Shown: positions 1 to 64,000, counted from the first letter of the stretch. The stretch is 64,000 nt of DNA from an uncultured bacterium (GCA_949285455.1 CASDXP010000006.1:1-64000), one strand, 5' to 3'. A program made the numbers and translations. The notes: a model not told the origin generated them from the letters alone.

Positions 1-18
1 TTGTCAAAGAAATGACAA
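1..18. repeat. Short inverted repeat TTGTCA-N6-TGACAA
   Basis: A perfect 6-bp inverted repeat with a 6-base spacer opens the window. A related palindrome, TTGTC-N4-GACAA, lies upstream of the glycosyltransferase gene at 37767-37780. It may be an operator or part of a structure belonging to a gene outside the window. Nothing else is recognisable between 1 and 160. Confidence 0.35.
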
Positions 19-167
19 GGTAAATGCAACACATTTCTTAAAATGATAGAAAAGGACTAATAATTATTTTTCGTTGCAATGAGTTTGTCACCTAACATTT
101 TACAATTTTAATTATAATTAAAGCTACATTTACATTCATAGAATGAGATGTTAAAAATTTAAAAAAT

Positions 168-198
168 GCAACGATTACTTGCTCGCAACTAGGCGTTG
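168..198. other. Nested inverted repeat upstream of the XRE gene
   Basis: GCAACG at 168 pairs with CGTTGC at 193-198, and an inner TTGC-TC-GCAA hairpin lies between them. The structure is followed by TTTATAAAT. It lies about 50 bases before the regulator start and could be an operator or a weak terminator for transcription entering from outside the window. Function is not known. Confidence 0.3.
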
Positions 199-247
199 CT
201 TTATAAATAAGTTTAAAATTAAATATGATAGTGACGAGGTGAAAAAC

Positions 248-991
248 ATGAACAATTTATCAACTGGTGAAATTATCGCCAAACTTCGCAAAGAAAAAGG
301 ATTGAGCCAAGAAGAACTTGCCGAGGCACTTTTCGTCACAAGGCAAGCCATTTCAAAATGGGAATCAGGTGCAGGTGCACCCGACATTAACAATTTAAAA
401 AATATCGCAAGTTACTTCAACGTAAGCGTCGATTATTTAATTAACGGAACAGAAAGTAATATTATTCAAGAAATAACTCCTTCCCCTTCTAATCGTGGAC
501 AAGCCGCCAAAATCAAAAAGGAAGCGAATGAAAACATTAAGAAATTTAATATCTTCTTTACTATTTTATTTGTCATGAGCGCTTTATGTTGGCTCATATC
601 ATTATTTGTTCCTATGGTCGAATTACTTGGCATTGGCGCTAGTGTCATCGATTATTTCGATGATGATTCATTAGCGATCTTACTTTATTTATTCGCTTAC
701 ATCATCCTTTTTGCTTCCTTCATATTCGTCAGCGTCAAAAAGAATATGAAAAGACTTTTCTTCTATAATCTTATTCCAATTTTAGCCTTCTTCATCGCGC
801 TTGCCTTAGCCATTACTTCCTTATCTTTCTTTGCTTCGCACGTCGATTTATTTATTCCTAACGGCCCAGCTTTTTATCTAGCGATGGTCGCGCTTATCCT
901 CGGTGGCGGAGGAGCGATTATCCAAGGCTTATTTAATTGGGGTATTAAAAGCGGCAAATTTAAACCATCCTTCTTCGTGGCAAAAAAATAA
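248..991 (+). CDS. XRE-family transcriptional regulator with C-terminal membrane domain
   Basis: A 247-residue protein. Residues 1-65 form a Cro/C1-type helix-turn-helix (IAKLRKEKGLSQEELAEAL, then RQAISKWESG), the usual DNA-binding half of Bacilli regulators. A short charged linker is followed by four hydrophobic segments (about residues 105-235), so the repressor is probably tethered to the membrane. The start at 248 was chosen over an in-frame ATG at 179 because GAGGTG lies 7 bases upstream and the HTH begins directly after it. A strong hairpin terminator follows the stop. The ligand and targets cannot be read from the sequence; membrane-bound XRE proteins of this layout often respond to envelope stress or antimicrobials, which is only inference here. 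Confidence 0.85.
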   Translation: MNNLSTGEIIAKLRKEKGLSQEELAEALFVTRQAISKWESGAGAPDINNLKNIASYFNVSVDYLINGTESNIIQEITPSPSNRGQAAKIKKEANENIKKFNIFFTILFVMSALCWLISLFVPMVELLGIGASVIDYFDDDSLAILLYLFAYIILFASFIFVSVKKNMKRLFFYNLIPILAFFIALALAITSLSFFASHVDLFIPNGPAFYLAMVALILGGGGAIIQGLFNWGIKSGKFKPSFFVAKK

Positions 992-1023
992 TAATAAAAT
1001 AATTATTGATTACAAATTGAAAA

Positions 1024-1055
1024 TGGTAACGAGTACGTTACCACTTTCTTTTTTC
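1024..1055 (+). terminator. Rho-independent terminator after XRE gene
   Basis: The hairpin GGTAACG-AGTA-CGTTACC (1025-1042) is followed by a pyrimidine run CTTTCTTTTTTC. It ends the plus-strand regulator transcript and separates it from the convergent feo operon. Confidence 0.85.
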
Positions 1056-1074
1056 TAGGAGAACTAAGTTTTAA

Positions 1075-1281
1075 TTAGTCGATCTTCTTTTCTTTATCTT
1101 TAGACTTTTTATAAGCTTTCAAACTTCTTTTTATTTTTTTATCACTTCCTACTGGGCAAGATGAACAATGGCTAACTTTCTTACCTTTGAGACGAGGATA
1201 GATAAACCGAAAGAAGATGATAGCGAGCAATATCAAGATAATTACTAATAAAATCATTCCATCCGTTAAAGTCATAATCAT
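1075..1281 (-). CDS. FeoB-associated Cys-rich membrane protein
   Basis: A 68-residue protein with one N-terminal membrane segment (about residues 8-30), then a basic tail carrying a CSSCP motif and many lysines. This matches the small FeoB-associated cysteine-rich proteins that follow feoB in many Firmicutes, where they are thought to help ferrous iron transport, perhaps as a FeoC-like partner. The gene lies 18 bases downstream of feoB on the same strand, so it is the last gene of the feo operon. The assignment rests on size, membrane segment, cysteine pair and position. Confidence 0.8.
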   Translation of the reverse strand: MIMTLTDGMILLVIILILLAIIFFRFIYPRLKGKKVSHCSSCPVGSDKKIKRSLKAYKKSKDKEKKID

Positions 1282-1299
1282 TAATCTCCTTTCAATGAA

Positions 1300-3399
1300 T
1301 TAAAACGTTCCGCCTGCGGCAGTAATGATCCAAGAAACACTACCAATTAAAGAAGCAACAATCCAGGCAAAGCCAGTTAAGAATAAGGCACTCTTCACCA
1401 TAGATTTAGTGGAACCAAGTTCATTTTTCATCGCCCCTAAAGCCCCAAAGCAAGGCGCGCTGAATAAGTTGAAGGTCATGAACGCAAAGGCGGTCATTGG
1501 ATTGAAGAAGTTGAAGACTGTATCAGCAGCGGTGAATAGTTCACCTTCGCCCGCTAAAGCAGCGATCGTCGTCATCGAACCGATGACTTCTTCTTTAGCC
1601 ACTAAACCAGTTAATGCTGCCACTGCCGCACCCCAAGACATATTACCGCCGAGCATGGGGGCGAAGACCCAAGCAAACGTCATACCAATATTTGCGAGTA
1701 AGGAATCATTTATGAGAATTTCTGTTCCATCGACATATTTAAATTCCCAAGTGAAGCTTCCTAAGAACCAGACGACGACACTACATAGCAAGATAATTGT
1801 TCCTGCTCTTTTTAAGAATGAACCAGTGCGATCGACGACATCTCTGAAGACGTAAATAAAGGAAGGTGCTTTATATTCAGGAAGTTCAGAAATGTAAGTT
1901 GTATGCGATCCTTTGAAAATAAATTTTTTCATGACGATGCCAAATAATAAGATGACGATAATAGCGAGGAAATAAAATGATAAGGAGACGAGCCATGCAT
2001 ACGTTCCAAAGAAGAAACCAGCAAAAGCCGAGATGATAGGGAGTTTAGCCGAACACGGCATAAAAGGTGTAAGGATAGTCGTAGCTTTTCTTTCGTTTTC
2101 ATCTTCGATTGTTCTCGAAGCCATAATACCAGGGACACTACATCCAACCCCGACCACAAATGGCACTAATGATTTGCCACTTAGACCGAATTTGTGGAAA
2201 ACGCGGTCTAACAAGAATGAGATTCTTGACATGTAACCAGTTGTCTCTAATAAAGATAAACAAATAAATAAGATAATTAATTGCGGAACGAAGTTACAAA
2301 CTGCTCCGACACCAGCGACGATACCATCCGCTACTAAGCTTACCGCCCAAGGTGAAGCGCCAATACTTTCAAGCCACCCACCTAAACCTGGTCCAATACC
2401 AGCTATTTCAAAAGGTGTGGTCCACACTAATCCAAAGAAATTAAATTCAATTTCTTCCGAACCGTTAAATAAAGCGTCGACGAAAGAAACAGTTAAACCG
2501 CCCACTAAGCCGACAGATAAAATGTAAACTAAAGCCATGATAGCGATAAAGATAGGAATTGCCGCCCACTTATTTAAGAAAATCTTATCTAATTTATCAG
2601 TCCAACTAATTTTCTTATTAGCTTGTTTTTCTCTAATTTCAATTTCTTCGTTGGTAAAACATTCTTTTTTCACCTCATCGATGAAATCGTAACGTAAGCA
2701 AGCGATAAGTTCTTCCCCATCCATATCATATTTCTTCTCTACTTTTTCTATCTTCTCCTTAGTAGCGCTAGAAATATGTTTAATGTAATCATCTTCGCCT
2801 TCGAAAGTTTTCACGGCATAAAAATAATCATTTTCAACATCCGCTTTGGCTAAATCTTGGCGGACGCTAGTTAAGGCGACGTGAACATCATCAGGGTAAA
2901 TATTTAATAATTTATTTTCTTTCACATCATATTTTTTAATATGTTCTAAAAGGTGATCGACCCCTTCACCCGTTTTAGCGGATATATCGACGATCGTCGT
3001 CTTCAGCATTGCTTCTAATTTATCTTTATCGATGTGAATATTTCTTTTCTTCACTAAGTCGTACATATTTAAAGCAATGATCATATTTACGCCTGTTTCT
3101 AGCAATTGAGTAGTGAGATATAAACTTCTTTCTAATGACGTCGCATCGACGATATTGATAATTAAATCAGGATGATGCTCTAAGACAAAATTTCGAGAAA
3201 TCTTTTCTTCGCTAGAATAAGGCGATAAAGAATAGATGCCAGGCAAGTCGACGACTGTAATATCAGTCCCTTTGACGTGCCCTTCTTTTCTTTCGATCGT
3301 GACACCAGGCCAATTACCGACTTTTTGATTCGCCCCCGTAAGAGCGTTAAATAATGTTGTTTTACCAGAGTTTTGGTTTCCTACTAATGCGACTATCAT
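1300..3399 (-). CDS. feoB: Ferrous iron transport protein B
   Basis: A 699-residue GTP-dependent ferrous iron permease. The N-terminal G domain shows G1 (GNQNSGKTT, residues 7-15), G3 (DLPGIYSLSPYSSEE) and G4 (NMYD). A helical spacer follows to about residue 270, then a polytopic membrane domain with two Gate-type repeats, including the conserved GVGCSVPGIMASR segment. Length is close to the family norm of 650-770. The ATG overlaps the feoA stop as ATGA, so the two are translationally coupled. Iron import is the established role of the family. No C-terminal FeoC fusion is present; the separate Cys-rich protein downstream may take that place. Confidence 0.97.
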   Translation of the reverse strand: MIVALVGNQNSGKTTLFNALTGANQKVGNWPGVTIERKEGHVKGTDITVVDLPGIYSLSPYSSEEKISRNFVLEHHPDLIINIVDATSLERSLYLTTQLLETGVNMIIALNMYDLVKKRNIHIDKDKLEAMLKTTIVDISAKTGEGVDHLLEHIKKYDVKENKLLNIYPDDVHVALTSVRQDLAKADVENDYFYAVKTFEGEDDYIKHISSATKEKIEKVEKKYDMDGEELIACLRYDFIDEVKKECFTNEEIEIREKQANKKISWTDKLDKIFLNKWAAIPIFIAIMALVYILSVGLVGGLTVSFVDALFNGSEEIEFNFFGLVWTTPFEIAGIGPGLGGWLESIGASPWAVSLVADGIVAGVGAVCNFVPQLIILFICLSLLETTGYMSRISFLLDRVFHKFGLSGKSLVPFVVGVGCSVPGIMASRTIEDENERKATTILTPFMPCSAKLPIISAFAGFFFGTYAWLVSLSFYFLAIIVILLFGIVMKKFIFKGSHTTYISELPEYKAPSFIYVFRDVVDRTGSFLKRAGTIILLCSVVVWFLGSFTWEFKYVDGTEILINDSLLANIGMTFAWVFAPMLGGNMSWGAAVAALTGLVAKEEVIGSMTTIAALAGEGELFTAADTVFNFFNPMTAFAFMTFNLFSAPCFGALGAMKNELGSTKSMVKSALFLTGFAWIVASLIGSVSWIITAAGGTF

Positions 3400-3662
3400 A
3401 ATTTTTCCACCATAATTTCAGCCATATCGGCTTTTCTTAAGCAAAGTTCGTAGCCTCTAAGTTTGACATCGATTGGATCGCCTAATGGGGCAATTTTTTT
3501 AATTTCAATTTTCACGCCCTTAGTGATGCCCATATCGAGAAGCCTTCTCCTCAAGGCCTTATTTTTGTTTTGTAGTGAAATAACTTTCCCTCGTTCCCCT
3601 CTTTTTAAGAGGGAGAGGCTCACTATTTCACCTGTTTGGATGTGTACATGCTTACTATTCAT
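3396..3662 (-). CDS. feoA: Ferrous iron transport protein A
   Basis: An 88-residue SH3-like FeoA protein. Typical features are the turn LLKRGERGKVISL, the RRRLLDMGITKG motif and the C-terminal ELCLRKADMAEIMV strand. The start at 3662 was chosen because GGAGG lies 8 bases upstream (3671-3675); a longer in-frame reading to 3722 would begin inside the promoter. FeoA is a cytosolic accessory protein thought to act on FeoB GTPase activity. The gene leads the feoA-feoB-small Cys-rich operon and is divergent from a DtxR-like regulator. Two GTTAAC-N4-GTTAAC elements flank its ribosome site and its likely promoter. Confidence 0.95.
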   Translation of the reverse strand: MNSKHVHIQTGEIVSLSLLKRGERGKVISLQNKNKALRRRLLDMGITKGVKIEIKKIAPLGDPIDVKLRGYELCLRKADMAEIMVEKL

Positions 3663-3665
3663 AAT

Positions 3666-3681
3666 GTTAACCTCCGTTAAC
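3666..3681. promoter_or_regulatory. Candidate operator GTTAAC-N4-GTTAAC over the feoA ribosome-binding site
   Basis: Two GTTAAC palindromes spaced exactly 10 bp start to start enclose the GGAGG of feoA. The same arrangement recurs 39 bp upstream. Binding here by the divergent DtxR-like regulator is inferred from position and repetition. Confidence 0.45.
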
Positions 3682-3704
3682 TTCGCTCTTATTTTTTCAC
3701 TCTT

Positions 3705-3720
3705 GTTAACCATTGTCAAC
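3705..3720. promoter_or_regulatory. Candidate operator GTTAAC-N4-GTCAAC overlapping a feoA -35-like box
   Basis: This is a second copy of the 16-bp element, with one mismatch. Read on the minus strand it contains TTGACA (3714-3719), a consensus -35 hexamer for feoA, although the matching -10 (AAAAAT) is poor. A metal-bound regulator here would block feo transcription; this is inference. Confidence 0.45.
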
Positions 3721-3757
3721 ATTTTTTTGCATAATATTTTAAAATTGTTTACGAAAG

Positions 3758-3766
3758 TGTTATGAT
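3758..3766 (+). promoter_or_regulatory. Extended -10 promoter for a leaderless regulator mRNA
   Basis: TGT-TATGAT is an extended -10 ending 6 bases before the ATG at 3773. Transcription would start at or next to the start codon, and there is no Shine-Dalgarno site between them. Confidence 0.6.
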
Positions 3767-3772
3767 ACTTAC

Positions 3773-4135
3773 ATGAAAAATATGACGAAAGCCAAAGAAG
3801 ACTACTTAGAAGCTATCTTAGTTTTAGAAAATGAAGAGAAAAAAGTTCATGCGGTTCAAGTCGCTAATTTCCTCAAAGTTTCGCGCGCCGCTGTCTCTAA
3901 AGCTATGCAGCCACTCATCAAAGATAATTTAATCAATATGGAACTATATGGCGATATATCTTTGACGGAAGAAGGTAGAAAAATTGCGAAGAAAATTTAT
4001 CACCGTCACACGACTATTAAAAAACTACTTCTAAATTTAGGTGTGAGCGAACAAACAGCGGAAAATGATTGTTGTCTAATAGAACATGTCATCTCCGAAG
4101 AGACGATGGAAGCGATCGAAAAAGCTATTAAATAA
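3773..4135 (+). CDS. DtxR/MntR-family metal-dependent transcriptional regulator
   Basis: A 120-residue protein with the DtxR/MntR layout: an N-terminal winged helix (TKAKEDYLEAILVLE, VSRAAVSKAMQPL, GDISLTEEGRKIA) and a short helical dimerisation and metal-binding part with H79, E104 and H106-type candidate ligands (YHRHTTIKKLL; DCCLIEHVISEE). The SH3-like third domain is absent, as in MntR. It is divergent from feoAB, with only 110 bases between the two starts, so it is very likely the iron- or manganese-responsive repressor of feo. The metal is not settled by sequence. The gene appears leaderless, and its 3' end overlaps the convergent membrane gene by 8 bases. Confidence 0.88.
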   Translation: MKNMTKAKEDYLEAILVLENEEKKVHAVQVANFLKVSRAAVSKAMQPLIKDNLINMELYGDISLTEEGRKIAKKIYHRHTTIKKLLLNLGVSEQTAENDCCLIEHVISEETMEAIEKAIK

Positions 4136-5219
4136 GAGGAGCCTGTCTATAACCGTTTTTGAGATGGGTGTGTTTATCCACCCATTTTTTAAATGATAAA
4201 TTGACGACGTGAGAATATAATCCTAAAGTGATGATAGTAAGAAACCACCAAAGGAATATCTTTCCGCCGAGATGTAAACTTTTGCCATTGAAGTACAATG
4301 TTCTTCCATCGATCATAGTTTTTGATATTTCGTATTTATTCATCCAAGCGATGCACCACGGTTTAGTGAAACCTAAAGAAAGAAGAAGTAATAAATTCGT
4401 GCCTAACTTCAAGAAGAAATGCGTCCAAGCATTCGCATAATATCCCCCACCTAAAGAACTTAGTTCTTTATCAATGTGCATATTTTTATATCGCCAAATA
4501 ATAAATTTCTTAGAGATGAAAAAAGCGTAGACACCAAAGGTTAAAAGCACTAGAGCAAGCCATTTCACCCACGCTTTCATCAAAGGTTTTAATTCTCCTT
4601 GAAAACGACAAACTTTTCGATCGATATTTGTAAGATTAACTTCATATTTTGTTTCAAGATAATAAGCGAGAGGATAAGCTAGGCCTAATGAACAAACAAT
4701 GATTAACGTCAAAGCGATTTTAAAGCCAAGGTAAGGTAATACTTTCACCTCTAAACTGGATTTTTTAGAGGCCGATTTATTCTTACTTATCTTTTTAAGA
4801 TAATTTTTTAAATCTTCTTCGATTAACAAATAATAATGATTACTCTTCGTGATGATGGAAGCGTAATCTTTCTTCTTTCTTAATTGATAAAATTCTTCGA
4901 AGACAAAATGTTCATCTTCTCCTTTCAATGAAGCGATTTCCGCACTTCTTCTCACGATTCTTTTAAAATCGCGATTTTCATACACTCTTAAGACGATGAA
5001 AACGATCATCAACGCTAAGAAGACGATAAAAATAGGTAAAGAGATAAATAAATATTCATATGGATAAATTTTTAAAACCATATAAACAATTAAATAAATG
5101 TTAGTGGCAAGATTAATGAGAGAAACGGCACCGAAAATGATAGCGAGATAAATAAATCTTTTATGACTTATCTTTTCTAACAACTTGAGAAATTTTTTTC
5201 CATACATCGAATCTATCAT
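4128..5219 (-). CDS. DUF898 (YjgN)-like polytopic membrane protein
   Basis: A 363-residue protein. Two membrane segments lie near the N terminus (about 20-80), then a cytosolic stretch with many lysines and aromatics, then at least four more membrane segments. In the second half a pattern is repeated twice: a short strand of the form R-x-x-x-F-x-G-x-L/H, a hydrophobic helix, an LLTFG-x-Y or TLGLY turn, and a W/K-rich helix. That repeat resembles DUF898/YjgN membrane proteins, whose function is not established. It begins 5 bases after the GH31 stop and is probably co-transcribed with it. The family call is moderate because no profile search was possible. Confidence 0.6.
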   Translation of the reverse strand: MIDSMYGKKFLKLLEKISHKRFIYLAIIFGAVSLINLATNIYLIVYMVLKIYPYEYLFISLPIFIVFLALMIVFIVLRVYENRDFKRIVRRSAEIASLKGEDEHFVFEEFYQLRKKKDYASIITKSNHYYLLIEEDLKNYLKKISKNKSASKKSSLEVKVLPYLGFKIALTLIIVCSLGLAYPLAYYLETKYEVNLTNIDRKVCRFQGELKPLMKAWVKWLALVLLTFGVYAFFISKKFIIWRYKNMHIDKELSSLGGGYYANAWTHFFLKLGTNLLLLLSLGFTKPWCIAWMNKYEISKTMIDGRTLYFNGKSLHLGGKIFLWWFLTIITLGLYSHVVNLSFKKWVDKHTHLKNGYRQAPLI

Positions 5220-5223
5220 CTAA

Positions 5224-7194
5224 TTATTCTTCTTCTATCTTTTTAAAACACGGAATATATTCTAGCGGAGCGTCTACTTCGATAATTTGTTCCCCTCGAT
5301 AAATTTTTAAACTGTGAATGTCTTCCCATTTACCTCTAGGTAAATATAGTTTTCTTCTCCTCTGTTTATAAGAGAATATCGGAGCGATCAAATAATCGCT
5401 ACCAAACATATATTGATCATCTATGTCATAACATTTTAAATCGCTTGGAAATTCAAAAAACATCGTGCGCATCAAAGGAAAACCGTAAGTAGAAGCTTCA
5501 GCGAATATTTTTTCTAAATAAGGTTTCATCATTTCTCTTAGCCTTAAATTTTTAAGTAAAATTGCATAGACTTCTTCACCAAAACTATATAGTTCATTTG
5601 CTCGGCCTGTATGGGTAAATCCCCCACCATAATCTTCATTATCAAAAGGTTTTATGTCGTGTGGTCTTCTATCCCCATGCATCCTCAATACTGGCGTAAA
5701 GATGGACCATTCGAACCATCGAATTAAAAGTTCGATCCATTCTTCATCTAAAACATTTCCCGCAAAACCTCCAATATCAGAGCTCCACCACGGGATGAAA
5801 GATAAGCCGACGTTAAGCGAAGAAAGAAATTGATCTTTTAAAGAGATGAAATTAGAAGCAATATCGCCACTCCAAAGAAGCGCCCCTTCTTTCGCACTAT
5901 TGAACCAAGCAGAACGAATTAAGGAAATTTTATTGCCTTCTTTTTGATGTTTATTAAAAGCTTTTAAATAGTAATAAGGATAGATATTACCCACTTCTAA
6001 ATTTTTACCTAATTTATAATTGAAATTTGAAAAATTATAAGATGTATATTCAGGTTCAGCTTGATCTAGCCAAAGGTAATCGATGCCTAAATCCAAATAA
6101 TTTTTTTTCACTAAGTTATAGACAAATTCTCCTGCTTCTTCGTTAGTGAAATCGACGATTTGGCATTCGCCTTGAAAGACGTAAGCAAAAGATTTATCAA
6201 TACTTTCGATTAGATAATTATTGTCATTCATAAAAGAAAAATATTTCGATAATTTATCGACGGTAGGCCAAATAGAAATAAATATTTTAATATCTAATTT
6301 ATGAACTATTTCAATCATTTTATCGACATCTTGCCAATATTTGAAATCAAATTCCCATTCCCCTTGTCTCGTCCAATGGAAGTAATCGATAATAATCGAA
6401 CTTAATTTAATATTTCTTCTTTCATATTCGTTTACGACATCTAAAACTTCTTTAGGGGTACGGTAACGAAGTTTCGATTGCCATAACCCTAATAAAGAAG
6501 AAGGAAATTTAGGTGCTCTACCTACGAAAGAAGACACTTCTTCAATAATCTTTTTAGGACTATCTTCGACGCATATTAAATAATCTAAAGAATGGGTAAG
6601 ATAAGCTTGAAATTCATTCATGTTCTTTAAAAAAGAAACTTCCCCAATAGAAGGATTATTCCATAAGAAACCATAATGATAATTCGAAAGATAGAAAGGT
6701 ATACTTACTTGCGAATTTCTTTGCGCTAGTTCGAGCTTTATTCCTTTTAAATTTAAGACTCCTTCTTGATATTGCCCCATACCATAAATTTTTTCATCTT
6801 CAAAAGCTTCAAATTGAACTTTTAATTTGTAGCCACCTTCTACTTTTTCATAAGTTCTAGCTCTTGTTTTTAAGGCAGGTGAATGAAGTTGATCAAAATC
6901 GAAATCACGATATTTTTCTTTTAAAATTAGATGATTCAAATCATCTTTATAAAAACTTATCTCTCCTAAGGTAGTAATTTTCATCAAGGCGTGACCATTT
7001 TTTATAAGAAAATAATTTTCAAATTTTTGAACGCTTAATTGGCCTATTGTTTGTTCGCTTAACGCCCAATCATTTAAACTTATTTCTTCTTTGTAACTCC
7101 CCTTCACGCGCAAGGAATTTTTCCCCATAGCAAAAATGATTATTTTTTCATCTTCATTTTGGAAAATAACTTTATTATCCACTACTTCTAACAT
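5224..7194 (-). CDS. Glycoside hydrolase family 31 (alpha-glucosidase/alpha-xylosidase type)
   Basis: A 656-residue protein with an N-terminal beta-sandwich (about 1-225), then a (beta/alpha)8 barrel and C-terminal beta domains. The barrel carries the GH31 nucleophile motif YLWLDQAEPE (Asp377) and the acid/base motif WSGDIASNF (Asp444), followed by the family-typical MHGDRRPHD and PLMRTMFFEFP segments. The enzyme should hydrolyse terminal alpha-linked glucose or xylose by a retaining mechanism. No signal peptide is seen, so it acts in the cytosol, probably on imported oligosaccharides. No sugar transporter is adjacent. Exact substrate is not predictable. It is the first gene of a pair with the DUF898-like protein. 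Confidence 0.9.
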   Translation of the reverse strand: MLEVVDNKVIFQNEDEKIIIFAMGKNSLRVKGSYKEEISLNDWALSEQTIGQLSVQKFENYFLIKNGHALMKITTLGEISFYKDDLNHLILKEKYRDFDFDQLHSPALKTRARTYEKVEGGYKLKVQFEAFEDEKIYGMGQYQEGVLNLKGIKLELAQRNSQVSIPFYLSNYHYGFLWNNPSIGEVSFLKNMNEFQAYLTHSLDYLICVEDSPKKIIEEVSSFVGRAPKFPSSLLGLWQSKLRYRTPKEVLDVVNEYERRNIKLSSIIIDYFHWTRQGEWEFDFKYWQDVDKMIEIVHKLDIKIFISIWPTVDKLSKYFSFMNDNNYLIESIDKSFAYVFQGECQIVDFTNEEAGEFVYNLVKKNYLDLGIDYLWLDQAEPEYTSYNFSNFNYKLGKNLEVGNIYPYYYLKAFNKHQKEGNKISLIRSAWFNSAKEGALLWSGDIASNFISLKDQFLSSLNVGLSFIPWWSSDIGGFAGNVLDEEWIELLIRWFEWSIFTPVLRMHGDRRPHDIKPFDNEDYGGGFTHTGRANELYSFGEEVYAILLKNLRLREMMKPYLEKIFAEASTYGFPLMRTMFFEFPSDLKCYDIDDQYMFGSDYLIAPIFSYKQRRRKLYLPRGKWEDIHSLKIYRGEQIIEVDAPLEYIPCFKKIEEE

Positions 7195-7284
7195 AATTTT
7201 TACCTACATATAGTTTACAAAAAATGATATCTAACTTGAAGTAATGTTTTCTCTTTACTCTATTACTAGAAATAAATATTAGGT

Positions 7285-7290
7285 TATAAT
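7285..7290 (+). promoter_or_regulatory. -10 box TATAAT 9 bases before an ATG
   Basis: A consensus -10 hexamer lies 9 bases before the lipoprotein start at 7300, leaving no room for a Shine-Dalgarno site. The mRNA would start within about 3 bases of the ATG. Confidence 0.5.
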
Positions 7291-7299
7291 AAAAATAAC

Positions 7300-8277
7300 A
7301 TGAAACACCGAAGAAAAATCGTTTCTATCATTTTCTTACCCTTACTACTTAGCGCTTGTGGAAATAGAACTTATCCTATCTCACAATATTTTTTAAATAT
7401 TGATTACGTCGATGATTTTACTATCTTGCAACTGACTGACATTCATTTAGGTATTACGACGAACTTAAAAGAACAAGAACAATATTTAAATAACTTAATC
7501 GACGCTGCTTCTCCTCATATGATCGTCATCACTGGCGATACATTTATGAATGCTTCAAAAAATGAAGTTGATTTTATCTATTCATATTTCGATTCATTAA
7601 ACATTCCTTGGTCGATCGTTTGGGGCAATCATGATAGGCAAGGCTTTTATGCTCCAAATTATGTCGTTGATGAACTTAGTAAATATCAAAATGTCATTTT
7701 CACTAATTTAAAAAATGATGATGTGTACGGTGATTCTAATTACGTCGTCAACTTAAAAGATGAAAATGAAACGATTTGGCGATTATACATGCTAGATTCT
7801 AATTCATATTACGATGAAGGCTCTATCGCCTACAATTATGACATCATTAGACCTGATCAAATTAAATGGTATGAAAAAGCTATAAATTACGAAGAAGGAT
7901 TTAATATTCCTTCGCTTATGTTCATCCACATTCCTTTACCAGAACTTAGTTACGCTATCGAGGAATTAAAAGTAAATCCGCACGCTTACGAATATAAAGG
8001 TGAATTAAAAGAAGATTCTTGGCCAGGATATAAAAATTCCCATATGTTTGAAACAATTAAAAAATATCATTCCACTAAAGGGGTTTTCTTCGGTCATGAT
8101 CACCTCAACACTTTTGCGGTCAATTATGAAGATGTCATCTTATCTTACGGAGTTAAATCGACGAATAAAATTTATCATGACGCTCTTGCGTTAGGTGGAC
8201 AAGTTATCACCTTACCACGCGATGGAAGTTTTTCTTTAGATAATTTAGAAAGAATATATCTAACTTATGAAAAATAA
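7300..8277 (+). CDS. Calcineurin-like metallophosphoesterase lipoprotein
   Basis: A 325-residue protein. The N terminus is a lipoprotein signal: basic residues, a hydrophobic core, then LLLSAC with lipidation at Cys20. The mature part has all the metallophosphoesterase signatures: LTDIHLG (Asp47, His49), ITGDTF, WGNHDR, a lone histidine in FIHIPLPE and GHDHLN. It resembles the Dcr2/purple-acid-like extracellular phosphoesterases and should cleave phosphate mono- or diesters at the cell surface using two metal ions. The downstream membrane gene overlaps it by 11 bases and is probably co-expressed. The start appears leaderless. Substrate is unknown. Confidence 0.88.
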   Translation: MKHRRKIVSIIFLPLLLSACGNRTYPISQYFLNIDYVDDFTILQLTDIHLGITTNLKEQEQYLNNLIDAASPHMIVITGDTFMNASKNEVDFIYSYFDSLNIPWSIVWGNHDRQGFYAPNYVVDELSKYQNVIFTNLKNDDVYGDSNYVVNLKDENETIWRLYMLDSNSYYDEGSIAYNYDIIRPDQIKWYEKAINYEEGFNIPSLMFIHIPLPELSYAIEELKVNPHAYEYKGELKEDSWPGYKNSHMFETIKKYHSTKGVFFGHDHLNTFAVNYEDVILSYGVKSTNKIYHDALALGGQVITLPRDGSFSLDNLERIYLTYEK

Positions 8278-9223
8278 ATACCTATCTCTTTCGTTAAGTA
8301 TTTTACTTTATGTTCTAGCAAGTATTGGAATGTTTTATTTCTTCTACTACTTTTTTACTGATGTCATCGTCAATAGCGGCCAAGATATCGATGTTACTTT
8401 TCCAGTTTTAATTTTATTAATCTTACCTATTTACGTTTTTTTCTTATATCATTTTTCATTGGCAATCGACAATAAATTAAAACTATATAAAAGATTAATA
8501 ATCCATTGCTCCATTTTAATATTTCTTTCAATTTATATTATCGTTCATTTAATTTTGACCATTTATTTTGTCTATCAAGGGTTCGCTATTAATCAACAAT
8601 TCACTAATTTCTTTCCTTTAGATTACATCATCTACGCTCTTTTAATTCTATTAATATTTAGTGCCTTACTTACCTATAGTGTCCTTAAATTTAAGAAAAT
8701 AAGAAAAGATAATAATCTAGAAGAGAACAATATTATTAAACCATCGATCAAACTTAACTTACCAAAAAAAGGTAAACTACCTTATCTAATTTTAATTATC
8801 GTCTATTTATTATTTGCAATGTATTTTTTCATGCAAGGCTTACTAGGTATATTTTTAATTGATTATACGATGATGATGAACCTATTAGGTTCATTAGTAG
8901 TCTTAATTTTATGTTTTGCTCCAACGATACTCATTTTTATTTATTATTTTGGTTATTTAAGGATGAAAGAAGAAAAGAAAAATAAATTCTATCTCATTAG
9001 CCTCATTTCCACTTCTTCATCATTCATATTGTTGCTCATCTTATACATCGTCCAACTAAGCATAAATAAGATGTTTGTCATCGAATCTTTACAAGCCTTC
9101 TTCCCTCTTGATTTTGCCGCTTCATTAAATATTGGCCCACTTATTTTATTCTTGCTTATGGCTTTACCCACATCGATAGCGGCTACCGTTTATTTATTAA
9201 GATTCTTAAAAAAGAAAAAATAA
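8267..9223 (+). CDS. Polytopic membrane protein of unknown family
   Basis: A 318-residue, very hydrophobic protein with about eight predicted membrane segments in two groups of four, separated by a basic loop (about residues 140-180). The two halves look alike: each ends in a long hydrophobic helix followed by lysine- and arginine-rich residues, which suggests an internal duplication. No catalytic motif or known domain was recognised. Its start overlaps the end of the phosphoesterase gene by 11 bases, so it is translated from the same mRNA. Confidence 0.75.
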   Translation: MKNKYLSLSLSILLYVLASIGMFYFFYYFFTDVIVNSGQDIDVTFPVLILLILPIYVFFLYHFSLAIDNKLKLYKRLIIHCSILIFLSIYIIVHLILTIYFVYQGFAINQQFTNFFPLDYIIYALLILLIFSALLTYSVLKFKKIRKDNNLEENNIIKPSIKLNLPKKGKLPYLILIIVYLLFAMYFFMQGLLGIFLIDYTMMMNLLGSLVVLILCFAPTILIFIYYFGYLRMKEEKKNKFYLISLISTSSSFILLLILYIVQLSINKMFVIESLQAFFPLDFAASLNIGPLILFLLMALPTSIAATVYLLRFLKKKK

Positions 9224-9252
9224 AATTAGTCTTTGAATCAAATTATTATTTT

Positions 9253-9285
9253 CGAGAAAAATAAAGTCAGATTTTATTTTGCTCG
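9253..9285. repeat. 33-bp palindromic element, copy 1 (3' side of DUF4143 ATPase)
   Basis: CGAG at one end and CTCG at the other enclose AAAAATAAA facing TTTTATTTT. The copy at 10550-10582 matches it at all but five or six positions and has the same length. This copy lies 30 bases beyond the ATPase stop codon. Confidence 0.75.
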
Positions 9286-9315
9286 TAATTTTATATTTTA
9301 ATTTAAAATTTCTAG

Positions 9316-10539
9316 TTACAACAATGAGATAGGAATTAGATAACAATTTCTATTGATCGGCATAATGTCTTCACTTGTACATATTACTAAGCCAGGTTTA
9401 ACCTCTAATTGGAATTTATTTAATACAGAAAAATTTTTATCAGGATTGCTTGGCTCTTTATTTTTCTTTATTTCGATAGGATAAATAGAGTCATGGGTTA
9501 CAATTAATAAATCTATCTCTTTTTTATCGATGTCTCGATAATAATATAAATTGTTCGCTTGCTTACCACTATTAAGATAACTTTTAACTATTTCACTTAC
9601 GATATAAGTTTCTAAAATTGCCCCATCCATATTACCGCACTCTAACGTTTTAGCATTCGGCCAACGGCAAAGATAACTAACAAGCCCTGTATCCATAAAA
9701 TAAAGCTTAGGGGTTTTTATCAATCTATCCGTCACCTTCGAATGATAAGGATGAAGAATAAAAATTACTCCACTTCTTTCTAAAATGGTTATCCATGATT
9801 TAACTGTTGGGGCGGAAACGCCAATTTGTTTAGAAATTTCATCATATTTTAATTCTTGACTAGTTCTTGCTGCAACATAGACTAAAAAATCATAAAATTC
9901 GTTCAATTTGCCCACTTGAGATAAGTCTTTAATATCACGTTCTAAATAGGTATTAATGTAATCACTATAATATTTATCTCTATCAATCTCACTAGCATTA
10001 ATTTTGGGCATACCTCCTTTAAATATTAATTCGTATATCTCTTCCGTACTTTTATGAGCGTATGTCATTCTTTTTAAAAACTCTATATTAGGATTAAATA
10101 CGCCATAATTTCTATTTTCTATCTCTTGTTTTGATAAAGACGATAATTCAAAAATTGCTACTCTACCCGCTAATGAATCGGAGATATTTTTCATCATCAA
10201 AAATTTTTGTGAACCAGTTAGCCAAAATAAACCATTTGCGTCTTTGCCTTCATAAGATAATTTATCCACTATATCTTTTATTTTTTCTAAAATTGAAGGA
10301 ACTTTTTGAAATTCATCAATTAATATGGGCGGTTTATAAGTTTCAAAAAATAATGAAGGATCTTCCGTTGCTAATTTTCTTATCATCCTATCATCGAAAC
10401 TAACATATTTTCTATTTGCTTCTTTGATATGATTTAGCATAGTGGATTTTCCAACTTGGCGTTGTCCGCATACCATAATAACAGGATAATGTTTATTATT
10501 TTCAATAATAATTTTTTCAATATTTCTGGTTATATACAT
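9316..10539 (-). CDS. AAA+ ATPase with DUF4143 domain
   Basis: A 407-residue protein of the AAA_14/DUF4143 type. Walker A is GQRQVGKST (residues 25-33) and Walker B is ILIDEFQKVP, followed by a sensor segment FWLTGSQKF. The C-terminal DUF4143 part is winged-helix-like, with KLYFMDTGLVSYLC and an acidic/lysine pattern (KKEIDLLIV, IYPIEIKK) resembling a degenerate PD-(D/E)XK nuclease fold. Such genes are common, patchily distributed and often found in mobile or variable regions; their role is not established. RBS GGAGAAACC abuts a 33-bp palindrome, and a matching palindrome lies past the stop. Two tRNA genes sit directly upstream. The placement suggests an inserted cassette. Confidence 0.9.
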   Translation of the reverse strand: MYITRNIEKIIIENNKHYPVIMVCGQRQVGKSTMLNHIKEANRKYVSFDDRMIRKLATEDPSLFFETYKPPILIDEFQKVPSILEKIKDIVDKLSYEGKDANGLFWLTGSQKFLMMKNISDSLAGRVAIFELSSLSKQEIENRNYGVFNPNIEFLKRMTYAHKSTEEIYELIFKGGMPKINASEIDRDKYYSDYINTYLERDIKDLSQVGKLNEFYDFLVYVAARTSQELKYDEISKQIGVSAPTVKSWITILERSGVIFILHPYHSKVTDRLIKTPKLYFMDTGLVSYLCRWPNAKTLECGNMDGAILETYIVSEIVKSYLNSGKQANNLYYYRDIDKKEIDLLIVTHDSIYPIEIKKNKEPSNPDKNFSVLNKFQLEVKPGLVICTSEDIMPINRNCYLIPISLL

Positions 10540-10549
10540 ATGGTTTCTC

Positions 10550-10582
10550 CGAGAAAAATAAATTCTAATTTTATTTTACTCG
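10550..10582. repeat. 33-bp palindromic element, copy 2 (5' side of DUF4143 ATPase)
   Basis: This is the same palindrome as at 9253-9285, in the same length and orientation. Its left end overlaps the Shine-Dalgarno site of the ATPase gene, so in the mRNA it could form a long hairpin just before the start codon. Confidence 0.75.
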
Positions 10583-10655
10583 AAATTTATTCACTTTATC
10601 AATAATTTCTTAATAAAAAAATAGGACACACAAGGAATCCTATTATATCTCGCTT

Positions 10656-10732
10656 TGGTGGCTCAACCCAGATTCGAACTGGGGACACACGGATTTTCAG
10701 TCCGATGCTCTACCTACTGAGCTATCGAGCCA
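10656..10732 (-). tRNA. tRNA-Phe(GAA)
   Basis: A full cloverleaf with encoded CCA. The seven acceptor pairs fit with one G-T pair. The anticodon loop CTGAAAA gives GAA, and the T loop is TTCGAAT. It follows tRNA-Asp on the same transcript. Confidence 0.95.
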
Positions 10733-10739
10733 AAATGCC

Positions 10740-10815
10740 TGGCGGACCTGACGGGAATCGAACCCGCGATCTCCTCTGTGACAGAGAGGCATGTTAACCG
10801 CTACACCACAGGTCC
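10740..10815 (-). tRNA. tRNA-Asp(GTC)
   Basis: A cloverleaf with encoded CCA. The anticodon arm CCTCT-CTGTCAC-AGAGG gives GTC. It is the first of a two-tRNA transcript with tRNA-Phe. Confidence 0.95.
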
Positions 10816-10829
10816 ACGTATGCTTAAAT

Positions 10830-10858
10830 ATTATCTATTATTCATCTATTTATTGCAA
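10830..10858 (-). promoter_or_regulatory. Promoter of the tRNA-Asp/tRNA-Phe operon
   Basis: On the minus strand TTGCAA (10853-10858), a 17-bp spacer and GATAAT (10830-10835) form a good vegetative sigma-factor promoter 15 bases before tRNA-Asp. Confidence 0.7.
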
Positions 10859-10890
10859 TAGATTTTTTTAAAATAACTAAATTTGTTTCA

Positions 10891-10920
10891 AAATAAAAAA
10901 GGGTGATTAATCACCCTTCT
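10891..10920 (-). terminator. Rho-independent terminator after rubrerythrin
   Basis: The perfect hairpin AAGGGTGATTAATCACCCTT (10899-10918) is followed on the minus strand by TTTTTTATTT. Confidence 0.9.
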
Positions 10921-10945
10921 TAATATAATTATTTAAAATTAGTAA

Positions 10946-11491
10946 TTAATAATTTTCTGCTCTTAATTCAAAATAAGATTTTGCGTGCTTACAAACAGGA
11001 CACACTTCTGGCGCAGCTTTACCGACGTGAATATGACCGCAGTTACGACATTTCCAAATGACGACATCTTCTTTGATGAAGACGTGATCAGTCTTAAGAT
11101 TTTCTAATAATTTAAGATATCTTTTTTCGTGTTCTGCTTCGATCTTCGCTACACCTTCCATTTGAGCAGCAATTTCTAAGAAACCTTCTTTTCTAGCTGT
11201 TTCAGCCATTTCCTTATACATTTCGGTCCATTCATAGTTTTCACCATTCGCTGCGTCTAGAAGGTTTTCCATCGTCGTAGGAACACTACCCTCATGAAGT
11301 GCCTTGAACCAAAGTTCAGCATGTTCTTTTTCATTCGCTGCCGTCTCTTCAAAAATTGCAGCAATTTGTTCGTAGCCTTCTTTTCTAGCTTTAGAAGCAT
11401 AATAAGTATACTTATTACGCGCTTGTGATTCGCCAGCGAAAGCTGCCCACAAATTCTTTTCTGTTTCAGTGCCTTTTAAACTTTTTGCCAT
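10946..11491 (-). CDS. rbr: Rubrerythrin
   Basis: A 181-residue protein. The N-terminal four-helix ferritin-like domain carries the di-iron ligands in two E-x-x-H type repeats (GESQARNKYTYYA, ANEKEHAELW; EGVAKIEAEHEKRY). The C-terminal rubredoxin-like domain binds one iron with two Cys pairs (CRNCGHIH and CPVCKHA). The family reduces hydrogen peroxide in anaerobes with electrons from NADH via rubredoxin, so it marks an anaerobic or microaerophilic cell. It is monocistronic: a strong AAAGGAGGA site precedes the start and a hairpin terminator follows the stop. The minus-strand TATACT about 30 bases upstream of that site is a likely -10. Confidence 0.97.
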   Translation of the reverse strand: MAKSLKGTETEKNLWAAFAGESQARNKYTYYASKARKEGYEQIAAIFEETAANEKEHAELWFKALHEGSVPTTMENLLDAANGENYEWTEMYKEMAETARKEGFLEIAAQMEGVAKIEAEHEKRYLKLLENLKTDHVFIKEDVVIWKCRNCGHIHVGKAAPEVCPVCKHAKSYFELRAENY

Positions 11492-11570
11492 ATGTAACTT
11501 TTATCCTCCTTTACATACTTTATTAAGTATATCTCAGCATTTATATTCTAGCAAATTAAATGCTCAATCT

Positions 11571-13538
11571 CTAATGCAATTCATCCGGTAATTCGATATA
11601 TTCATAATTCGTCTTATTATTTGGATTATTTGCAACTCTTTTCATCTCTTGATAAACTTCATCTCTCAATTTCTTCACCGCTTCAGGCTTCGATAAAGTT
11701 TCATCAGGGTAAAATGGCCCACTTAATGTGACGTCGACTCGCGGCTTTTTAAATGGCCACTTCGCTGGACGATAAGTCGAAGTCGCTACGACGGACGGTA
11801 AATTTAAATTGATAGGATAATGGAACGCTCGCGTGCCGAAATCACGAATCTTCGTACAAAATGGCCAAATATGTTCCTCTGGATAAACTAAAATACAATT
11901 TTTCTTATCTTTAGCGTAATAAGTGATGGCTTCGACAAATTTTCGAGCGTGTGATAAATCGCTTGGTACAGGAATGGCGCCAAGCATTTCCACGATCGTC
12001 TTAATACCTTTGATAGAAAATGTTTCTTGCGAAGCAATCGTGCGAACGCGGCGGTAAGGATTACATAGGACGACATGCGCTCCTAAGTCTAAATTTAAAG
12101 TATGATTTGCGTATAAGAAATAACCAGTTTTCTTCACCTTCTTCATCACCGCTTTTCGGTTATGAATTTTCGTTCCGTGAACGATTTTTGTAATGAGACC
12201 AATAATTGGGGTAGCGAAAACGAAATAAAGTATCCAAGAGAAAAATCTAAAGAAAATATTCTTCTTGATAAATTTATAATTTTTCTTCAAAGGTTTGAGA
12301 ACAGGTTTAGTTTTAGCAAAATCATCTTTTCTTTCATCTGTATAATAAATTACTTTAGTTTGTAATTTTTTTGTCACTGGAGGAAGATGTTTTTTCGTCT
12401 CATGAATCCTAATCGCGTCTTTTAACATTTGTTCCATTTGATCCATACTCTTTTCGAAAGAAAAATGCGAACCAAAGCCTTCATATTCTTTAGAAATTTT
12501 GGCTTTTTCTTCCGGATGTTCAATCCAATAAGTAATTTTATCGGATAAATCTTTCATCGATCGATAATCGAATAAATTCATCGGATGAAGAGCAAAACGA
12601 TTGGTCGCTGAACGGGGTGAATTAGAGATGACTGGCACTAGGCCACACGTCAGAGCTTCCACGCAAGAAATTGCTTCGATTTCAATCAAAGAAGGATGGA
12701 CGTAAAGATCACAATAATTGATGACATCGACTATTTCTTCTCTGCTAAAAAATTTGACGATTGGGGGATTAGGTAAATGTTTACCTAATTTAGCGATCTT
12801 ATCCGCTTGTGGACCACTTCCGGCAAAAATTAATTGGATCTTATCTTTATATTTATTTTGTTCGATAGCCTTAATTAAAAATAGATGATTTTTTTCTTTG
12901 GAAAGTCTTCCAGTAAAAAGAATTAAAAATTTACCTTCGTATTCTTTTGGTCTCACTACTTCTTTTTTCTTGAAGCGCTTATTGACGCCATTCGAGATGA
13001 TGTAATCTAAAACGTAATCATTTTTTAAATCGCCGACGTAATCGGAAATAAATTGGGTTGGAAAATGAATCGCATCAACTTTTGAATAGACATTTTTAAA
13101 AAATATTTTGTAGACGAAACGATTCCAAAAGCGTGAATTCATGACGAAGAAATGAGAGGTGACATTTTCCGCTTGGGAATGAAAACCCGCCGTAATTGGT
13201 TTATCAAATTTTGTAGCAATTTTGACAGCTTTTTTGGCGACGAAAAAAGGAAGCATGATGTGGACGACATCACAATCTTTAATTGCGTCTTCTAAAACCT
13301 TGTCATCACCTAAAGAAAACATGACGCCATTTTTCTTCACGTAATTGTTGAATGGCTTAAAATGAAAATCGATAGGAGGAACGATGTAATAGCCTTCCTT
13401 CCCCTTCTTATCTAAATCAGGGCAGACAATTCTAACAGTATGGCCTTTCGCTTTGAGTGTATCGATAAGATTTAAAGCAGCGATCGTCGTCCCATTATTA
13501 GGTTCGCCTAAGACTTCACAAACGACTGTAACAATCAT
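11571..13538 (-). CDS. Fusion of GT4 glycosyltransferase and PlsC-type acyltransferase
   Basis: A 655-residue protein. Residues 1-385 are a GT-B, family 4 glycosyltransferase: N-terminal GEPNNGT, FTGRLSKEKN, FAGSGPQ and the EX7E region LIEIEAISCVEALTCG. It is close to glucosyltransferases that act on diacylglycerol. After a basic linker and a membrane segment (about 428-450), residues 460-655 form a 1-acylglycerol-3-phosphate acyltransferase domain with NHTLNLD (HX4D, His479-Asp484) and a VYPEEH block. One chain thus joins a lipid glycosylation and a lipid acylation activity, probably for membrane glycolipid synthesis; substrates are inference. GAAGG precedes the start. ZIP and hydrolase genes lie upstream on the same strand. 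Confidence 0.88.
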   Translation of the reverse strand: MIVTVVCEVLGEPNNGTTIAALNLIDTLKAKGHTVRIVCPDLDKKGKEGYYIVPPIDFHFKPFNNYVKKNGVMFSLGDDKVLEDAIKDCDVVHIMLPFFVAKKAVKIATKFDKPITAGFHSQAENVTSHFFVMNSRFWNRFVYKIFFKNVYSKVDAIHFPTQFISDYVGDLKNDYVLDYIISNGVNKRFKKKEVVRPKEYEGKFLILFTGRLSKEKNHLFLIKAIEQNKYKDKIQLIFAGSGPQADKIAKLGKHLPNPPIVKFFSREEIVDVINYCDLYVHPSLIEIEAISCVEALTCGLVPVISNSPRSATNRFALHPMNLFDYRSMKDLSDKITYWIEHPEEKAKISKEYEGFGSHFSFEKSMDQMEQMLKDAIRIHETKKHLPPVTKKLQTKVIYYTDERKDDFAKTKPVLKPLKKNYKFIKKNIFFRFFSWILYFVFATPIIGLITKIVHGTKIHNRKAVMKKVKKTGYFLYANHTLNLDLGAHVVLCNPYRRVRTIASQETFSIKGIKTIVEMLGAIPVPSDLSHARKFVEAITYYAKDKKNCILVYPEEHIWPFCTKIRDFGTRAFHYPINLNLPSVVATSTYRPAKWPFKKPRVDVTLSGPFYPDETLSKPEAVKKLRDEVYQEMKRVANNPNNKTNYEYIELPDELH

Positions 13539-13564
13539 AATTATTAACCTTCATTATTGTAGCA

Positions 13565-14398
13565 TTAATGGACGTGAATAAAAAGTAGACACGCAAAGAC
13601 ACACGCACCCAAAAGAAGATAGATAGGTGTCAATTTCGACTTGTAAGTTGTAAATAAAGGTGGGAGCAATTCTTTGGCTAAGATGAACATAAGTGAGCCA
13701 GCACTTATGGCAATTAAAATAGCTTTCGCTAAATAGTTAGAGAATAATAAGTCACCTAGATGATATCCAACAATAGCGAATGCGTAAGCAGGTAAACTAG
13801 AAAGTAACGTCAATAAAATATTGTGAATATTTTTTAATTTACTATCTTTTAAAGAAGAAGACATCGCATAAGCGATGATAATGTTATGAATGAAAAGAAT
13901 AGCGCTCATGATGTAACCATTTTCAAAATGGCTCGCATCCGCAAAAGATAAACCTAGAGAAAAACCTTCGGGAATATTATGCGTAAAAATAGCGATGAAA
14001 AACACTAAAGCGGAAATAAATAGAGACCTTTCCTTACTTCTTTCTAATAATTCTTCCGCATGCATATGGTCTATACAACCATGTTCTTCTTCGTGATGAT
14101 GCGTGGATAATTTATCCACTAAAATATGTAGAAGATAGAAAAGTAAACCACTACCTAAAATGATTGCTAAACTAGCAAGTGCCCCATAGATTTCATTTCC
14201 ATCTAGATAAGTAATAAAAGAGGAAATACTTTCATTAAATAATTCTAAGAAAAGAAAAGACAATAATGCACCAGTCGAAAAATTTTGTAAGAAAATGATG
14301 ATGCTTTTAGGAAATTTCTTCGCTAATAAAGAAAGTAAACTACCTAGAAAAGTCGCACCGAGCGTGGCAAAAAAAGATAAAGTGTAAAAAATAGCCAT
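13565..14398 (-). CDS. ZIP-family metal transporter
   Basis: A 277-residue protein with about eight membrane segments. The fourth carries the ZIP signature HNIPEGFSLGLSF, whose His and Glu bind the metal, and the fifth has HNIIIAYAMSS. A histidine-rich cytosolic loop (THHHEEEHGCIDHMH) precedes it. The family imports zinc, and often iron or manganese, into the cytosol. It lies 26 bases upstream of the GT4-PlsC gene on the same strand. No clear Shine-Dalgarno site is visible before the ATG. Confidence 0.92.
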   Translation of the reverse strand: MAIFYTLSFFATLGATFLGSLLSLLAKKFPKSIIIFLQNFSTGALLSFLFLELFNESISSFITYLDGNEIYGALASLAIILGSGLLFYLLHILVDKLSTHHHEEEHGCIDHMHAEELLERSKERSLFISALVFFIAIFTHNIPEGFSLGLSFADASHFENGYIMSAILFIHNIIIAYAMSSSLKDSKLKNIHNILLTLLSSLPAYAFAIVGYHLGDLLFSNYLAKAILIAISAGSLMFILAKELLPPLFTTYKSKLTPIYLLLGACVFACLLFIHVH

Positions 14399-14421
14399 TT
14401 TGATTTAAACGATAGATAAAT

Positions 14422-14976
14422 TTATTTATTCATCCAATCCACTAATTCATCCACACTATAAATATTCGCCCCGTAGACATCTTTAAGATATTTGAGGCCA
14501 TATTCATAGTCTTCTTGGGTGAAAGAATTCGTACAATCTTTACAAACATTTACTTCGTAACCTAATTGGTAAGCATCCGCGGATGTATGTCTTACACACA
14601 TATGGGTATGTAGACCAGTTAATATTAAACTTTCCACCCCTAATTCTTTTAAAAGTAAATCTAAATCCGTATGGAAGAAGCCGCTATAACGACGTTTAGG
14701 AACGATGTAATCACATTCTTGCACTTCTAATTCAGGAATAACTTCCGCTCCTTTCGTGCCCGCGATAGCGTGGTCGCCCCAGAGCTTAAGTTCATGATCG
14801 ATACCTTTAATATGAGCGTCGTTACTAAAGATGACAGGAATATGATGTTTTCTAGCTTCATTTAATAAACGTTTGGTCGGTGCGATGATGCTTAACGCTC
14901 TATCGCAAGTTAAAGCCCCCGTAACAAAGTCATTGAGCATGTCGACGACGAGGATGGCAGTATGTTTTTTATCCAT
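14422..14976 (-). CDS. Isochorismatase-family cysteine hydrolase (nicotinamidase-like)
   Basis: A 184-residue protein with the cysteine hydrolase fold. The catalytic Asp is in VVDMLNDF, the Lys in VPKRRYSGFF, and the Cys in LTGLHTHMCVRHTSADA, preceded by the family cis-peptide region. The SNDAHIKG...LWGDHAIAGTKG segment matches nicotinamidases and their close relatives. The likely reaction is amide hydrolysis of nicotinamide to nicotinic acid for NAD salvage, but isochorismatase-like relatives act on other amides. A clear AAAGGAG site and a TATAAT box precede the start. Confidence 0.85.
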   Translation of the reverse strand: MDKKHTAILVVDMLNDFVTGALTCDRALSIIAPTKRLLNEARKHHIPVIFSNDAHIKGIDHELKLWGDHAIAGTKGAEVIPELEVQECDYIVPKRRYSGFFHTDLDLLLKELGVESLILTGLHTHMCVRHTSADAYQLGYEVNVCKDCTNSFTQEDYEYGLKYLKDVYGANIYSVDELVDWMNK

Positions 14977-15121
14977 ATAATTCTTCTCCTTTAATTATAA
15001 TTAAATATTAAAATATTTTTACTTTAAAGACAAACTATAAGTGACATTTAATAGAAAAGTTCAATTAATTAATGACAATAATTTTCTTAAATAGAAAATT
15101 TAAGTTATTGAAGTTTCAACA

Positions 15122-15322
15122 TTATTTTTTTCTTTTAATGCCGTGCATCTCATAAAAGATATCACTTAATTTATAGCCTAACCAGCCAACCATGATTTCA
15201 AAATCTTCTAAAGAGCAAACTTTAGTTTCATATGTTTCTAGAAGAATGTCCATAATTTGCTCATCTTTTAGACCTTGGTCTCTAAATCGAGAGACAAGCG
15301 TTTTAAATTCGTTATAATCCAT
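15122..15322 (-). CDS. Small hypothetical protein
   Basis: A 66-residue, largely helical, soluble protein with a basic tail (GIKRKK). It has a good Shine-Dalgarno site (AAAGGAAA) and stands alone between two longer untranscribed gaps. No domain was recognised and no function can be given. Confidence 0.7.
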   Translation of the reverse strand: MDYNEFKTLVSRFRDQGLKDEQIMDILLETYETKVCSLEDFEIMVGWLGYKLSDIFYEMHGIKRKK

Positions 15323-15416
15323 AACGTTTCCTTTCGACTATAAATAAATATTATGATTCTTATTTTATAATAGATGATGACAGTTTAATCAATTCTAAAC
15401 AATAATGTTATCGAAC

Positions 15417-15437
15417 AAAAAAAGCACCTACCGGTGC
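15417..15437 (-). terminator. Terminator after tRNA-fMet
   Basis: The hairpin GCACC-TACC-GGTGC (15424-15437) is followed on the minus strand by seven T residues. Confidence 0.85.
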
Positions 15438-15453
15438 AATTATTTTCTATCGG

Positions 15454-15527
<74 letters not shown>

Positions 15528-15539
15528 ATGTGCTTACTT

Positions 15540-15568
15540 ATTCTAGGACGTTAAGCCTTGCTTTGCAA
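15540..15568 (-). promoter_or_regulatory. Promoter of tRNA-fMet
   Basis: Minus-strand TTGCAA (15563-15568), a 17-bp spacer and TAGAAT (15540-15545) lie 12 bases before the tRNA. Confidence 0.65.
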
Positions 15569-15589
15569 CATTAAATTTTAGGAGATAGT

Positions 15590-18262
15590 CTAGTTCTCAC
15601 TTTTTTTCAGTTTTAGACGCTTTCTCATCTTAAGATGATTAGCTAAATCACTATAACGATAACTTACATCGTCCATCAGACTCTTAACAAGGAAGATGCC
15701 AAGTCCTCCAATCGGTCTATCTTTCGCTTCTAAAGTGATGTTAGGATCATTTTTTGTCAAAGGATTAAATGCCACACCATAATCGATGAATTCCATGTAT
15801 AAATCTTCCTCTTTTATTTGGTAGGCAAAGATGAAATTACCAACTTTACCACCGTAGGCATAATTTTTAATATTTGCAAGTATTTCTTCTAACACTAAGG
15901 AGACATTATAAATATCTTTTACGTCCGCATCAGAATCTTCTAATTTCTTAGAAATTAAATTAGTTAACGATTCCAAGGTTTCATCATTTGTAGGAAGAAA
16001 CAATTTATGCATATTTTGCAAACTTGAAGATTTAGCAAGATAAGTAAAACAAACTTGGGTAATATCATCACTTTGTTCATAACCAGCGACGAAATCATCG
16101 ATATCTTTTGAAATAATTTCAATCATTTTCGTATCGTCGATAGGTGAAACGACTTCGCTAAATAGTTTCAATAATCTTTCTTCACCATAAAGTTCTTCTT
16201 TTTCATTCGTCGCTTCCGTCACTCCATCCGTGTAAAGATAGACGCTATCGCCTGGATGAAGTTTTAAATGTTCCTCTTTATATTTGAAGTTTTTAATTCC
16301 ACCTAAGACGAATGATGGACGAGTCTTAAGATAACTAGCTTCATTATTTAAGATGACGATAGGTGGATTATGACCAGCGTTAACGTAAGTCATTTCTCCA
16401 CTTGAAACATCTACCATCGCCATAAAAGCGGTGACGAACATTTCTGAATCGTTATTTTCACATAGTGAATTATTCGTTTCATTAAAAATTTCAGCTGGGG
16501 TTTTAGTACGCGTTTCCGCAAGTGACTTAATGAGCGTTTTTGCCCTCATCATAAATAGCGCAGCGGGTATACCTTTACCGCTTACATCTGCAATTAAGAA
16601 GACGAATCTTTGTCCATCGATGAAGAAGAAGTCGTAGAAATCGCCCCCTACTTCTTTAGCGGTGTCCATCTTAGCGAATATATTAAATTCATCACGTTCT
16701 GGATAAGGTGGAAATAAAGTCGGTAGAGAAGAAGATTGAATCGATTTCGCTAACGCTAAATCTTGTGCGTTACGATTCTTCTCTTCTTCGATGAATCGTT
16801 TTAAGGCATCGACAGTCGTATTGATACCATCGCTTAAATCTCTAAATTCTTTATTATGCCTAACGTTTACTTCGACATCTAAATTACCTTTGGTAATTTG
16901 TTTTAAAGAACTATTAACTTGATAAATGCCGTTGATGACAATACGTTGAACGAGTAAAGAAATTAAGATGAAGATGACGATAAATAAGAATAAAGTACCG
17001 ATCGTAAGAGCGATTAAAGAAGTTATCTCACTAGCGAAAGCATCGATGAATGGCACGGTCGCAACTAAGACATAATCATCGCTCGGATCGAGAGTCAAAA
17101 TATTAGGTCCACGCACGAAAGAGACGAAACTTTCCCGTCCCCCACAATAGAAATTAGTGAAATGATCTTCACTCCACGAAGAAGAAAGATATTCTTCACT
17201 GATACCATATTCTTCTAAAGGCTTACCAATCCAGCTAGAAGAAACATTTTCTTCATTCGTAATGCCTTTAATAACATGCTTTTTATAACTTATTCCATCG
17301 ATTTCATAATCTTCTAATTCAGCGTAGATTATCTTGCCGGTATTAGAGATGGTAATTGGTTTAATTAAGTTTTCAAAACTTAATCTTTCCATCCTCTCCA
17401 AAATATCTTCAGGATTCGTACCTACTTGAATGACACCGATATGAGAATCGTTTAGTTTAATGCCAGCATATTGCCAACTTTGACCACTAGAATCAGTCAA
17501 AATATCTTGTGCATAAGTTGCTTCTTGGCTCGCATAGATGTAATTCATGAAATCCACAGATTGCTGATTGTAACTAGGATTAGAAGAATCGAGATTTCGA
17601 TTGTACATATCGTAACCAAAATAGCCAATTGTCGTGCTACCTAGAATGTAGCCACCAGCTTCAGGATTATTAATATCAGTTGTCGGATTTATTACTTGTC
17701 CAGGATCGATCAAATGTAAAGAAGTGGCTTTCACTCCACTTGCGATAGGATAAAGTTTTTCCATGATTGGTTTGACATGAACCGTAAAATATTGATCGAA
17801 TAATTGATATTTTTGCGAAGCGCTTCGCGAAGCCGAATCGCTAAATAAATCGTTTGGTTTATAACCCTCTAATGGGTGAGGAACTTCCCCATTTTCATCG
17901 TAAGTAACAATTTCAGGATCATTAGGGAAAGCTTCAATATAAAGTGAATAAAAATCGATAGCGAGATGTCTTTCCATCATGAAAGAGGCCGTACCTTCTA
18001 CTTCGTTTTTAGCTTCAGAAAGTAAAATTAAAGATGCACTTTGTGCACGATTAGCAGTATCTTTCTTCGATTCCTCTAAAGTTTGTTCGAGGTTGTAATA
18101 ATTTGTTTCGATACTATTTTGTGTCGTCTCTAAAGTCGTTTGAACATTTGTTTTAACATCGCCTACCGCCCCATACCAAAGGACAAGAAAAAAGGTGACA
18201 AACGTCACCAAAAATGCGATGCTAACAAAAATTAAGAGCCATTTTTGAAAAGTACGACGCAT
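15590..18262 (-). CDS. SpoIIE/RsbU-type PP2C phosphatase fused to an RsbW-type kinase domain, with sensor and HAMP
   Basis: An 890-residue membrane receptor. Membrane segments at about 8-30 and 415-440 enclose a 380-residue outside sensor region. A HAMP domain (about 440-495) follows, then a SpoIIE-type PP2C phosphatase (about 510-730; MDTAKEVGGDFYDFF, IADVSGKGIPAALFM, TDGVTEATN). A C-terminal GHKL ATPase like RsbW follows (about 755-890; LEEILANIKNYAYGG N-box and GGLGIFLVKSL). The chain therefore holds both the phosphatase and the kinase halves of a partner switch. The STAS protein directly upstream is the obvious substrate. The usual sigma factor is not in the window, so the output is unknown. 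Confidence 0.93.
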   Translation of the reverse strand: MRRTFQKWLLIFVSIAFLVTFVTFFLVLWYGAVGDVKTNVQTTLETTQNSIETNYYNLEQTLEESKKDTANRAQSASLILLSEAKNEVEGTASFMMERHLAIDFYSLYIEAFPNDPEIVTYDENGEVPHPLEGYKPNDLFSDSASRSASQKYQLFDQYFTVHVKPIMEKLYPIASGVKATSLHLIDPGQVINPTTDINNPEAGGYILGSTTIGYFGYDMYNRNLDSSNPSYNQQSVDFMNYIYASQEATYAQDILTDSSGQSWQYAGIKLNDSHIGVIQVGTNPEDILERMERLSFENLIKPITISNTGKIIYAELEDYEIDGISYKKHVIKGITNEENVSSSWIGKPLEEYGISEEYLSSSWSEDHFTNFYCGGRESFVSFVRGPNILTLDPSDDYVLVATVPFIDAFASEITSLIALTIGTLFLFIVIFILISLLVQRIVINGIYQVNSSLKQITKGNLDVEVNVRHNKEFRDLSDGINTTVDALKRFIEEEKNRNAQDLALAKSIQSSSLPTLFPPYPERDEFNIFAKMDTAKEVGGDFYDFFFIDGQRFVFLIADVSGKGIPAALFMMRAKTLIKSLAETRTKTPAEIFNETNNSLCENNDSEMFVTAFMAMVDVSSGEMTYVNAGHNPPIVILNNEASYLKTRPSFVLGGIKNFKYKEEHLKLHPGDSVYLYTDGVTEATNEKEELYGEERLLKLFSEVVSPIDDTKMIEIISKDIDDFVAGYEQSDDITQVCFTYLAKSSSLQNMHKLFLPTNDETLESLTNLISKKLEDSDADVKDIYNVSLVLEEILANIKNYAYGGKVGNFIFAYQIKEEDLYMEFIDYGVAFNPLTKNDPNITLEAKDRPIGGLGIFLVKSLMDDVSYRYSDLANHLKMRKRLKLKKSEN

Positions 18263-18283
18263 CGTTAGAATTTAAGATGAAGA

Positions 18284-18586
18284 CTAGTCTTCAATATTTA
18301 AAATTTCGATGAAACCAGTCAAGGCAAAGATCGATTGAATCATGTCGTTAGGATGGGCGACGACAAGCTTTCCCCCTTCAGCATCAAGTTTTTTGTGGGT
18401 GGAAAGGATGACGCGTAAACCTGCGGAAGAAACATATTCTAAATCTTTGAAATCTAACACTAGGTTTTTGACGCCGCTATCGAGTTCAGCAATCGCTGCT
18501 GCAAGCTCAGGTGCAGTCGTCGTATCAAGTCTTCCGTCAACGGCTAAAATAGTTTTATCAGCGTCGACTGTTTTAGTAATCTTCAT
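18284..18586 (-). CDS. STAS-domain anti-sigma factor antagonist (RsbV/SpoIIAA type)
   Basis: A 100-residue single STAS domain. It shows the GRLDTTTAPEL start and the phosphorylation loop YVSSAGLRVIL, whose serine is the usual target of an RsbW-type kinase. It is preceded by a clear GGAGG and followed after 21 bases by the phosphatase/kinase fusion, so the two form one operon. By family knowledge, the unphosphorylated form binds and sequesters the kinase; here the kinase is a domain of its neighbour. It could also control a non-sigma target. Confidence 0.93.
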   Translation of the reverse strand: MKITKTVDADKTILAVDGRLDTTTAPELAAAIAELDSGVKNLVLDFKDLEYVSSAGLRVILSTHKKLDAEGGKLVVAHPNDMIQSIFALTGFIEILNIED

Positions 18587-18658
18587 AACTAAAATCCTCC
18601 GTTTTTTTAGATTTATTTAATAATAAATGAAATTGATGAGAAAATGTAGAAAAATACT

Positions 18659-19441
18659 TTATTCTTCTTTTAAATTATCATTTTCTGGCACTTCTACTTC
18701 TTCGATGGCAGATTCTTCTTTCTTTGGTACTTCAACTTCATCTGGTTCAGCAGTTTTTGCTTCGACACTATGAGTAATTACTTCTTCAATTTTATCTGCT
18801 TCATCCTTCGTTACCGCACTTGGAACGTAATTAAGATGCGAATAGACAAAGAAGAAAGCAAGCGTCATCGAAGGAATAGCGAAGACGAGCATGAGCATGA
18901 ACCAAATTTGGCCAATCATACTACCGATTTCTGCAAGTATAAAAACGAACGAAAGTAAGAAAACGAAGCCAGCAAAGATGATAGTTACTAAACCAAAGAT
19001 ACTATAAACTTTGTCATCTAATACCGACTTTTTCACATCCGCGACCACGCTCATCACTAATATGACGAGAGCGAATATGACGCTAAAAAGCATCAAAATT
19101 GAAAATGTCATAAAGGAATAAAGAGAGCCTAACGAACCCATGAACGACAACGATTGACTAATAAATAAGAAAATATAGATGACTCCTAAAGCGTAGCCAA
19201 AAATCTTAACTAATAAATTTTTATTGGTGACAATTGAAACAATCAAAGCGACGCTTAGACCGACGATGATGAGCATTTGAACGACGAGACTCATAACATC
19301 CATCCCTGAGCTCATGCCGCCACTAGATGCTGTCGCAAGCGTGCCGACTATGAATAGAAAATAGAAAAATGCGAACACACTAATGAAGATACAGCTCAAC
19401 AATTTAGCGTGTCTTTTCAAACCTAAACCTAAATTTTCCAT
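18659..19441 (-). CDS. Membrane protein with acidic cytosolic tail
   Basis: A 260-residue protein with about six membrane segments (residues 15-205), followed by a 50-residue tail rich in Glu, Val and Pro (EVEVPKKEE, EEVEVPEND). No known domain was recognised. The acidic VEVP-type tail resembles low-complexity stretches in the membrane proteins at 32512-34038 and 62656-63519. GGAGG lies upstream of the start and TATAAT before that. It may share a transcript with the STAS gene, 72 bases downstream. Confidence 0.75.
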   Translation of the reverse strand: MENLGLGLKRHAKLLSCIFISVFAFFYFLFIVGTLATASSGGMSSGMDVMSLVVQMLIIVGLSVALIVSIVTNKNLLVKIFGYALGVIYIFLFISQSLSFMGSLGSLYSFMTFSILMLFSVIFALVILVMSVVADVKKSVLDDKVYSIFGLVTIIFAGFVFLLSFVFILAEIGSMIGQIWFMLMLVFAIPSMTLAFFFVYSHLNYVPSAVTKDEADKIEEVITHSVEAKTAEPDEVEVPKKEESAIEEVEVPENDNLKEE

Positions 19442-19527
19442 AAATGAATTTTTCCTCCAAGTTTTATTATAAGAATAAATTCGTAAGATGTTAAATAAAT
19501 TTCTTGGTGGTGTTAAATATGTAACTT

Positions 19528-19536
19528 TGTTAAAAT
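19528..19536 (+). promoter_or_regulatory. Extended -10 promoter for a leaderless HAD gene
   Basis: TGT-TAAAAT ends 6 bases before the ATG at 19543, with no Shine-Dalgarno site between. Confidence 0.5.
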
Positions 19537-19542
19537 CAAACT

Positions 19543-20331
19543 ATGAAACGAAAACTAGACGATGAAATTAAGATAATATTCTTCGATATCGATCATACTT
19601 TGTTCGATCATCAAGCTGGACATTTCGTCACTTCTAGTTTCAAAGCAATGGAAAAACTCCAGCAAAAAGGCACTAAAATCTTTCTTTGCACGGCTAGACC
19701 ATATCGTTCGATGATGTGGCTTGGCCCTTTTGCAAGATTAAATTTTGATGGGTTCATCGCCGTTAACGGAGGATTGATCGCTATCGGCAATAAAATTATT
19801 CATAAAGACTTATTAGAACCTGCACTAATTAATAAGTTAGTCAATTATGCCAAACAAAGAAAATTGACATTAGAAATAATGACGACTGAAAATGCATTTT
19901 TTGCGACTGAAGAAAGCGATATTTCTAGGCAGTTTATGACCAATTGGAAAGAGACGAAGCCAAACTATAAACCTTATAGGAATGAAGAAGTGACAAGCGC
20001 TTTACTTTTTTCTAAAGATGACGAAGGACAATTTTTAAAAACTTTAGGTTGTTACTTTCATCGCTTTTGCGACGTTGGAACAGATATTTATCCCCACCAC
20101 TTGCAGAAAGGTGAAGGTATCGACATCGTCTTAAAAACTTTAAATATGACAAAGAATAATGCGATGGCGTTCGGTGATGATATCGCGGACATATCGATGT
20201 TCGAACACGTAAAATATGGTATCGCTATGGGGAACGCTAAAGAAGAATGTAAAAAGAAAGCTTACTTTGTCACAAAAGATATATCAAAAGATGGCGTAGC
20301 CTACGCCTTAAAGCATTTTAAATTAATTTAA
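19543..20331 (+). CDS. HAD-superfamily (Cof-type) phosphatase
   Basis: A 262-residue Cof/YidA-like hydrolase. Motif I is FFDIDHTLFD (nucleophile and acid/base Asp pair), motif II LCTARPYRS, motif III the lysine in HHLQKGEGIDIVLK, and motif IV FGDDIADISMFEHV. The cap domain lies between motifs II and III. The family dephosphorylates small sugar phosphates, nucleotides or flavin precursors in the cytosol; the substrate is not predictable. The stop lies 2 bases from the end of the convergent cytidine deaminase gene. No Shine-Dalgarno site is seen, and an extended -10 lies next to the ATG. Confidence 0.9.
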   Translation: MKRKLDDEIKIIFFDIDHTLFDHQAGHFVTSSFKAMEKLQQKGTKIFLCTARPYRSMMWLGPFARLNFDGFIAVNGGLIAIGNKIIHKDLLEPALINKLVNYAKQRKLTLEIMTTENAFFATEESDISRQFMTNWKETKPNYKPYRNEEVTSALLFSKDDEGQFLKTLGCYFHRFCDVGTDIYPHHLQKGEGIDIVLKTLNMTKNNAMAFGDDIADISMFEHVKYGIAMGNAKEECKKKAYFVTKDISKDGVAYALKHFKLI

Positions 20332-20333
20332 CT

Positions 20334-20759
20334 TTATTGATTATAACGACTTTCTCCCCACCACTTTGGGATGAGTTCTTCTAGCTTAATGATTATTTCT
20401 TTATCATAATCAAACATTATTTCCATATCTTTGTTCGCAATATTTAATTGCATAAAAAACTCACGGCACGCCCCGCAGGGAAGTTCACTATATTCTCCTC
20501 TTGGTGGTCTATCTCTTACGACGAGCATTCTTTTAACTTTCGTTTGTCCGCTACTTTGAAACATATTTAGTGCCGCTACTCTTTCAGCGCACAAATCTAA
20601 AACACCGCAGCAGCTTTCAAAACAGAAACCAGTATAAATTGTCCCGTCTTCACTTTCTAAAGCTGCGGCCACGTGATGAGCGTTGATAAATGGCGTTACT
20701 TCTTCTGGATGATATTCTTTCTTCGCTGCTTCTAATAATTTTTTCCAAATATCTTGCAT
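20334..20759 (-). CDS. Cytidine deaminase-family protein
   Basis: A 141-residue zinc-dependent deaminase. The first zinc ligand and catalytic Glu are in CAERVAALNMF, and the two other cysteines in PCGACREFF, as in tetrameric cytidine deaminases. The N-terminal half (NAHHVAAALES, then GFCFESCCG) is also close to blasticidin-S deaminase-like proteins, so the exact substrate is open. The expected role is pyrimidine salvage, cytidine to uridine. AAGGAAG precedes the start. Confidence 0.88.
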   Translation of the reverse strand: MQDIWKKLLEAAKKEYHPEEVTPFINAHHVAAALESEDGTIYTGFCFESCCGVLDLCAERVAALNMFQSSGQTKVKRMLVVRDRPPRGEYSELPCGACREFFMQLNIANKDMEIMFDYDKEIIIKLEELIPKWWGESRYNQ

Positions 20760-20862
20760 ATTTTTAATACTTCCTTGGATTTATAAAACTATTATAAGCA
20801 TTAATTAAAATTGATTTAAGTGTTTCAAAGTATAAAAAATATATAAAAGCAATCAATGCTAA

Positions 20863-21090
20863 TTATATTATTAAATCTTCTTCGTCTAATTCATCGACGA
20901 TATCGATAAATTTTCTTCCATTGATTTTAAATTGTTTCAATTCTTCTTCATCTATAAAGTCTTTTCTAAATTCATCGTCGTCTAATAAAATGAAACGATT
21001 ATTTTCATAACTTAAATTCCAATAGACTTCGTCGATGTCTATCATCGTGCCTTCTTCTTTTACAATATCAATTAATTTTTCAAATTCCAT
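20863..21090 (-). CDS. Small acidic hypothetical protein
   Basis: A 75-residue protein with very high Asp and Glu content (LLDDDEFRKDF, DELDEEDLII). The start at 21090 is preferred because AGAGGTG lies upstream; a longer in-frame start at 21123 would sit before that site. It lies just downstream of the WYL regulator on the same strand. Such acidic proteins are sometimes DNA mimics or inhibitors encoded by mobile elements, but nothing in the sequence proves it. No family was recognised. Confidence 0.65.
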   Translation of the reverse strand: MEFEKLIDIVKEEGTMIDIDEVYWNLSYENNRFILLDDDEFRKDFIDEEELKQFKINGRKFIDIVDELDEEDLII

Positions 21091-21165
21091 AAACAAAAAC
21101 ACCTCTTTTTTTAATTTTACCATCTTTCAAATGCAGTTATTTAATAATGTTACTTAAAATGGATT

Positions 21166-22365
21166 TTAGTTTTTTTCTTTATCAAGAATATTAACAATTC
21201 TTCTACCAAGTTCTATTAATTGATTAAAAAAGGCATCGCTCGATGGAATTTGCTCACGCCTTCCAAAACCAAAAGTATGAATATCTTCGTTTGATGAATT
21301 TAAGAAAACATAATCATTTATTCTAATACTATAACGATTGATAAAATCATTTACTGAAACGACAAAAATATTAACGTCACTAGCGAATGCTTCTATCGTA
21401 GCAACATAACTTTGATTACACCTTTGAATTTTTTTGATATTTAAGCCGAAGAAATTGTACAAATCATTAAAATCTTCTATCTTTTCAAATTCGACGAGAA
21501 ATTTTTTGATGCCTAAATAATGCTTTAGTTTAAATTCGCCTTCAAAAATATGTGATTGTGAGTTTAAAAAGATACTTTCATTAAAATCATCATAAAATTT
21601 CAAAGGCGTTTGCTTTTCTTCAGATAATATCTTTACATCGAACATATTTTCTAAGTTCGCAACGTACATTATATATTTCTTATTGTTTTTGCTTTCAGGA
21701 TTGTCTTCAATATAGTCGTTATTGTACATTGATCCGATGACGATAACTTTGTTATTTTTGTAAAGAATATAATAAGGCGCCATGGTAAGATTATGAACTT
21801 CAGCTAAATTGTCTTTGATTATACCCACTCCTTCAATCGTCTTAGAAACTGCTAACTTATGAGTGAATTGAATATCTTTTTTCTTCGCTAATGCTTCTGC
21901 GATCTTAGTAAGATTAGACAAAACTTGATGCGTCGAATTTTTACGTAATGAAGCATTAATTTTAGCTAATTTATTTAAATCTAAATGATTGCGTGGGCTA
22001 TTAGAAACTAAAATTACTTTGCTTTTAAGTACATTGACATCTTTTTCATGTAGAGACGAATTGGACATAATGGAATTTAACAATAAGGTCGTTTCCCCTA
22101 GATTAAAATTATCATCAGCGAGAATAAAAAATCCTTGATTACCTTTCTTGATAACATTATAAATGTTATTACCACTTTTTAATGAGCTTTCAAGATCGCC
22201 CCAATTAGTGTAGCCAATTTCTTTTAGATCTTTCGTAATTGTGTCGTTGCTTTCTACTTTAATTTTATAGTCTGCTTCAAGATAATTTCTTATTTCATCA
22301 CGGCTCAAGGGATTGTTTGCATTAGAATGTTTTTTCAATATTTCGTAGACTAAGTATGATGGCAT
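21166..22365 (-). CDS. WYL-domain transcriptional regulator
   Basis: A 399-residue protein. An N-terminal winged helix (residues 1-60: VYEILKKHSN, LSRDEIRNYLEADY, NDTITKDLKEIGY) is followed by a WYL-type middle domain (TMAPYYILYKNNKVIVIGS) and a C-terminal WCX-like part. WYL proteins sense nucleic-acid or nucleotide ligands and often control defence or mobile genes. It is divergent from a short FtsK-like ATPase gene across a 208-base gap, which suggests it regulates that operon. AAGGAGAA precedes the start. Confidence 0.85.
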   Translation of the reverse strand: MPSYLVYEILKKHSNANNPLSRDEIRNYLEADYKIKVESNDTITKDLKEIGYTNWGDLESSLKSGNNIYNVIKKGNQGFFILADDNFNLGETTLLLNSIMSNSSLHEKDVNVLKSKVILVSNSPRNHLDLNKLAKINASLRKNSTHQVLSNLTKIAEALAKKKDIQFTHKLAVSKTIEGVGIIKDNLAEVHNLTMAPYYILYKNNKVIVIGSMYNNDYIEDNPESKNNKKYIMYVANLENMFDVKILSEEKQTPLKFYDDFNESIFLNSQSHIFEGEFKLKHYLGIKKFLVEFEKIEDFNDLYNFFGLNIKKIQRCNQSYVATIEAFASDVNIFVVSVNDFINRYSIRINDYVFLNSSNEDIHTFGFGRREQIPSSDAFFNQLIELGRRIVNILDKEKN

Positions 22366-22531
22366 ATAATTCTCCTTCCATGTTTCACTAATTATTATTA
22401 TTTTTCATACTATATATCGACGTTTTTAAAATCAATCTAAACCTATTTTTTTATGTTTTAATTAAAAACAAAAATTTTATGCATTTATTTTTTTAAAATG
22501 TAGCCACATCGCATATTTTATAAGAATCAAA

Positions 22532-22570
22532 ATGAAAAATACTTATCTAAAATTTAGAAAGGAAAAATAA
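22532..22570 (+). other. Possible 12-codon leader peptide before the FtsK-like gene
   Basis: An ATG and stop frame a short peptide (MKNTYLKFRKEK) whose end overlaps the Shine-Dalgarno region of the gene at 22574. It could be a chance frame; no terminator/antiterminator pair is visible. Confidence 0.2.
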
Positions 22571-22573
22571 AAA

Positions 22574-23194
22574 ATGCTTAGATTTAAAGAACTGGTAAAT
22601 AATAACATCTTAATGAGTGGAGAAACTGGTGCGGGTAAAAGCTACATATTGCATAAAATTATCGAAGAAATAAGAAAGGAGGATGAAGAAACTTTAATTT
22701 ACATATCTGATCCTAAATTCGTGGAATTCAAAAAAGACATCAATAATCAAAATATTCTTTCTTACGACGCTTTAGAAATAGCAAAGATTATCAAAGAAAG
22801 ACAAAATGCCATAAAAAATGATAAAAATATATCATTTAATCATCTCTTCATCATTTATGATGAAATTGGTTTATTATTGCCTCCTTCTTGTTCAATTGCG
22901 AAATCATCTATGAGGAAAGAAGCCATCGAAGATTCAATTATTAAATCCTGTAACGGCAAGGCATTTAAAGATATTAACGTGCATCTTATTGCCGCTACGC
23001 AAACACCTGCAAGATTTACCCTTGAAGAAACTTTCGATAAATTTGATTTATACTTTGAAATTAAAACTAATCTTGACGAAGATAATGATTATTACTTAAA
23101 GATGCTGAAAAAGAAATTTGGTAAAAATATTTATGAATTATGCACTACTCATTTAGATGAAAGATTCATCATCATTTATAAATTGGAGAAATAA
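22574..23194 (+). CDS. Short FtsK/SpoIIIE-like ATPase
   Basis: A 206-residue protein made of little more than one FtsK-type motor domain. Walker A is GETGAGKSY (residues 17-25), an FtsK-like DPKFVEF block follows, Walker B is LFIIYDEIGLLL, and the HLIAATQTPARF motif matches the FtsK/HerA sensor region. There are no membrane segments and no gamma DNA-reading domain. Such short motors occur in phages, plasmids and integrative elements, where they may pump DNA or drive transfer. It is preceded by GAAAGGA and followed after one base by an unknown gene in the same operon. Confidence 0.85.
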   Translation: MLRFKELVNNNILMSGETGAGKSYILHKIIEEIRKEDEETLIYISDPKFVEFKKDINNQNILSYDALEIAKIIKERQNAIKNDKNISFNHLFIIYDEIGLLLPPSCSIAKSSMRKEAIEDSIIKSCNGKAFKDINVHLIAATQTPARFTLEETFDKFDLYFEIKTNLDEDNDYYLKMLKKKFGKNIYELCTTHLDERFIIIYKLEK

Positions 23195-23195
23195 T

Positions 23196-23714
23196 ATGAA
23201 ACAATATCAAATCTTAATAGATGGTAAATGCGTTAAAACGGCTACAAATTACTACGGAACACTAATTTCATTTATTACCGAGATTGAAAACGTCATTCAT
23301 TCATACTTTGGAGCACTTGGTGTTCTTGGCTTACCTTTTCCATTTGAATCTTACTTATTATTTGATGACGAACTTGAAACAAATATTGATTTAAAAAATA
23401 AAGCTGATGATATATTAGATATCTTTCGTTTATTTAGAGTCATAAAAAATTTCACCGTTGCAGATTGGACTAATTTACACTTTGAAAACATTTCTTTTCA
23501 TGGTGATGATTGGGATTTTAGTTTAATCAATAAAAGAAATGAAACGATCATCGATGTGAAAGATGGTGAATATTATTTGAAGACGAACGTATTTTCAAAT
23601 TATAAATATCGAGGAAAACGTTACTTTAATTTCTATTTAAATAACGTCGTCGTAGACAAAAATAGTTCTTTAAGATTAGGAGAAAGAGTAAGAAAAAGCA
23701 TTCTTTTAAATTAA
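23196..23714 (+). CDS. Hypothetical protein in the FtsK-like operon
   Basis: A 172-residue soluble protein with a probable alpha/beta N-terminal half and a beta-rich C-terminal half. It contains no recognised motif. The start at 23196 is supported by GGAG 7 bases upstream, within the end of the FtsK-like gene. Directly after its TAA the same frame stays open for 43 more codons with normal-looking coding sequence, so the protein may have been about 216 residues long before a nonsense change. Function is unknown; co-transcription with the ATPase suggests a joint role. Confidence 0.7.
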   Translation: MKQYQILIDGKCVKTATNYYGTLISFITEIENVIHSYFGALGVLGLPFPFESYLLFDDELETNIDLKNKADDILDIFRLFRVIKNFTVADWTNLHFENISFHGDDWDFSLINKRNETIIDVKDGEYYLKTNVFSNYKYRGKRYFNFYLNNVVVDKNSSLRLGERVRKSILLN

Positions 23715-23846
23715 GAAGAAAAAATAAATAAAAGCATAAATAAAACACCAAGCGAGACAGAAAAAGCTTTCGCTAAAGAATTGAACGATTTTTTTCAATC
23801 CATAATTGATAATGAAGGAATCGTGTTAGAGGATGAAGAAAATTAA
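23715..23846 (+). pseudogene. In-frame open continuation after the TAA of the preceding gene
   Basis: Forty-three codons follow the TAA at 23712-23714 in the same frame and end at TAA 23844-23846. They encode a helical acidic segment (ETEKAFAKELNDFFQSIID, then a GIVLEDEEN end). The stretch has no ATG/GTG/TTG start near its beginning and no Shine-Dalgarno site. It looks like the C-terminal part of the 23196 gene cut off by a nonsense mutation, or a small gene that lost its start. Confidence 0.45.
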
Positions 23847-24020
23847 AGTCTTCACCAAAAGCACTTTAAACTTCGTGATTTTCCGTGATGGGAGATTTGA
23901 ACACACGATATAAATTTGCTTTTTTTTATAATGACTTTATTCATGAATTTCATTTGATTTCTAATAGATGCGTTTAACGGCATATATTCATATAGTAAAC
24001 AATTAATTAAACAAATAAAT

Positions 24021-24048
24021 AAAAAAACAGGATTAATAAATAATCCTG
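24021..24048 (-). terminator. Terminator after tRNA-Asn/tRNA-Glu
   Basis: The hairpin CAGGATTA-N5-TAATCCTG (24028-24048) is followed on the minus strand by seven T residues. It ends the two-tRNA transcript. Confidence 0.85.
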
Positions 24049-24059
24049 ATTTAATCCGA

Positions 24060-24136
24060 TGGTGACCCGTACGGGATTCGAACCCATGAATGTATCCTTG
24101 AAAGGGATATGAGTTAAGCCTCTTCTCCAACGGGCC
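24060..24136 (-). tRNA. tRNA-Glu(TTC)
   Basis: A cloverleaf with encoded CCA. The anticodon arm TATCC-CTTTCAA-GGATA gives TTC. It is nearly the same as the tRNA at 52217-52293, which has anticodon CTC. Confidence 0.92.
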
Positions 24137-24142
24137 ATCTTG

Positions 24143-24218
24143 TGGCGCTTACTGAGGGACTTGAACCCACGACCGATCGGTTAACAGCCGATTGCTCTAC
24201 CGACTGAGCTAAGTAAGC
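24143..24218 (-). tRNA. tRNA-Asn(GTT)
   Basis: A cloverleaf with encoded CCA. The anticodon arm ATCGG-CTGTTAA-CCGAT gives GTT. It is transcribed ahead of tRNA-Glu. Confidence 0.94.
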
Positions 24219-24261
24219 ATGCACTAAATATTAGCACAATAAAGAAATAAGTAAAAGAGAA

Positions 24262-24501
24262 TTAATCGATTTTTTTCGCTAAAATATCGATGACGTCAGA
24301 AACTTTCGTCAAAGTTTCAAGTTCTTCGTTTTCAAAAGTGACGTGAAATTCATTTTCAAAGTCCATGATAACTTCTAATAAATCTAAGGAGTCTACACCT
24401 AAATCGGTCAAAGCCGTCTCGAGACTAATTTTACGTGGATCAAGTTTGAACTTGGAGACGAAGATGTCTCTTACTTTTTGTGCAATCACTTCTTTGGTCA
24501 T
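24262..24501 (-). CDS. acpP: Acyl carrier protein
   Basis: A 79-residue four-helix acyl carrier protein. The phosphopantetheine attachment serine is in GVDSLDLLEVIMDFE. Length and the acidic helix II are typical. It carries acyl intermediates for fatty acid or lipid synthesis in the cytosol. No other fatty acid gene is adjacent; the pilus operon upstream ends in its own terminator, so this gene is transcribed separately. GAGGT precedes the start. Confidence 0.95.
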   Translation of the reverse strand: MTKEVIAQKVRDIFVSKFKLDPRKISLETALTDLGVDSLDLLEVIMDFENEFHVTFENEELETLTKVSDVIDILAKKID

Positions 24502-24550
24502 ATATCTTTTACCTCGTTAGATACTTTAACAAATTATCGTGCGGATTGCA

Positions 24551-24576
24551 AAAAGAAAAGGGCTTAACACCCTTTC
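24551..24576 (-). terminator. Terminator of the Tad-like operon
   Basis: The hairpin GAAAGGG-TGTTAA-GCCCTTTTC (minus strand) is followed by TTTTT. It lies just past the last small gene of the operon and separates it from acpP. Confidence 0.8.
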
Positions 24577-24590
24577 CCCTCCTATAATTA

Positions 24591-24806
24591 TTAATTCTCG
24601 TAGAACATTAAGCTCGTGCGATCAATCTTAGTTGAAATATCTACTTGCAAAGAATTTTCCTCCGAAAGTTCAGTTTTCACTTCCGTAAATTTTGAATCGA
24701 TCGTGGCATTTAACGACGTGACGATAGTCGTCACCGTCGCTACTAGTCCTGCAAAGATCGTCAACACTAAGACGATGCCTAATAATTGGCCTTTAATTTC
24801 TGACAT
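24591..24806 (-). CDS. Small pilin-like membrane protein, last gene of the Tad-like operon
   Basis: A 71-residue protein. A short polar N terminus (MSEIKGQ) leads into one long hydrophobic helix (about residues 8-30) and then a Ser/Thr/Glu-rich tail. Size and layout fit a Flp-type or class III pilin, with possible prepilin cleavage after the basic KG, but the exact G-x4-E signature is not present. The start at 24806 is supported by AAAGGGGG 7 bases upstream; the longer in-frame reading to 24902 overlaps the preceding gene. The pilin role is inferred from shape and position. Confidence 0.6.
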   Translation of the reverse strand: MSEIKGQLLGIVLVLTIFAGLVATVTTIVTSLNATIDSKFTEVKTELSEENSLQVDISTKIDRTSLMFYEN

Positions 24807-24823
24807 TACTTCACCCCCTTTCT

Positions 24824-25162
24824 TCAGTTGTAATATCCGATGACCGTTGCCCCATTCACCCGTATGGTTAAATCTCCTCCACCAAGTAGGAATGGATGAC
24901 AATCTCTTTCAATAATAAATTCAAATAAATCACCAAATGAAGGTGCAATTGGTTCGTAAATGATACGTGTTCCTTCAAAAGAAGAAACATATTGTAATGT
25001 TTGTTCGCTCACAAAGCCTTCCTTGGCCACTAAGAATCCAACATTAAATGAAATAGTGTCAAGTTCAGTATAAACCGCCTGAATATTGATCATATCGACG
25101 CCGAAGACAAAAAGTTCGATGACGAAGACGAGCGATAATAGAAAAGATAGACTAGAACCCAC
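24824..25162 (-). CDS. TadE-like minor pilin candidate
   Basis: A 112-residue protein starting with GTG; GGGGG lies 9 bases upstream and its start overlaps the end of the TadC gene by 11 bases. An N-terminal hydrophobic helix (about 4-25) is followed by a soluble, mainly beta C-terminal part. The same layout, one membrane helix then about 90 residues, is seen in the 131-residue gene at 27588, and both fit TadE/TadF-type pseudopilins. No close motif match was found, so the assignment rests on context. Confidence 0.55.
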   Translation of the reverse strand: MGSSLSFLLSLVFVIELFVFGVDMINIQAVYTELDTISFNVGFLVAKEGFVSEQTLQYVSSFEGTRIIYEPIAPSFGDLFEFIIERDCHPFLLGGGDLTIRVNGATVIGYYN

Positions 25163-25820
25163 TTATTAATTCCCCCACGATTAAGATGATACCAAATGCT
25201 AAGATAATCATGATGATGCCCGCTCCAATGAGAGGAAACATCGACATACTATCGAGTTTTGATAACTGAGCATTCAATTTTTCATCCAAAGTTTCTTTAC
25301 GCATCCTACTTAAGAGCGTGTTAAATTGGTAAAGATAATTATTATCGATTCCCATATCCACCATCTGGTAGATAGACATCATCACTTGCTCGTATAAAGG
25401 CGAATTAAATTGATGAGCAAAAGCGATGTAAGGCTGGATAGATTTATCGTTATCAACTTCCTTTAAAAAGTAATCGATGTCTTCTTTGAAACTATCACTC
25501 ACGTATTGTTTGCATTCTTCGAATCCTCGATAGATGTTATAGCCGTTATTTAAGAAAATACGAAAGTAAGATAGCATCGACACGAATTCTATTTTTTTCA
25601 TCGCTTGTCTCTTAGTTTTGATCGATGAATATCTTTTAATATAAAAGAGATTAAAAATGATGATGAAAAAGAAAGAAATAATAGCAATATAAAGTTGAAA
25701 ATATAGAATATTAATCGTTAAGGCAGTTGCGATGATAAAACCATTAATAAGACATAGTCTTAATATTTCTTTTTTATAAGAAAGATTTAATTCTTCTATC
25801 TGTTTTTTAAAATTCTTCAT
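25152..25820 (-). CDS. TadC-like inner-membrane platform protein
   Basis: A 222-residue protein of the type II secretion F (GspF/TadC) kind. Two hydrophobic segments near residues 18-55 are followed by a cytosolic helical domain (YRGFEECKQYV, then SIYQMVDMGIDNNYLYQFNTLL) and a final membrane segment (about 195-217). In Tad systems TadB and TadC form the membrane platform on which the ATPase works. It starts with AGGAGAAATGC overlapping the end of the TadB gene. It is shorter than typical TadC (about 300), in keeping with the reduced nature of this operon. Confidence 0.78.
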   Translation of the reverse strand: MKNFKKQIEELNLSYKKEILRLCLINGFIIATALTINILYFQLYIAIISFFFIIIFNLFYIKRYSSIKTKRQAMKKIEFVSMLSYFRIFLNNGYNIYRGFEECKQYVSDSFKEDIDYFLKEVDNDKSIQPYIAFAHQFNSPLYEQVMMSIYQMVDMGIDNNYLYQFNTLLSRMRKETLDEKLNAQLSKLDSMSMFPLIGAGIIMIILAFGIILIVGELISGF

Positions 25821-26538
25821 GCATTTCTCCTAACTGTTCATCCTTAGTAGCGCGAACGATAAATATGTGGGCTGAAATCAACATAAATATAAAGAAGATC
25901 AAGACTAGATAAGGGAATATAGGATTTTTGAGCATTTCAAGATAGAAACTAGGAATGAGGAATCTAGTCATGAGCAATATTGCTAAAGCTAAGAACCAAA
26001 GAAGTGAAAAATTTAATAAAGAACGTCTAATCTTCAATTTCATCATAAGCGCTCTCGCATTTAAATTTTCCATCTCCTCTAAAATAAGCGATGACATTTG
26101 AACAATATTGCCACCTTGTTCAAAATAAAGTAGCAAAATACGGTAGTAGACATCAAAAGCACTAATCTTAAAATAATTTCTTAAATGACCAATTGCGGTA
26201 AGTCTATCTTCATGCTCTAAAGTCGATAAATATTCTTTAATAGAAGGTGATAAACTTTCACTAATCGATTCGTATGCGGCGTCCACGCTATTTTTAACAT
26301 TTATGGCGATTGTGAAGTTGTATGAAAAGTTATAGCATTCCTCTATATGCCTTAATTTTTCATTATGTTTCACAATCTTTTTTCTCGCGTAAATTATCGT
26401 GTATGAAACACTTAAAACAAATACTACAACAGGCACGATAAAATTATTAGTGACAAGATAGCTTGCAAGAACAACGAGCAGAAAAACGATACCTAAAAGT
26501 AGATAAATTAATAAATTATTACTCTTATTTTTCATCAC
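25807..26538 (-). CDS. TadB-like inner-membrane platform protein
   Basis: A 243-residue protein with two membrane segments near the N terminus (about 10-50), a helical cytosolic domain (residues 60-150) and two C-terminal membrane segments (about 168-228). The segment YYRILLLYFEQGGNIVQMSSLILEEME matches the T2SSF/TadB domain. Its ends overlap the ATPase gene by 14 bases and the TadC gene by 14 bases, so translation is tightly coupled. Confidence 0.8.
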   Translation of the reverse strand: MMKNKSNNLLIYLLLGIVFLLVVLASYLVTNNFIVPVVVFVLSVSYTIIYARKKIVKHNEKLRHIEECYNFSYNFTIAINVKNSVDAAYESISESLSPSIKEYLSTLEHEDRLTAIGHLRNYFKISAFDVYYRILLLYFEQGGNIVQMSSLILEEMENLNARALMMKLKIRRSLLNFSLLWFLALAILLMTRFLIPSFYLEMLKNPIFPYLVLIFFIFMLISAHIFIVRATKDEQLGEMHEEF

Positions 26539-27586
26539 TTATCTCCTTTAAAAATTGTTCATAATACGTTTTAGATATTTCGTTTTCTAATAGCAATTTT
26601 TCGTTTTCTTCCACTAATCTATTTATACATTTACCAAATTGATAAATTTCATGATTTCGCCCTTTTTCATCAACTTCAACCACTTGTTTTAACCGTCTTT
26701 TATAAACTCCATTTTGATAGATCTGCTCGACGTAGAAATAGAAACGAAAATGATGATTAATATCTTCTTTTAGGTCTCCGTTATCAAGCTTTAAATTTTC
26801 ATTAGCACACATCCTCGCCATACGACTACTTACACTTTTTGCATCTAAAGAATGAATAGTCGTTATAAGCGGATGACCGCTCATGGCACTAGAAAGAACA
26901 TCGTACATTTCTTCTCCTCTAGCCTCCGCTATGACAATGAATGTTGGGCTGGCACGTAAAGCATTTTTTATCAATGATTTGAAGTCTATAGATGGATGTT
27001 CTTCGTTTAATTGCCATAAGGAAAAATCGGCACCATTTTCATTTAAACATTCGTCATCTAATTCCAAAATATTATCTATGATGATGACTCTTTCTTTTTG
27101 ATCAATTAAAGATAAGACAAATTTTTGAAATTCAGTTTTGCCTGATCCCGCCCTCCCTGAAATGATGATTGATAAGTGACTTGCTAAGATCGATTTAATT
27201 AACCAAACGAGAGATTTTGGCAGAAATTCACCGTTATTTTGTATAACTAAACCAGGATGACTAACACGGATGGAAAAATTAGTTATCTTCTCTCTTCTTT
27301 TTCTTGCGATAGATGGATGAAGTGCGTTGAGTCGATAGCGATCGATACTTACATCTAAAATAGGATGAGCGTAACTAAATAATTTTTCAGTTAAATTTGC
27401 AATTTGCCTTATAAAATCATTCACGCTATTTTCTTCGATTTCTAAATTAACTTTTTTCCATCCCTCCAATTTGTTCTGAATAAAAATAGCTTCTCCGTTA
27501 TAAGTGATATCGGTAATATTTTCATCATCTAAAAGCGATGCAAGAAAAGAATTTTTTAAATATGTTAGCGCTCTATTTTCACTCAT
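26525..27586 (-). CDS. tadA: TadA/CpaF-type secretion ATPase
   Basis: A 353-residue hexameric secretion ATPase of the VirB11/CpaF family. An N-terminal domain begins with the ENITDITYNG motif. Walker A is GRAGSGKT (144-151), the Asp box is IIIDNILELD (168-177), Walker B is FIVIAEARGEE (216-225), and the His box is AMSGHPLITTIHS. All catalytic parts are present. It powers pilus assembly or protein export across the membrane. It is clearly TadA-like rather than PilB-like, since no Cys zinc cluster is present. Typical CpaF is 400-480 residues, so the N-terminal part is short. Confidence 0.92.
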   Translation of the reverse strand: MSENRALTYLKNSFLASLLDDENITDITYNGEAIFIQNKLEGWKKVNLEIEENSVNDFIRQIANLTEKLFSYAHPILDVSIDRYRLNALHPSIARKRREKITNFSIRVSHPGLVIQNNGEFLPKSLVWLIKSILASHLSIIISGRAGSGKTEFQKFVLSLIDQKERVIIIDNILELDDECLNENGADFSLWQLNEEHPSIDFKSLIKNALRASPTFIVIAEARGEEMYDVLSSAMSGHPLITTIHSLDAKSVSSRMARMCANENLKLDNGDLKEDINHHFRFYFYVEQIYQNGVYKRRLKQVVEVDEKGRNHEIYQFGKCINRLVEENEKLLLENEISKTYYEQFLKEISDEK

Positions 27587-27587
27587 G

Positions 27588-27983
27588 TTAGACTCCCTCT
27601 ACGAGTTCAAAAGTTAAAGCGTTATCGTAACTTAGAAATAAGGTTACTGGTGCGTGAATTGAAATTCTTACAGCATCACATTTATCTAAGCGACAAGTAG
27701 TGTTAGAACTAGCGAAATAAAAATAGAAACCCACTTCAAAACTTTTCGTATAACTTTCTAATGTATAAGTTAAAAAATCTAGAACTACTTCCTTTACTTT
27801 ATAAACGTCGTAATTGACGATGTAATTACCTCCACTTTCATCAGTTTCAATCACTACAGCTTGCTCTAAAACACCACGATTTAAAGAATAAAAATTTCTT
27901 TGGATACCATTCATTTGAAAAGTTCCAACAAATAATTCGAATGAGCAGATAAGTAAGAAAATAGAGATAATAATATTTGGCAT
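27588..27983 (-). CDS. TadE-like pseudopilin candidate
   Basis: A 131-residue protein with an N-terminal membrane helix (about 3-22), the linker QMNGIQRNFYSLNRGVLEQA and a beta-rich outer domain containing two cysteines (CRLDKC) that could pair. Hydrophobic helix, glutamine/asparagine-rich linker and small outer domain fit TadE/TadF. It begins one base inside the stop of the upstream secreted-protein gene and ends one base before the ATPase start. The role as minor pilin is inferred from position. Confidence 0.6.
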   Translation of the reverse strand: MPNIIISIFLLICSFELFVGTFQMNGIQRNFYSLNRGVLEQAVVIETDESGGNYIVNYDVYKVKEVVLDFLTYTLESYTKSFEVGFYFYFASSNTTCRLDKCDAVRISIHAPVTLFLSYDNALTFELVEGV

Positions 27984-29077
27984 TAATAAGTTACCTCCAC
28001 TTTCGTTTCATCCACTTGGCTTTCATCTGCATGTTCCACAATTTGACAAAAATATGAATCATAGCAACTTCCAAATATTGAATTTGTTTCATCTAGATAA
28101 AATTTATAAGTGAAAGTAAATTCGTTAGGAAGATTGAGTGTAAATCTCAAAGTAAATTGTGTTGAACAAATTGTGTCTAAATTATTTGTGGGGATGTAAA
28201 AATATCTTTCGTTCTTTTCATAACCAGCATATTTAATTGAAGACATCGTATTCGTTTTTGCATTGTAATATAATTCGTCGAAGCGAATCTTGTAAGAGAA
28301 TACTTCCCCTTCACGACTATAAAAAATAAGCTTAACTGGAATAATTCTTTCTCTAGGATATTCATGCGATTTCGCAGTTATATACGTATAAGCGCCATCA
28401 TAATCTAGAAAAGATAATGTTCCTAAGCCAATTTCATAAAAATCGACATTGTAACCATCGTATGATCTTTCATAATCGACAGTTATATCTTGTAAGGTAA
28501 AATAGTGACCACGTGTTACATTTTTCTTTTCACTAAAATTATGTAATGTAACGACATCACGACCTTTATAAACACCATGATGATCTGTAAACGCTACGTT
28601 GTAACTACTACGATATTCACCATCTTTTGCTTCGACATCAAAAATATCTTTTTCAGGAAATTTGGCCATAAAATGTCGACTTACGCCATCCAAAATATGA
28701 GCTTTTGTAATGACAACATGCAATATTGGTAAATCGTATTTACCATAAAAGTCTTGCCATTTTAAGATAAATGAAGCATCCCATACTAATAATTCATTCC
28801 CATTTCCTATTAGTTCGACAAGCCTTACTAATGGATCTACGCCTTCTATTGAGTTTTTATCGTAAGAGTCTGTGCAATAAAGCGAAAGTACATAAACTCC
28901 AAATTCATCAACTTCAAAAGAGAGAGTAAGTGTCGTATCATTGCCATATTTAGCAGGTAGAAGCTCAAAGGTTTGAATTCGTAAATCAAAAGTTATTTCG
29001 TTTTTAATCCCAAAAGCCTGTTGCTGATTAAATGGCAAGGCCAATGCTAAAAGACAGACACCTACTTCTCTTATCAT
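27983..29077 (-). CDS. Large secreted protein of the Tad-like operon
   Basis: A 364-residue protein with an N-terminal signal peptide (hydrophobic core about 5-15, cleavage probably near residue 20) and no other membrane segment. The mature part is rich in beta-prone aromatic residues. Four cysteines lie in the last 80 residues (DTICST; GSCYDSYFCQ). No known domain was recognised. Its place between the regulator and the minor pilin suggests an exported pilus-tip, adhesin or assembly protein, but this is only position-based. Search targets would be carbohydrate-binding, Ig-like or CpaB/RcpC-type folds. Confidence 0.7.
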   Translation of the reverse strand: MIREVGVCLLALALPFNQQQAFGIKNEITFDLRIQTFELLPAKYGNDTTLTLSFEVDEFGVYVLSLYCTDSYDKNSIEGVDPLVRLVELIGNGNELLVWDASFILKWQDFYGKYDLPILHVVITKAHILDGVSRHFMAKFPEKDIFDVEAKDGEYRSSYNVAFTDHHGVYKGRDVVTLHNFSEKKNVTRGHYFTLQDITVDYERSYDGYNVDFYEIGLGTLSFLDYDGAYTYITAKSHEYPRERIIPVKLIFYSREGEVFSYKIRFDELYYNAKTNTMSSIKYAGYEKNERYFYIPTNNLDTICSTQFTLRFTLNLPNEFTFTYKFYLDETNSIFGSCYDSYFCQIVEHADESQVDETKVEVTY

Positions 29078-29090
29078 GAAATGTTCCTTA

Positions 29091-29420
29091 TTATCTAGTT
29101 CCCATCAACGCATCATAAAATCTACGTGATGCAAGCTTTTTGAGACGGAAAAATGTCGCTCTACTATAAGTCTTTTCCCACCAATAAGGTTTCGCATTAA
29201 AGAAATATTCATTATTGATGAATTCACGGTCAAGACTATCTAATTTAGCGAAAGCATTTTCCACCCATTTGATGCATGCTTCTTCATCTTCAAACTCTTC
29301 ATCGCAATTATCGCTTAGAATGAGTTTATCATTACGACAACCAGATTTGATTGATAAATAAGTGATAGCAAGATTTTTTAAATAACTAGAAATCTTTGTT
29401 TCATTCGTCTGACGACCCAT
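29091..29420 (-). CDS. Sigma-region-4/ArpU-like regulator of the Tad-like operon
   Basis: A 109-residue protein. The second half, LDSLDREFINNEYFF, then WWEKTYSRATFFRLKKLASRRF, has the shape of a sigma-70 region 4 or phage ArpU/late-transcription regulator helix-turn-helix. The first half is acidic. It is the first gene of the operon, 13 bases before the secreted protein gene, with AGGAAAG before its start. It probably controls this operon itself. The fold call is from pattern recognition alone. Confidence 0.6.
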   Translation of the reverse strand: MGRQTNETKISSYLKNLAITYLSIKSGCRNDKLILSDNCDEEFEDEEACIKWVENAFAKLDSLDREFINNEYFFNAKPYWWEKTYSRATFFRLKKLASRRFYDALMGTR

Positions 29421-29459
29421 AAGTCTTTCCTACCTTTCAATGGATTAATACACGCAAAA

Positions 29460-29512
29460 TAGGGACGAGTGACCCTAAATTTTTTTTTGATATATTTCTA
29501 AGCTTTGCTTAG
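29460..29512. other. Two hairpins between the pilus regulator and guanylate kinase genes
   Basis: TAGGG-N8-CCCTA (29460-29477) is followed by nine T residues on the plus strand, and CTAAGC-TTT-GCTTAG (29498-29512) comes next. The first could be a bidirectional terminator or a 5' element of the pilus operon; no plus-strand gene precedes it. Confidence 0.4.
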
Positions 29513-29539
29513 TTTACTATCAATTTTTTACCAACATTT

Positions 29540-29548
29540 TGTTATAAT
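29540..29548 (+). promoter_or_regulatory. Extended -10 promoter for leaderless gmk
   Basis: TGT-TATAAT is a perfect extended -10 ending 6 bases before the ATG at 29555. There is no Shine-Dalgarno site. Confidence 0.65.
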
Positions 29549-29554
29549 TAAATT

Positions 29555-30103
29555 ATGATAATTCTTGTCGGTGCCTCCGCTAGTGGAAAGACGGAAGTCG
29601 CTAAATATTTAAAACAACATTACGGTATTAGAAAAGTCGTGACTCATACGACGCGCTCGATGCGCACGAATGAGGTTGATGGCGTCGATTATCATTTCGT
29701 CGATAAACAGACATTTTTAGCATTGAAAAATCAGAATTATTTTATTGAAGTTACAAATTACAATAATAATTATTATGGTACATCACGTGATGAGGTAAGC
29801 GATGATAAAGTTCTCATCGTCGATCCTAATGGCTTGAAGGCCTTCCTTTCTTTAAAAGATGATCGTATCGTTTCCTTCTTTTTGAAGGCAGATGATGAAA
29901 TTCGCCTAGAACGCATGCTTGCAAGAGGCGACAAACGCGCTGACGCAGAAGCACGCATCGTTTGTGATAAGGATGATTTTAATTTCGATAAAGTCAAGGC
30001 TTGTCAATACTTCATCGACTCAAATCATAAAAATATCATAGAGATGGCAGAAGAAATAATCAATTTATATCGTGACCATCTAAAGACAATAAGTAAGATT
30101 TAA
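29555..30103 (+). CDS. gmk: Guanylate kinase
   Basis: A 182-residue P-loop kinase. The P-loop is VGASASGKTEV, followed by the GMP-binding THTTRSMRTNEVDGVDYHFV block typical of guanylate kinases, and a lid with RMLARGDKRADAEAR. The reaction is ATP plus GMP to ADP plus GDP. It is somewhat shorter than the usual 200-210 residues. The 3' end overlaps the convergent hflX gene by 44 bases. A second, housekeeping gmk elsewhere in the genome cannot be excluded. Confidence 0.88.
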   Translation: MIILVGASASGKTEVAKYLKQHYGIRKVVTHTTRSMRTNEVDGVDYHFVDKQTFLALKNQNYFIEVTNYNNNYYGTSRDEVSDDKVLIVDPNGLKAFLSLKDDRIVSFFLKADDEIRLERMLARGDKRADAEARIVCDKDDFNFDKVKACQYFIDSNHKNIIEMAEEIINLYRDHLKTISKI

Positions 30104-31352
30104 ATACATGCACTAAAGCAGGATTTAGTTTCGCTTCAATGTAGATGCCATTTTCTCGCATGATAGCTTTTTTAACTTCTGCAAATCTTTCAAATTTATA
30201 ATATGGAATATGATAAGGCAAAAGTAAACTAACGAAAGGATAATCTTTGGTAATATTAGCGCTAATGAGTCTTAATAAAGCGAAGATATCTTCTTCATTA
30301 AAAGTTGAGATAAAAATGTCATTTTCCCCACTATCTAGAGGAAAATTACCGTAAAATTGATCAATTTTGTTATAGCAATGAATCAATGGCAAATGTTCGA
30401 TGTGAAGTTCTTTAATCATCTTTTCTGCACTAATTTTTTGTTCTTCATAAAAATGTGATGATATATCTAAGACATTAATTAAAAGATGAGAATTTAAAGC
30501 TTCTTCATAAGTCGATCTAAAAGCTTTTACCAATTCGATAGGTAGACTTTCCACGATGCCAACTGTGTCTATGAGAATAAAAGAAGGAAAGCCTTTTATT
30601 TCAATAAGCCTTGTAGAAGTATCAAGTGTCGTAAATAATTTATTTTCAACAGTGACATTTTTCTTTTCTTTTTTTGATAATTTCAATAAAGCATTCATCA
30701 AAGAAGATTTTCCAGCATTCGTATAACCCACTAAAGAAACGATAGGATAAATAGAATCAATTCTTTTTCTTCTTCTCGCTTCTCTATTAGATTTGATTTG
30801 TCTTAATTGGCGAAGTAAATTATCTCTTTTTTGAGCAAGTAACCTTCGATCGAGAGCAATTTGCTTTTCCCCTACACCACGCGTTGCAGTGTAACCTCTT
30901 CCAGAAGAAGTATCTTGTTCATAATCTAAATCACTTTGCACTAATGAACTCAGGCGATAAGAAATTTTAGCTAATTCGACTTGAATTTTAGCTTCTTTTG
31001 ATTTCGCATGCATTGAAAAGATGGAGACGATTAATTCGACACGGTCGATAACTTCTCTTCCAAGATAATTAGTTAAATTTTTAATTTGTGAAGCACTCGC
31101 GTCAAAAGTTAACACCACCTTGAGATTATCATCCCCGATAACGTCAATTTCATCTTTGACGATATCTAATGCACCTTTATTTAAATAAGTTGCATTTTCA
31201 ATTTTATTTAAACGAAAGGGATGATATTCTTCGAGTTCGTATCCCAAAGTGCGAATCAAAGACATCGTATCATTCAATCTTAATTCATGTAGAGATTGAG
31301 TGTTATCATTATCGAGGTAAGCATCAATTAAATAAACTTTCGTCTTATTCAT
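30060..31352 (-). CDS. hflX: GTPase HflX
   Basis: A 430-residue ribosome-associated GTPase. The N-terminal HflX domain and coiled coil end in a glycine-rich loop GRGYTATRGVGEKQIALDRR. The G domain has G1 (GYTNAGKSS), G3 (DTVGIVESLP) and G4 (NKID). HflX splits stalled 70S ribosomes under stress. The start at 31352 was chosen because its ATG overlaps the stop of the upstream SDR gene (ATGAATAA), giving translational coupling; a longer reading to 31484 would run back into that gene. It is last in a three-gene operon. Confidence 0.93.
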   Translation of the reverse strand: MNKTKVYLIDAYLDNDNTQSLHELRLNDTMSLIRTLGYELEEYHPFRLNKIENATYLNKGALDIVKDEIDVIGDDNLKVVLTFDASASQIKNLTNYLGREVIDRVELIVSIFSMHAKSKEAKIQVELAKISYRLSSLVQSDLDYEQDTSSGRGYTATRGVGEKQIALDRRLLAQKRDNLLRQLRQIKSNREARRRKRIDSIYPIVSLVGYTNAGKSSLMNALLKLSKKEKKNVTVENKLFTTLDTSTRLIEIKGFPSFILIDTVGIVESLPIELVKAFRSTYEEALNSHLLINVLDISSHFYEEQKISAEKMIKELHIEHLPLIHCYNKIDQFYGNFPLDSGENDIFISTFNEEDIFALLRLISANITKDYPFVSLLLPYHIPYYKFERFAEVKKAIMRENGIYIEAKLNPALVHVFKSYLLSLDGHDIN

Positions 31353-32247
31353 CGTAAAGGACCTGACGGGTGACGATGTAAGCATAATCGACATCTCGTT
31401 TGTGTTTCTTTTTAAAATTTCGCTTCTTTGGAAAACCAGAGAAAGAAAATAAACCTCGCGGGACGTAATAATTAAGTTGCTCATCAGTTGTGTCCACTAA
31501 AGCTAATAAAGCTCCTAGTGAAGCTTTATTAGGCGAATGGAAAAATAATTTTAGAAAATATTTACCTAACGATGAGATTAAACGTGGCATATTTTTGGTA
31601 ATATCAGTTTGAGTAATGCCTGGTTCAACGACAGCATAATGATGAGATGTATCGCTATTAGAAGCAAAATAAATCATAAGTTTTGTCAACATCATCTTTG
31701 AAACATTATAGCGATAAGTTCGACTCTTATATTCTTGTTTTAAAGTACGTGGTAAAGTGTTATTTTTCCAATTCTTAGCTTCAAGTGAACCAATAGCGAC
31801 AATTTTATACTCTTTTAAAGTAGTAAGATAAGGTCCTAACACTTCTAAAAGATGAAAGACGCCTAAATAGTTCGTCATCATAATTTGAGGAAAACCATCT
31901 TTCGTCATCTTTCTTTTTTCCTTAGGATGATAAATAGCAGCATTTAACACTAATCCATCAAACCTGGTTTGATGCTCGATAATGTAATTCGCGAATTTTT
32001 CAATGCTTGCTTTATCGCTTTGATCATAATTTAGATAAATTAAATCTAAAGAAGAATCCTCTTCTTTCATTTTTGCTATCGCTTCTTTCGCTCTTTTTTC
32101 ATTGCGACAAGCTAAATAAACTTTTGCTCCTAATTTTGCTAAATTAAAAGCAATATAATAACCGACACCAGAATTTGCCCCAGTCACGATGTAAGTTTTG
32201 TTATTTAAGGAAGGAATATTTTCTAAAATCCAACGTTCAATTTTCAT
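31345..32247 (-). CDS. Short-chain dehydrogenase/reductase
   Basis: A 300-residue classical SDR of the retinol-dehydrogenase-like type. The NAD(P) motif is TGANSGVGYYIA (residues 19-30), the structural NAA motif is VLNAAIY, and the catalytic Ser and Tyr-x3-Lys lie in AIGSLEA and YRYNVSKMM. Substrate is unknown. It starts 2 bases downstream of a 58-residue membrane protein gene and overlaps hflX by 8 bases. No clear Shine-Dalgarno site precedes it. Confidence 0.88.
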   Translation of the reverse strand: MKIERWILENIPSLNNKTYIVTGANSGVGYYIAFNLAKLGAKVYLACRNEKRAKEAIAKMKEEDSSLDLIYLNYDQSDKASIEKFANYIIEHQTRFDGLVLNAAIYHPKEKRKMTKDGFPQIMMTNYLGVFHLLEVLGPYLTTLKEYKIVAIGSLEAKNWKNNTLPRTLKQEYKSRTYRYNVSKMMLTKLMIYFASNSDTSHHYAVVEPGITQTDITKNMPRLISSLGKYFLKLFFHSPNKASLGALLALVDTTDEQLNYYVPRGLFSFSGFPKKRNFKKKHKRDVDYAYIVTRQVLYDE

Positions 32248-32249
32248 AT

Positions 32250-32426
32250 TTAAAATATTTTATCCCAGTAATAAATTAAGACGAAAATAGTTATTAAAAC
32301 AGCAAGAATTATAAGTCCTAGAATAACGTAACGAGCAATTTTACGATCTGTCTTATTCTTTCGATTATAACCAGGTACGCCTTCTTTTCTTTCCACAAGT
32401 TTTTGGTCTTTGTTAAATAAAGCCAT
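32250..32426 (-). CDS. Small membrane protein of 58 residues
   Basis: A short open frame: basic, polar N-terminal half (LFNKDQKLVERKEGVPGYNRK) and one C-terminal membrane segment (about residues 33-53) ending in DKIF. It fills the space before the SDR gene and ends 2 bases before its ATG. TAAAAT lies 6 bases upstream of the start, the same leaderless layout seen at other genes here. The coding call rests on this packing and on a sensible membrane topology; no homologue was identified. Confidence 0.6.
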   Translation of the reverse strand: MALFNKDQKLVERKEGVPGYNRKNKTDRKIARYVILGLIILAVLITIFVLIYYWDKIF

Positions 32427-32462
32427 GGCTATATTTTATTATAAACTTTACTACATTTCACT

Positions 32463-32486
32463 AAAAAAGGCGGATGGACCGCCTTT
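32463..32486 (-). terminator. Terminator after the 508-residue membrane protein gene
   Basis: The hairpin AAGGCGG-N5-CCGCCTT (32467-32485) is followed on the minus strand by TTTTTT. Confidence 0.9.
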
Positions 32487-32511
32487 TAACAAATGTGAAT
32501 AAGAAATCTAA

Positions 32512-34038
32512 TTAATTATCGAATTCTTTTGCCCAATCAATATCTTCCACTGTACCTTGGACTAAATTATCTTTTGCCATCGCATCATCGACAAGTTGTT
32601 TTGCACGTTTGATGGATAGATCGGATTTAACTTTGAAGACGAGTGGAATTTCAGCGTAGATGCCTTTATGACCAGCATCTAAAACAGGGATAGTCGTATT
32701 TTCATAATCTTTAGGATCAAGAGCGTAATAGAGTTTTAATCCTTTGCCTGCGATCGTGAGTTTAACATAAGTTTTCGTATGTAATCTAAACGTATCGCCA
32801 GAATTAGAAATACGAGATTTAACACCATAACTAAGAATGTAATTCTTAAGTTCATTATAATTGTCACGAATTGATTTATCCGCTGTCTTCATTCTTTCTT
32901 GGAAAGGAATACGAATGATAGGGTTTTTGCTTTCTTCAGCAACTGCTTCTTCGACGACGACTGGTGCAGGAACTTCTTCTTCCTTTACTTCATCGACGAC
33001 TGGAACTTCAACTTCTTCAACCTTATCTTCGACGACTGGAGCGGGTTCTTCCTTAACTGGTACTTCTTCTAAAATGTTTCCATCTTCATCGATGTATTTT
33101 TCTTCTAAGATAATAGGAACGATCACTTGTTCTTTGGGTGGAACGTAATCATTTTTAGAAGGCATGACAACGGGAATGATTATCGGTTGAGGCGCAACTT
33201 TTTCTTCTTCTTTCTTTTCTTCCTTTGCACATTCGCACTTGCAGACAGGTTTTTCTTCTTCGACGGGTTTTACTTCAGGAACTGGTGCTGGTGCTGGTGC
33301 TGGTGCAGGAACTGGACGTTCCATGACGACTGGTTGATTTGGTTGCGTCGTATTGATGTATTGGACGAGTAACGGTCCATTGATAGCGGCTCCACCATAT
33401 GGGGCTGGTTGTGGTTGAGTGTTTCTCAATTCATTATCCATACGATAATTGCGTAATTCGGAAGCGATGATATCACGAATTTCATCGCGCATAGAACTAT
33501 CCGCCACTGGTTTAACTTTTTCATCTTCTGGAATAATATCATCGAGATAAGAGACATTTTCAGCAAAGGGCATTCTAAAGCAGTTGACCCAAGAGAAGAT
33601 GAACAAGAAGAAGGCAGTGAAAATGGCAATACCAAGTAAAACGATAGCAAATAACATGTAAAGATTGATACCAGCCGCTAAGATGCCACCATTAGTTTGA
33701 GCGGTCATCATATAAAACATAGTTGACCACGCAGCCGTGAGCAAGAAAGCAAGCCACGATAACAATTGAGCAGGTTTGCCCTTCACACAAAGGAAAATAA
33801 ACCAAAGGATGACGACGATGCCAACTAGACCAACGATGACATAGAAGCCAATCATAGCAGGATCGAGCCAAACGTTTGCAACGCTCGTATTAGGATTAAA
33901 GAACGTCGTTAAAGCAGAGAACATATTAGTGAATCCTGCCATAAAATTATCGGCGCCAAGAGCAAAGATACTCAATAAAAAACTACCGATAGTAGCAACA
34001 AACGTAGAAATTGCTAACAAAATAGTAACTTTTCGCAT
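32512..34038 (-). CDS. Membrane protein with proline/glutamate-rich linker and C-terminal soluble domain
   Basis: A 508-residue protein. Residues 1-160 hold four membrane segments. A long low-complexity region follows (about 200-375) with an APAPAPAPAP repeat, a Cys-rich patch (VCKCECAKEEKK) and VEEVEVPVVDEV-type repeats. The last 130 residues are a compact alpha/beta domain (YILSYGVKSRISNSGDTFRL, LYYALDPKDYENTTIPV) that I do not recognise; similar ends occur on proteins of related Bacilli. It is monocistronic, with AGAGAGGT before the start and a terminator after the stop. A cell-surface or scaffold role is conceivable but unproven. Confidence 0.75.
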   Translation of the reverse strand: MRKVTILLAISTFVATIGSFLLSIFALGADNFMAGFTNMFSALTTFFNPNTSVANVWLDPAMIGFYVIVGLVGIVVILWFIFLCVKGKPAQLLSWLAFLLTAAWSTMFYMMTAQTNGGILAAGINLYMLFAIVLLGIAIFTAFFLFIFSWVNCFRMPFAENVSYLDDIIPEDEKVKPVADSSMRDEIRDIIASELRNYRMDNELRNTQPQPAPYGGAAINGPLLVQYINTTQPNQPVVMERPVPAPAPAPAPVPEVKPVEEEKPVCKCECAKEEKKEEEKVAPQPIIIPVVMPSKNDYVPPKEQVIVPIILEEKYIDEDGNILEEVPVKEEPAPVVEDKVEEVEVPVVDEVKEEEVPAPVVVEEAVAEESKNPIIRIPFQERMKTADKSIRDNYNELKNYILSYGVKSRISNSGDTFRLHTKTYVKLTIAGKGLKLYYALDPKDYENTTIPVLDAGHKGIYAEIPLVFKVKSDLSIKRAKQLVDDAMAKDNLVQGTVEDIDWAKEFDN

Positions 34039-34114
34039 AAATTTTACCTCTCTATGGTTAATATTATAAATTTATACTTATGCGCATACAACAAAAAAAT
34101 GGCGTTTTTGCAAA

Positions 34115-35008
34115 TTATATTTTAGTTTTGCACTGCTTTTTGATAATTTTTGGATGAGCGTAAATTTCTAAAGCCTTAGGAATTGCACGTATTTTTAACG
34201 ACTCATTCGAATATTTTTCCCCGTCAAAACACCAAAAATCATCTTTACCCAATACTTTAATTTCAATTTCATCTGTGTAAATTTTATACGTTCTAATTTT
34301 GAAAAATAAGTAATGAAGCAAACCATTAAACAATCCTGGTCTAGTAAGATAAACGTGAAATTTATTATCGTAAACTTCATTACTTTTTCCAATCTTAAAG
34401 CCAGCCACACTTCTTCCATTTAACACTAAAACAAAGGGGACTTTTACTCTAAAAGCTTCTTCTTTCATCTTTATCTCTACTTCAATTTTTTTCGGCTTAA
34501 AAGCTTCGATAAATGCCTTACGATAATATGCGATGCTACCTAATCTTTTCTTGTTTTTTCTTTTTGTGACGTAAGCGATGTCAGCAAAAGCACCGAGGGC
34601 AGCGACGTAAAGAAAATATTTATCATCGTTTGCAAGACATAAATCAAATTTAGTCTTCGTTTGAGCGTTAATAATTTTTAGAGATTTTTTTAAGCGGCGT
34701 GACAATTTGAAATTCTTAGCGATATCATTCGTCGTTCCGCTAGGAAGATAACCAAGCGTTGGAACTTCTTTTAATTTCATCGCTTCGTTGATGACTAAAT
34801 TAAATGTTCCATCCCCGCCTGTAAAAATAAAATCGTGATGATTTTTACCAGCCTGTAATAAGACGCTACGCAAACTAGCGATATCATTCGCTATTTCAAA
34901 ATAAATATGTTCGTAGGTCTTGCTCAAATATTTTTGAATTAATTTAATTTTCTTATCGTTTAGGCCTCGACCTGATAAATTGTTATATACAAAATAAGCA
35001 CTTTTCAT
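34115..35008 (-). CDS. Diacylglycerol kinase-family lipid kinase
   Basis: A 297-residue YegS/DgkB-type lipid kinase. The GGDGTFN nucleotide motif (about residues 64-70) and PSGTTNDIAKN segment are conserved, followed by a beta-sandwich C-terminal domain. It should phosphorylate diacylglycerol or a related lipid at the inner membrane face, recycling it to phosphatidic acid. The stop lies near a T-rich stretch. The CDF exporter gene lies 3 bases upstream on the same strand, so they are co-transcribed. Confidence 0.9.
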   Translation of the reverse strand: MKSAYFVYNNLSGRGLNDKKIKLIQKYLSKTYEHIYFEIANDIASLRSVLLQAGKNHHDFIFTGGDGTFNLVINEAMKLKEVPTLGYLPSGTTNDIAKNFKLSRRLKKSLKIINAQTKTKFDLCLANDDKYFLYVAALGAFADIAYVTKRKNKKRLGSIAYYRKAFIEAFKPKKIEVEIKMKEEAFRVKVPFVLVLNGRSVAGFKIGKSNEVYDNKFHVYLTRPGLFNGLLHYLFFKIRTYKIYTDEIEIKVLGKDDFWCFDGEKYSNESLKIRAIPKALEIYAHPKIIKKQCKTKI

Positions 35009-35010
35009 AA

Positions 35011-36213
35011 TTAAGAAATAAATGGGTGATCGAAATTGATGATGAAATGATATTTCTTCTTTTCATCGTCATTCATCTTGATGTTTAAAGTTTCGAGAAT
35101 TAAATCTTGTTTAATGTCATCTTTAAATGGAACGAGAATATCGAACAAAATGTTCGTATGCCCTTCGCCATGCACCACTCTAAAGTCGTGGATTGATAAA
35201 CTTTCATCGATACTTTTCAAAATATCGATAACTCGTTCTTTAAGTTTTAAAGTTTCTTCGTTACTCACATCGATTGGATCCATATGAATTGTTAATTCCA
35301 CATTAAATTTTTGACGAACGTCCATCTCGATGTTATCGATAAGTTCGTGAGCGTCGAGAAGTTTCAGCCTCGCATCAATTTCTACATGCACGCTCATGAA
35401 GAGTTTCGTTGGACCATAATTATGAGCGAGAATGTCATGCAATCCTAAAACACCTTCGTAAGATAGAATTTCATCGATGATATTTTGAATGTGCTCCTTA
35501 TCGATACTCTCTCCTAATAAAGGCGAAGATGTAGCGACGACCATCTTAATACCACTATAACAAATGAATAAAGAGATGATTAAACCCATGTAACCATCTA
35601 AAAAAACGTAGCCTAGATAATAAGAAAGTAAAGAGGAGATGAAAAGTAATAATGTCGCTACTGCGTCAGTTAAAGAATCGACGCCAGTCGCTTTCAAAGC
35701 GACACTATCGATAATTTTGGCTAAAGAAAAATTGACGTAAGCTTGAAGAATTTTAAAAAATATGGCGACACCTAAAACGACAAACGTCGTAATAGCGATG
35801 ATAGGTGATAATAAATCTATTTCTCCACTTCCACTATGAAAAGCGATAATCTTTTCAATCGATTGATAACCCATGATGATTGCTAGTGCGATGATGACGA
35901 TAGAAACAATTAAACCAGTAATATATTCCATTCTTTGATGGCCAAAAGGATGTTTTTTATCAGCTGGCTTAGAAGAAATTTTAAAGCCCACCAAAGTGAT
36001 GGTGGAATTTGCGAAATCACTTAAATTATTAATGGAATCGCTCACGACGGAAACACTTTTAGAAAATAGTCCGGTAATCAATTTAGCTAAAAATAAAATC
36101 GCATTGCTAAAAATACCGAACCATGCACCAAGTTTTCCGTGTGCCGTTCTCACTTTATTATCTTTGACATCACGATAATTTTTGATGAATAATTTTCTTA
36201 AAAGATTCACCAT
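35011..36213 (-). CDS. Cation diffusion facilitator (CDF) metal exporter
   Basis: A 400-residue CDF protein. Six membrane segments lie between about 30 and 235. Metal-site residues are in TM2 (SDSINNLSD) and TM5 (DSLTDAVATL). The NN-type TM2 site resembles manganese exporters of the MneP/MneS kind more than HxxxD zinc exporters. The C-terminal cytosolic dimerisation domain is long and repeats the typical VHVEIDA and IHMDP strands. It probably exports Mn2+ or Fe2+. It is preceded closely by the deaminase gene and followed by the lipid kinase. Confidence 0.92.
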   Translation of the reverse strand: MVNLLRKLFIKNYRDVKDNKVRTAHGKLGAWFGIFSNAILFLAKLITGLFSKSVSVVSDSINNLSDFANSTITLVGFKISSKPADKKHPFGHQRMEYITGLIVSIVIIALAIIMGYQSIEKIIAFHSGSGEIDLLSPIIAITTFVVLGVAIFFKILQAYVNFSLAKIIDSVALKATGVDSLTDAVATLLLFISSLLSYYLGYVFLDGYMGLIISLFICYSGIKMVVATSSPLLGESIDKEHIQNIIDEILSYEGVLGLHDILAHNYGPTKLFMSVHVEIDARLKLLDAHELIDNIEMDVRQKFNVELTIHMDPIDVSNEETLKLKERVIDILKSIDESLSIHDFRVVHGEGHTNILFDILVPFKDDIKQDLILETLNIKMNDDEKKKYHFIINFDHPFIS

Positions 36214-36214
36214 A

Positions 36215-36673
36215 TTAATACATAGTCTTATCTTTGATAAGCTTATATTCGTTATAAAGTTTTAAACAAGCTTTACGATCTAATTCAACGACAAGTTTAT
36301 CACGATTTTCCATCTTAGATAATTCATAAAATTTTGCATCTCTAAAGCCAATATTTTCTGTATCGATAATATTGCAACCATAATAAATTTTTTCAATGTT
36401 TGCCCACAAAATAGCGCTCAAACACATAGGACAAGGTTCACCCGTCGTATAAATTTCACAGCCGGACAAATCGAAAGTTTGAAGTTTCTTACACGCTTTA
36501 CGAATCGCCATCATTTCGCCGTGGCAGGTAGGATCATTATTTTTTAAAACTTGATTATGTCCTTTTGCGATGACTTCCCCGTCTTTAACGACGACCGCAC
36601 CAAAAGGTCCTCCATGACCATTTCTTATACCTTTTCTTGCTTCGCTAATAGCGAGCTTCATAAATTTATTCAT
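36215..36673 (-). CDS. Guanine deaminase-like cytidine/deoxycytidylate deaminase family protein
   Basis: A 152-residue zinc deaminase. The HGEMMAIRKAC motif holds the zinc His and catalytic Glu, and PCPMCLSAI the two Cys. The GGPFGAVVVKDGEVIAKGHN start and the YYGCNIIDTENIGFRDAKFYE end match bacterial guanine deaminases such as B. subtilis GuaD more than TadA-type tRNA adenosine deaminase. It would convert guanine to xanthine. GAGGT precedes the start and the CDF gene begins 1 base downstream. Confidence 0.85.
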   Translation of the reverse strand: MNKFMKLAISEARKGIRNGHGGPFGAVVVKDGEVIAKGHNQVLKNNDPTCHGEMMAIRKACKKLQTFDLSGCEIYTTGEPCPMCLSAILWANIEKIYYGCNIIDTENIGFRDAKFYELSKMENRDKLVVELDRKACLKLYNEYKLIKDKTMY

Positions 36674-36724
36674 ACTGTGTTACCTCGTAAAAATTATTTT
36701 AGCACCAAAAAGCAAAATATATTA

Positions 36725-37759
36725 TCAATGTTTATTTGGATACTTATCGTAGATACGATGATAATATTCTTCCCATAATTTAGAGACGTGTTCACGACTA
36801 TAAAAATCTCTAATAGCAAGAGAATAAGACTTCACCAAGTCTTTAAATTTGGCATCATCTTTTATTTTATTTATTAAACTCGAAAACTCTTCATTATTAT
36901 GACCAACTAGATAAGACGATAAAAAGATGTCTTTATATAAATCTAAATCTCTAACTAAGAAAGGCTTTTCTACGTTGATGCATTCAAGTAACGTCATCGG
37001 AAATAATTCTTGATAAGAGGGCAAAAATAACATGTCAGAAGTATTAAAAATATCGTTCATCCTCGCTCTTGGAACGATGCCAAGAAATTGTAAATTAGCA
37101 GGCGGATTATCCATAATCTTTTTAATTTCTTCGTAGCCTGAAGTAATTTTTCCAAAGGAAAAGCCTCCCGCCCAAACGAAATGTAAATGCGGATTAGCCT
37201 TCGCTACTTCATAAAAATCTAAAACGCCTTTACGCGTTTGAGTTTGTCCTACTCCTAAGACGATAAATTTATCTAAGGGGATTTTAAATTCTTCTTTGAT
37301 TTTGATAACTTTTTCTTTTTCTAAAGGGTGAAATTTTTCATCGCTAACAAAATTGGGAATATAAGTAATTTTGTCTTTAGGAATACCAATATTAATTAAG
37401 TCTTTAATAAAATAAGGATTCACGACGATAACTTCATCCGCTTTCTTATAAAATTTTAAGACGTACCAGCGATATGGTCCAAACATCCACTTCGGCATCT
37501 TTAAGGAACCATCATCTTTTTCTGGAATGAAATGAACGTAACAAACGTTTATTTTCTTCTTTCTAAACTTGAAATAAAGATGAGGGTTAACTGTATGAAA
37601 ATGGTTGATGTCATAACGTTTGGGATGCTTACCATTAATGCTTACTTCTAAAGAAGGTATTTTTTTTACGAGATCAACTTGTTCAAAAAAATTCGCTCCG
37701 ACACCTTGGCCTTCAATCTTGAGACCACCTGCATACATATTAATTTTTAATTTTTCCAT
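36725..37759 (-). CDS. GT4 family glycosyltransferase
   Basis: A 344-residue GT-B glycosyltransferase. The C-terminal family 4 domain has VGQTQTRKGVLDF, FVWAGGFSFG and an acidic EX7E-like site (SYQELFPMTLLECINVE). The N terminus starts with a Gly-rich substrate loop (GGLKIEGQGVGANFF). The size and the GVGANFF/YNPHFIKDL-type segments recall diglucosyl-diacylglycerol synthases of Acholeplasma and streptococci, but other sugar acceptors are possible. It may act after the GT4-PlsC fusion in glycolipid synthesis. A palindrome TTGTC-N4-GACAA lies 8 bases upstream of the start. Confidence 0.82.
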   Translation of the reverse strand: MEKLKINMYAGGLKIEGQGVGANFFEQVDLVKKIPSLEVSINGKHPKRYDINHFHTVNPHLYFKFRKKKINVCYVHFIPEKDDGSLKMPKWMFGPYRWYVLKFYKKADEVIVVNPYFIKDLINIGIPKDKITYIPNFVSDEKFHPLEKEKVIKIKEEFKIPLDKFIVLGVGQTQTRKGVLDFYEVAKANPHLHFVWAGGFSFGKITSGYEEIKKIMDNPPANLQFLGIVPRARMNDIFNTSDMLFLPSYQELFPMTLLECINVEKPFLVRDLDLYKDIFLSSYLVGHNNEEFSSLINKIKDDAKFKDLVKSYSLAIRDFYSREHVSKLWEEYYHRIYDKYPNKH

Positions 37760-37766
37760 ACCTAAA

Positions 37767-37780
37767 TTGTCTTATGACAA
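37767..37780. promoter_or_regulatory. Palindrome TTGTC-N4-GACAA upstream of the GT4 gene
   Basis: A perfect 5-4-5 inverted repeat lies next to the start region. It shares half-sites with the inverted repeat at 1-18. Operator function is inference. Confidence 0.3.
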
Positions 37781-37821
37781 AAAAGAAAAATCAAGCCCTA
37801 AACGAGTTTAAATAATAAAAA

Positions 37822-37909
37822 TGGCGGAAGGTGAGGGATTCGAACCCACGGATACTTGCGCATCTCCTGTTTTCAAGACAGGTGCCATCGACCACTCGGC
37901 CAACCTTCC
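37822..37909 (-). tRNA. tRNA-Ser(TGA)
   Basis: Class II tRNA with the expected long variable arm and encoded CCA. The anticodon arm CCTGT-CTTGAAA-ACAGG gives TGA. It is last in the seven-tRNA operon. Confidence 0.95.
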
Positions 37910-37952
37910 AACATTACATCTATATATTCATATCTTAGATAAAATATGCATT

Positions 37953-38029
37953 TGGTGGACCGTCTAGGACTTGAACCCAGAACCAACCCGTTATGAGCGG
38001 GTAGCTCTAACCAATTGAGCTAACGGTCC
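37953..38029 (-). tRNA. tRNA with CAT anticodon, probably tRNA-Ile2
   Basis: The anticodon arm is ACCCG-CTCATAA-CGGGT and CCA is encoded. The GGACC acceptor and the CTCATAA loop match Bacilli tRNA-Ile2, whose first anticodon base is modified to lysidine. A separate elongator tRNA-Met lies next to it. Confidence 0.85.
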
Positions 38030-38042
38030 CTTTAATAAAAAA

Positions 38043-38119
38043 TGGTAGCTGCGGGGGGATTCGAACCCTCGACCGACCGGGTATGAACCGATTGCTCTAG
38101 CCAGCTGAGCTACGCAGCC
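38043..38119 (-). tRNA. Elongator tRNA-Met(CAT)
   Basis: The anticodon loop TTCATAC has a CAT anticodon, CCA is encoded, and the acceptor G1-T72 pair is as in B. subtilis elongator tRNA-Met. It lacks the C1-A72 mismatch of the initiator at 15454. Confidence 0.93.
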
Positions 38120-38132
38120 ATATTTTCGTTTT

Positions 38133-38208
38133 TGGTGGAGCTGAAGGGGATCGAACCCTCGACCTCCTGAATGCAAATCAGGCGCTCTCCCAGCTGAGCC
38201 ACAGCCCC
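38133..38208 (-). tRNA. tRNA-Ala(TGC)
   Basis: The anticodon arm CCTGA-TTTGCAT-TCAGG gives TGC, with encoded CCA and a GGGGCTG acceptor. Confidence 0.96.
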
Positions 38209-38230
38209 AAATCCACATCTTTTTAATAAA

Positions 38231-38308
38231 TGGTCGGGATGACTGGATTCGAACCAGCGGCCTTCTGCTCCCAAAGCAGACGCGATAGCCAAGCTACGCT
38301 ACATCCCG
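38231..38308 (-). tRNA. tRNA-Pro(TGG)
   Basis: The anticodon arm TCTGC-TTTGGGA-GCAGA gives TGG, with encoded CCA and a CGGGATG acceptor. Confidence 0.96.
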
Positions 38309-38318
38309 ACATGACTTT

Positions 38319-38395
38319 TGGCGCGCCTGGCAAGAATCGAACTCGCAACCTCCAGATTCGTAGTCTGACACTCTATCCAGTTGAGCTACAGGCGC
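38319..38395 (-). tRNA. tRNA-Arg(ACG)
   Basis: The anticodon loop CTACGAA gives ACG, read as ICG after editing; CCA is encoded and the acceptor is GCGCCTG. Confidence 0.95.
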
Positions 38396-38443
38396 ATACG
38401 CTTAATTATTGTATTATTATTTAAAAAATAATCAAGCACTGAT

Positions 38444-38518
38444 TGGAGGTTCCTAACGGATTTGAACCGATGGTCATTGAGTTGCAGTCAATTGCCTTAC
38501 CAACTTGGCTAAGGAACC
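38444..38518 (-). tRNA. tRNA-Cys(GCA)
   Basis: The anticodon arm ATTGA-CTGCAAC-TCAAT gives GCA, with encoded CCA. It is the first tRNA of the seven-gene operon. Confidence 0.95.
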
Positions 38519-38533
38519 ACCAATGCGGGCTTA

Positions 38534-38562
38534 ATTATAGCATTTTACTAATTTAGTCTCAA
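38534..38562 (-). promoter_or_regulatory. Promoter of the seven-tRNA operon
   Basis: On the minus strand TTGAGA (38557-38562), a 17-bp spacer and TATAAT (38534-38539) lie 15 bases upstream of tRNA-Cys. This is a near-consensus vegetative promoter. Confidence 0.85.
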
Positions 38563-38583
38563 CAATTGATTTAAGAAAGTTAT

Positions 38584-40380
38584 TTACGCTTGCGCGCGAC
38601 GGTTTCTACGATATCGCTTATTAACTTGTTTCGAGATGACAAAATACAAGATTGCCCCTACTCCCACTAAAATTTCTAAGACGAGTAAGACGATTGCCCA
38701 AACAGGTAAAGAATTAGATTTCACTTCTTCCCACATTTTGAGCACCGCTTCATTTTGGGGACCATAATCCGCCATGACCGCGCAGCGAGTAATCGTTTCT
38801 TCATCTGGATATTGGCAAAAGAATTGTCGACCGACTGCGACATTTTCACTACCATCTTCTGGATGATACAAATAATCGTAGACGAGGAAGATAGCTTCAC
38901 CATCATCTTCGCTAGTTAAAGTACCGCTGAAAAGATAAGACAAATCCACCTCATCGATATCTTCAGGATAAAGTAATTCTAATTCGCCATCGCTTAAAGA
39001 AATGTAATCTTCTAAAGGAGTTATTTCTCCAGCTTCATTTAAAGCATTGTAATCAGCGATGATATCTTCGACACTTGGATCATTTTCACTATCTTCATTG
39101 AGCCAATAGACATAAAGACTATCACCATGTGTTTCTTTCAAATTTACATATTGAGAATAAGAATATTCGACATTCACAAGTGTATTGTTTTCATCGATGT
39201 AAAATAGGCCGTAGTCACTTCTTAAATCGTACCAAGAACGTACGAGATTAAGAATATCATCCCCACAGATAAAGGGGGTATAGCCAATGTAATCCATATT
39301 TTGTGAAGCATTTTCTGGTAAGGAAATAAAATCTAAGAATTCTTGGGCTAATTCTTTATTTAAAGAATTAGATTTAGGCATGCACCAACCATCGAACCAA
39401 ATATTTGAACCAGTTGTCGGAACAGAATAATAAAGTTCAATGCCTTGCTCATCTTCCGCACCATCCATCGAGTAGACGGCGTCTCCACTCCAAGCAATGT
39501 TAGCCCCAATTTTATTCGTTTTAATATCTTCTTTACCGCTATCGACTTCAAAACCAAAACTATTATCTTTGAGTCTTAAGAGATATTCTTTCACTTCATT
39601 TATTTCTTCATCGCTACATCTGTTGAAGATGATAGTGAGTTCTTCATTATATTTTTTTGCATCAATTTCACCGCTTTGATAATTATTTAACAAAGTCACT
39701 AATTCATCCTTATATGTTTCCATGATGCCAGCTGCATAAGTATCGCGCATCGAATCTTTGATAGAAAAAGTGCCTTTGTATCTTTCATCCCATAAAGTTG
39801 ACCATTCGGAGAAATCATTTCTTGCATCTAAATTTTCATAAGCACCAAAGGTTGGGTTAAAAATGATGCCTAATGTTCCCCACATATACCCAATAGCGTA
39901 ATCGCCAATAGAATAGGTTTCATTTGTGACAGTATTAGTCGCTTCGATCGCACAGAACATGTCATCTAAATAAGGAGAAACATATTTTTTATAATTGGAA
40001 GTTTCTAACCATTCCTTATCGAAAGGTTCGAGCATGTCGCTTGCAAGCAACCTTTGAATCATGTAATCGCTTGGGCATATCAAATCGTAAGTAACGCGAC
40101 CTGTACGCAAAGAATTTAACATCGTTTCATTCGTATCGAATGTATCGTATATGACCATGACGTTACGACCTTGTTCGGCCATATAATTTTCAAATTGTTC
40201 GGTTAGATCAGGTTCGGGATAATCTTCCCCATCATTTAAATAGATGTAATCTTCCCAGTTGAGCACTCTTAGAACTTCTTGTTCACCGGCGCTACCTTCA
40301 TTTCCGCCATTAGATGAACAAGCAAGTAGACCACTCGATAAAGGTAGTAGACAGGCTAAAATAAACAATGACTTTTTCAT
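38584..40380 (-). CDS. potD: Spermidine/putrescine-binding lipoprotein PotD, enlarged and C-terminally anchored
   Basis: A 598-residue protein. The lipoprotein signal ends at LLACSS (Cys21). Residues 35-390 form the PotD solute-binding fold (LRVLNWEDYIY, YDLICPSDYMIQRLL, GYMWGTLGIIFNP, IWFDGWCMPKS). An extra acidic region of about 150 residues follows (about 395-560), then a C-terminal membrane segment (LPVWAIVLLVLEILVGVGAI) and a basic tail. Usual PotD has about 350 residues and no C-terminal anchor, so this protein is tethered at both ends. Its ATG overlaps the potC stop as ATGA. The extra region has no recognised fold. Confidence 0.9.
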   Translation of the reverse strand: MKKSLFILACLLPLSSGLLACSSNGGNEGSAGEQEVLRVLNWEDYIYLNDGEDYPEPDLTEQFENYMAEQGRNVMVIYDTFDTNETMLNSLRTGRVTYDLICPSDYMIQRLLASDMLEPFDKEWLETSNYKKYVSPYLDDMFCAIEATNTVTNETYSIGDYAIGYMWGTLGIIFNPTFGAYENLDARNDFSEWSTLWDERYKGTFSIKDSMRDTYAAGIMETYKDELVTLLNNYQSGEIDAKKYNEELTIIFNRCSDEEINEVKEYLLRLKDNSFGFEVDSGKEDIKTNKIGANIAWSGDAVYSMDGAEDEQGIELYYSVPTTGSNIWFDGWCMPKSNSLNKELAQEFLDFISLPENASQNMDYIGYTPFICGDDILNLVRSWYDLRSDYGLFYIDENNTLVNVEYSYSQYVNLKETHGDSLYVYWLNEDSENDPSVEDIIADYNALNEAGEITPLEDYISLSDGELELLYPEDIDEVDLSYLFSGTLTSEDDGEAIFLVYDYLYHPEDGSENVAVGRQFFCQYPDEETITRCAVMADYGPQNEAVLKMWEEVKSNSLPVWAIVLLVLEILVGVGAILYFVISKQVNKRYRRNRRAQA

Positions 40381-41231
40381 CTCGCAAACCCCCTACGATG
40401 TTTAGAAACACTCTTCTTAGTTTTGAAATATCTAAATAAAGTGACACCGACGACGATAGCGAGAACGACTAAGAAGATAATCGTCGTAAGCGCTCGCATC
40501 TCAGGTGGAATAGGACCTTTTTTAATCTTAGCTTGGACGAGTGTCGAAAGCGTTTCAATCGTCCCTTGACCATTTAGTAATCCTGGTCCACGCGTAAAGG
40601 CAGTGATGATAAAATCATCAAGCGATAAAGTAAAGGCGAGTAAGAAACCACTTAGTATACCAGGTAAAATTTCTGGAACGACAACACGATATAGAGCACT
40701 TCTTGGTGTCGCTCCTAAATCTAAGGCGGCTTCATATAGATTTGGATCCATCTGCTGTAATTTAGGTTTAACTGATAAGTAGACAAAAGGTGCACTTAAG
40801 ACGACGTGTCCAATAAGTAAAGTCCAGAAGCTAAATAAATTTGCCCCTCTAAAAATGTAGCTTCCTAAGAAAACGAACATAACCGTCAAACTTAAAGCCA
40901 TGACAATTTCAGCATTGACGACAGGAATTTGGTTGATCGAATCGACAACTTTCATCGCTCTTCTTTTCGAATAGAACGCTCCTATTGCCCCACTTGTACC
41001 AAGTAAGACTGAAACTGCACTGGAGATAAAGGCGATAATTAAGGTATTACCTAAAGCGGCCATTATCTCGCTATCTTGGAATAAAGATGGATATAAATCA
41101 AAAGAAAATCCCGTCCAAACCCCAACATTTTCTGAAGTTGTGAAAGAAAAAGCGATGAGCACTAAGATGGGGATGTACATAATAAGCAAAATGAGCCAGA
41201 TATAAATTTGAGCAAAAATTTTCTTTACCAT
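40377..41231 (-). CDS. potC: Spermidine/putrescine ABC permease PotC
   Basis: A 284-residue permease with six membrane segments. The coupling-loop signature EAALDLGATPRSALYRVVVPEILPGI matches PotC. With PotB it forms the channel for polyamine uptake, driven by PotA. It overlaps potB by 7 bases and potD by 4. Confidence 0.95.
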   Translation of the reverse strand: MVKKIFAQIYIWLILLIMYIPILVLIAFSFTTSENVGVWTGFSFDLYPSLFQDSEIMAALGNTLIIAFISSAVSVLLGTSGAIGAFYSKRRAMKVVDSINQIPVVNAEIVMALSLTVMFVFLGSYIFRGANLFSFWTLLIGHVVLSAPFVYLSVKPKLQQMDPNLYEAALDLGATPRSALYRVVVPEILPGILSGFLLAFTLSLDDFIITAFTRGPGLLNGQGTIETLSTLVQAKIKKGPIPPEMRALTTIIFLVVLAIVVGVTLFRYFKTKKSVSKHRRGFAR

Positions 41232-42028
41232 AAACCTGTCCCCCTCGCTCTATCTTCTGCTTTGACATTAGCGTTTCTTGTTACAAACATCAAGATGCCA
41301 ATAATGACTAGCATGATGAGAGCCATAAAAGAACCAGTGTTCCATTGTGAGTTAGAGAAATTGAGATAAATTGTATTTCCAAATAAAGAAATTTTACCTT
41401 CTGATAAAGTATCGGAGATGACGTAACTTGACATCGTTGGCATAAAGACCATCATAGCAGCCGAGACGATGCCTGGCGTCGTTTGAGGAACGACAGCTTT
41501 GAAAAACGCACGCATAGGCGAAGCGCCTAAGTCTAAGGCTGCTTCTACTTGCGATTGATCAATTTTTAGCATTGTCGTATACAAAGGTAAGATGACGAAT
41601 GGTAAGAAGTTATAAACCATCCCTATCATAGTAGCAAGATAAGGATATCTTCCGCCATTGATGCCGAGCCAAAATAAAACATCACGTGTCGCCCCAGTTC
41701 TTAAGACGAAGTTGATCCACATTGGCATGACAAATAACATCACTAAAACAACGTTTTTATTAAATTTCTTATTAGCGAGGAAATAGCTAAGAGGATAACC
41801 AATAAGTAAGCAAATTAACGTCGTTTGAATACCGATGAAGATGGACACTAATAAGACGTTAACTTTGACAGGTGAAGTAAAAAAGTCGACGAAAGCATTC
41901 ATCGAAAAGAAGCCATTCGCATCAGTGAAAGCATAATAGATGATTATGAAAATTGGAATGATGACGAAAAGAATTAAGAATGCAAGATAAGGGATGCAAA
42001 GATATTTACGTTGAAACCTAAACTTCAT
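41225..42028 (-). CDS. potB: Spermidine/putrescine ABC permease PotB
   Basis: A 267-residue permease with six membrane segments and the coupling-loop motif EAALDLGASPMRAFFKAVVPQTTPGI. The start overlaps the potA stop by 11 bases. It pairs with PotC. Confidence 0.95.
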   Translation of the reverse strand: MKFRFQRKYLCIPYLAFLILFVIIPIFIIIYYAFTDANGFFSMNAFVDFFTSPVKVNVLLVSIFIGIQTTLICLLIGYPLSYFLANKKFNKNVVLVMLFVMPMWINFVLRTGATRDVLFWLGINGGRYPYLATMIGMVYNFLPFVILPLYTTMLKIDQSQVEAALDLGASPMRAFFKAVVPQTTPGIVSAAMMVFMPTMSSYVISDTLSEGKISLFGNTIYLNFSNSQWNTGSFMALIMLVIIGILMFVTRNANVKAEDRARGTGLW

Positions 42029-43571
42029 AAGCCGAAATATCTCCTTTTAGCGTTAGTTTAATTTTATTAGAGGGAATTTTTAAACCGACGATATCGCCTT
42101 CATTCCAATCGTATTCTGTATCGACGATAAACTCTTCCTCTTCTTCCGTGCGGATAAGTGCTTGATAGTGGTCGCCCTTATAAATAAGGGAAATAATTTC
42201 ACCCGTCACATCGCAATCTTCATGTGAGTCGGACATTTCGATAGCATTGAGGCCAATTTCTGCGATGACATCCGCATCTTTTAAATCATATTTTTTATTC
42301 GTTTTTGTATCGATAAGATAACCTTCATCATCAAGTTTAGAATCAGGTAATAATTGTGTGACATCACAATCGAAAACAATATCGGAAATGACGAGTCGAT
42401 TTTGTTTATCGATCCATGCATCGTAAAATAAATTCGATGTTAAATCTTTTTTCATAATGTGAATAAGTTCAGGTTCGATATCGATTTTTACATAAGAATC
42501 GGTTGGGAATTCTTTTGTATCCTGCACCACTAATTCATTTTTGCCAACTTTGATGACATATTGATAATGAATACCTTTAAACAATCTAGATTGTACGTAT
42601 CCGATTAAAGGTGCATCTTTTTTCTTGTTCTTATAATCTTCTTCATCTTGTTTGCTAGCTCTTTTTAAAACGACATCTTCTGGACGGATGACGACATCCA
42701 CTTTTTCATTGATAGGGAAATCATCGACACATTCGAAGACATGATTTAAAAATCTCACATGTAATTTAGAAACCATCGTCGCATTATAAATATTTGATTC
42801 TCCAATGAAATTGGCGACGAAAGCATTATTAGGTTCATTATAAATATCGATAGGATTGCCGACCTGTTGAATCGCTCCATTATTCATAACAACTATCGTA
42901 TCAGACATAGTTAAAGCTTCTTCTTGATCGTGAGTGACATAGATGAATGTTATACCAATTTTTTTATGCATTTCTTTCAGTTCAATTTGCATATCTTTTC
43001 GCATTTTTAAATCAAGCGCTCCTAAAGGTTCATCTAAAAGTAGGATTTCAGGTTCATTCACTATAGCTCTTGCAATGGCTACTCTTTGTTGTTGACCACC
43101 AGAAAGAGTAGAAATATCTCTATCTTCTAATTCTTCCAAATCAACCATGCGTAAAGTACGCGTAACTTTATCATCTATTTCTTTGCGCGTGAGATGGCGC
43201 ATAATTTCCTTTTTCTCACCATTTCTTTTTACTTTCACATCAGGCACCTTTTTAAACTTAAGTCCAAAAGCGATGTTATCATAAACATCCAAATGCGGAA
43301 AAAGTGCATAACGTTGAAAGACTGTATTAATCGGCCTTTTATAGGGTGGAAGTTTAGTGATATCTTCACCGCCTAGCAATATTTGGCCAGACGTCGGAGC
43401 GTCAAAACCAGCGATCATACGTAAAGTTGTCGATTTACCGCAGCCTGATGGTCCAAGCAATGTGACAAATTCACCTTTTTTAATCTTCAATGAGAAATCG
43501 CTCACCGCATCCGTGCTACCGAATGATTTTGTGACGTTGATGAGCTCGATGATGGTACTTTTTTCTTCCAT
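42018..43571 (-). CDS. potA: Spermidine/putrescine ABC ATPase PotA with long C-terminal region
   Basis: A 517-residue ATPase. Walker A is GPSGCGKST (40-48), the signature is [14 protein letters not shown], Walker B is LLLDEPLGALD, and the D-loop and His switch (THDQEEALT) follow. An insertion of charged residues (KRNGEKKEIMRHLTRKE) lies in the helical domain. The C-terminal TOBE region (about 270-517) is about 140 residues longer than in ordinary PotA (around 370) and seems to hold more than one TOBE-like unit. A strong GGGAGGG site precedes the start, and the promoter lies about 70 bases upstream. Confidence 0.93.
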   Translation of the reverse strand: MEEKSTIIELINVTKSFGSTDAVSDFSLKIKKGEFVTLLGPSGCGKSTTLRMIAGFDAPTSGQILLGGEDITKLPPYKRPINTVFQRYALFPHLDVYDNIAFGLKFKKVPDVKVKRNGEKKEIMRHLTRKEIDDKVTRTLRMVDLEELEDRDISTLSGGQQQRVAIARAIVNEPEILLLDEPLGALDLKMRKDMQIELKEMHKKIGITFIYVTHDQEEALTMSDTIVVMNNGAIQQVGNPIDIYNEPNNAFVANFIGESNIYNATMVSKLHVRFLNHVFECVDDFPINEKVDVVIRPEDVVLKRASKQDEEDYKNKKKDAPLIGYVQSRLFKGIHYQYVIKVGKNELVVQDTKEFPTDSYVKIDIEPELIHIMKKDLTSNLFYDAWIDKQNRLVISDIVFDCDVTQLLPDSKLDDEGYLIDTKTNKKYDLKDADVIAEIGLNAIEMSDSHEDCDVTGEIISLIYKGDHYQALIRTEEEEEFIVDTEYDWNEGDIVGLKIPSNKIKLTLKGDISAYEV

Positions 43572-43638
43572 ACCTTTTCCCTCCCAATTTTCAAGTTTAA
43601 ATTCACCGTTTAAAAACTTGCAAAAATTTACGAAAAAA

Positions 43639-43666
43639 ATTATATAAAAATTAAGGGGGAAATCAA
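43639..43666 (-). promoter_or_regulatory. Promoter of potABCD
   Basis: On the minus strand TTGATT (43661-43666), a 16-bp spacer and TATAAT (43639-43644) are found about 70 bases before the potA start. A run of T-tracts begins just upstream. Confidence 0.7.
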
Positions 43667-43670
43667 CGTA

Positions 43671-43843
43671 TTTTTTTTAAATTTTTTTTGGAAGCATTTT
43701 TCTAGAGGAAAGATTTTTGAAAATCACTAGTGCTACACTAATATTTTTGAAAATAAATTTTTTGAAATTTTTTCATATTTTTTTAGCATTTTTTTCTCCT
43801 AATTTTTTAAACGTTTTTTCAAACATTTTTTTCCCTTGTTTTT
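43671..43843. other. Phased T-tracts: likely curved DNA between divergent promoters
   Basis: Thirteen runs of 5-8 T occur in 173 bases. From 43758 to 43843, eight runs have centres 10-13.5 bp apart, close to one helical turn, which is the classical cause of intrinsic bending. A TAGTG-CTA-CACTA inverted repeat at 43728-43740 and CACTAGTG at 43725-43732 lie inside. It fills the 347-base gap between potA and the lipoprotein gene, where no coding frame was seen. Confidence 0.7.
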
Positions 43844-43865
43844 AAAGTCAAAAATATATTAAAAA

Positions 43866-43893
43866 TTGACTATATTTTATGTGCGCATATAAT
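43866..43893 (+). promoter_or_regulatory. Promoter of the thioredoxin-like lipoprotein gene
   Basis: TTGACT (43866-43871), a 16-bp spacer and TATAAT (43888-43893) come next to the curved segment. GGAG at 43904-43907 is the ribosome site for the ATG at 43919. Confidence 0.8.
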
Positions 43894-43918
43894 GTAAGAA
43901 AAAGGAGAGAAATTCGAC

Positions 43919-44968
43919 ATGAAAAAATCCCTATTATGCTTAATTCCAACTCTACTATTTACTAGCCTTACAAGTTGCGATATAAATCCTAGTAAAGTTC
44001 ATTTAATATATGGTTCATTAATTGATAGTGCGCCTACACAATTAACGTACGAAGAATTTAAGAATATGGTTGATGAAAAAGAATCATTCATCATCGCTAT
44101 GACTCCAGACTGTGGGTGTTTGGGTGGCTTTTTGTTGACGTTAGAATATTTTGTTAGCAATAATCCCCATCTAGTTTACTATATTGAAAATACCGAATTT
44201 ACTAATAAAGATTCTTTTGGTTTACCAATTTCGGATAGCAATCCTTCCTTTGCTATCTACGATGAAGGCAAGGCAACTTTCATTCAAGTTTACGAAGCTG
44301 AGACCAATTCACGTATCTTCTTAAATGTTGAAAGTTTCACGAATTATATTTTAGAGAACACTATCGCACCTGCCGCTAATTACATCGATAAGACAACGCT
44401 CGATGAAAAAATCGCTAATGAGGAAGAATTTCTCATCATGTATTCGAGGTCAACTTGTCCAGATTGTACATATTTAAATGATTATGCTCTCAAAGATTAT
44501 TTACTCACTAATGCTTCAAAAATAACTGATACTTTATATTTGATTGACTGTGACGTCGAAGGTATAAGGTTTACGAATGGCGAATTTGATGAATCGCAAT
44601 GGATAAATTTTAAAAATGTATATGGTTTATCTAACATTAATAACAAAACATATGGCTTTAATGAAGGATATGTTCCTACAATTCAATATCGTAAAAATGG
44701 TTTAATAGCTTCTCAATTTGTCTATTTAAACGACACAATTGCGCTTAATGAAAATGATGAATATTTCGTTCAATATTCTTTCTTTAGCGAAGATAGACTA
44801 CCTAATTTAAATTATGCTCAAAATGTCGAAAATAACGTCATCCAAGGACTTGTTATTTCCGAAGAATATATTAATGTACAAGGCACATATTATTCATGGG
44901 ATAAAGCAAACGCTAGAACATATTATGATCCATTATTAAAAGCGTTTTTAGCAGCATTTCTCCACTAA
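43919..44968 (+). CDS. Lipoprotein with two thioredoxin-like domains
   Basis: A 349-residue surface lipoprotein; the signal ends in SLTSC (Cys20). Two thioredoxin-fold-like units are suggested. The first (about 40-145) has PDCGCLG in the place of the active-site loop. The second (about 155-290) has SRSTCPDCTY, a clear C-x-x-C site, followed by a fold-typical VPTIQYRKNG strand with the cis-proline. The protein probably acts on disulfides or thiols outside the membrane. Its last 4 bases overlap the convergent amidohydrolase gene. Confidence 0.72.
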   Translation: MKKSLLCLIPTLLFTSLTSCDINPSKVHLIYGSLIDSAPTQLTYEEFKNMVDEKESFIIAMTPDCGCLGGFLLTLEYFVSNNPHLVYYIENTEFTNKDSFGLPISDSNPSFAIYDEGKATFIQVYEAETNSRIFLNVESFTNYILENTIAPAANYIDKTTLDEKIANEEEFLIMYSRSTCPDCTYLNDYALKDYLLTNASKITDTLYLIDCDVEGIRFTNGEFDESQWINFKNVYGLSNINNKTYGFNEGYVPTIQYRKNGLIASQFVYLNDTIALNENDEYFVQYSFFSEDRLPNLNYAQNVENNVIQGLVISEEYINVQGTYYSWDKANARTYYDPLLKAFLAAFLH

Positions 44969-46251
44969 AGTTTTAATTTCTTAATCTTTTTTTCAATGTT
45001 TTTTAATGATTTATAAGCTTCTTTATAAATATTTTTAACGTCGATGAAAGAAGCAAATTTGCCGTGGCGATAATAAATTTGACCATTGATCATCGTTAGA
45101 TAAATATCATTTTCGTTCGCGGCGTTAACAAGGTGAGAAATAATTTTTTCATTAGGAAATAAATCAGGTGAATCTAATTTTATAGCGATGAGATCTGCGT
45201 AATTGCCAACTTTTAAAGTATCACATTTTTCCAAGTTAAAAATATGCGCCACATTCGTAGTAGCCATCCTAATCACATCGATTGGTGCAATGCCTTCTAG
45301 ACTAGAAGAAGTTAAGTTTTCTAAATTGAACGCTAGACGCATCTCATAGAACATAGATAATGCGTTATTTGAAGCTGGTCCATCAGTGCCTAGCCCTACT
45401 TCGATACCTAATTTTTTATACTTACGTAAAGGAGCGATACCACTACCTAGTTTTAAATTTGAACCAGGGTTAGAAATAACTTTAATTCCTAGTTCTTGCA
45501 TAAGTAATAAATCATCTTCATTAGGATGAACTACATGATAGCCTCCGCCGCCATAATTAAATAATCCTAGTGCATTTGCATAGCCGATAGGAGTTAAACT
45601 ATGTTTCTTGATACAATTGTCTACCTCAGTAATAGTTTCACTCAAATGTAAGAACACTGGAGAATGCATCTTATTAGCAATATTTGATAAATCCTTTAAG
45701 TCCTTTTCACTCACTGTATAAACGCTGTGAGCATTAAAGATAAAGTTTATGCGTTCATGTTCCTTATTTAAAGTGATGAAATGATTTGGATCTTTTAAAC
45801 AATCACGATAGATCTTTTGATCAGTTCCCATGGAGATAGAACACGGAAAATTTAATTCCTTCGCGGCTCTAATGAATCCTTCAGGAAAAATGTACATATC
45901 ATTAACGTAACCGATTCCATTACGAATATATTCTAATAATGCGACTTTAGAAAATTTATAGACATCATCTTCAGTTAATAAGTTTTCGCGCGGGATAATA
46001 TGTTTAAAGAGCCAGTCTTCTAAGGAAACATTATCGATTAAACCTCTAAGAAATGTCATCGGAGAATGAGTATGACCATTTTTAAAAGTCGGCATGAGCA
46101 ATAATTTTGAAGCATTGATAATTTCATCTACTTCTTCTTCGATAGATTCAACAATTTTTACAATGAGTTTATCTTCCACTAATAAATCGCTTTTAAAAAC
46201 TAAACCTTTTTCAACATCTAAGATATGTGCATTTTTAAACAAAATTTTCAT
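44965..46251 (-). CDS. Amidohydrolase (MtaD/SAH-deaminase-like)
   Basis: A 428-residue metal-dependent hydrolase of the amidohydrolase superfamily. The metal-binding HxH is in KNGHTHSPMTFLRG, further histidines in FNAHSVYTV and FLHLSET, and the catalytic Asp in LGTDGPASNNAL. These match the 5-methylthioadenosine/S-adenosylhomocysteine deaminase group. The likely reaction is deamination of an adenosine derivative, but guanine or other aminated ring substrates are possible. It lies 4 bases after the FtsX-type permease gene, with GGTGGAG before its start. Confidence 0.87.
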   Translation of the reverse strand: MKILFKNAHILDVEKGLVFKSDLLVEDKLIVKIVESIEEEVDEIINASKLLLMPTFKNGHTHSPMTFLRGLIDNVSLEDWLFKHIIPRENLLTEDDVYKFSKVALLEYIRNGIGYVNDMYIFPEGFIRAAKELNFPCSISMGTDQKIYRDCLKDPNHFITLNKEHERINFIFNAHSVYTVSEKDLKDLSNIANKMHSPVFLHLSETITEVDNCIKKHSLTPIGYANALGLFNYGGGGYHVVHPNEDDLLLMQELGIKVISNPGSNLKLGSGIAPLRKYKKLGIEVGLGTDGPASNNALSMFYEMRLAFNLENLTSSSLEGIAPIDVIRMATTNVAHIFNLEKCDTLKVGNYADLIAIKLDSPDLFPNEKIISHLVNAANENDIYLTMINGQIYYRHGKFASFIDVKNIYKEAYKSLKNIEKKIKKLKL

Positions 46252-46254
46252 ACA

Positions 46255-48765
46255 TTACTCCACCGACTTCAAAGATTCGACCATAGGAATCTTATTTGTC
46301 ATATTCGTCAAATATAAGTTTACTATAAGAGCCGTACCGAGTGTAATTAAAGTTGCAATAATATAAGTTAAAGGCCAAACGACATATAAAAAATCGACGA
46401 CCGGCGTTTCATTAGTCATAAGTACTAAAATTTCCATCGGCATGCCTAACGCTAAGCCGAAAGCTACACCGACGACAGTTAAAGCCATAATTTCAATAAT
46501 TAAAGATTTAGCAATTTCAAATCTAGAAAAGCCTAAAACTTTTAAAGTAGCAATATCTCTCATACGCTCACGATAATTTAAAATGGCAAGATTATATAAA
46601 ACGATGATCGCTAATAAAATAGCGAAAACTTTCACCGTATTTGTCATAACTAAAATAGAAGACAAAATATTGGTAATAGTCGTTTTTAAATCATCGTATG
46701 TTTGAACTCGTGAAACTATCGATGAATATTGCTCATTTTCTAAACTTTTGATGACACTATTAACATCGTAACCTGAGGCAACTTTAATCCAAGCATTAGA
46801 CATAGAAGAACCAAGATTAGCATACATCGTATCTTCATAATTTACATAAATACCATGAACGTAAAATGCTTCAAATAATGCTCCTACTTTAGCCTCGTAT
46901 TGTTTTCCTAGCACTGTAAAAGTAAAACTATCACCTACATTCAAATTATTTTCATTTGCAATCTTAGTAGTAATGGCGACTGTATTAGTAGGGAATTCAA
47001 TTTTAAAATATTGATGATCCTTTTGAATAGCGTAGCAATAAGTTGTGTAATTATTATCTTCAAAACTTAGCGTAGCGGGAGACATAGCGTAATCTTCAAT
47101 TGATTCAATTCCATCAACATTTAATAACTGTTCTTTGCCATTACTTACTCCAGCTTGATAAGTAATCATGCCATCGCAGTTATAGAAAATGTTCATATCA
47201 TTATCTATTCCGTGATTTAATGTATCTTCAATACCAAAACCGGTGACAAGTAAAGCTGTGCAGCCAGCTACACCTATGATGACCATCAAAGCATTACCTA
47301 TATTATTTTGAATGTTTCTTATAGCCATCTTTATACCAAATTTATTGGAATTTTGCGCTCGTTTTGTGCCAAATTGGTGTTTTTTTGGCTTAATGACTTT
47401 AGGTCGCATCGATTGCGAAGGGGTTAGTTGCATATCTTTTCTACATACAAAATAAGTAACCAAAGCGCTTACAGCAAATAAAGCGAGGAGCATAAGAGCA
47501 ACTTCAAAATAAGGAAAGATATAAATAGAAGGCGGTAATGAATAAAGAATGTTATATTTCTGATTCATTATAGAAGGAATTAAAAGAGGACCAATAACAA
47601 TACCTAAAATCGCTCCTATCGCACACACTAAGATAGTTAAAAACATATAGTGCATGACGATGCGTGAGTTGGAAATACCTAATGCCTTCATCGTACCAAT
47701 TTGCTGACGTTCTTTTAAGATGATTTGTGTAATTGTAGTTAACACAACTAAAATTGCTACGACAAAAAATATCGAAGGAAAAACATAAGATAATTGCCTT
47801 GCTTGAACAATATCGTTTTCAATTGTTGCCACACTCGGAACATTATTTCTTTCCATACACGCTAACAAAGTATGATTAGATACGTTTTGAAAATGATTCA
47901 TAATGTCATTTTTTACCGTGGAAGTATCAAGGTTATCATCGACAATCGTCACATACTGGTTCATCATGTGAAAACTCTTTAATAAAGGCGATAGAACGTT
48001 CATAATTTCACTGTCGAAAGTAGAATAAAATAATTCGTGTAACGTATTAGAAAATAAAGAGTAATTCATCATATAATAAGCAGAGAAAAACTCTCCATTT
48101 TCAATATTTTCTGGATGCTTCATCGTTCCAGTTAAAGTAAAAGTAAAATTTAAAAATTGTCCACGTAATATATTGCTTTTAGAGGGGTCAATTAAATGTT
48201 CATCTAAATAAGATAAAAAATCTTCGTATTCAAGCGAGAAAAATGTTCTACCTAGCGAAGCAAAGATACTTTCTAAATTGGCAGTAGAAACGCTAACAGA
48301 TACAGGGCCACCTATTTCTAAAGCCGCCCCCAGCTCATTTAAGCCACTAACAGTCGTCTCATCTAATAAAAAGAAATTACCATCTTCATCTAGATAATTT
48401 TCACTCAACTCATATGGTTTATTAATATTAGGCATATAATCGACAACGATAGCATTCGTATTACGCTTTTCAACAAAACTTGGAAGAATCAATCTTTCTT
48501 CAGTTTTGGAATTAGGACCAGCTAACGATGTTATTTCATTTCGATCGCTAACGCTGACAATATCCACTTGCGTCCAAATATCAGCAACATTACCTAATTC
48601 ATATATTTCTTCGACTCTTCTTTCTAAAAGAGAAGCATTGGATGATAAGCCACTAAATAGCGTTACCGCTAAAGCGGTAATAAAAATGATAGCTAAATAC
48701 TGTAAAAAGTTTTTAACTAATTCTCTTCTCGTTTTTTTAAATAAAATATTCGATAAACTTACCAT
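46255..48765 (-). CDS. FtsX/MacB-type ABC transporter permease
   Basis: An 836-residue permease with two FtsX domains. One membrane segment near residues 15-45 precedes a large outer domain, then three segments (about 325-450). A second N-terminal segment (about 485-505), a second outer domain (510-680), and three more (about 695-820) follow. The motifs KERQQIGTMKALGISNSRI and YRERMRDIATLKVLGFSRFEI are the paired FtsX loops. The type is mechanotransmitting and acts on lipids, peptides or lipoproteins at the outer membrane face. It forms a pair with the ATPase overlapping upstream by 7 bases. Confidence 0.92.
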   Translation of the reverse strand: MVSLSNILFKKTRRELVKNFLQYLAIIFITALAVTLFSGLSSNASLLERRVEEIYELGNVADIWTQVDIVSVSDRNEITSLAGPNSKTEERLILPSFVEKRNTNAIVVDYMPNINKPYELSENYLDEDGNFFLLDETTVSGLNELGAALEIGGPVSVSVSTANLESIFASLGRTFFSLEYEDFLSYLDEHLIDPSKSNILRGQFLNFTFTLTGTMKHPENIENGEFFSAYYMMNYSLFSNTLHELFYSTFDSEIMNVLSPLLKSFHMMNQYVTIVDDNLDTSTVKNDIMNHFQNVSNHTLLACMERNNVPSVATIENDIVQARQLSYVFPSIFFVVAILVVLTTITQIILKERQQIGTMKALGISNSRIVMHYMFLTILVCAIGAILGIVIGPLLIPSIMNQKYNILYSLPPSIYIFPYFEVALMLLALFAVSALVTYFVCRKDMQLTPSQSMRPKVIKPKKHQFGTKRAQNSNKFGIKMAIRNIQNNIGNALMVIIGVAGCTALLVTGFGIEDTLNHGIDNDMNIFYNCDGMITYQAGVSNGKEQLLNVDGIESIEDYAMSPATLSFEDNNYTTYCYAIQKDHQYFKIEFPTNTVAITTKIANENNLNVGDSFTFTVLGKQYEAKVGALFEAFYVHGIYVNYEDTMYANLGSSMSNAWIKVASGYDVNSVIKSLENEQYSSIVSRVQTYDDLKTTITNILSSILVMTNTVKVFAILLAIIVLYNLAILNYRERMRDIATLKVLGFSRFEIAKSLIIEIMALTVVGVAFGLALGMPMEILVLMTNETPVVDFLYVVWPLTYIIATLITLGTALIVNLYLTNMTNKIPMVESLKSVE

Positions 48766-49463
48766 ACAATATCTTCGAATTTAGTTTTATTATTTCTCAC
48801 TTCGTTCAAGACTATTTTTCCATCTGCGATACGAATAAGACGGTCCGCTAATTCGGCAATTTTAGAATTATGTGTGACGATGATGACAGTCTTTTTAGAT
48901 TGCTTTGAAAAATCGTAGAGTAATTTTAAAATTAACACACCAGTTTTAGAATCGAGCGCACCGGTTGGTTCATCGCATAATAGTAATGCTGGATTTTTGA
49001 CGATCGCCCGAGCAATAGCGACTCTTTGTTGTTCGCCGCCACTAAGTTGGCTAGGAAAATTATTAGCTCTATCTTTTAAACCAACTTCTTTTAGAACTTC
49101 TTCAGCTTCAAGTCCATTTTTAACGATACTTTGGGCAATCTTCACATTTTCTAATGCTGTAAGATTAGGCATGAGATTATAAAATTGAAAAACAAAACCA
49201 ATTTTCTCTCTTCTAAAAATGCCTAATTTCTTTTGATTAAGTTTACTAACTTCAACATCATCGACTCTATAAATCCCACTCGTAGCGTAGTCCATACCGC
49301 CAATTATGTTAAGCAATGTCGATTTTCCTGCGCCAGACTCACCTAAGATGACGACAAATTCACCTTGCTCGATTTCAAAACTCGCTTTATCTAGGGCGAT
49401 AACTTGCGATTCTTTATCGCTTCCATAAACTTTTGTAATATCTTTTAACACTAACTGGGGCAT
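48759..49463 (-). CDS. ABC transporter ATP-binding protein (MacB/LolD type)
   Basis: A 234-residue ATPase: Walker [10 protein letters not shown] (41-49), Q-loop [16 protein letters not shown], signature [14 protein letters not shown], Walker [12 protein letters not shown] and switch VTHNS. It powers the FtsX-type permease downstream, with which it overlaps by 7 bases. GGAGG precedes the start. Confidence 0.95.
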
Positions 49464-49513
49464 CTTTTTTCCTCCTAATTTTATATAAGGAAGTTGCTAT
49501 TTTTTTAAATAAA

Positions 49514-49526
49514 TAGCCTATGGCTA
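49514..49526 (-). terminator. Weak hairpin after the double-GNAT gene
   Basis: TAGCC-TAT-GGCTA is followed on the minus strand by TTTATTTAAAAAA. It is short and 70 bases from the stop, so the terminator call is weak. Confidence 0.35.
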
Positions 49527-49597
49527 AAATTATAAACAATTCGAAAGAAAGAAAGTATAAATAATTGATGGATTAGAAAATGTTTTAAACTTTTACA

Positions 49598-51295
49598 TTA
49601 ATATTTAACAAAATCAGTAATTGTGGATAAATAAGAATTCACTAAGGCTTCGTTTTCTTCATTAGAGTTATAAATTGTTAACAAAGCTTCTTTCAATGTA
49701 TTTTGCATCCATTTTTTATCGATATTATCTTCGCTTAAAGAAATGAACCATAGAGCATATTGTTCTTTAGTTTTTAATTCTAATGGTGAATGATAATCAA
49801 TATAAATTTGTGAGGCATTGACCTTTTTTACAAATTTTAATGTAGATTCTAATCTTTCATCACCCGCTTTAGGCTTGATAGTTTGAAAGTAAATACCTTT
49901 AAAATTATTGGATTTAAAATTGTTAGATAAAAAAACGTATAGATGACTTCCAAGACCAGCAGATTTATGCGATTCTTTGATCGTTAAATAATCGATGAAA
50001 ACGCCTTTATTACTCGTCTCATAAAAAGAGCATAATCCTAGCGGTGTTCTCTTACCTTTCTCGTGGATGATGATGAATTGATATTTATTGTCCTTGATCA
50101 ATTTAGCGATAAGATCAATATCTCTACTTGCTAAAGCTGGCTCGACTTCGATTAATTGATCTTTTAATTCTAAAAATTTATTTGCATTTAAATTAGTTAA
50201 AGCATAACCAATACGTTTTAAATTTTCTGGAAAATGAGTAACGTAATTGGACATAATTTTATTTAATCTGTCCATAGAATATTCGGAATGAATATAACGA
50301 ATCGTATCTTCGACAAAAGTGATAACATTAGATTTATTATACTTGTATTCATCTCCTGGAATAATCATCAAATCCATCTTTAATCCATCCCCATCAGGAG
50401 TGGGAAAAACGTAGTCTTTATTAAGCGTTAAGGCACCATTTCTTTCGTAGAAAATTTTCCTTCTTTCAGCGATAGAATTATATTCGCCATGACTTTGTTC
50501 AATCTCAAAAATAAGCGCATAACGCGGATATTTTTTCTTAATGTTATTCAAAGCAATGCTTCCATATCCGCAAGAACGATAATTATCGCAAATGGCAATA
50601 TAGTCGATAAAAACAAGCTTATTCGTGTTATCGATACGAGAGAAAATGTAGCCAATGAAGTCAAGCTTATCGACGTTGATGTGTTTCATATTAGGAAATG
50701 AGATTAAAAAGAGTTTATATTGTCCCGCTTTCATTAACTCAGTTAGACGATTTTTATCTTTCCTTTCTTCTATAGGAAAATCTAAAACGTAATGAGGATA
50801 GACTAATTCCAAATCGCTTATGTCACCTGGAACGAAGATGACATTATTAATTTTTTCTTTGATGAAATGAACAAAACTTTTTCTAAATAGTCTTTCGTTG
50901 TCGACGAACCATGAATAATGAAGCCTATTTTCTTCGATAATTGTTGGAAACCACACGTCATCAATTTTAGAAAATAATCTCTTCGTTTTTGAAACGTCCG
51001 AGATCGTTTCAATAAAATTCCATATCATGTAAGCATAGGCTGAGTAAGCATGATAAAATTCAGGATCCTTATCTTTGTAATCTTTATATTTTTTCGTATA
51101 CCTTACGTCTCTTAATTTTGGATTAGTAATGGCCATTGCAAGCAAAGATTGATATTGCCTATCGACTTCTAGATAACCACTAGATTTTTGAGTGAGATAA
51201 AACACTAAAATGGAAACGAATAATGATAAGACAGCGACGACGATAGAAATATAATTGATAATTTGTTCGACGTTAATTTCTAAAATGACAAGCAT
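49598..51295 (-). CDS. Membrane-anchored protein with two GNAT acetyltransferase-like domains
   Basis: A 565-residue protein. One N-terminal membrane segment (about residues 12-33) is followed by a helical domain (about 40-150). A first GNAT unit lies near residues 165-310, with acetyl-CoA loop YRSCGYGSIALNNI, and a second near 390-510, with loop SHKSAGLGSHLYVFL. The second unit lacks the full R/Q-x-x-G-x-A consensus. The start at 51295 is preferred because AAGGAG precedes it; a longer frame to 51403 has no such site and overlaps the divergent gene. Acceptor substrates are unknown. Confidence 0.72.
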   Translation of the reverse strand: MLVILEINVEQIINYISIVVAVLSLFVSILVFYLTQKSSGYLEVDRQYQSLLAMAITNPKLRDVRYTKKYKDYKDKDPEFYHAYSAYAYMIWNFIETISDVSKTKRLFSKIDDVWFPTIIEENRLHYSWFVDNERLFRKSFVHFIKEKINNVIFVPGDISDLELVYPHYVLDFPIEERKDKNRLTELMKAGQYKLFLISFPNMKHINVDKLDFIGYIFSRIDNTNKLVFIDYIAICDNYRSCGYGSIALNNIKKKYPRYALIFEIEQSHGEYNSIAERRKIFYERNGALTLNKDYVFPTPDGDGLKMDLMIIPGDEYKYNKSNVITFVEDTIRYIHSEYSMDRLNKIMSNYVTHFPENLKRIGYALTNLNANKFLELKDQLIEVEPALASRDIDLIAKLIKDNKYQFIIIHEKGKRTPLGLCSFYETSNKGVFIDYLTIKESHKSAGLGSHLYVFLSNNFKSNNFKGIYFQTIKPKAGDERLESTLKFVKKVNASQIYIDYHSPLELKTKEQYALWFISLSEDNIDKKWMQNTLKEALLTIYNSNEENEALVNSYLSTITDFVKY

Positions 51296-51344
51296 AGATA
51301 AGTTTCTCCTTCGACTTAATTTTATAACAATATAGTGATAATAG

Positions 51345-51353
51345 TGATAAGAT
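51345..51353 (+). promoter_or_regulatory. Extended -10 promoter for a leaderless gene
   Basis: TGA-TAAGAT ends 7 bases before the ATG at 51361; there is no Shine-Dalgarno site. Confidence 0.45.
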
Positions 51354-51360
51354 AATTGCC

Positions 51361-52010
51361 ATGGACGATGAATTTGAACCTTATGAGGTAAGTTACGAAA
51401 CAATTTTTAACCATCTAAATTATGAAGGTAAGTTCATCTCTTTTGAATTGTCTCATAGCATGGAATATATCTTAAAAGAGAATTCTTATTACATTAAATA
51501 CTGCGAAGAAAAAGTAAAATTTAGACATACATTAGAAGCTAAATATAAATTAGATTATGAAAAAATTCATCCTGGTTACTTCCGTCCTTTTTTAGATGCG
51601 ATAAATGATAAAAAAGTTCTTATCAAAAAGGCTTTGAAAAAGAAAGTGAAGAGATAAGAACACTAATCGACAAATTCTTTTTAGAAAATTATCCTCATAT
51701 CGAAGAAGAGATGATCGATTACATCTTAACTAATACTACAATAGTAAAGCAATTAATTAATGGTCTTGAAGCAGAAGATAAATTTATTAAAATTACAATT
51801 TCAGGCATCAAATCTTTACGTGATAGCGCTTGTTATTTAAAAGCTTATTTTCATCTAGATGAAACTCTTAAAAACACTCTTATTAATAAAGTAAAAATTG
51901 ATAGTTTTTCGAGATGTTTTAGTTATGAAAATCCTGCGATATATGATGCAAATCAAGAGGCTATTTTTGCGTGCACGTCACACGAAGGCTTCTATGATTT
52001 TAAATCTTAA
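51361..52010 (+). pseudogene. Frameshifted gene, two open halves joined at an A-run
   Basis: The first frame (51361-51657) codes 98 residues. The second frame is open from 51612 to 52010 and carries coding-like sequence well before its first ATG at 51711 (YQKGFEKESEEIRTLIDKFF). Adding one A to the six-A run at 51610-51615 joins both into a single protein of about 216 residues. No known domain was recognised; the protein looks helical and soluble. The cause could be a real loss-of-function mutation, a sequencing error in the run, or ribosomal frameshifting. Confidence 0.6.
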
Positions 52011-52168
52011 GAATCACTAATAAAAAATTATAATGCATTTCAAATTGATTAAATTCATCTAAAAATAGCGAAACAAAAGTTTATATTAATTCATTTAAAT
52101 AAAAAGGAAATCTATTTTGTTCCTATTGAACTGATAGTCTTTTTTGAATAATCAATTCTTATTTGTAT

Positions 52169-52200
52169 AAAAAAGCCTGAACAGCGCTAAAGTATCAGGC
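52169..52200 (-). terminator. Terminator after tRNA-Glu(CTC)
   Basis: GCCTGA at 52175-52180 pairs with TCAGGC at 52195-52200; on the minus strand it is followed by TTTTTTATAC. Confidence 0.75.
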
Positions 52201-52216
52201 ATAATCTATGCGATAT

Positions 52217-52293
52217 TGGTGACCCGTATGGGGTTTGAACCCATGAATGTATCCTTGAGAGGGATATGAGTTAGACCGCTTCTCCAACGGGCC
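52217..52293 (-). tRNA. tRNA-Glu(CTC)
   Basis: A cloverleaf with encoded CCA. The anticodon arm TATCC-CTCTCAA-GGATA gives CTC. It differs from tRNA-Glu(TTC) at 24060-24136 at only a few positions and is likely its duplicate. An extended -10 (TGT-TATAAT, minus strand, TATAAT at 52304-52309) lies just upstream. Confidence 0.9.
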
Positions 52294-52352
52294 ACGATTT
52301 AATATTATAACAATTTTCGTTTTCTTTGCATTAGGGAAATCTAATTTAACTA

Positions 52353-52361
52353 TGTTAATAT
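52353..52361 (+). promoter_or_regulatory. Extended -10 promoter for a leaderless BMP lipoprotein gene
   Basis: TGT-TAATAT ends 7 bases before the ATG at 52369; an overlapping TATAAT at 52359-52364 is an alternative. No Shine-Dalgarno site is present. Confidence 0.5.
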
Positions 52362-52368
52362 AATAAAT

Positions 52369-53499
52369 ATGAGCAAAAAAACACTACTTATTTTTCCTTT
52401 ATTGATCGCACTTACGACAAGTTGTGGGCAAGATAAAAATACCTACGAAGTCGCTCTCATCTTAAGCAACGCGAATTCACAAGCAGTAAGTGATCATAGT
52501 TTTAATGAAGCCGCTTACACTGCTATTAAAGATTATTGCGAACCAAAAGACATTTCTTATAACTACTTTGTTCCACCTAGCGAAGATGAGACAGGTTATC
52601 TTTCCACTTTCGATACGGCCGCCAAAAAAGGCGCAAAAATTATCATATGTGCTGGTTATTCTTTTACTTCCAGCATCCAAATAGCGGCAAATAAATATCA
52701 AAATATTAGTTTCGTCTTACTAGACGATACATTAGAAAACGTTTCTAATTGCGTAAGCGTCTCATTTAACGAAGAAGAAAGTGGCTACCTTGCTGGCTAT
52801 GCCTTAGGCATGGAAGGACTTTCCACCGTCGGCTTCGTCGGAGGCGGCCAAAAAGATGGAAGCGGTAATGAAATTATTCTCGATCCTATCGTCCGCTTTG
52901 GTCTAGGCTACGTCAAAGGCATAAGCGACGCTTGGAAAGAAAAATCGAGTCTTTTAGCAAATGAAGAAGTTGTCCAAGTTTATTATGGCTATTGCTATAC
53001 ATTCGAGGCTAATGATCGATTGAGCGAGATATTAAGCCAATGGTACGAAGTAGGAATGGAAGCTATCTTCACCTGCGGTGGTTCTATTACCGAAAGTGCG
53101 ATTGAGGCGAGCGAACATCTAAATTTAACTAAGCCAAGTGTCGTCGGGGTGGACGTCGATCAATCTTATTTATCTGATTACGTTTTAACTTCAGCTATGA
53201 AAGATATTGCTCGAGCCGTCTATTTACAACTTGAAGCTTTTTATAATGGTAATTTTAAAGGCGGGAAACATATCATCTATTCAGTGGATGAAAACGCTGT
53301 TGGCTTACCCACTAATGAAACATCTTTTAAATTTAAAAATTTCACCATCGCCCAATACGAAGAAATTTATCGAAGACTGCAAGATGATGAAATTAATTTC
53401 GATATCAATTTGGATTTAGGCAAAACTGAAGAAGGTGTCATCCAATTCGCTAACGAATTAGAAAATGTCGACATCACTTGGTCAGATATCGTCTTTTAA
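52369..53499 (+). CDS. BMP-family substrate-binding lipoprotein
   Basis: A 376-residue lipoprotein; the signal ends in LTTSC (Cys19). The mature protein has the BMP/PnrA fold, with DHSFNEAAYTA, CAGYSF, SVSFNEEESGYLAGYAL, VGFVGGGQ and VGVDVDQSYL, all landmarks of the family that binds purine nucleosides for an ABC transporter. No matching permease or ATPase is adjacent, so it either serves a distant transporter or has a signalling role. The start appears leaderless. Its stop faces that of gltX, 1 base away. Confidence 0.88.
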   Translation: MSKKTLLIFPLLIALTTSCGQDKNTYEVALILSNANSQAVSDHSFNEAAYTAIKDYCEPKDISYNYFVPPSEDETGYLSTFDTAAKKGAKIIICAGYSFTSSIQIAANKYQNISFVLLDDTLENVSNCVSVSFNEEESGYLAGYALGMEGLSTVGFVGGGQKDGSGNEIILDPIVRFGLGYVKGISDAWKEKSSLLANEEVVQVYYGYCYTFEANDRLSEILSQWYEVGMEAIFTCGGSITESAIEASEHLNLTKPSVVGVDVDQSYLSDYVLTSAMKDIARAVYLQLEAFYNGNFKGGKHIIYSVDENAVGLPTNETSFKFKNFTIAQYEEIYRRLQDDEINFDINLDLGKTEEGVIQFANELENVDITWSDIVF

Positions 53500-53500
53500 T

Positions 53501-55162
53501 TTATTTTAATAAATTATTTTCTATAAATTTAATTCTATATCGTATTTCTTCTACGCCTAATATTTGCATGGAAGTAAAAAGATTTGGACTGCGTCTCGAA
53601 CCCGCGATAGCGATTCTAAGCATCTCCGCTACATCCCCTACTTGACCGACGTAATCATTAGGATTTGCTTTATAAGTTTTATTATCGCTTGCGAAATGGT
53701 GCTTTTGAGCAATTTCTTTTAAGCCAGCGAACCACACTTGTTCATTTTCGCTATCGAGTAAACTTAACGATTCCTCTAAAATCGTCTCAATTAAATCTTT
53801 TTCAAATTTAGGATTAAATGCGATACCGCTACTTGAGATAATATCTTCATATAAGTCACGGTAGAAAAATTTAATGCTCGGATAAATATCCTTATATTTC
53901 GCATAATCCTTACGCGGATGATCACCATCTCTTTCGATATTTAAGATACGTTTGAAGTAATTTTCATCGCGCAAGATAAGCTCATATAAACTAGGTTCGT
54001 AAACTTTTGCATATTCTTTCACGTTGTTAAACAATGTTTCTAAATCAAAGGAAGCGATAACTTCTTTAGAGTAATAATCTAATTTCTTCAAATCGAAAAG
54101 CGCTCCATCGAGAGACATCTTATCGAAAGAAAATTTAAATTTAGGATAATCAAGAACATTTTTTCCTACTAGCCATTCTTCGAAATTCGAATTGACGATC
54201 GTCATCAAATAAACGATGAGTGAGACAGGTGGATATCCATTTTCTAAGAAGTAAGAAACATTTGCTTCTGGATCTTTGCGTTTCGAAAATTTTCTTTTCT
54301 TCCCTTCATCCATCTTCATGATTAAAGGAAGATGCGCATATTTCACTAACGGGAAATTTAAACGCTTAAACATCTCGATATGAAGAGGCAAAGAAGAAAT
54401 CCACTCTTCCCCACGAATGACGATCGATGTGCGCATGAAATGGTCGTCGCACACATGAGCAAAATGATAAGTTGGTAAACCATCACTTTTCAAGACGACG
54501 ACATCTAAATCATTTTCAGCAATATTGATGTGCCCACGAATCAAATCTTCACAATCAATCTTATTTTCATGGTCGCCATGCGATTTAAATCTCAAGACGT
54601 AATTTTCCCCTTTACTTATTCTTTCATAAGCTTCATCGACGCTTAAATTTCGACATTTAGCAAATTCACCATAATAGCCTGGCACCATCTTGTTTCTTTC
54701 TTGAAATTCTCTTAATTTATTTAGATCATCTGAAGTACAAAAACAAGGATAGACATCACCTCTTGCGACTAGTTCTTTTAAAACGATACGATAAATATCT
54801 TTTCTTTGCGATTGTAAATAAGGGCCATAATTACCTTTTTCTTTAGGAAAATCAAAACCTTCATCTGGTGTTACCAAGAAGGTTTTTAAACCTTCCACCA
54901 GCGTTTCTTTCGCACCTGGTACTTCTCTTTTCGTATCCGTATCTTCTAAACGAAGATAAAAAATACCATTTGAGCTAGAAGCCACTAGACGAGACACTAA
55001 GGAAGTAAAAAGTGAACCCGTATGTAAAAAGCCAGTAGGAGAAGGTGCGAACCTCGTCACTTCGCCTTCGACATTTCGTAAAGGATATCTCTTTTCTAAA
55101 TCTTCGATTGTCGAAGTTACATCTGGGAAGATAAGTGCAGCTAAATCACGATAATTTTTCAT
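53501..55162 (-). CDS. gltX: Glutamate--tRNA ligase
   Basis: A 553-residue class I synthetase. An N-terminal extension of about 35 residues precedes the HIGH-type motif FAPSPTGFLHTGSL; the KMSKS motif is seen as RKFSKRKD. Length and extension match the long GltX type found in Clostridia such as Lachnospiraceae. Two tRNA-Glu genes lie in the window. It charges tRNA-Glu, and possibly also tRNA-Gln for the indirect route, which cannot be told from sequence. AAAGGAAAT precedes the start. Confidence 0.96.
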   Translation of the reverse strand: MKNYRDLAALIFPDVTSTIEDLEKRYPLRNVEGEVTRFAPSPTGFLHTGSLFTSLVSRLVASSSNGIFYLRLEDTDTKREVPGAKETLVEGLKTFLVTPDEGFDFPKEKGNYGPYLQSQRKDIYRIVLKELVARGDVYPCFCTSDDLNKLREFQERNKMVPGYYGEFAKCRNLSVDEAYERISKGENYVLRFKSHGDHENKIDCEDLIRGHINIAENDLDVVVLKSDGLPTYHFAHVCDDHFMRTSIVIRGEEWISSLPLHIEMFKRLNFPLVKYAHLPLIMKMDEGKKRKFSKRKDPEANVSYFLENGYPPVSLIVYLMTIVNSNFEEWLVGKNVLDYPKFKFSFDKMSLDGALFDLKKLDYYSKEVIASFDLETLFNNVKEYAKVYEPSLYELILRDENYFKRILNIERDGDHPRKDYAKYKDIYPSIKFFYRDLYEDIISSSGIAFNPKFEKDLIETILEESLSLLDSENEQVWFAGLKEIAQKHHFASDNKTYKANPNDYVGQVGDVAEMLRIAIAGSRRSPNLFTSMQILGVEEIRYRIKFIENNLLK

Positions 55163-55177
55163 ATTTGTTTAATTTCC

Positions 55178-55206
55178 TTTGCTAATTAATTTTAGTTTGC
55201 TATAAT
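55178..55206 (+). promoter_or_regulatory. Promoter of tRNA-Gly(GCC)
   Basis: TTTGCT (55178-55183), a 17-bp spacer and TATAAT (55201-55206) end 10 bases before the tRNA. Confidence 0.65.
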
Positions 55207-55216
55207 ATAGTCCGCT

Positions 55217-55290
55217 GCAGGTGTAGTTCAGTGGTAGAACACTACCTTGCCAAGGTAGTTATGCGGGTTCGATTCCCGTCACCTGCTCCA
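55217..55290 (+). tRNA. tRNA-Gly(GCC)
   Basis: The anticodon arm ACTACC-TTGCCAA-GGTAGT gives GCC, with encoded CCA. It is the only plus-strand tRNA in the window. Confidence 0.96.
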
Positions 55291-55302
55291 CTTAGCGATC
55301 AT

Positions 55303-55328
55303 CCTAGTCGAGTTGGCTAGGTTTTTTA
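55303..55328 (+). terminator. Terminator after tRNA-Gly(GCC)
   Basis: CCTAGTC-GAGTT-GGCTAGG (one G-T pair) is followed by TTTTTT. Confidence 0.85.
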
Positions 55329-55346
55329 TTTTATTGACCACATATT

Positions 55347-55373
55347 TTACTTTCAACATCTTTTTGAAAGTAA
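55347..55373. other. 10-bp inverted repeat upstream of the DUF2188 gene
   Basis: TTACTTTCAA and TTGAAAGTAA enclose a 7-base loop. No T-run follows, so it is not a terminator; a 10-bp palindrome ACTTTAAAGT (55441-55450) lies nearer the gene. Either may be an operator. An extended -10 (TGT-TAAAAT, TAAAAT at 55461-55466) sits just before the ribosome site. Confidence 0.35.
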
Positions 55374-55490
55374 CATTTATATTATAAGACAAAAATATTT
55401 CTTTGCTATGAAATAGAAGAAAATTCATCGATATTTTTAAACTTTAAAGTAAAGAAATGTTAAAATATAAACAAATTGGAGGAATTAATT

Positions 55491-55799
55491 ATGGCCGCAA
55501 CGAAAAAAATGACGAAGAAGGTAGAAAAACCTACCAAAGTTTCAAATCCCAAAAAGGAAGAACCTAAAAAAGTTACAAAGCCAACTAAAGAAGAAACGGA
55601 TGCAAAAATCTTAAAGCAATATCACGTTTCAAAAAGAGAAGATGGTCGCTGGCAAGTAAAAAATGTCAAAGCTGAAAAAGCTTTAAAAATTTTTAGGACG
55701 CAAGCAGAAGCCATCGCTTACGCTAAAACCGTCGCTGGTAATCAAGATGGTTCTATCCGCGTACATTCGAAAGCTGGTAAATTAAGAAAAGCTAAATAA
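55491..55799 (+). CDS. Lysine-rich DUF2188 protein
   Basis: A 102-residue basic protein. A Lys/Pro/Thr-rich N-terminal half, much like a histone tail, is followed by a DUF2188 domain (about 44-102; WQVKNVKAEKALKIFRTQAEAIAYA, then GSIRVHSKAGKLRKA). The same domain closes the membrane protein at 62656-63519. The start at 55491 is supported by GGAGG 9 bases upstream; an in-frame TTG at 55476 lies before it. DUF2188 function is unknown; the basic tail suggests nucleic-acid binding. Confidence 0.88.
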   Translation: MAATKKMTKKVEKPTKVSNPKKEEPKKVTKPTKEETDAKILKQYHVSKREDGRWQVKNVKAEKALKIFRTQAEAIAYAKTVAGNQDGSIRVHSKAGKLRKAK

Positions 55800-55801
55800 A
55801 G

Positions 55802-56410
55802 ATGAATTTAGAAATCTTACTCGCTACTTCTAACAATCACAAGTTAGAAGAATTTCGTCGCATCTTAGCCCCACATGGCATCACGCTTTATGGCATGAGT
55901 GATTTAAACATGCCTCCTCTTGACGTCGATGAAAATGGGGATAGTTATTTTAAAAATGCCCAAATTAAACTTTTAGCCTTAAGAAAATTAACTTCCTTAC
56001 CAATTCTTGCGGACGATTCAGGCTTAGAATTAGAAGCTTTTCCAAACTTATTAGGCTTACATACTTCAAGGTACGCTAGTCAATTTAAAGATCAAAAAGA
56101 AGCGAATGAAAGCATCATTAAACTTTACGAAAATAATTTTGCATTGAAGCGAGATGCAACTTTTAAATGCGCCTTGTGCTTTTCTTTAAATGAAGGAGAT
56201 TTACGTTATTTTGATGGCAAAATGCCAGGATTTATTGCTAAAAACGCTACTTATGAACGTGGTTTTGGTTACGATCCAATATTTATCTCAAAAGAAAAAA
56301 GTCTCTGCGTTGCTAGTTTAAAAAATGAAGAAAAAGATGCCATTTCTCATCGTGGCAAAGCATGTAAAAAATTGTTAACTTATCTAAAAATTAAAGGATT
56401 GATAAAATAA
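55802..56410 (+). CDS. rdgB: XTP/dITP pyrophosphatase (RdgB/HAM1)
   Basis: A 202-residue house-cleaning nucleotidase. Motifs are LATSNNHKLEEFRRIL at the start, ILADDSGLELEAF and the C-terminal GYDPIFI and SHRGKA segments. It hydrolyses non-canonical purine triphosphates such as XTP and dITP to the monophosphate. It begins 2 bases after the DUF2188 gene, so the two form an operon. Confidence 0.94.
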   Translation: MNLEILLATSNNHKLEEFRRILAPHGITLYGMSDLNMPPLDVDENGDSYFKNAQIKLLALRKLTSLPILADDSGLELEAFPNLLGLHTSRYASQFKDQKEANESIIKLYENNFALKRDATFKCALCFSLNEGDLRYFDGKMPGFIAKNATYERGFGYDPIFISKEKSLCVASLKNEEKDAISHRGKACKKLLTYLKIKGLIK

Positions 56411-56413
56411 AAT

Positions 56414-56908
56414 TTATTTAAATCTTTCTCTAATTGTTTTAACGATAAAATCTGCAAGACTTACTGGCACGAAGTCTTTAATATCATCATGAAATAACGC
56501 TAATTCTTTGATACCACTTGAAGAAATAAATAACGTATTCGCACTAGGGAATAATGCGATAGTGTCTATATCTTTATCTAAAGTATGATTAAAAGCATAA
56601 AGATTTTGTTCATTGATAAAATCTTCTTGATTTCTTATTCCTCGAACGATAACTTTCGCTCCTTTTGCTTTCGCAAAATCGATGACTAATAAATTAGAGG
56701 AAACGACTTCAACATTAACGAGATGTTTCGTCGCCACTTTTAACATATCCACTCTTTCTTCTTCACTAAATAAATATTTTTTATGTGGATTTAATGACAC
56801 TAAGACGATGAGACGAGAAAAAATTTTAGAAGCACGTTCAATAATATCTAGATGACCATTCGAGACAGGATCGAATGAACCGGGATAAATCGCTAGGATA
56901 TCTTGCAT
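56414..56908 (-). CDS. coaD: Phosphopantetheine adenylyltransferase
   Basis: A 164-residue nucleotidyltransferase. The YPGSFDPVSNGHLDII motif is the classical T/H-x-G-H site, and ISSSGIKELA the C-terminal binding site. It joins phosphopantetheine with ATP in coenzyme A synthesis. The start at 56908 is preferred because GGGAGG lies 10 bases upstream; a longer frame to 56926 would begin at TTG. It overlaps the upstream GH2-like gene by 16 bases. Confidence 0.95.
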   Translation of the reverse strand: MQDILAIYPGSFDPVSNGHLDIIERASKIFSRLIVLVSLNPHKKYLFSEEERVDMLKVATKHLVNVEVVSSNLLVIDFAKAKGAKVIVRGIRNQEDFINEQNLYAFNHTLDKDIDTIALFPSANTLFISSSGIKELALFHDDIKDFVPVSLADFIVKTIRERFK

Positions 56909-58512
56909 GAATTTAATTCCTCCCAATCTAATAAAGCGTCAAATTCTTTTATTTTACTAAGTTTATCTTTTTCATTAGAAAAATCTAAAAATACACCTTC
57001 GATCTTTTTATAATTCCATAAATATGAATATAGTAAGATTGATAATTTTTCATCTTTGATAAGTTTATTAATTTTCTTCGCTAGTTTATTATCAAACTTC
57101 ATTTTATGAAGGGAAAGTAATAAAAGACGTAGTTTATCGTTACGTATTTTATTTAAGCGATAACGAGGTGCCTTAGCCATTATATCCCCTGCTCCTAAAT
57201 CGTAACGATGGAAGGCTGAGATGATGAGTAGATGTGGGTAAGTTTCTTTCACGTATTTACTTAAAACTTTAGAGTTAATTTGACCGATTCCTTCATTGAA
57301 TAGGACGTAGGCTAATAAGCCAGTGAAATTTTGATGCGCATCAATATTGTTCACTAATTCGAACTTTAATTGCGTATAACTTTCATTTTTATTTCTTCCA
57401 AAGCGCAAAGAACGATCAACTAAATAAGTTTCATCGTTGACAAGTTCATTAAATTTCACCCAAAGTTTCTTATCATTCCCGCTAGAGATGATGGGCAAAA
57501 GATAATAAATGCCAAGATGATCTAATAAAGATAAAACTTTATAGGATGGTAAGACATCTTCAAAATAGATGAGATGGAAACCATTATCTCTTAAACATTT
57601 ATAGTAATGGTAAAGTCGATCTAAATCGCGATAAACAATTGAAGATTTATCAAAGTAACCAAAATCGATGAAACCTCTTAAAAAGGTGATGCGACCATTT
57701 TCTAAAAGCAAAGGATAATTATCTTCATCATACTTAATTTCTAATCTTCTCAAGCCAAAATAAGAACGCACTTCATCATCCTTCACACGGATAATCAAAT
57801 CGTAAATTTTCGGACGCTTATAACTATATTCTTCTAAAGAAGAAACATCGATATCAATCTCATCTTTTTGAAATTCTTCAATAATTTTTAAATTGTTATC
57901 ATCATATATTTCAATAATTTTCTTTTCTTTTAACCCTTCCGGACGAAGATGGATTTTTAAACGTTGGTTTAAATAATCGTAATCGAGCGTATAATCTAAA
58001 AGATAAATGGATGGATGAGCCTCTAAATAAATGCTATCTAAAAGACCTGATAGGGGTGGAATATTTTTCTTTAAACCATCGTAATTTTGTTTGCCTTTCG
58101 CAAAGACGCTCGTGAGGTTATCATCTTGAATTATAAAATAAATTTCATTTTCCCCTACTTTTAAATATTTTTTGACGTTAGATTTTATTTCTAACAAAGG
58201 TAGAGCGGTTTCCATTACTAAAATATCATTAAGATAAACTTTCGCAATTTGATCAACTTTTAAAAGATGTAATGTCACTTCTTCTTCATTTAAAAAATCT
58301 TCATCTAATACAAATGTTCTTTTCAAATGCAAATATTTAGAAGGTAATAATTCTTCTTCGATAGAATTAGGAATATCAATTTCTTTTTCTAACGTTTCAT
58401 AAATTTTATCATCATCTTTTATTTCGTAATTAAAAATGCCATCAAGAAGAAGAAATTTCTTCCTTTGTAAGCGTGGATTAGGGTGAAATTTATCGAAGAA
58501 AAGATGTGACAT
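56893..58512 (-). CDS. GH2-like protein with degenerate active site
   Basis: A 539-residue protein with the layout of family 2 glycosidases: N-terminal jelly-roll sugar-binding domain (about 30-175; YLHLKRTFVLDEDF, KVYLNDILV), an Ig-like domain (175-265), then a barrel half starting FGLRRLEI, LENGRITFLRGFIDFG. The acid/base region reads AYVLFNEGIGQ, as in many GH2 enzymes, but the later barrel strands with the nucleophile are poorly conserved and the HRYDLGAGDIMAKAPRYR segment replaces the usual sequence. It may have lost catalysis or have an altered specificity. It sits between coaD and the FucNAc genes on the same strand. Confidence 0.7.
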   Translation of the reverse strand: MSHLFFDKFHPNPRLQRKKFLLLDGIFNYEIKDDDKIYETLEKEIDIPNSIEEELLPSKYLHLKRTFVLDEDFLNEEEVTLHLLKVDQIAKVYLNDILVMETALPLLEIKSNVKKYLKVGENEIYFIIQDDNLTSVFAKGKQNYDGLKKNIPPLSGLLDSIYLEAHPSIYLLDYTLDYDYLNQRLKIHLRPEGLKEKKIIEIYDDNNLKIIEEFQKDEIDIDVSSLEEYSYKRPKIYDLIIRVKDDEVRSYFGLRRLEIKYDEDNYPLLLENGRITFLRGFIDFGYFDKSSIVYRDLDRLYHYYKCLRDNGFHLIYFEDVLPSYKVLSLLDHLGIYYLLPIISSGNDKKLWVKFNELVNDETYLVDRSLRFGRNKNESYTQLKFELVNNIDAHQNFTGLLAYVLFNEGIGQINSKVLSKYVKETYPHLLIISAFHRYDLGAGDIMAKAPRYRLNKIRNDKLRLLLLSLHKMKFDNKLAKKINKLIKDEKLSILLYSYLWNYKKIEGVFLDFSNEKDKLSKIKEFDALLDWEELNSCKIS

Positions 58513-58522
58513 ATAATTATAA

Positions 58523-59644
58523 CTATTCGTCGTAATGCATCGTAAGTCTTACGATTGGGGTATAACTTAAAATGATTTTAGCGACACGCTCAGAAACATT
58601 ATCGACACGATATTCGCTCACTAAATTCGTCGTAAGAGGTGCTTTCACAGCGATATCGATGGCGTTTAAAATATGCTTTTCATCAATTTGTCCTAAAATA
58701 ATACTTCCTTGGTCTAAACCTTCAGGTCTTTCAGTCGATGTTCTAATCAAGACAGCTTTAAAACCAAGCATGGCGCTTTCTTCCGTTAAAGTACCAGAAT
58801 CAGAAAGGACGACAAAAGCATTTTTTTGTAGAGAACAATAATCAAATAAACCAAACGGTTTAAGTTCTTGCACTAAGGGGTGAAATTTAAAATGTCTTTG
58901 TTCGATAATATGTCTACTTCTTGGATGACATGAATAAATGACAGGCATCTTATAATGTTCTGCAACCGCATTGATAGCGTTCATCAAGGACATGAAATGT
59001 TTTTCATTATCGATATTCTCTTCACGATGTGCGCTGACAAGAATGTAATTATTCTTCTTCAAATTCAAATATTGCATAGCTCTTGAAGTTTCAATCTTAT
59101 CTTTGTGATAATTTAATACTTCATACATCGGTGAACCTGTCACAAAAATAGTTTTGCCATCCATCCCTTCGCTAAGCAAATATCTTCTCGAATTTTCCGT
59201 ATAAGGAAGGTTGATATCAGAAATATGATCGACGATTGTGCGATTGACCATTTCAGGAACATTCCAATCCCAACATCTATTGCCCGCTTCCATATGGAAG
59301 ATAGGTACTTTAAGTCTTTTTGCTGCGATAGCGGAAAGAGCGCTATTAGTGTCACCTAATACTAATAAAGCATCAGGCTTTTCTTTCTTAATAACTTCAT
59401 AAGATTTTGCGATAATTAAACCCATCGTTTCCCCTAAATCTTTACCGACTGCGCTCAAATAATAATCAGGCTTACGAAGTTCTAATTGATTGAAGAAAAT
59501 TTCATTTAATTCATAATCGTAATTTTGTCCAGTATGCACTAAAACGTGGTCGAAATATTTATCTAGTGCTCTTATCGTCATAGCGAGACGAATAATTTCA
59601 GGTCTCGTGCCTAAAATTGTCATCACTTTCAATTTCTTTTCCAT
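58523..59644 (-). CDS. capG: UDP-GlcNAc 2-epimerase family protein (CapG-like)
   Basis: A 373-residue epimerase with a double Rossmann fold, LGTRPEIIRLAM at the start, LGDTNSALSA and HMEAGNRCWDWNVPEMVNRT in the middle, SAHREENID and LSDSGTLTEES late. With capF and capE directly upstream, it most likely makes the last step of UDP-L-FucNAc synthesis, C2 epimerisation of UDP-TalNAc-type sugar, rather than the WecB reaction. That assignment is by context. Confidence 0.88.
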   Translation of the reverse strand: MEKKLKVMTILGTRPEIIRLAMTIRALDKYFDHVLVHTGQNYDYELNEIFFNQLELRKPDYYLSAVGKDLGETMGLIIAKSYEVIKKEKPDALLVLGDTNSALSAIAAKRLKVPIFHMEAGNRCWDWNVPEMVNRTIVDHISDINLPYTENSRRYLLSEGMDGKTIFVTGSPMYEVLNYHKDKIETSRAMQYLNLKKNNYILVSAHREENIDNEKHFMSLMNAINAVAEHYKMPVIYSCHPRSRHIIEQRHFKFHPLVQELKPFGLFDYCSLQKNAFVVLSDSGTLTEESAMLGFKAVLIRTSTERPEGLDQGSIILGQIDEKHILNAIDIAVKAPLTTNLVSEYRVDNVSERVAKIILSYTPIVRLTMHYDE

Positions 59645-59647
59645 AAA

Positions 59648-60757
59648 TTAGACCTCCAATGCAAAAGTATCTGGATGCTCTTTATCAAATAATTCGTTCG
59701 CCCACATAAAGACGTAAGCTTTTTCTTCTCCAATATTTTTAATATTATGCGTGTATCCAGGCGGAATATCGACGACGCGAAGCTTATCCCCGCTTACGCG
59801 ATAGGTAATAACTTCATCGCTATCAATTCTTCTAAATTTAATATCGCAAGTTCCTTTAATAACTAAAAATTTTTCATTTTTCGTATGATGATAATGATTA
59901 CCTTTAGTAATACCAGGTTCGATCATATTTAATGAAAATTGTCCTCTATCTTCACTTTTTAATATTTCGGTGAAACTACCCCTACTATCGCAATGACTTA
60001 TTAAATCGTAAGCAAAATCATCTTTATCTAAGAAAGATAAATATGTCGCATATAGTTTCTTTATAAAACTATTACCTTGATTAACAATATGTAGATTGTT
60101 TCTACTTGCTTTAAACGAATAAAGTATATCGGCAATTTCTTTAGGCGTGTAATTATCATCCGTATTAATATATTGAATTTCTTTGCAATCTCTTCTAGTT
60201 TTTCCTTCGATTAAATCGCATAAAGCAAGGCAAAGATCATCGATGTAAACAAAAGAAATTTTAGGTGCACTTTCATTGATTTGAATATCTAAATTATGAG
60301 AGATGTTATAGCAGAAAGTTGCTATCATCGAATTATAATTAGGCCTAGACCATTTACCGAAAACATTTTGAAAGCGAAAAACATAAACTGGATTCCCACT
60401 TACTCTTTGATAATTAAATAAATAATCTTCCGCAGCTTTCTTCGACTTACCGTAAGGATTATCGTAAATCGCTTGAATGGAACTAGAAAGAATAATAGGA
60501 GTAATTTTATCGTTTTCTTTTAAAATATTGACCACTCTTACAATGCTATTAACATTTCCATCAGTAAATTCTTCTTTGGAAAGCGGACGATTGACGCCGG
60601 CGAGATGGACGATGTAATCCGCCTTTAAAATATTTTCTTTCCAGGCATAAGGTTCATCATCTTTATCTAATCCTAAAACTTCGTGGCCTCTTTCTAATAA
60701 GAAAGCCATCAAATTTTTTCCAATGAACCCGTTAACGCCTGTAATTAAAACTTTCAT
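59648..60757 (-). CDS. capF: CapF-like bifunctional epimerase/reductase with cupin domain
   Basis: A 369-residue protein. An N-terminal extended SDR domain (TGVNGFIGKNLMAFL) with catalytic YGKSKKAAEDYL is followed by a C-terminal cupin (about 250-369; GNHYHHTKNEKFLVIKG) that binds zinc. This two-domain layout is that of CapF/WbjC, which converts the 4-keto product of CapE to UDP-2-acetamido-2,6-dideoxy-talose. It overlaps capE by 4 bases and is followed by capG after 3 bases. Confidence 0.93.
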   Translation of the reverse strand: MKVLITGVNGFIGKNLMAFLLERGHEVLGLDKDDEPYAWKENILKADYIVHLAGVNRPLSKEEFTDGNVNSIVRVVNILKENDKITPIILSSSIQAIYDNPYGKSKKAAEDYLFNYQRVSGNPVYVFRFQNVFGKWSRPNYNSMIATFCYNISHNLDIQINESAPKISFVYIDDLCLALCDLIEGKTRRDCKEIQYINTDDNYTPKEIADILYSFKASRNNLHIVNQGNSFIKKLYATYLSFLDKDDFAYDLISHCDSRGSFTEILKSEDRGQFSLNMIEPGITKGNHYHHTKNEKFLVIKGTCDIKFRRIDSDEVITYRVSGDKLRVVDIPPGYTHNIKNIGEEKAYVFMWANELFDKEHPDTFALEV

Positions 60758-61758
60758 TTCTTAAATAAATCCAACCTTAGTAATTGTTTTTTCATGCCTT
60801 CGACATCAAGTCTTTCCGTATTATGTGAATTGTAGGATTCAACATTTTCTAAAGCATGATTACCTTTTTCGACATATTTATCATAATTTAAATCTCTATT
60901 ATCAGCGGGAATACGATAGAAACCTGGTAAAGAAATAGCCTTAGCCATCTCTTCAGAAGTCACTAAGGTTTCATACAATTTTTCCCCATGACGCGTACCA
61001 ATGTAAGCAACACCAGTTTTAGAACCAGTTAGTTCAATAATAGCTTTCGCTAGAGTATCAATCGTTGCAGCTGGAGCTTTTTGAACAAATAAATCACCTT
61101 GTTCACCATGTTCGAAAGCATAGAGCACTAAATCGACCGCATCTTCAAGCGTCATCATGAAACGTGTCATATCAGGATTGGTGATAGTAATTGGTTTTCC
61201 TTCGGAAATTTGTTCTAAGAAATATGGAATAACGCTTCCTCTAGAAGCCATCACATTACCGTACCTTGTCAAACATAATACGGGGTCTTCTTTTAACATT
61301 TGTCTACTTCTAGCGATGACATTTTTTTCCATCAATGCTTTTGAAATACCCATCGCGTTAATGGGGTAAGCCGCCTTATCAGTCGATAAGAAAATAGCCT
61401 TCTTCACATGATTTTCCACGCACGCAGTAATCACATTATCGCTTCCGATAACGTTAGTCTTACAAGCTTCCATCGGATAAAATTCGCAAGATGGGACTTG
61501 TTTTAATGCTGCGGCAGAAAAGACGTAATCAACGCCTCTAAACGCTCCTCTAATAGAACTTAAATCACGGACATCACCAATGTAAAATTTAAGTTTATCA
61601 TTCGCGTAATGCTTACGCATATCATCTTGTTTCTTCTCATCGCGTGATAAGATTCTTATTTCTTTAATATCTGTCTTTAAAAATCTTTCCACGACTGCGT
61701 GACCAAATGAACCTGTACCACCAGTCACTAATAATATTTTACCTTTGAAATCTAACAC
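60754..61758 (-). CDS. capE: CapE-like UDP-GlcNAc 4,6-dehydratase/5-epimerase
   Basis: A 334-residue extended SDR. The NAD motif is TGGTGSFGHAV, the dehydratase motif AAALKQVPSCE and the catalytic lysine region LSTDKAAYPINAMGISKALME, as in CapE/WbjB. It is the first enzyme of UDP-L-FucNAc synthesis. It shares an operon with capF and capG. AGGAGA precedes the start. Confidence 0.93.
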   Translation of the reverse strand: MLDFKGKILLVTGGTGSFGHAVVERFLKTDIKEIRILSRDEKKQDDMRKHYANDKLKFYIGDVRDLSSIRGAFRGVDYVFSAAALKQVPSCEFYPMEACKTNVIGSDNVITACVENHVKKAIFLSTDKAAYPINAMGISKALMEKNVIARSRQMLKEDPVLCLTRYGNVMASRGSVIPYFLEQISEGKPITITNPDMTRFMMTLEDAVDLVLYAFEHGEQGDLFVQKAPAATIDTLAKAIIELTGSKTGVAYIGTRHGEKLYETLVTSEEMAKAISLPGFYRIPADNRDLNYDKYVEKGNHALENVESYNSHNTERLDVEGMKKQLLRLDLFKK

Positions 61759-61797
61759 ATTTGTTCTCCTATCTAATTATTAAAATTATAACATAAT

Positions 61798-62451
61798 TTA
61801 ACGTTCTTTTTCATCAGAATTTTCCGATTTTAATGAGGCATCACCCTCGACTTCATCTTTCCCTATTAGTACTTGAAAAAAAGTGATGAAAGCAATCTTA
61901 GTATCTAGCCACAATCCAAAGTGTTCGACATAATATCCATCTAATTTAGCTTTTTCAGGAATGGGAAGTGTATCTCTTCCATGACATTGAGCATAGCCAG
62001 ATAAGCCTGGAACAATATCATTTGCATGATACTTATCCCTTTCTTCTATGATGTCTTCTTGGTTCCACAAGTGTGGTCTAGGTCCTATAAAAGACATTTG
62101 TCCAAATAGAATGTTGAAGGCTTGTGGGATTTCATCGAGAGATGTTTTTCTTAAAAATTTTCCAACTTTAGTAATATATTTATCTGGGTCGTGAAGCATG
62201 TGCGTTGGTGCATCTGCAGGCGCGTCAATATACATGGTTCTAAATTTATAGATATTAAATTGCTTTTTATATTTGCCAAATCTCTTTTGCTTAAATAAAA
62301 CAGGCCCCTTAGAACTGCATTTTACCAATATTGCGATTATTAAATAAAGCCAACAAAAAAGAATGATAATCAATAGAGAAAAAAATATGTCAAAGAATCT
62401 CTTAAATGGAAGATATATTCTTTGCCTCGTTTTTAAAAATGGACGTTTCAT
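61798..62451 (-). CDS. Polyprenyl-phosphate sugar phosphotransferase
   Basis: A 217-residue small monotopic phosphoglycosyl transferase (PglC/CapM-like). A hydrophobic re-entrant N-terminal helix (about 15-45; FKRFFDIFFSLLIIILF) is followed by KSSKGPVLFKQKRFGK-type and FRTMYID motifs, LRKTSLDEIPQ with the catalytic Asp-Glu pair, and GPRPH. It starts a polysaccharide or glycan repeat unit by transferring a sugar phosphate to undecaprenyl phosphate; UDP-FucNAc from the neighbouring genes is a likely donor or later substrate. AGAGGC precedes the start. Confidence 0.92.
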   Translation of the reverse strand: MKRPFLKTRQRIYLPFKRFFDIFFSLLIIILFCWLYLIIAILVKCSSKGPVLFKQKRFGKYKKQFNIYKFRTMYIDAPADAPTHMLHDPDKYITKVGKFLRKTSLDEIPQAFNILFGQMSFIGPRPHLWNQEDIIEERDKYHANDIVPGLSGYAQCHGRDTLPIPEKAKLDGYYVEHFGLWLDTKIAFITFFQVLIGKDEVEGDASLKSENSDEKER

Positions 62452-62486
62452 CTATATGCCTCTAACTTCATATATAAATTAAGCGG

Positions 62487-62557
62487 AGCACCTGACGGGA
62501 ATCGAACCCGCGTAGCTAGCTTGGGAAGCTAGAGTTCTACCATTGAACTACAGATGC
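62487..62557 (-). tRNA. tRNA-Gly(CCC)
   Basis: The anticodon arm CTAGC-TTCCCAA-GCTAG gives CCC. The 3' end reads TCCG, so CCA is not fully encoded. An extended -10 (TGT-TATACT, hexamer 62566-62571 on the minus strand) lies just upstream. Confidence 0.9.
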
Positions 62558-62601
62558 GTGCTTAAAGTATAACAATATTAAGTTTAAATATAAAGTATTA
62601 G

Positions 62602-62622
62602 AAAAGGGAGAATAAATCTCCC
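62602..62622 (-). terminator. Terminator after the DUF2188 membrane protein gene
   Basis: GGGAG-N7-CTCCC (62606-62622) is followed on the minus strand by TTTTC. It lies 33 bases past the stop. Confidence 0.8.
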
Positions 62623-62655
62623 TATCAAAATAATTTAACAAAAATTGTTCGATTA

Positions 62656-63519
62656 TTACGCTTTTCTCATCTTACCAGCACGTGAATGAACGCGATATGA
62701 TCCACCATTTTTAGCAATTAATTCTTTGGCATAAGCAATAGCTTCCGCTTGTGTATTAAACATCTTTAATGCTTTTGTTCCACCGGCAAATTTAATTTGC
62801 CACTTATTAAGTTCTTTTCTTTCGGAAATATGATAAATACGTTTTGGTGTACTAGATTTGGAAGCTGGTTTCTTTTCTTCAGCGGGTTTTTCTTCGTTAA
62901 CTTCTTCCGCAGATTCTTCTTTTGCGGGTTCTTCATCGACGACTTCCGCTGGTGCTTCTTCGCTAACGGGAACAGCAACTTCTTCTATTTCAGTCGTTGG
63001 TTCTTCCGCGACATTATCAGCAACTTTATCTAATTCATCGACCACTTTTTCTTCTTTATTCGCAACTGTTTCAACTTCAAGTGGTCTTTTCGGCATCACT
63101 CCGATAGCGACGCAAAGTAAGATGAAACCAATTTCATAAGTTGCGGTAATAACTAAAAGAAGAGGGTGTATCGAACTCGTTAAAGCGATGAAAAGTGGAA
63201 AGCTTAAGAAAGTTGCAACAATTAAAACTACGCTCGCTGCAACGTTGAGCCAACTAAGTCCAATCTTATTTTTAATCGAACGAACGAGTGAAATGATAAG
63301 TAAGATGACGCCAGCGATGACAAATAGATAATAGACAATAGCAAGAATCATCGTCATTAAGTTACTGCCGCTAAATACAGCAGCGAAATTAAATAATTGT
63401 CCCGCTGTTTGAGTGGCAATTTGAATATAGCCAATTGAAGCGCAGACGATTATAGAAATAAGGGACATAACAATAGAAATAATTGCTAAAACGGTCCCAG
63501 CAAGAACTTTTTTATTCAT
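62656..63519 (-). CDS. Membrane protein with acidic linker and C-terminal DUF2188 domain
   Basis: A 287-residue protein. Four membrane segments (residues 5-145) are followed by a long Glu/Val/Ala/Pro linker (150-225; EEPTTEIEEVAVPVSEEAPAE type) and a C-terminal DUF2188 domain (about 228-287) similar to the free protein at 55491. The N-terminal four-helix part and linker resemble the 508-residue protein at 32512. GGGAGGG precedes the start. Function is unknown; it may bind a partner or nucleic acid at the inner membrane face. Confidence 0.82.
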   Translation of the reverse strand: MNKKVLAGTVLAIISIVMSLISIIVCASIGYIQIATQTAGQLFNFAAVFSGSNLMTMILAIVYYLFVIAGVILLIISLVRSIKNKIGLSWLNVAASVVLIVATFLSFPLFIALTSSIHPLLLVITATYEIGFILLCVAIGVMPKRPLEVETVANKEEKVVDELDKVADNVAEEPTTEIEEVAVPVSEEAPAEVVDEEPAKEESAEEVNEEKPAEEKKPASKSSTPKRIYHISERKELNKWQIKFAGGTKALKMFNTQAEAIAYAKELIAKNGGSYRVHSRAGKMRKA

Positions 63520-63635
63520 AAAAGTTTCCCTCCCTAACTGCTATTAATTATATGTTTAATACATGAAAAGTTAAATTAAAAATTGTTAAATCTTTACATT
63601 AAACAATGCTTTTATAAATAAATTATCTTTTTCAA

Positions 63636-63663
63636 ACAAAAAATATCTAGTTAACTAGATATT
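63636..63663 (-). terminator. 22-bp perfect palindrome acting as terminator
   Basis: AATATCTAGTT/AACTAGATATT (63642-63663) is followed on the minus strand by T residues. It lies 33 bases beyond the partial gene at the window end. Confidence 0.6.
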
Positions 63664-63695
63664 CCTTGTTCATAATAAATTTGTTGTAATAAATA

Positions 63696-64000
63696 TTATT
63701 CTCTATCCCTTTTCGGCATTAAATCAAAAGCGATAAAAGCGAAGACGACACCGACACCAGCGAAGATGATGCTCGTTAGAAAGCCACTATCAGTGCCCGC
63801 TCCCATCAAAGCCGCAATAGCGTAGGTTGGATAAACTGTTAAGACGATAACTAAACCTAACACCACTGCACCAAAATTTAAGATGGAAGAAATCTTTCCA
63901 CCGCTAATTAATCTCACTAATGCGGAAATGGTAGAACTAGCAAAAGCGATAATTAGGATGTAGAAAATGACTGTAGTAATAATATAACTAATATTACCTA
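63696..64000 (-). CDS. Partial small membrane protein running off the window
   Basis: The frame has its stop at 63696 and stays open to the last base of the window. A GTG at 63917 is inside it, but the sequence upstream (for example SYIITTVIFYILIIAFASS) also reads as a membrane segment, so the true start is probably beyond 64000. At least three membrane segments are visible, and the end is short and charged (MPKRDRE), like the MPKRP that ends the membrane part of the 62656 gene. Family unknown. Confidence 0.65.
   Translation of the reverse strand, partial: GNISYIITTVIFYILIIAFASSTISALVRLISGGKISSILNFGAVVLGLVIVLTVYPTYAIAALMGAGTDSGFLTSIIFAGVGVVFAFIAFDLMPKRDRE

Follow-up and report, generated by a model that had tools for sequence, protein, structure and literature searches.

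The window, a stretch of 64,000 nucleotides from the genome of an uncultured bacterium (1.1 Mb, 97% complete, in 21 contigs), contains a compact operon of eight genes (Table 1). In an ORF reading of the window, all eight are open and follow one another in the same direction on the minus strand, from 29420 to 24591, overlapping or nearly so, as the original prediction had placed them. The terminator that it also named can be read after the last gene as a hairpin and T-run (24550-24575) but is not among the outputs of a consensus terminator scan. A gmk-like gene and hflX are found upstream of the operon, and the acyl carrier protein gene (acpP) and two tRNA genes downstream. Next to the two tRNA genes (22574-23714, plus strand), a gene for a HerA/DUF87-like P-loop ATPase overlaps a gene of 185 aa that has no family match. 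This pair may be a small insertion of a mobile or defence kind.

Table 1. Genes of the operon, its probable terminator, and the downstream neighbour.
Feature	Coordinates	Strand	Description
gene 1 (hth)	29091..29420	-	109-aa sigma-region-4-like DNA-binding protein, MPN403/MG284_C family
gene 2 (big)	27983..29077	-	364-aa secreted protein, signal peptide and beta-sandwich domains
gene 3 (p131)	27588..27983	-	131-aa single-helix membrane protein; place and topology pseudopilin-like; without prepilin site
gene 4 (TadA)	26525..27586	-	TadA/CpaF-type secretion ATPase, intact motifs
gene 5 (TadB)	25807..26538	-	TadB-type platform protein; based on profile match to TadC family and position
gene 6 (TadC)	25152..25820	-	TadC-type platform protein; based on T2SSF matches in relatives
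gene 7 (p112)	24824..25162	-	112-aa TadF-like protein; long N-terminal helix and small beta sheet; without prepilin site
gene 8 (flp)	24591..24806	-	71-aa Flp-like protein; N-terminus MSEIKGQLLG, uncleaved-looking
probable terminator	24550..24575	-	hairpin AAAGGG-CCCTTT (24557-24575), then T-rich run (24550-24556); read from sequence, after last gene
acpP	24262..24501	-	acyl carrier protein gene, NF002148 (1.5e-17); downstream neighbour, context, outside the machine

PMC10191384 and PMC3244431 supplied the definitions by which membership in the Tad and type IV filament systems was judged. Of the Tad-pilus components, a TadA/CpaF-type ATPase and two single-domain platform proteins are encoded. 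In profile searches, TadA matches PF00437 (E 2.9e-21), TIGR02788 (E 1.3e-30), and TIGR03819 (E 2.6e-26). Its motifs are all present (Walker A GRAGSGKTE, AEARG, and TTIH), so that the ATPase is intact, as had been predicted. Relatives in the PDB are archaeal T2SSE, VirB11, and CpaF, and the ATPase motifs are intact across nearly all loci of the operon. Apparent second copies of TadA in the genomes compared are mostly split ORFs or contig ends, the exceptions being G107 and type IV pilus ATPases. TadC of the window has a weak T2SSF match (0.006), and the same profile matches nine of 29 relatives (best 2e-5). TadB and TadC are homologues (profile-profile E 4e-10). The identities first given to these two proteins are upheld by these matches.

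The small membrane proteins are less easily placed. The original prediction described two of them as TadE-like. One of these, p112, matches TadF (PF16964) rather than TadE, with hits in four of 30 relatives (best 2.5e-4). The other, p131, which has no Pfam match, is like TadE in size, place, and topology only. In its AF2 model (pLDDT 87), p112 has the long N-terminal helix and small sheet of a pilin-like layout, but a PDB search with this fold gave no match. The kinship of p131 and p112 with TadE/TadF is weak. No family was matched by p131 or by the Flp-like protein. The N-terminus of the latter, MSE[ILF]K[GA]Q[IL]LG, is nearly invariant and is the best conserved part of the protein. Glu3, Gly6, Gln7, Leu9, and Phe18 are fixed in all 30 sequences from family f1, and Gly6 is replaced by Ala in some other families (f1-f8 and g1-g56 are group codes, not taxon names). 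Some loci have a tandem pair of flp-like genes (L120:2500-2895; G071:C3:114066-114421), which suggests that one Flp-like subunit is major and the other minor.

None of 143 small proteins (41 Flp, 53 p112, and 49 p131) has the G/A-x4-D/E site at its N-terminal membrane helix; eight regex matches, which lie past the helix or fall in a start that was extended too far, were set aside. This means that the Gly|x4-Glu-Tyr motif of Tad-pilus Flp is found at the N-terminal helix in 0 of 41 sequences, and that the cleavage site of TadE/TadF pseudopilins is found in neither the p112 nor the p131 set. The subunits, previously called shortened, are better described as having no cleavable prepilin leader. 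In 41 of 41 Flp sequences, the second residue is Ser, Gly, or Ala, and therefore removal of Met by methionine aminopeptidase is possible. Hypothetically, this removal might substitute for leader cleavage.

The prepilin peptidase (A24) is missing as well. PF01478 has no match in the whole genome of the window, while it has 13 matches across 279 genomes of the order and is positive in 12 of 14 control genomes. A second profile, made from A24 proteins of the order itself, likewise has no match in the window's genome, nor in the closed, single-contig genome G258. TadA is matched in 204 of the 279 genomes. Three of them were dropped (G020, G037, and G278, with PilB-type or other T2SSE ATPases), leaving 201 that carry the operon. 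A24 is absent in 191 of these 201, G258 included, and this count treats a partial match below the cut-off in G147 as presence. The prediction of a reduced Tad-type machine without prepilin peptidase thus holds beyond the window, and the operon lacks the TadV (A24) peptidase of Tad pili. TadZ and CpaB/RcpC are not found among the ORFs at the locus, and there is no secretin in the operon. Note that most of the genomes are metagenome assemblies in which a single absence may be a gap; the argument uses many genomes and contiguous loci. The 12 loci with a real A24 match (L081-L092) have a classical type IV pilus setting, separate from the operon, with a PilC-like protein and GFTLVE-type prepilins. 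A PilB-like ATPase is found within the stretch fetched in nine of them, and prepilins with the G|xxxxE site in 11. These type IV pilus operons are patchy in the order, occurring in addition to the core operon or in its place, and were perhaps acquired horizontally.

The gene order hth-big-p131-TadA-TadB-TadC-p112-flp recurs at dozens of loci in five families of the order (f1, f4, f6, f7, and f8), which exceeds what chance would give; in f4, f6, and part of f8, the profile match of gene 2 is below significance or missing. In family f1, the operon mostly sits between hflX/gmk-like genes and acpP, and most loci have acpP next downstream. A comparison of the window with its nearest relative (TadA 85-86% identical) gave dN/dS of 0.02-0.22 across seven genes (hth was left out). 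These ratios indicate that the complete operon is under purifying selection, and the peptidase-independent trait seems to span the order. Neither TadA nor p112 is matched in seven near-complete relatives (G089, G172, G173, G070, G079, G124, and G259). Therefore, the entire operon can be lost.

Another kind of loss removes only the motor and the pilin. In genus g27 (5/5 genomes), the operon is hth-big-p131-TadB-TadC-p112-acpP; TadA is gone, and the p131 gene directly adjoins or overlaps that of TadB. G133 has the same arrangement without hth. Family f3, and f5 (L189, with a weak p112 match), have hth-big-p131-[TadB/TadC in one ORF]-p112, where the f3 assignments of platform, gene 2, and p112 are backed by profile comparison. 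In this single ORF of 267-377 aa (L122-L124, L143, L145, L189, L191, and L193), found in operons without the ATPase, the platform appears to have been re-fused or to have shrunk. No T2SSE-family ATPase above the cut-off is found genome-wide in G133, G025, G027, G030, and G196, and Flp is found neither in these genomes nor in the other g27 genomes, G028, and G037. G138, the sister of G133 (91% SH-aLRT), has a TadA gene without the Walker A Thr, AExRG, and TTxH, and has no Flp; with its dead ATPase it is an intermediate. On a tree of TadB, TadC, p112, and p131, in which G133 is a long branch, the reductions in f1 need two changes, forced by starred branches, and f3/f5 is a third lineage with reduction. 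TadA and Flp were thus lost together, genome-wide, in at least three lineages. The reduced operons, with dN/dS of 0.01-0.16 in g27 and 0.06-0.30 in f3, are under purifying selection, which acts on gene 2, TadB/TadC, p131, and p112. The co-loss together with this selection argues that TadA and Flp act as one unit and that the remainder functions without them. The motor and pilin are then jointly dispensable. This, and peptidase independence across the order, go beyond the original prediction.

The signal peptide of the gene 2 protein is read from its sequence. Its AF2 model (pLDDT 74) is all beta, consisting of beta-sandwiches, and comparison with PDB folds gave nothing but generic Ig/arrestin-like beta-sandwich matches (TM about 0.2). 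No family is matched in profile search, and C-terminal motifs are conserved among relatives. The modelled protein is a candidate for display or secretion.

According to a recent review (PMC10191384), all type IV filament systems, however simple, have a pilin, a prepilin peptidase, an extension ATPase, and a platform; the operon lacks the peptidase of this core set. An order-wide operon under selection, with pilin-like proteins, ATPase, and platform but with neither peptidase nor sites contrasts with this four-protein rule. The operon is like Tad/Flp pili (type IVc; e.g., Aggregatibacter tad and Caulobacter cpa) in having a TadA/CpaF ATPase, paired TadB/TadC, and Flp-like and TadE/TadF-like small proteins in one operon. 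Unlike these pili, it has no TadV or any other A24 protein, no G|xxxxEY in Flp, no TadE/TadF-like site, and no secretin; TadZ and CpaB are not seen at the locus, and it has its own regulator and beta-sandwich protein. It is reported that Gram-positive tad-like loci without a recognisable prepilin signal still encode TadV, TadZ, and RcpC (Imam et al. 2011, PMC3244431). Both kinds of loci are without prepilin motifs, but the operon locus has none of these three genes and its genome no peptidase. MSH pili also have a locus without prepilin peptidase, and their genomes offer T2SS, T4aP, or Tad peptidases (PMC6668835), whereas the genome of the operon has none to borrow. The monoderm Com pilus (ComGA/GB/GC, ComC) is similar in its minimal motor and platform. 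Unlike the operon, it has ComC, class III prepilins, and a single platform protein, and the operon is not associated with ComEC. In Bacillus atrophaeus and Amphibacillus (L046-L048), the order small protein-TadA-TadB-TadC-p112-like is as in the operon (p112 profile E 1e-5 to 1e-6), but TadA is longer, the last small proteins are different, and no hth or beta-sandwich gene is detected upstream. Their small proteins seem to be without Glu5 too, and an LXG-like protein is encoded downstream in Amphibacillus.

Since the ATPase and platform are found while the peptidase, the Flp motif, and processed pseudopilins are not, the operon is named Tad-derived and not a Tad pilus. We consider it probable that it encodes a Tad-derived (type IVc filament-like), peptidase-independent envelope or surface machine, in which a platform/pseudopilin core function is separable from the motor and pilin. 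TadA-type ATPases drive platform proteins, which move pilins. Here, the small proteins would insert in the membrane via the N-terminal helix and would then remain uncut or have only the initiator Met removed. TadA would power TadB/TadC to move the Flp-like subunits and raise a short pseudopilus. This may be capped by p131 and p112, which would present or export the beta-sandwich protein at the surface, and gene 1 would regulate the operon. Because lineages losing TadA and Flp together retain TadB/TadC, p131, p112, and the beta-sandwich protein, this core may have a surface function of its own. Assembly of uncleaved prepilins is not known from the type IV filaments studied so far, which counts against this explanation, as do the weak TadE/TadF kinship, the missing PDB fold match of p112, and the absence of the operon from several near-complete genomes of the family. 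Processing might also be the work of a peptidase without homology to A24. The repeated natural deletions of motor and pilin, with one intermediate, can reveal which parts form one functional unit. They make testable the role of a platform without motor, as the operon does the need of cleavage and Glu5 for pilin handling.

A canonical Tad pilus with prepilins cut by a peptidase that is encoded elsewhere or has diverged strongly is improbable. It is common for prepilin peptidases to be unlinked and to serve more than one system (PMC6668835), and the host assembly, in 21 contigs, is 97% complete, but A24 is absent from it and from 191 of the 201 operon genomes, the closed one included, by a Pfam profile that finds 12 of 14 controls. 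The substrates have no cleavage site either, and therefore enzyme and sites are missing together. Equally improbable, and disfavoured, is a DNA-uptake (competence) pilus feeding ComEC, comparable to Tad-dependent transformation of Micrococcus. ComEC is present in the window's genome, Flp/Tad-dependent transformation is known (PMC4322843), and Com pili are minimal (PMC10191384). However, TadA and ComEC are found together no more often than chance predicts in the 279 genomes (odds ratio 1.05, p 0.89), and many genomes carry one of them alone.

The signal peptide of gene 2 and its kept linkage in complete and reduced operons would suit a pseudopilus-driven secretion device for the 364-aa protein, without filament. 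This is rather unlikely, as the Sec pathway alone would release the product in a monoderm. Gene 2 is also retained where the motor is lost, and its export therefore cannot strictly require TadA. Genome reduction, whole loss of the operon in some relatives, and the dead TadA of G138 would fit a decaying, functionless remnant. We give this very little credence in view of the strong purifying selection on complete and reduced operons, the ATPase motifs intact in nearly all loci, and the order-wide retention. Somewhat easier to entertain, though still doubtful, is that TadB/TadC, two uncleaved pilin-like proteins, and the beta-sandwich protein form a distinct, non-filament surface module. A Tad pilus would have lost its peptidase and then, repeatedly, motor and pilin, and mycoplasma MG284-MG285-MG286-acpP could be the last remnant.

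Mycoplasma-like genomes (TGA=Trp; L183-L187, L192, and L194-L213) have a conserved cluster of an hth gene (MPN403/MG284 family) and genes for a protein of ~380 aa and a membrane protein of ~140-200 aa, with acpP next in many. The hth...acpP frame is common to this cluster and the window operon. Profile comparison gave no significant homology of the ~380-aa and ~140-aa proteins to genes 2 and 3 (E 0.21 and 0.07; reversed controls 0.92 and 0.13). The best alignments to both genes fall on expected motifs, though not significantly. The link to the MG284-MG286 cluster is thus only a lead, and we found no literature on this cluster or on an ATPase-less Tad platform. Gene 1 itself matches NF045770 MPN403_MG284_C (E 9e-16, 57.6 bits against a cut-off of 37.3), and its match to RinA is merely marginal. 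It is likely the regulator of the operon. Note that hth is the first gene in most loci but is missing from genus g19 and from L064; it is therefore not obligatory. The phage-like HTH first predicted, a roughly correct description, is sigma-region-4-like, and its relatives are found in mycoplasmas, in other members of the class, and in front of phage tail genes. The regulator family extends beyond the operon. A gene of the same family precedes phage tail genes in L190, and others are found next to ptsI in f25 and in other contexts in f20.
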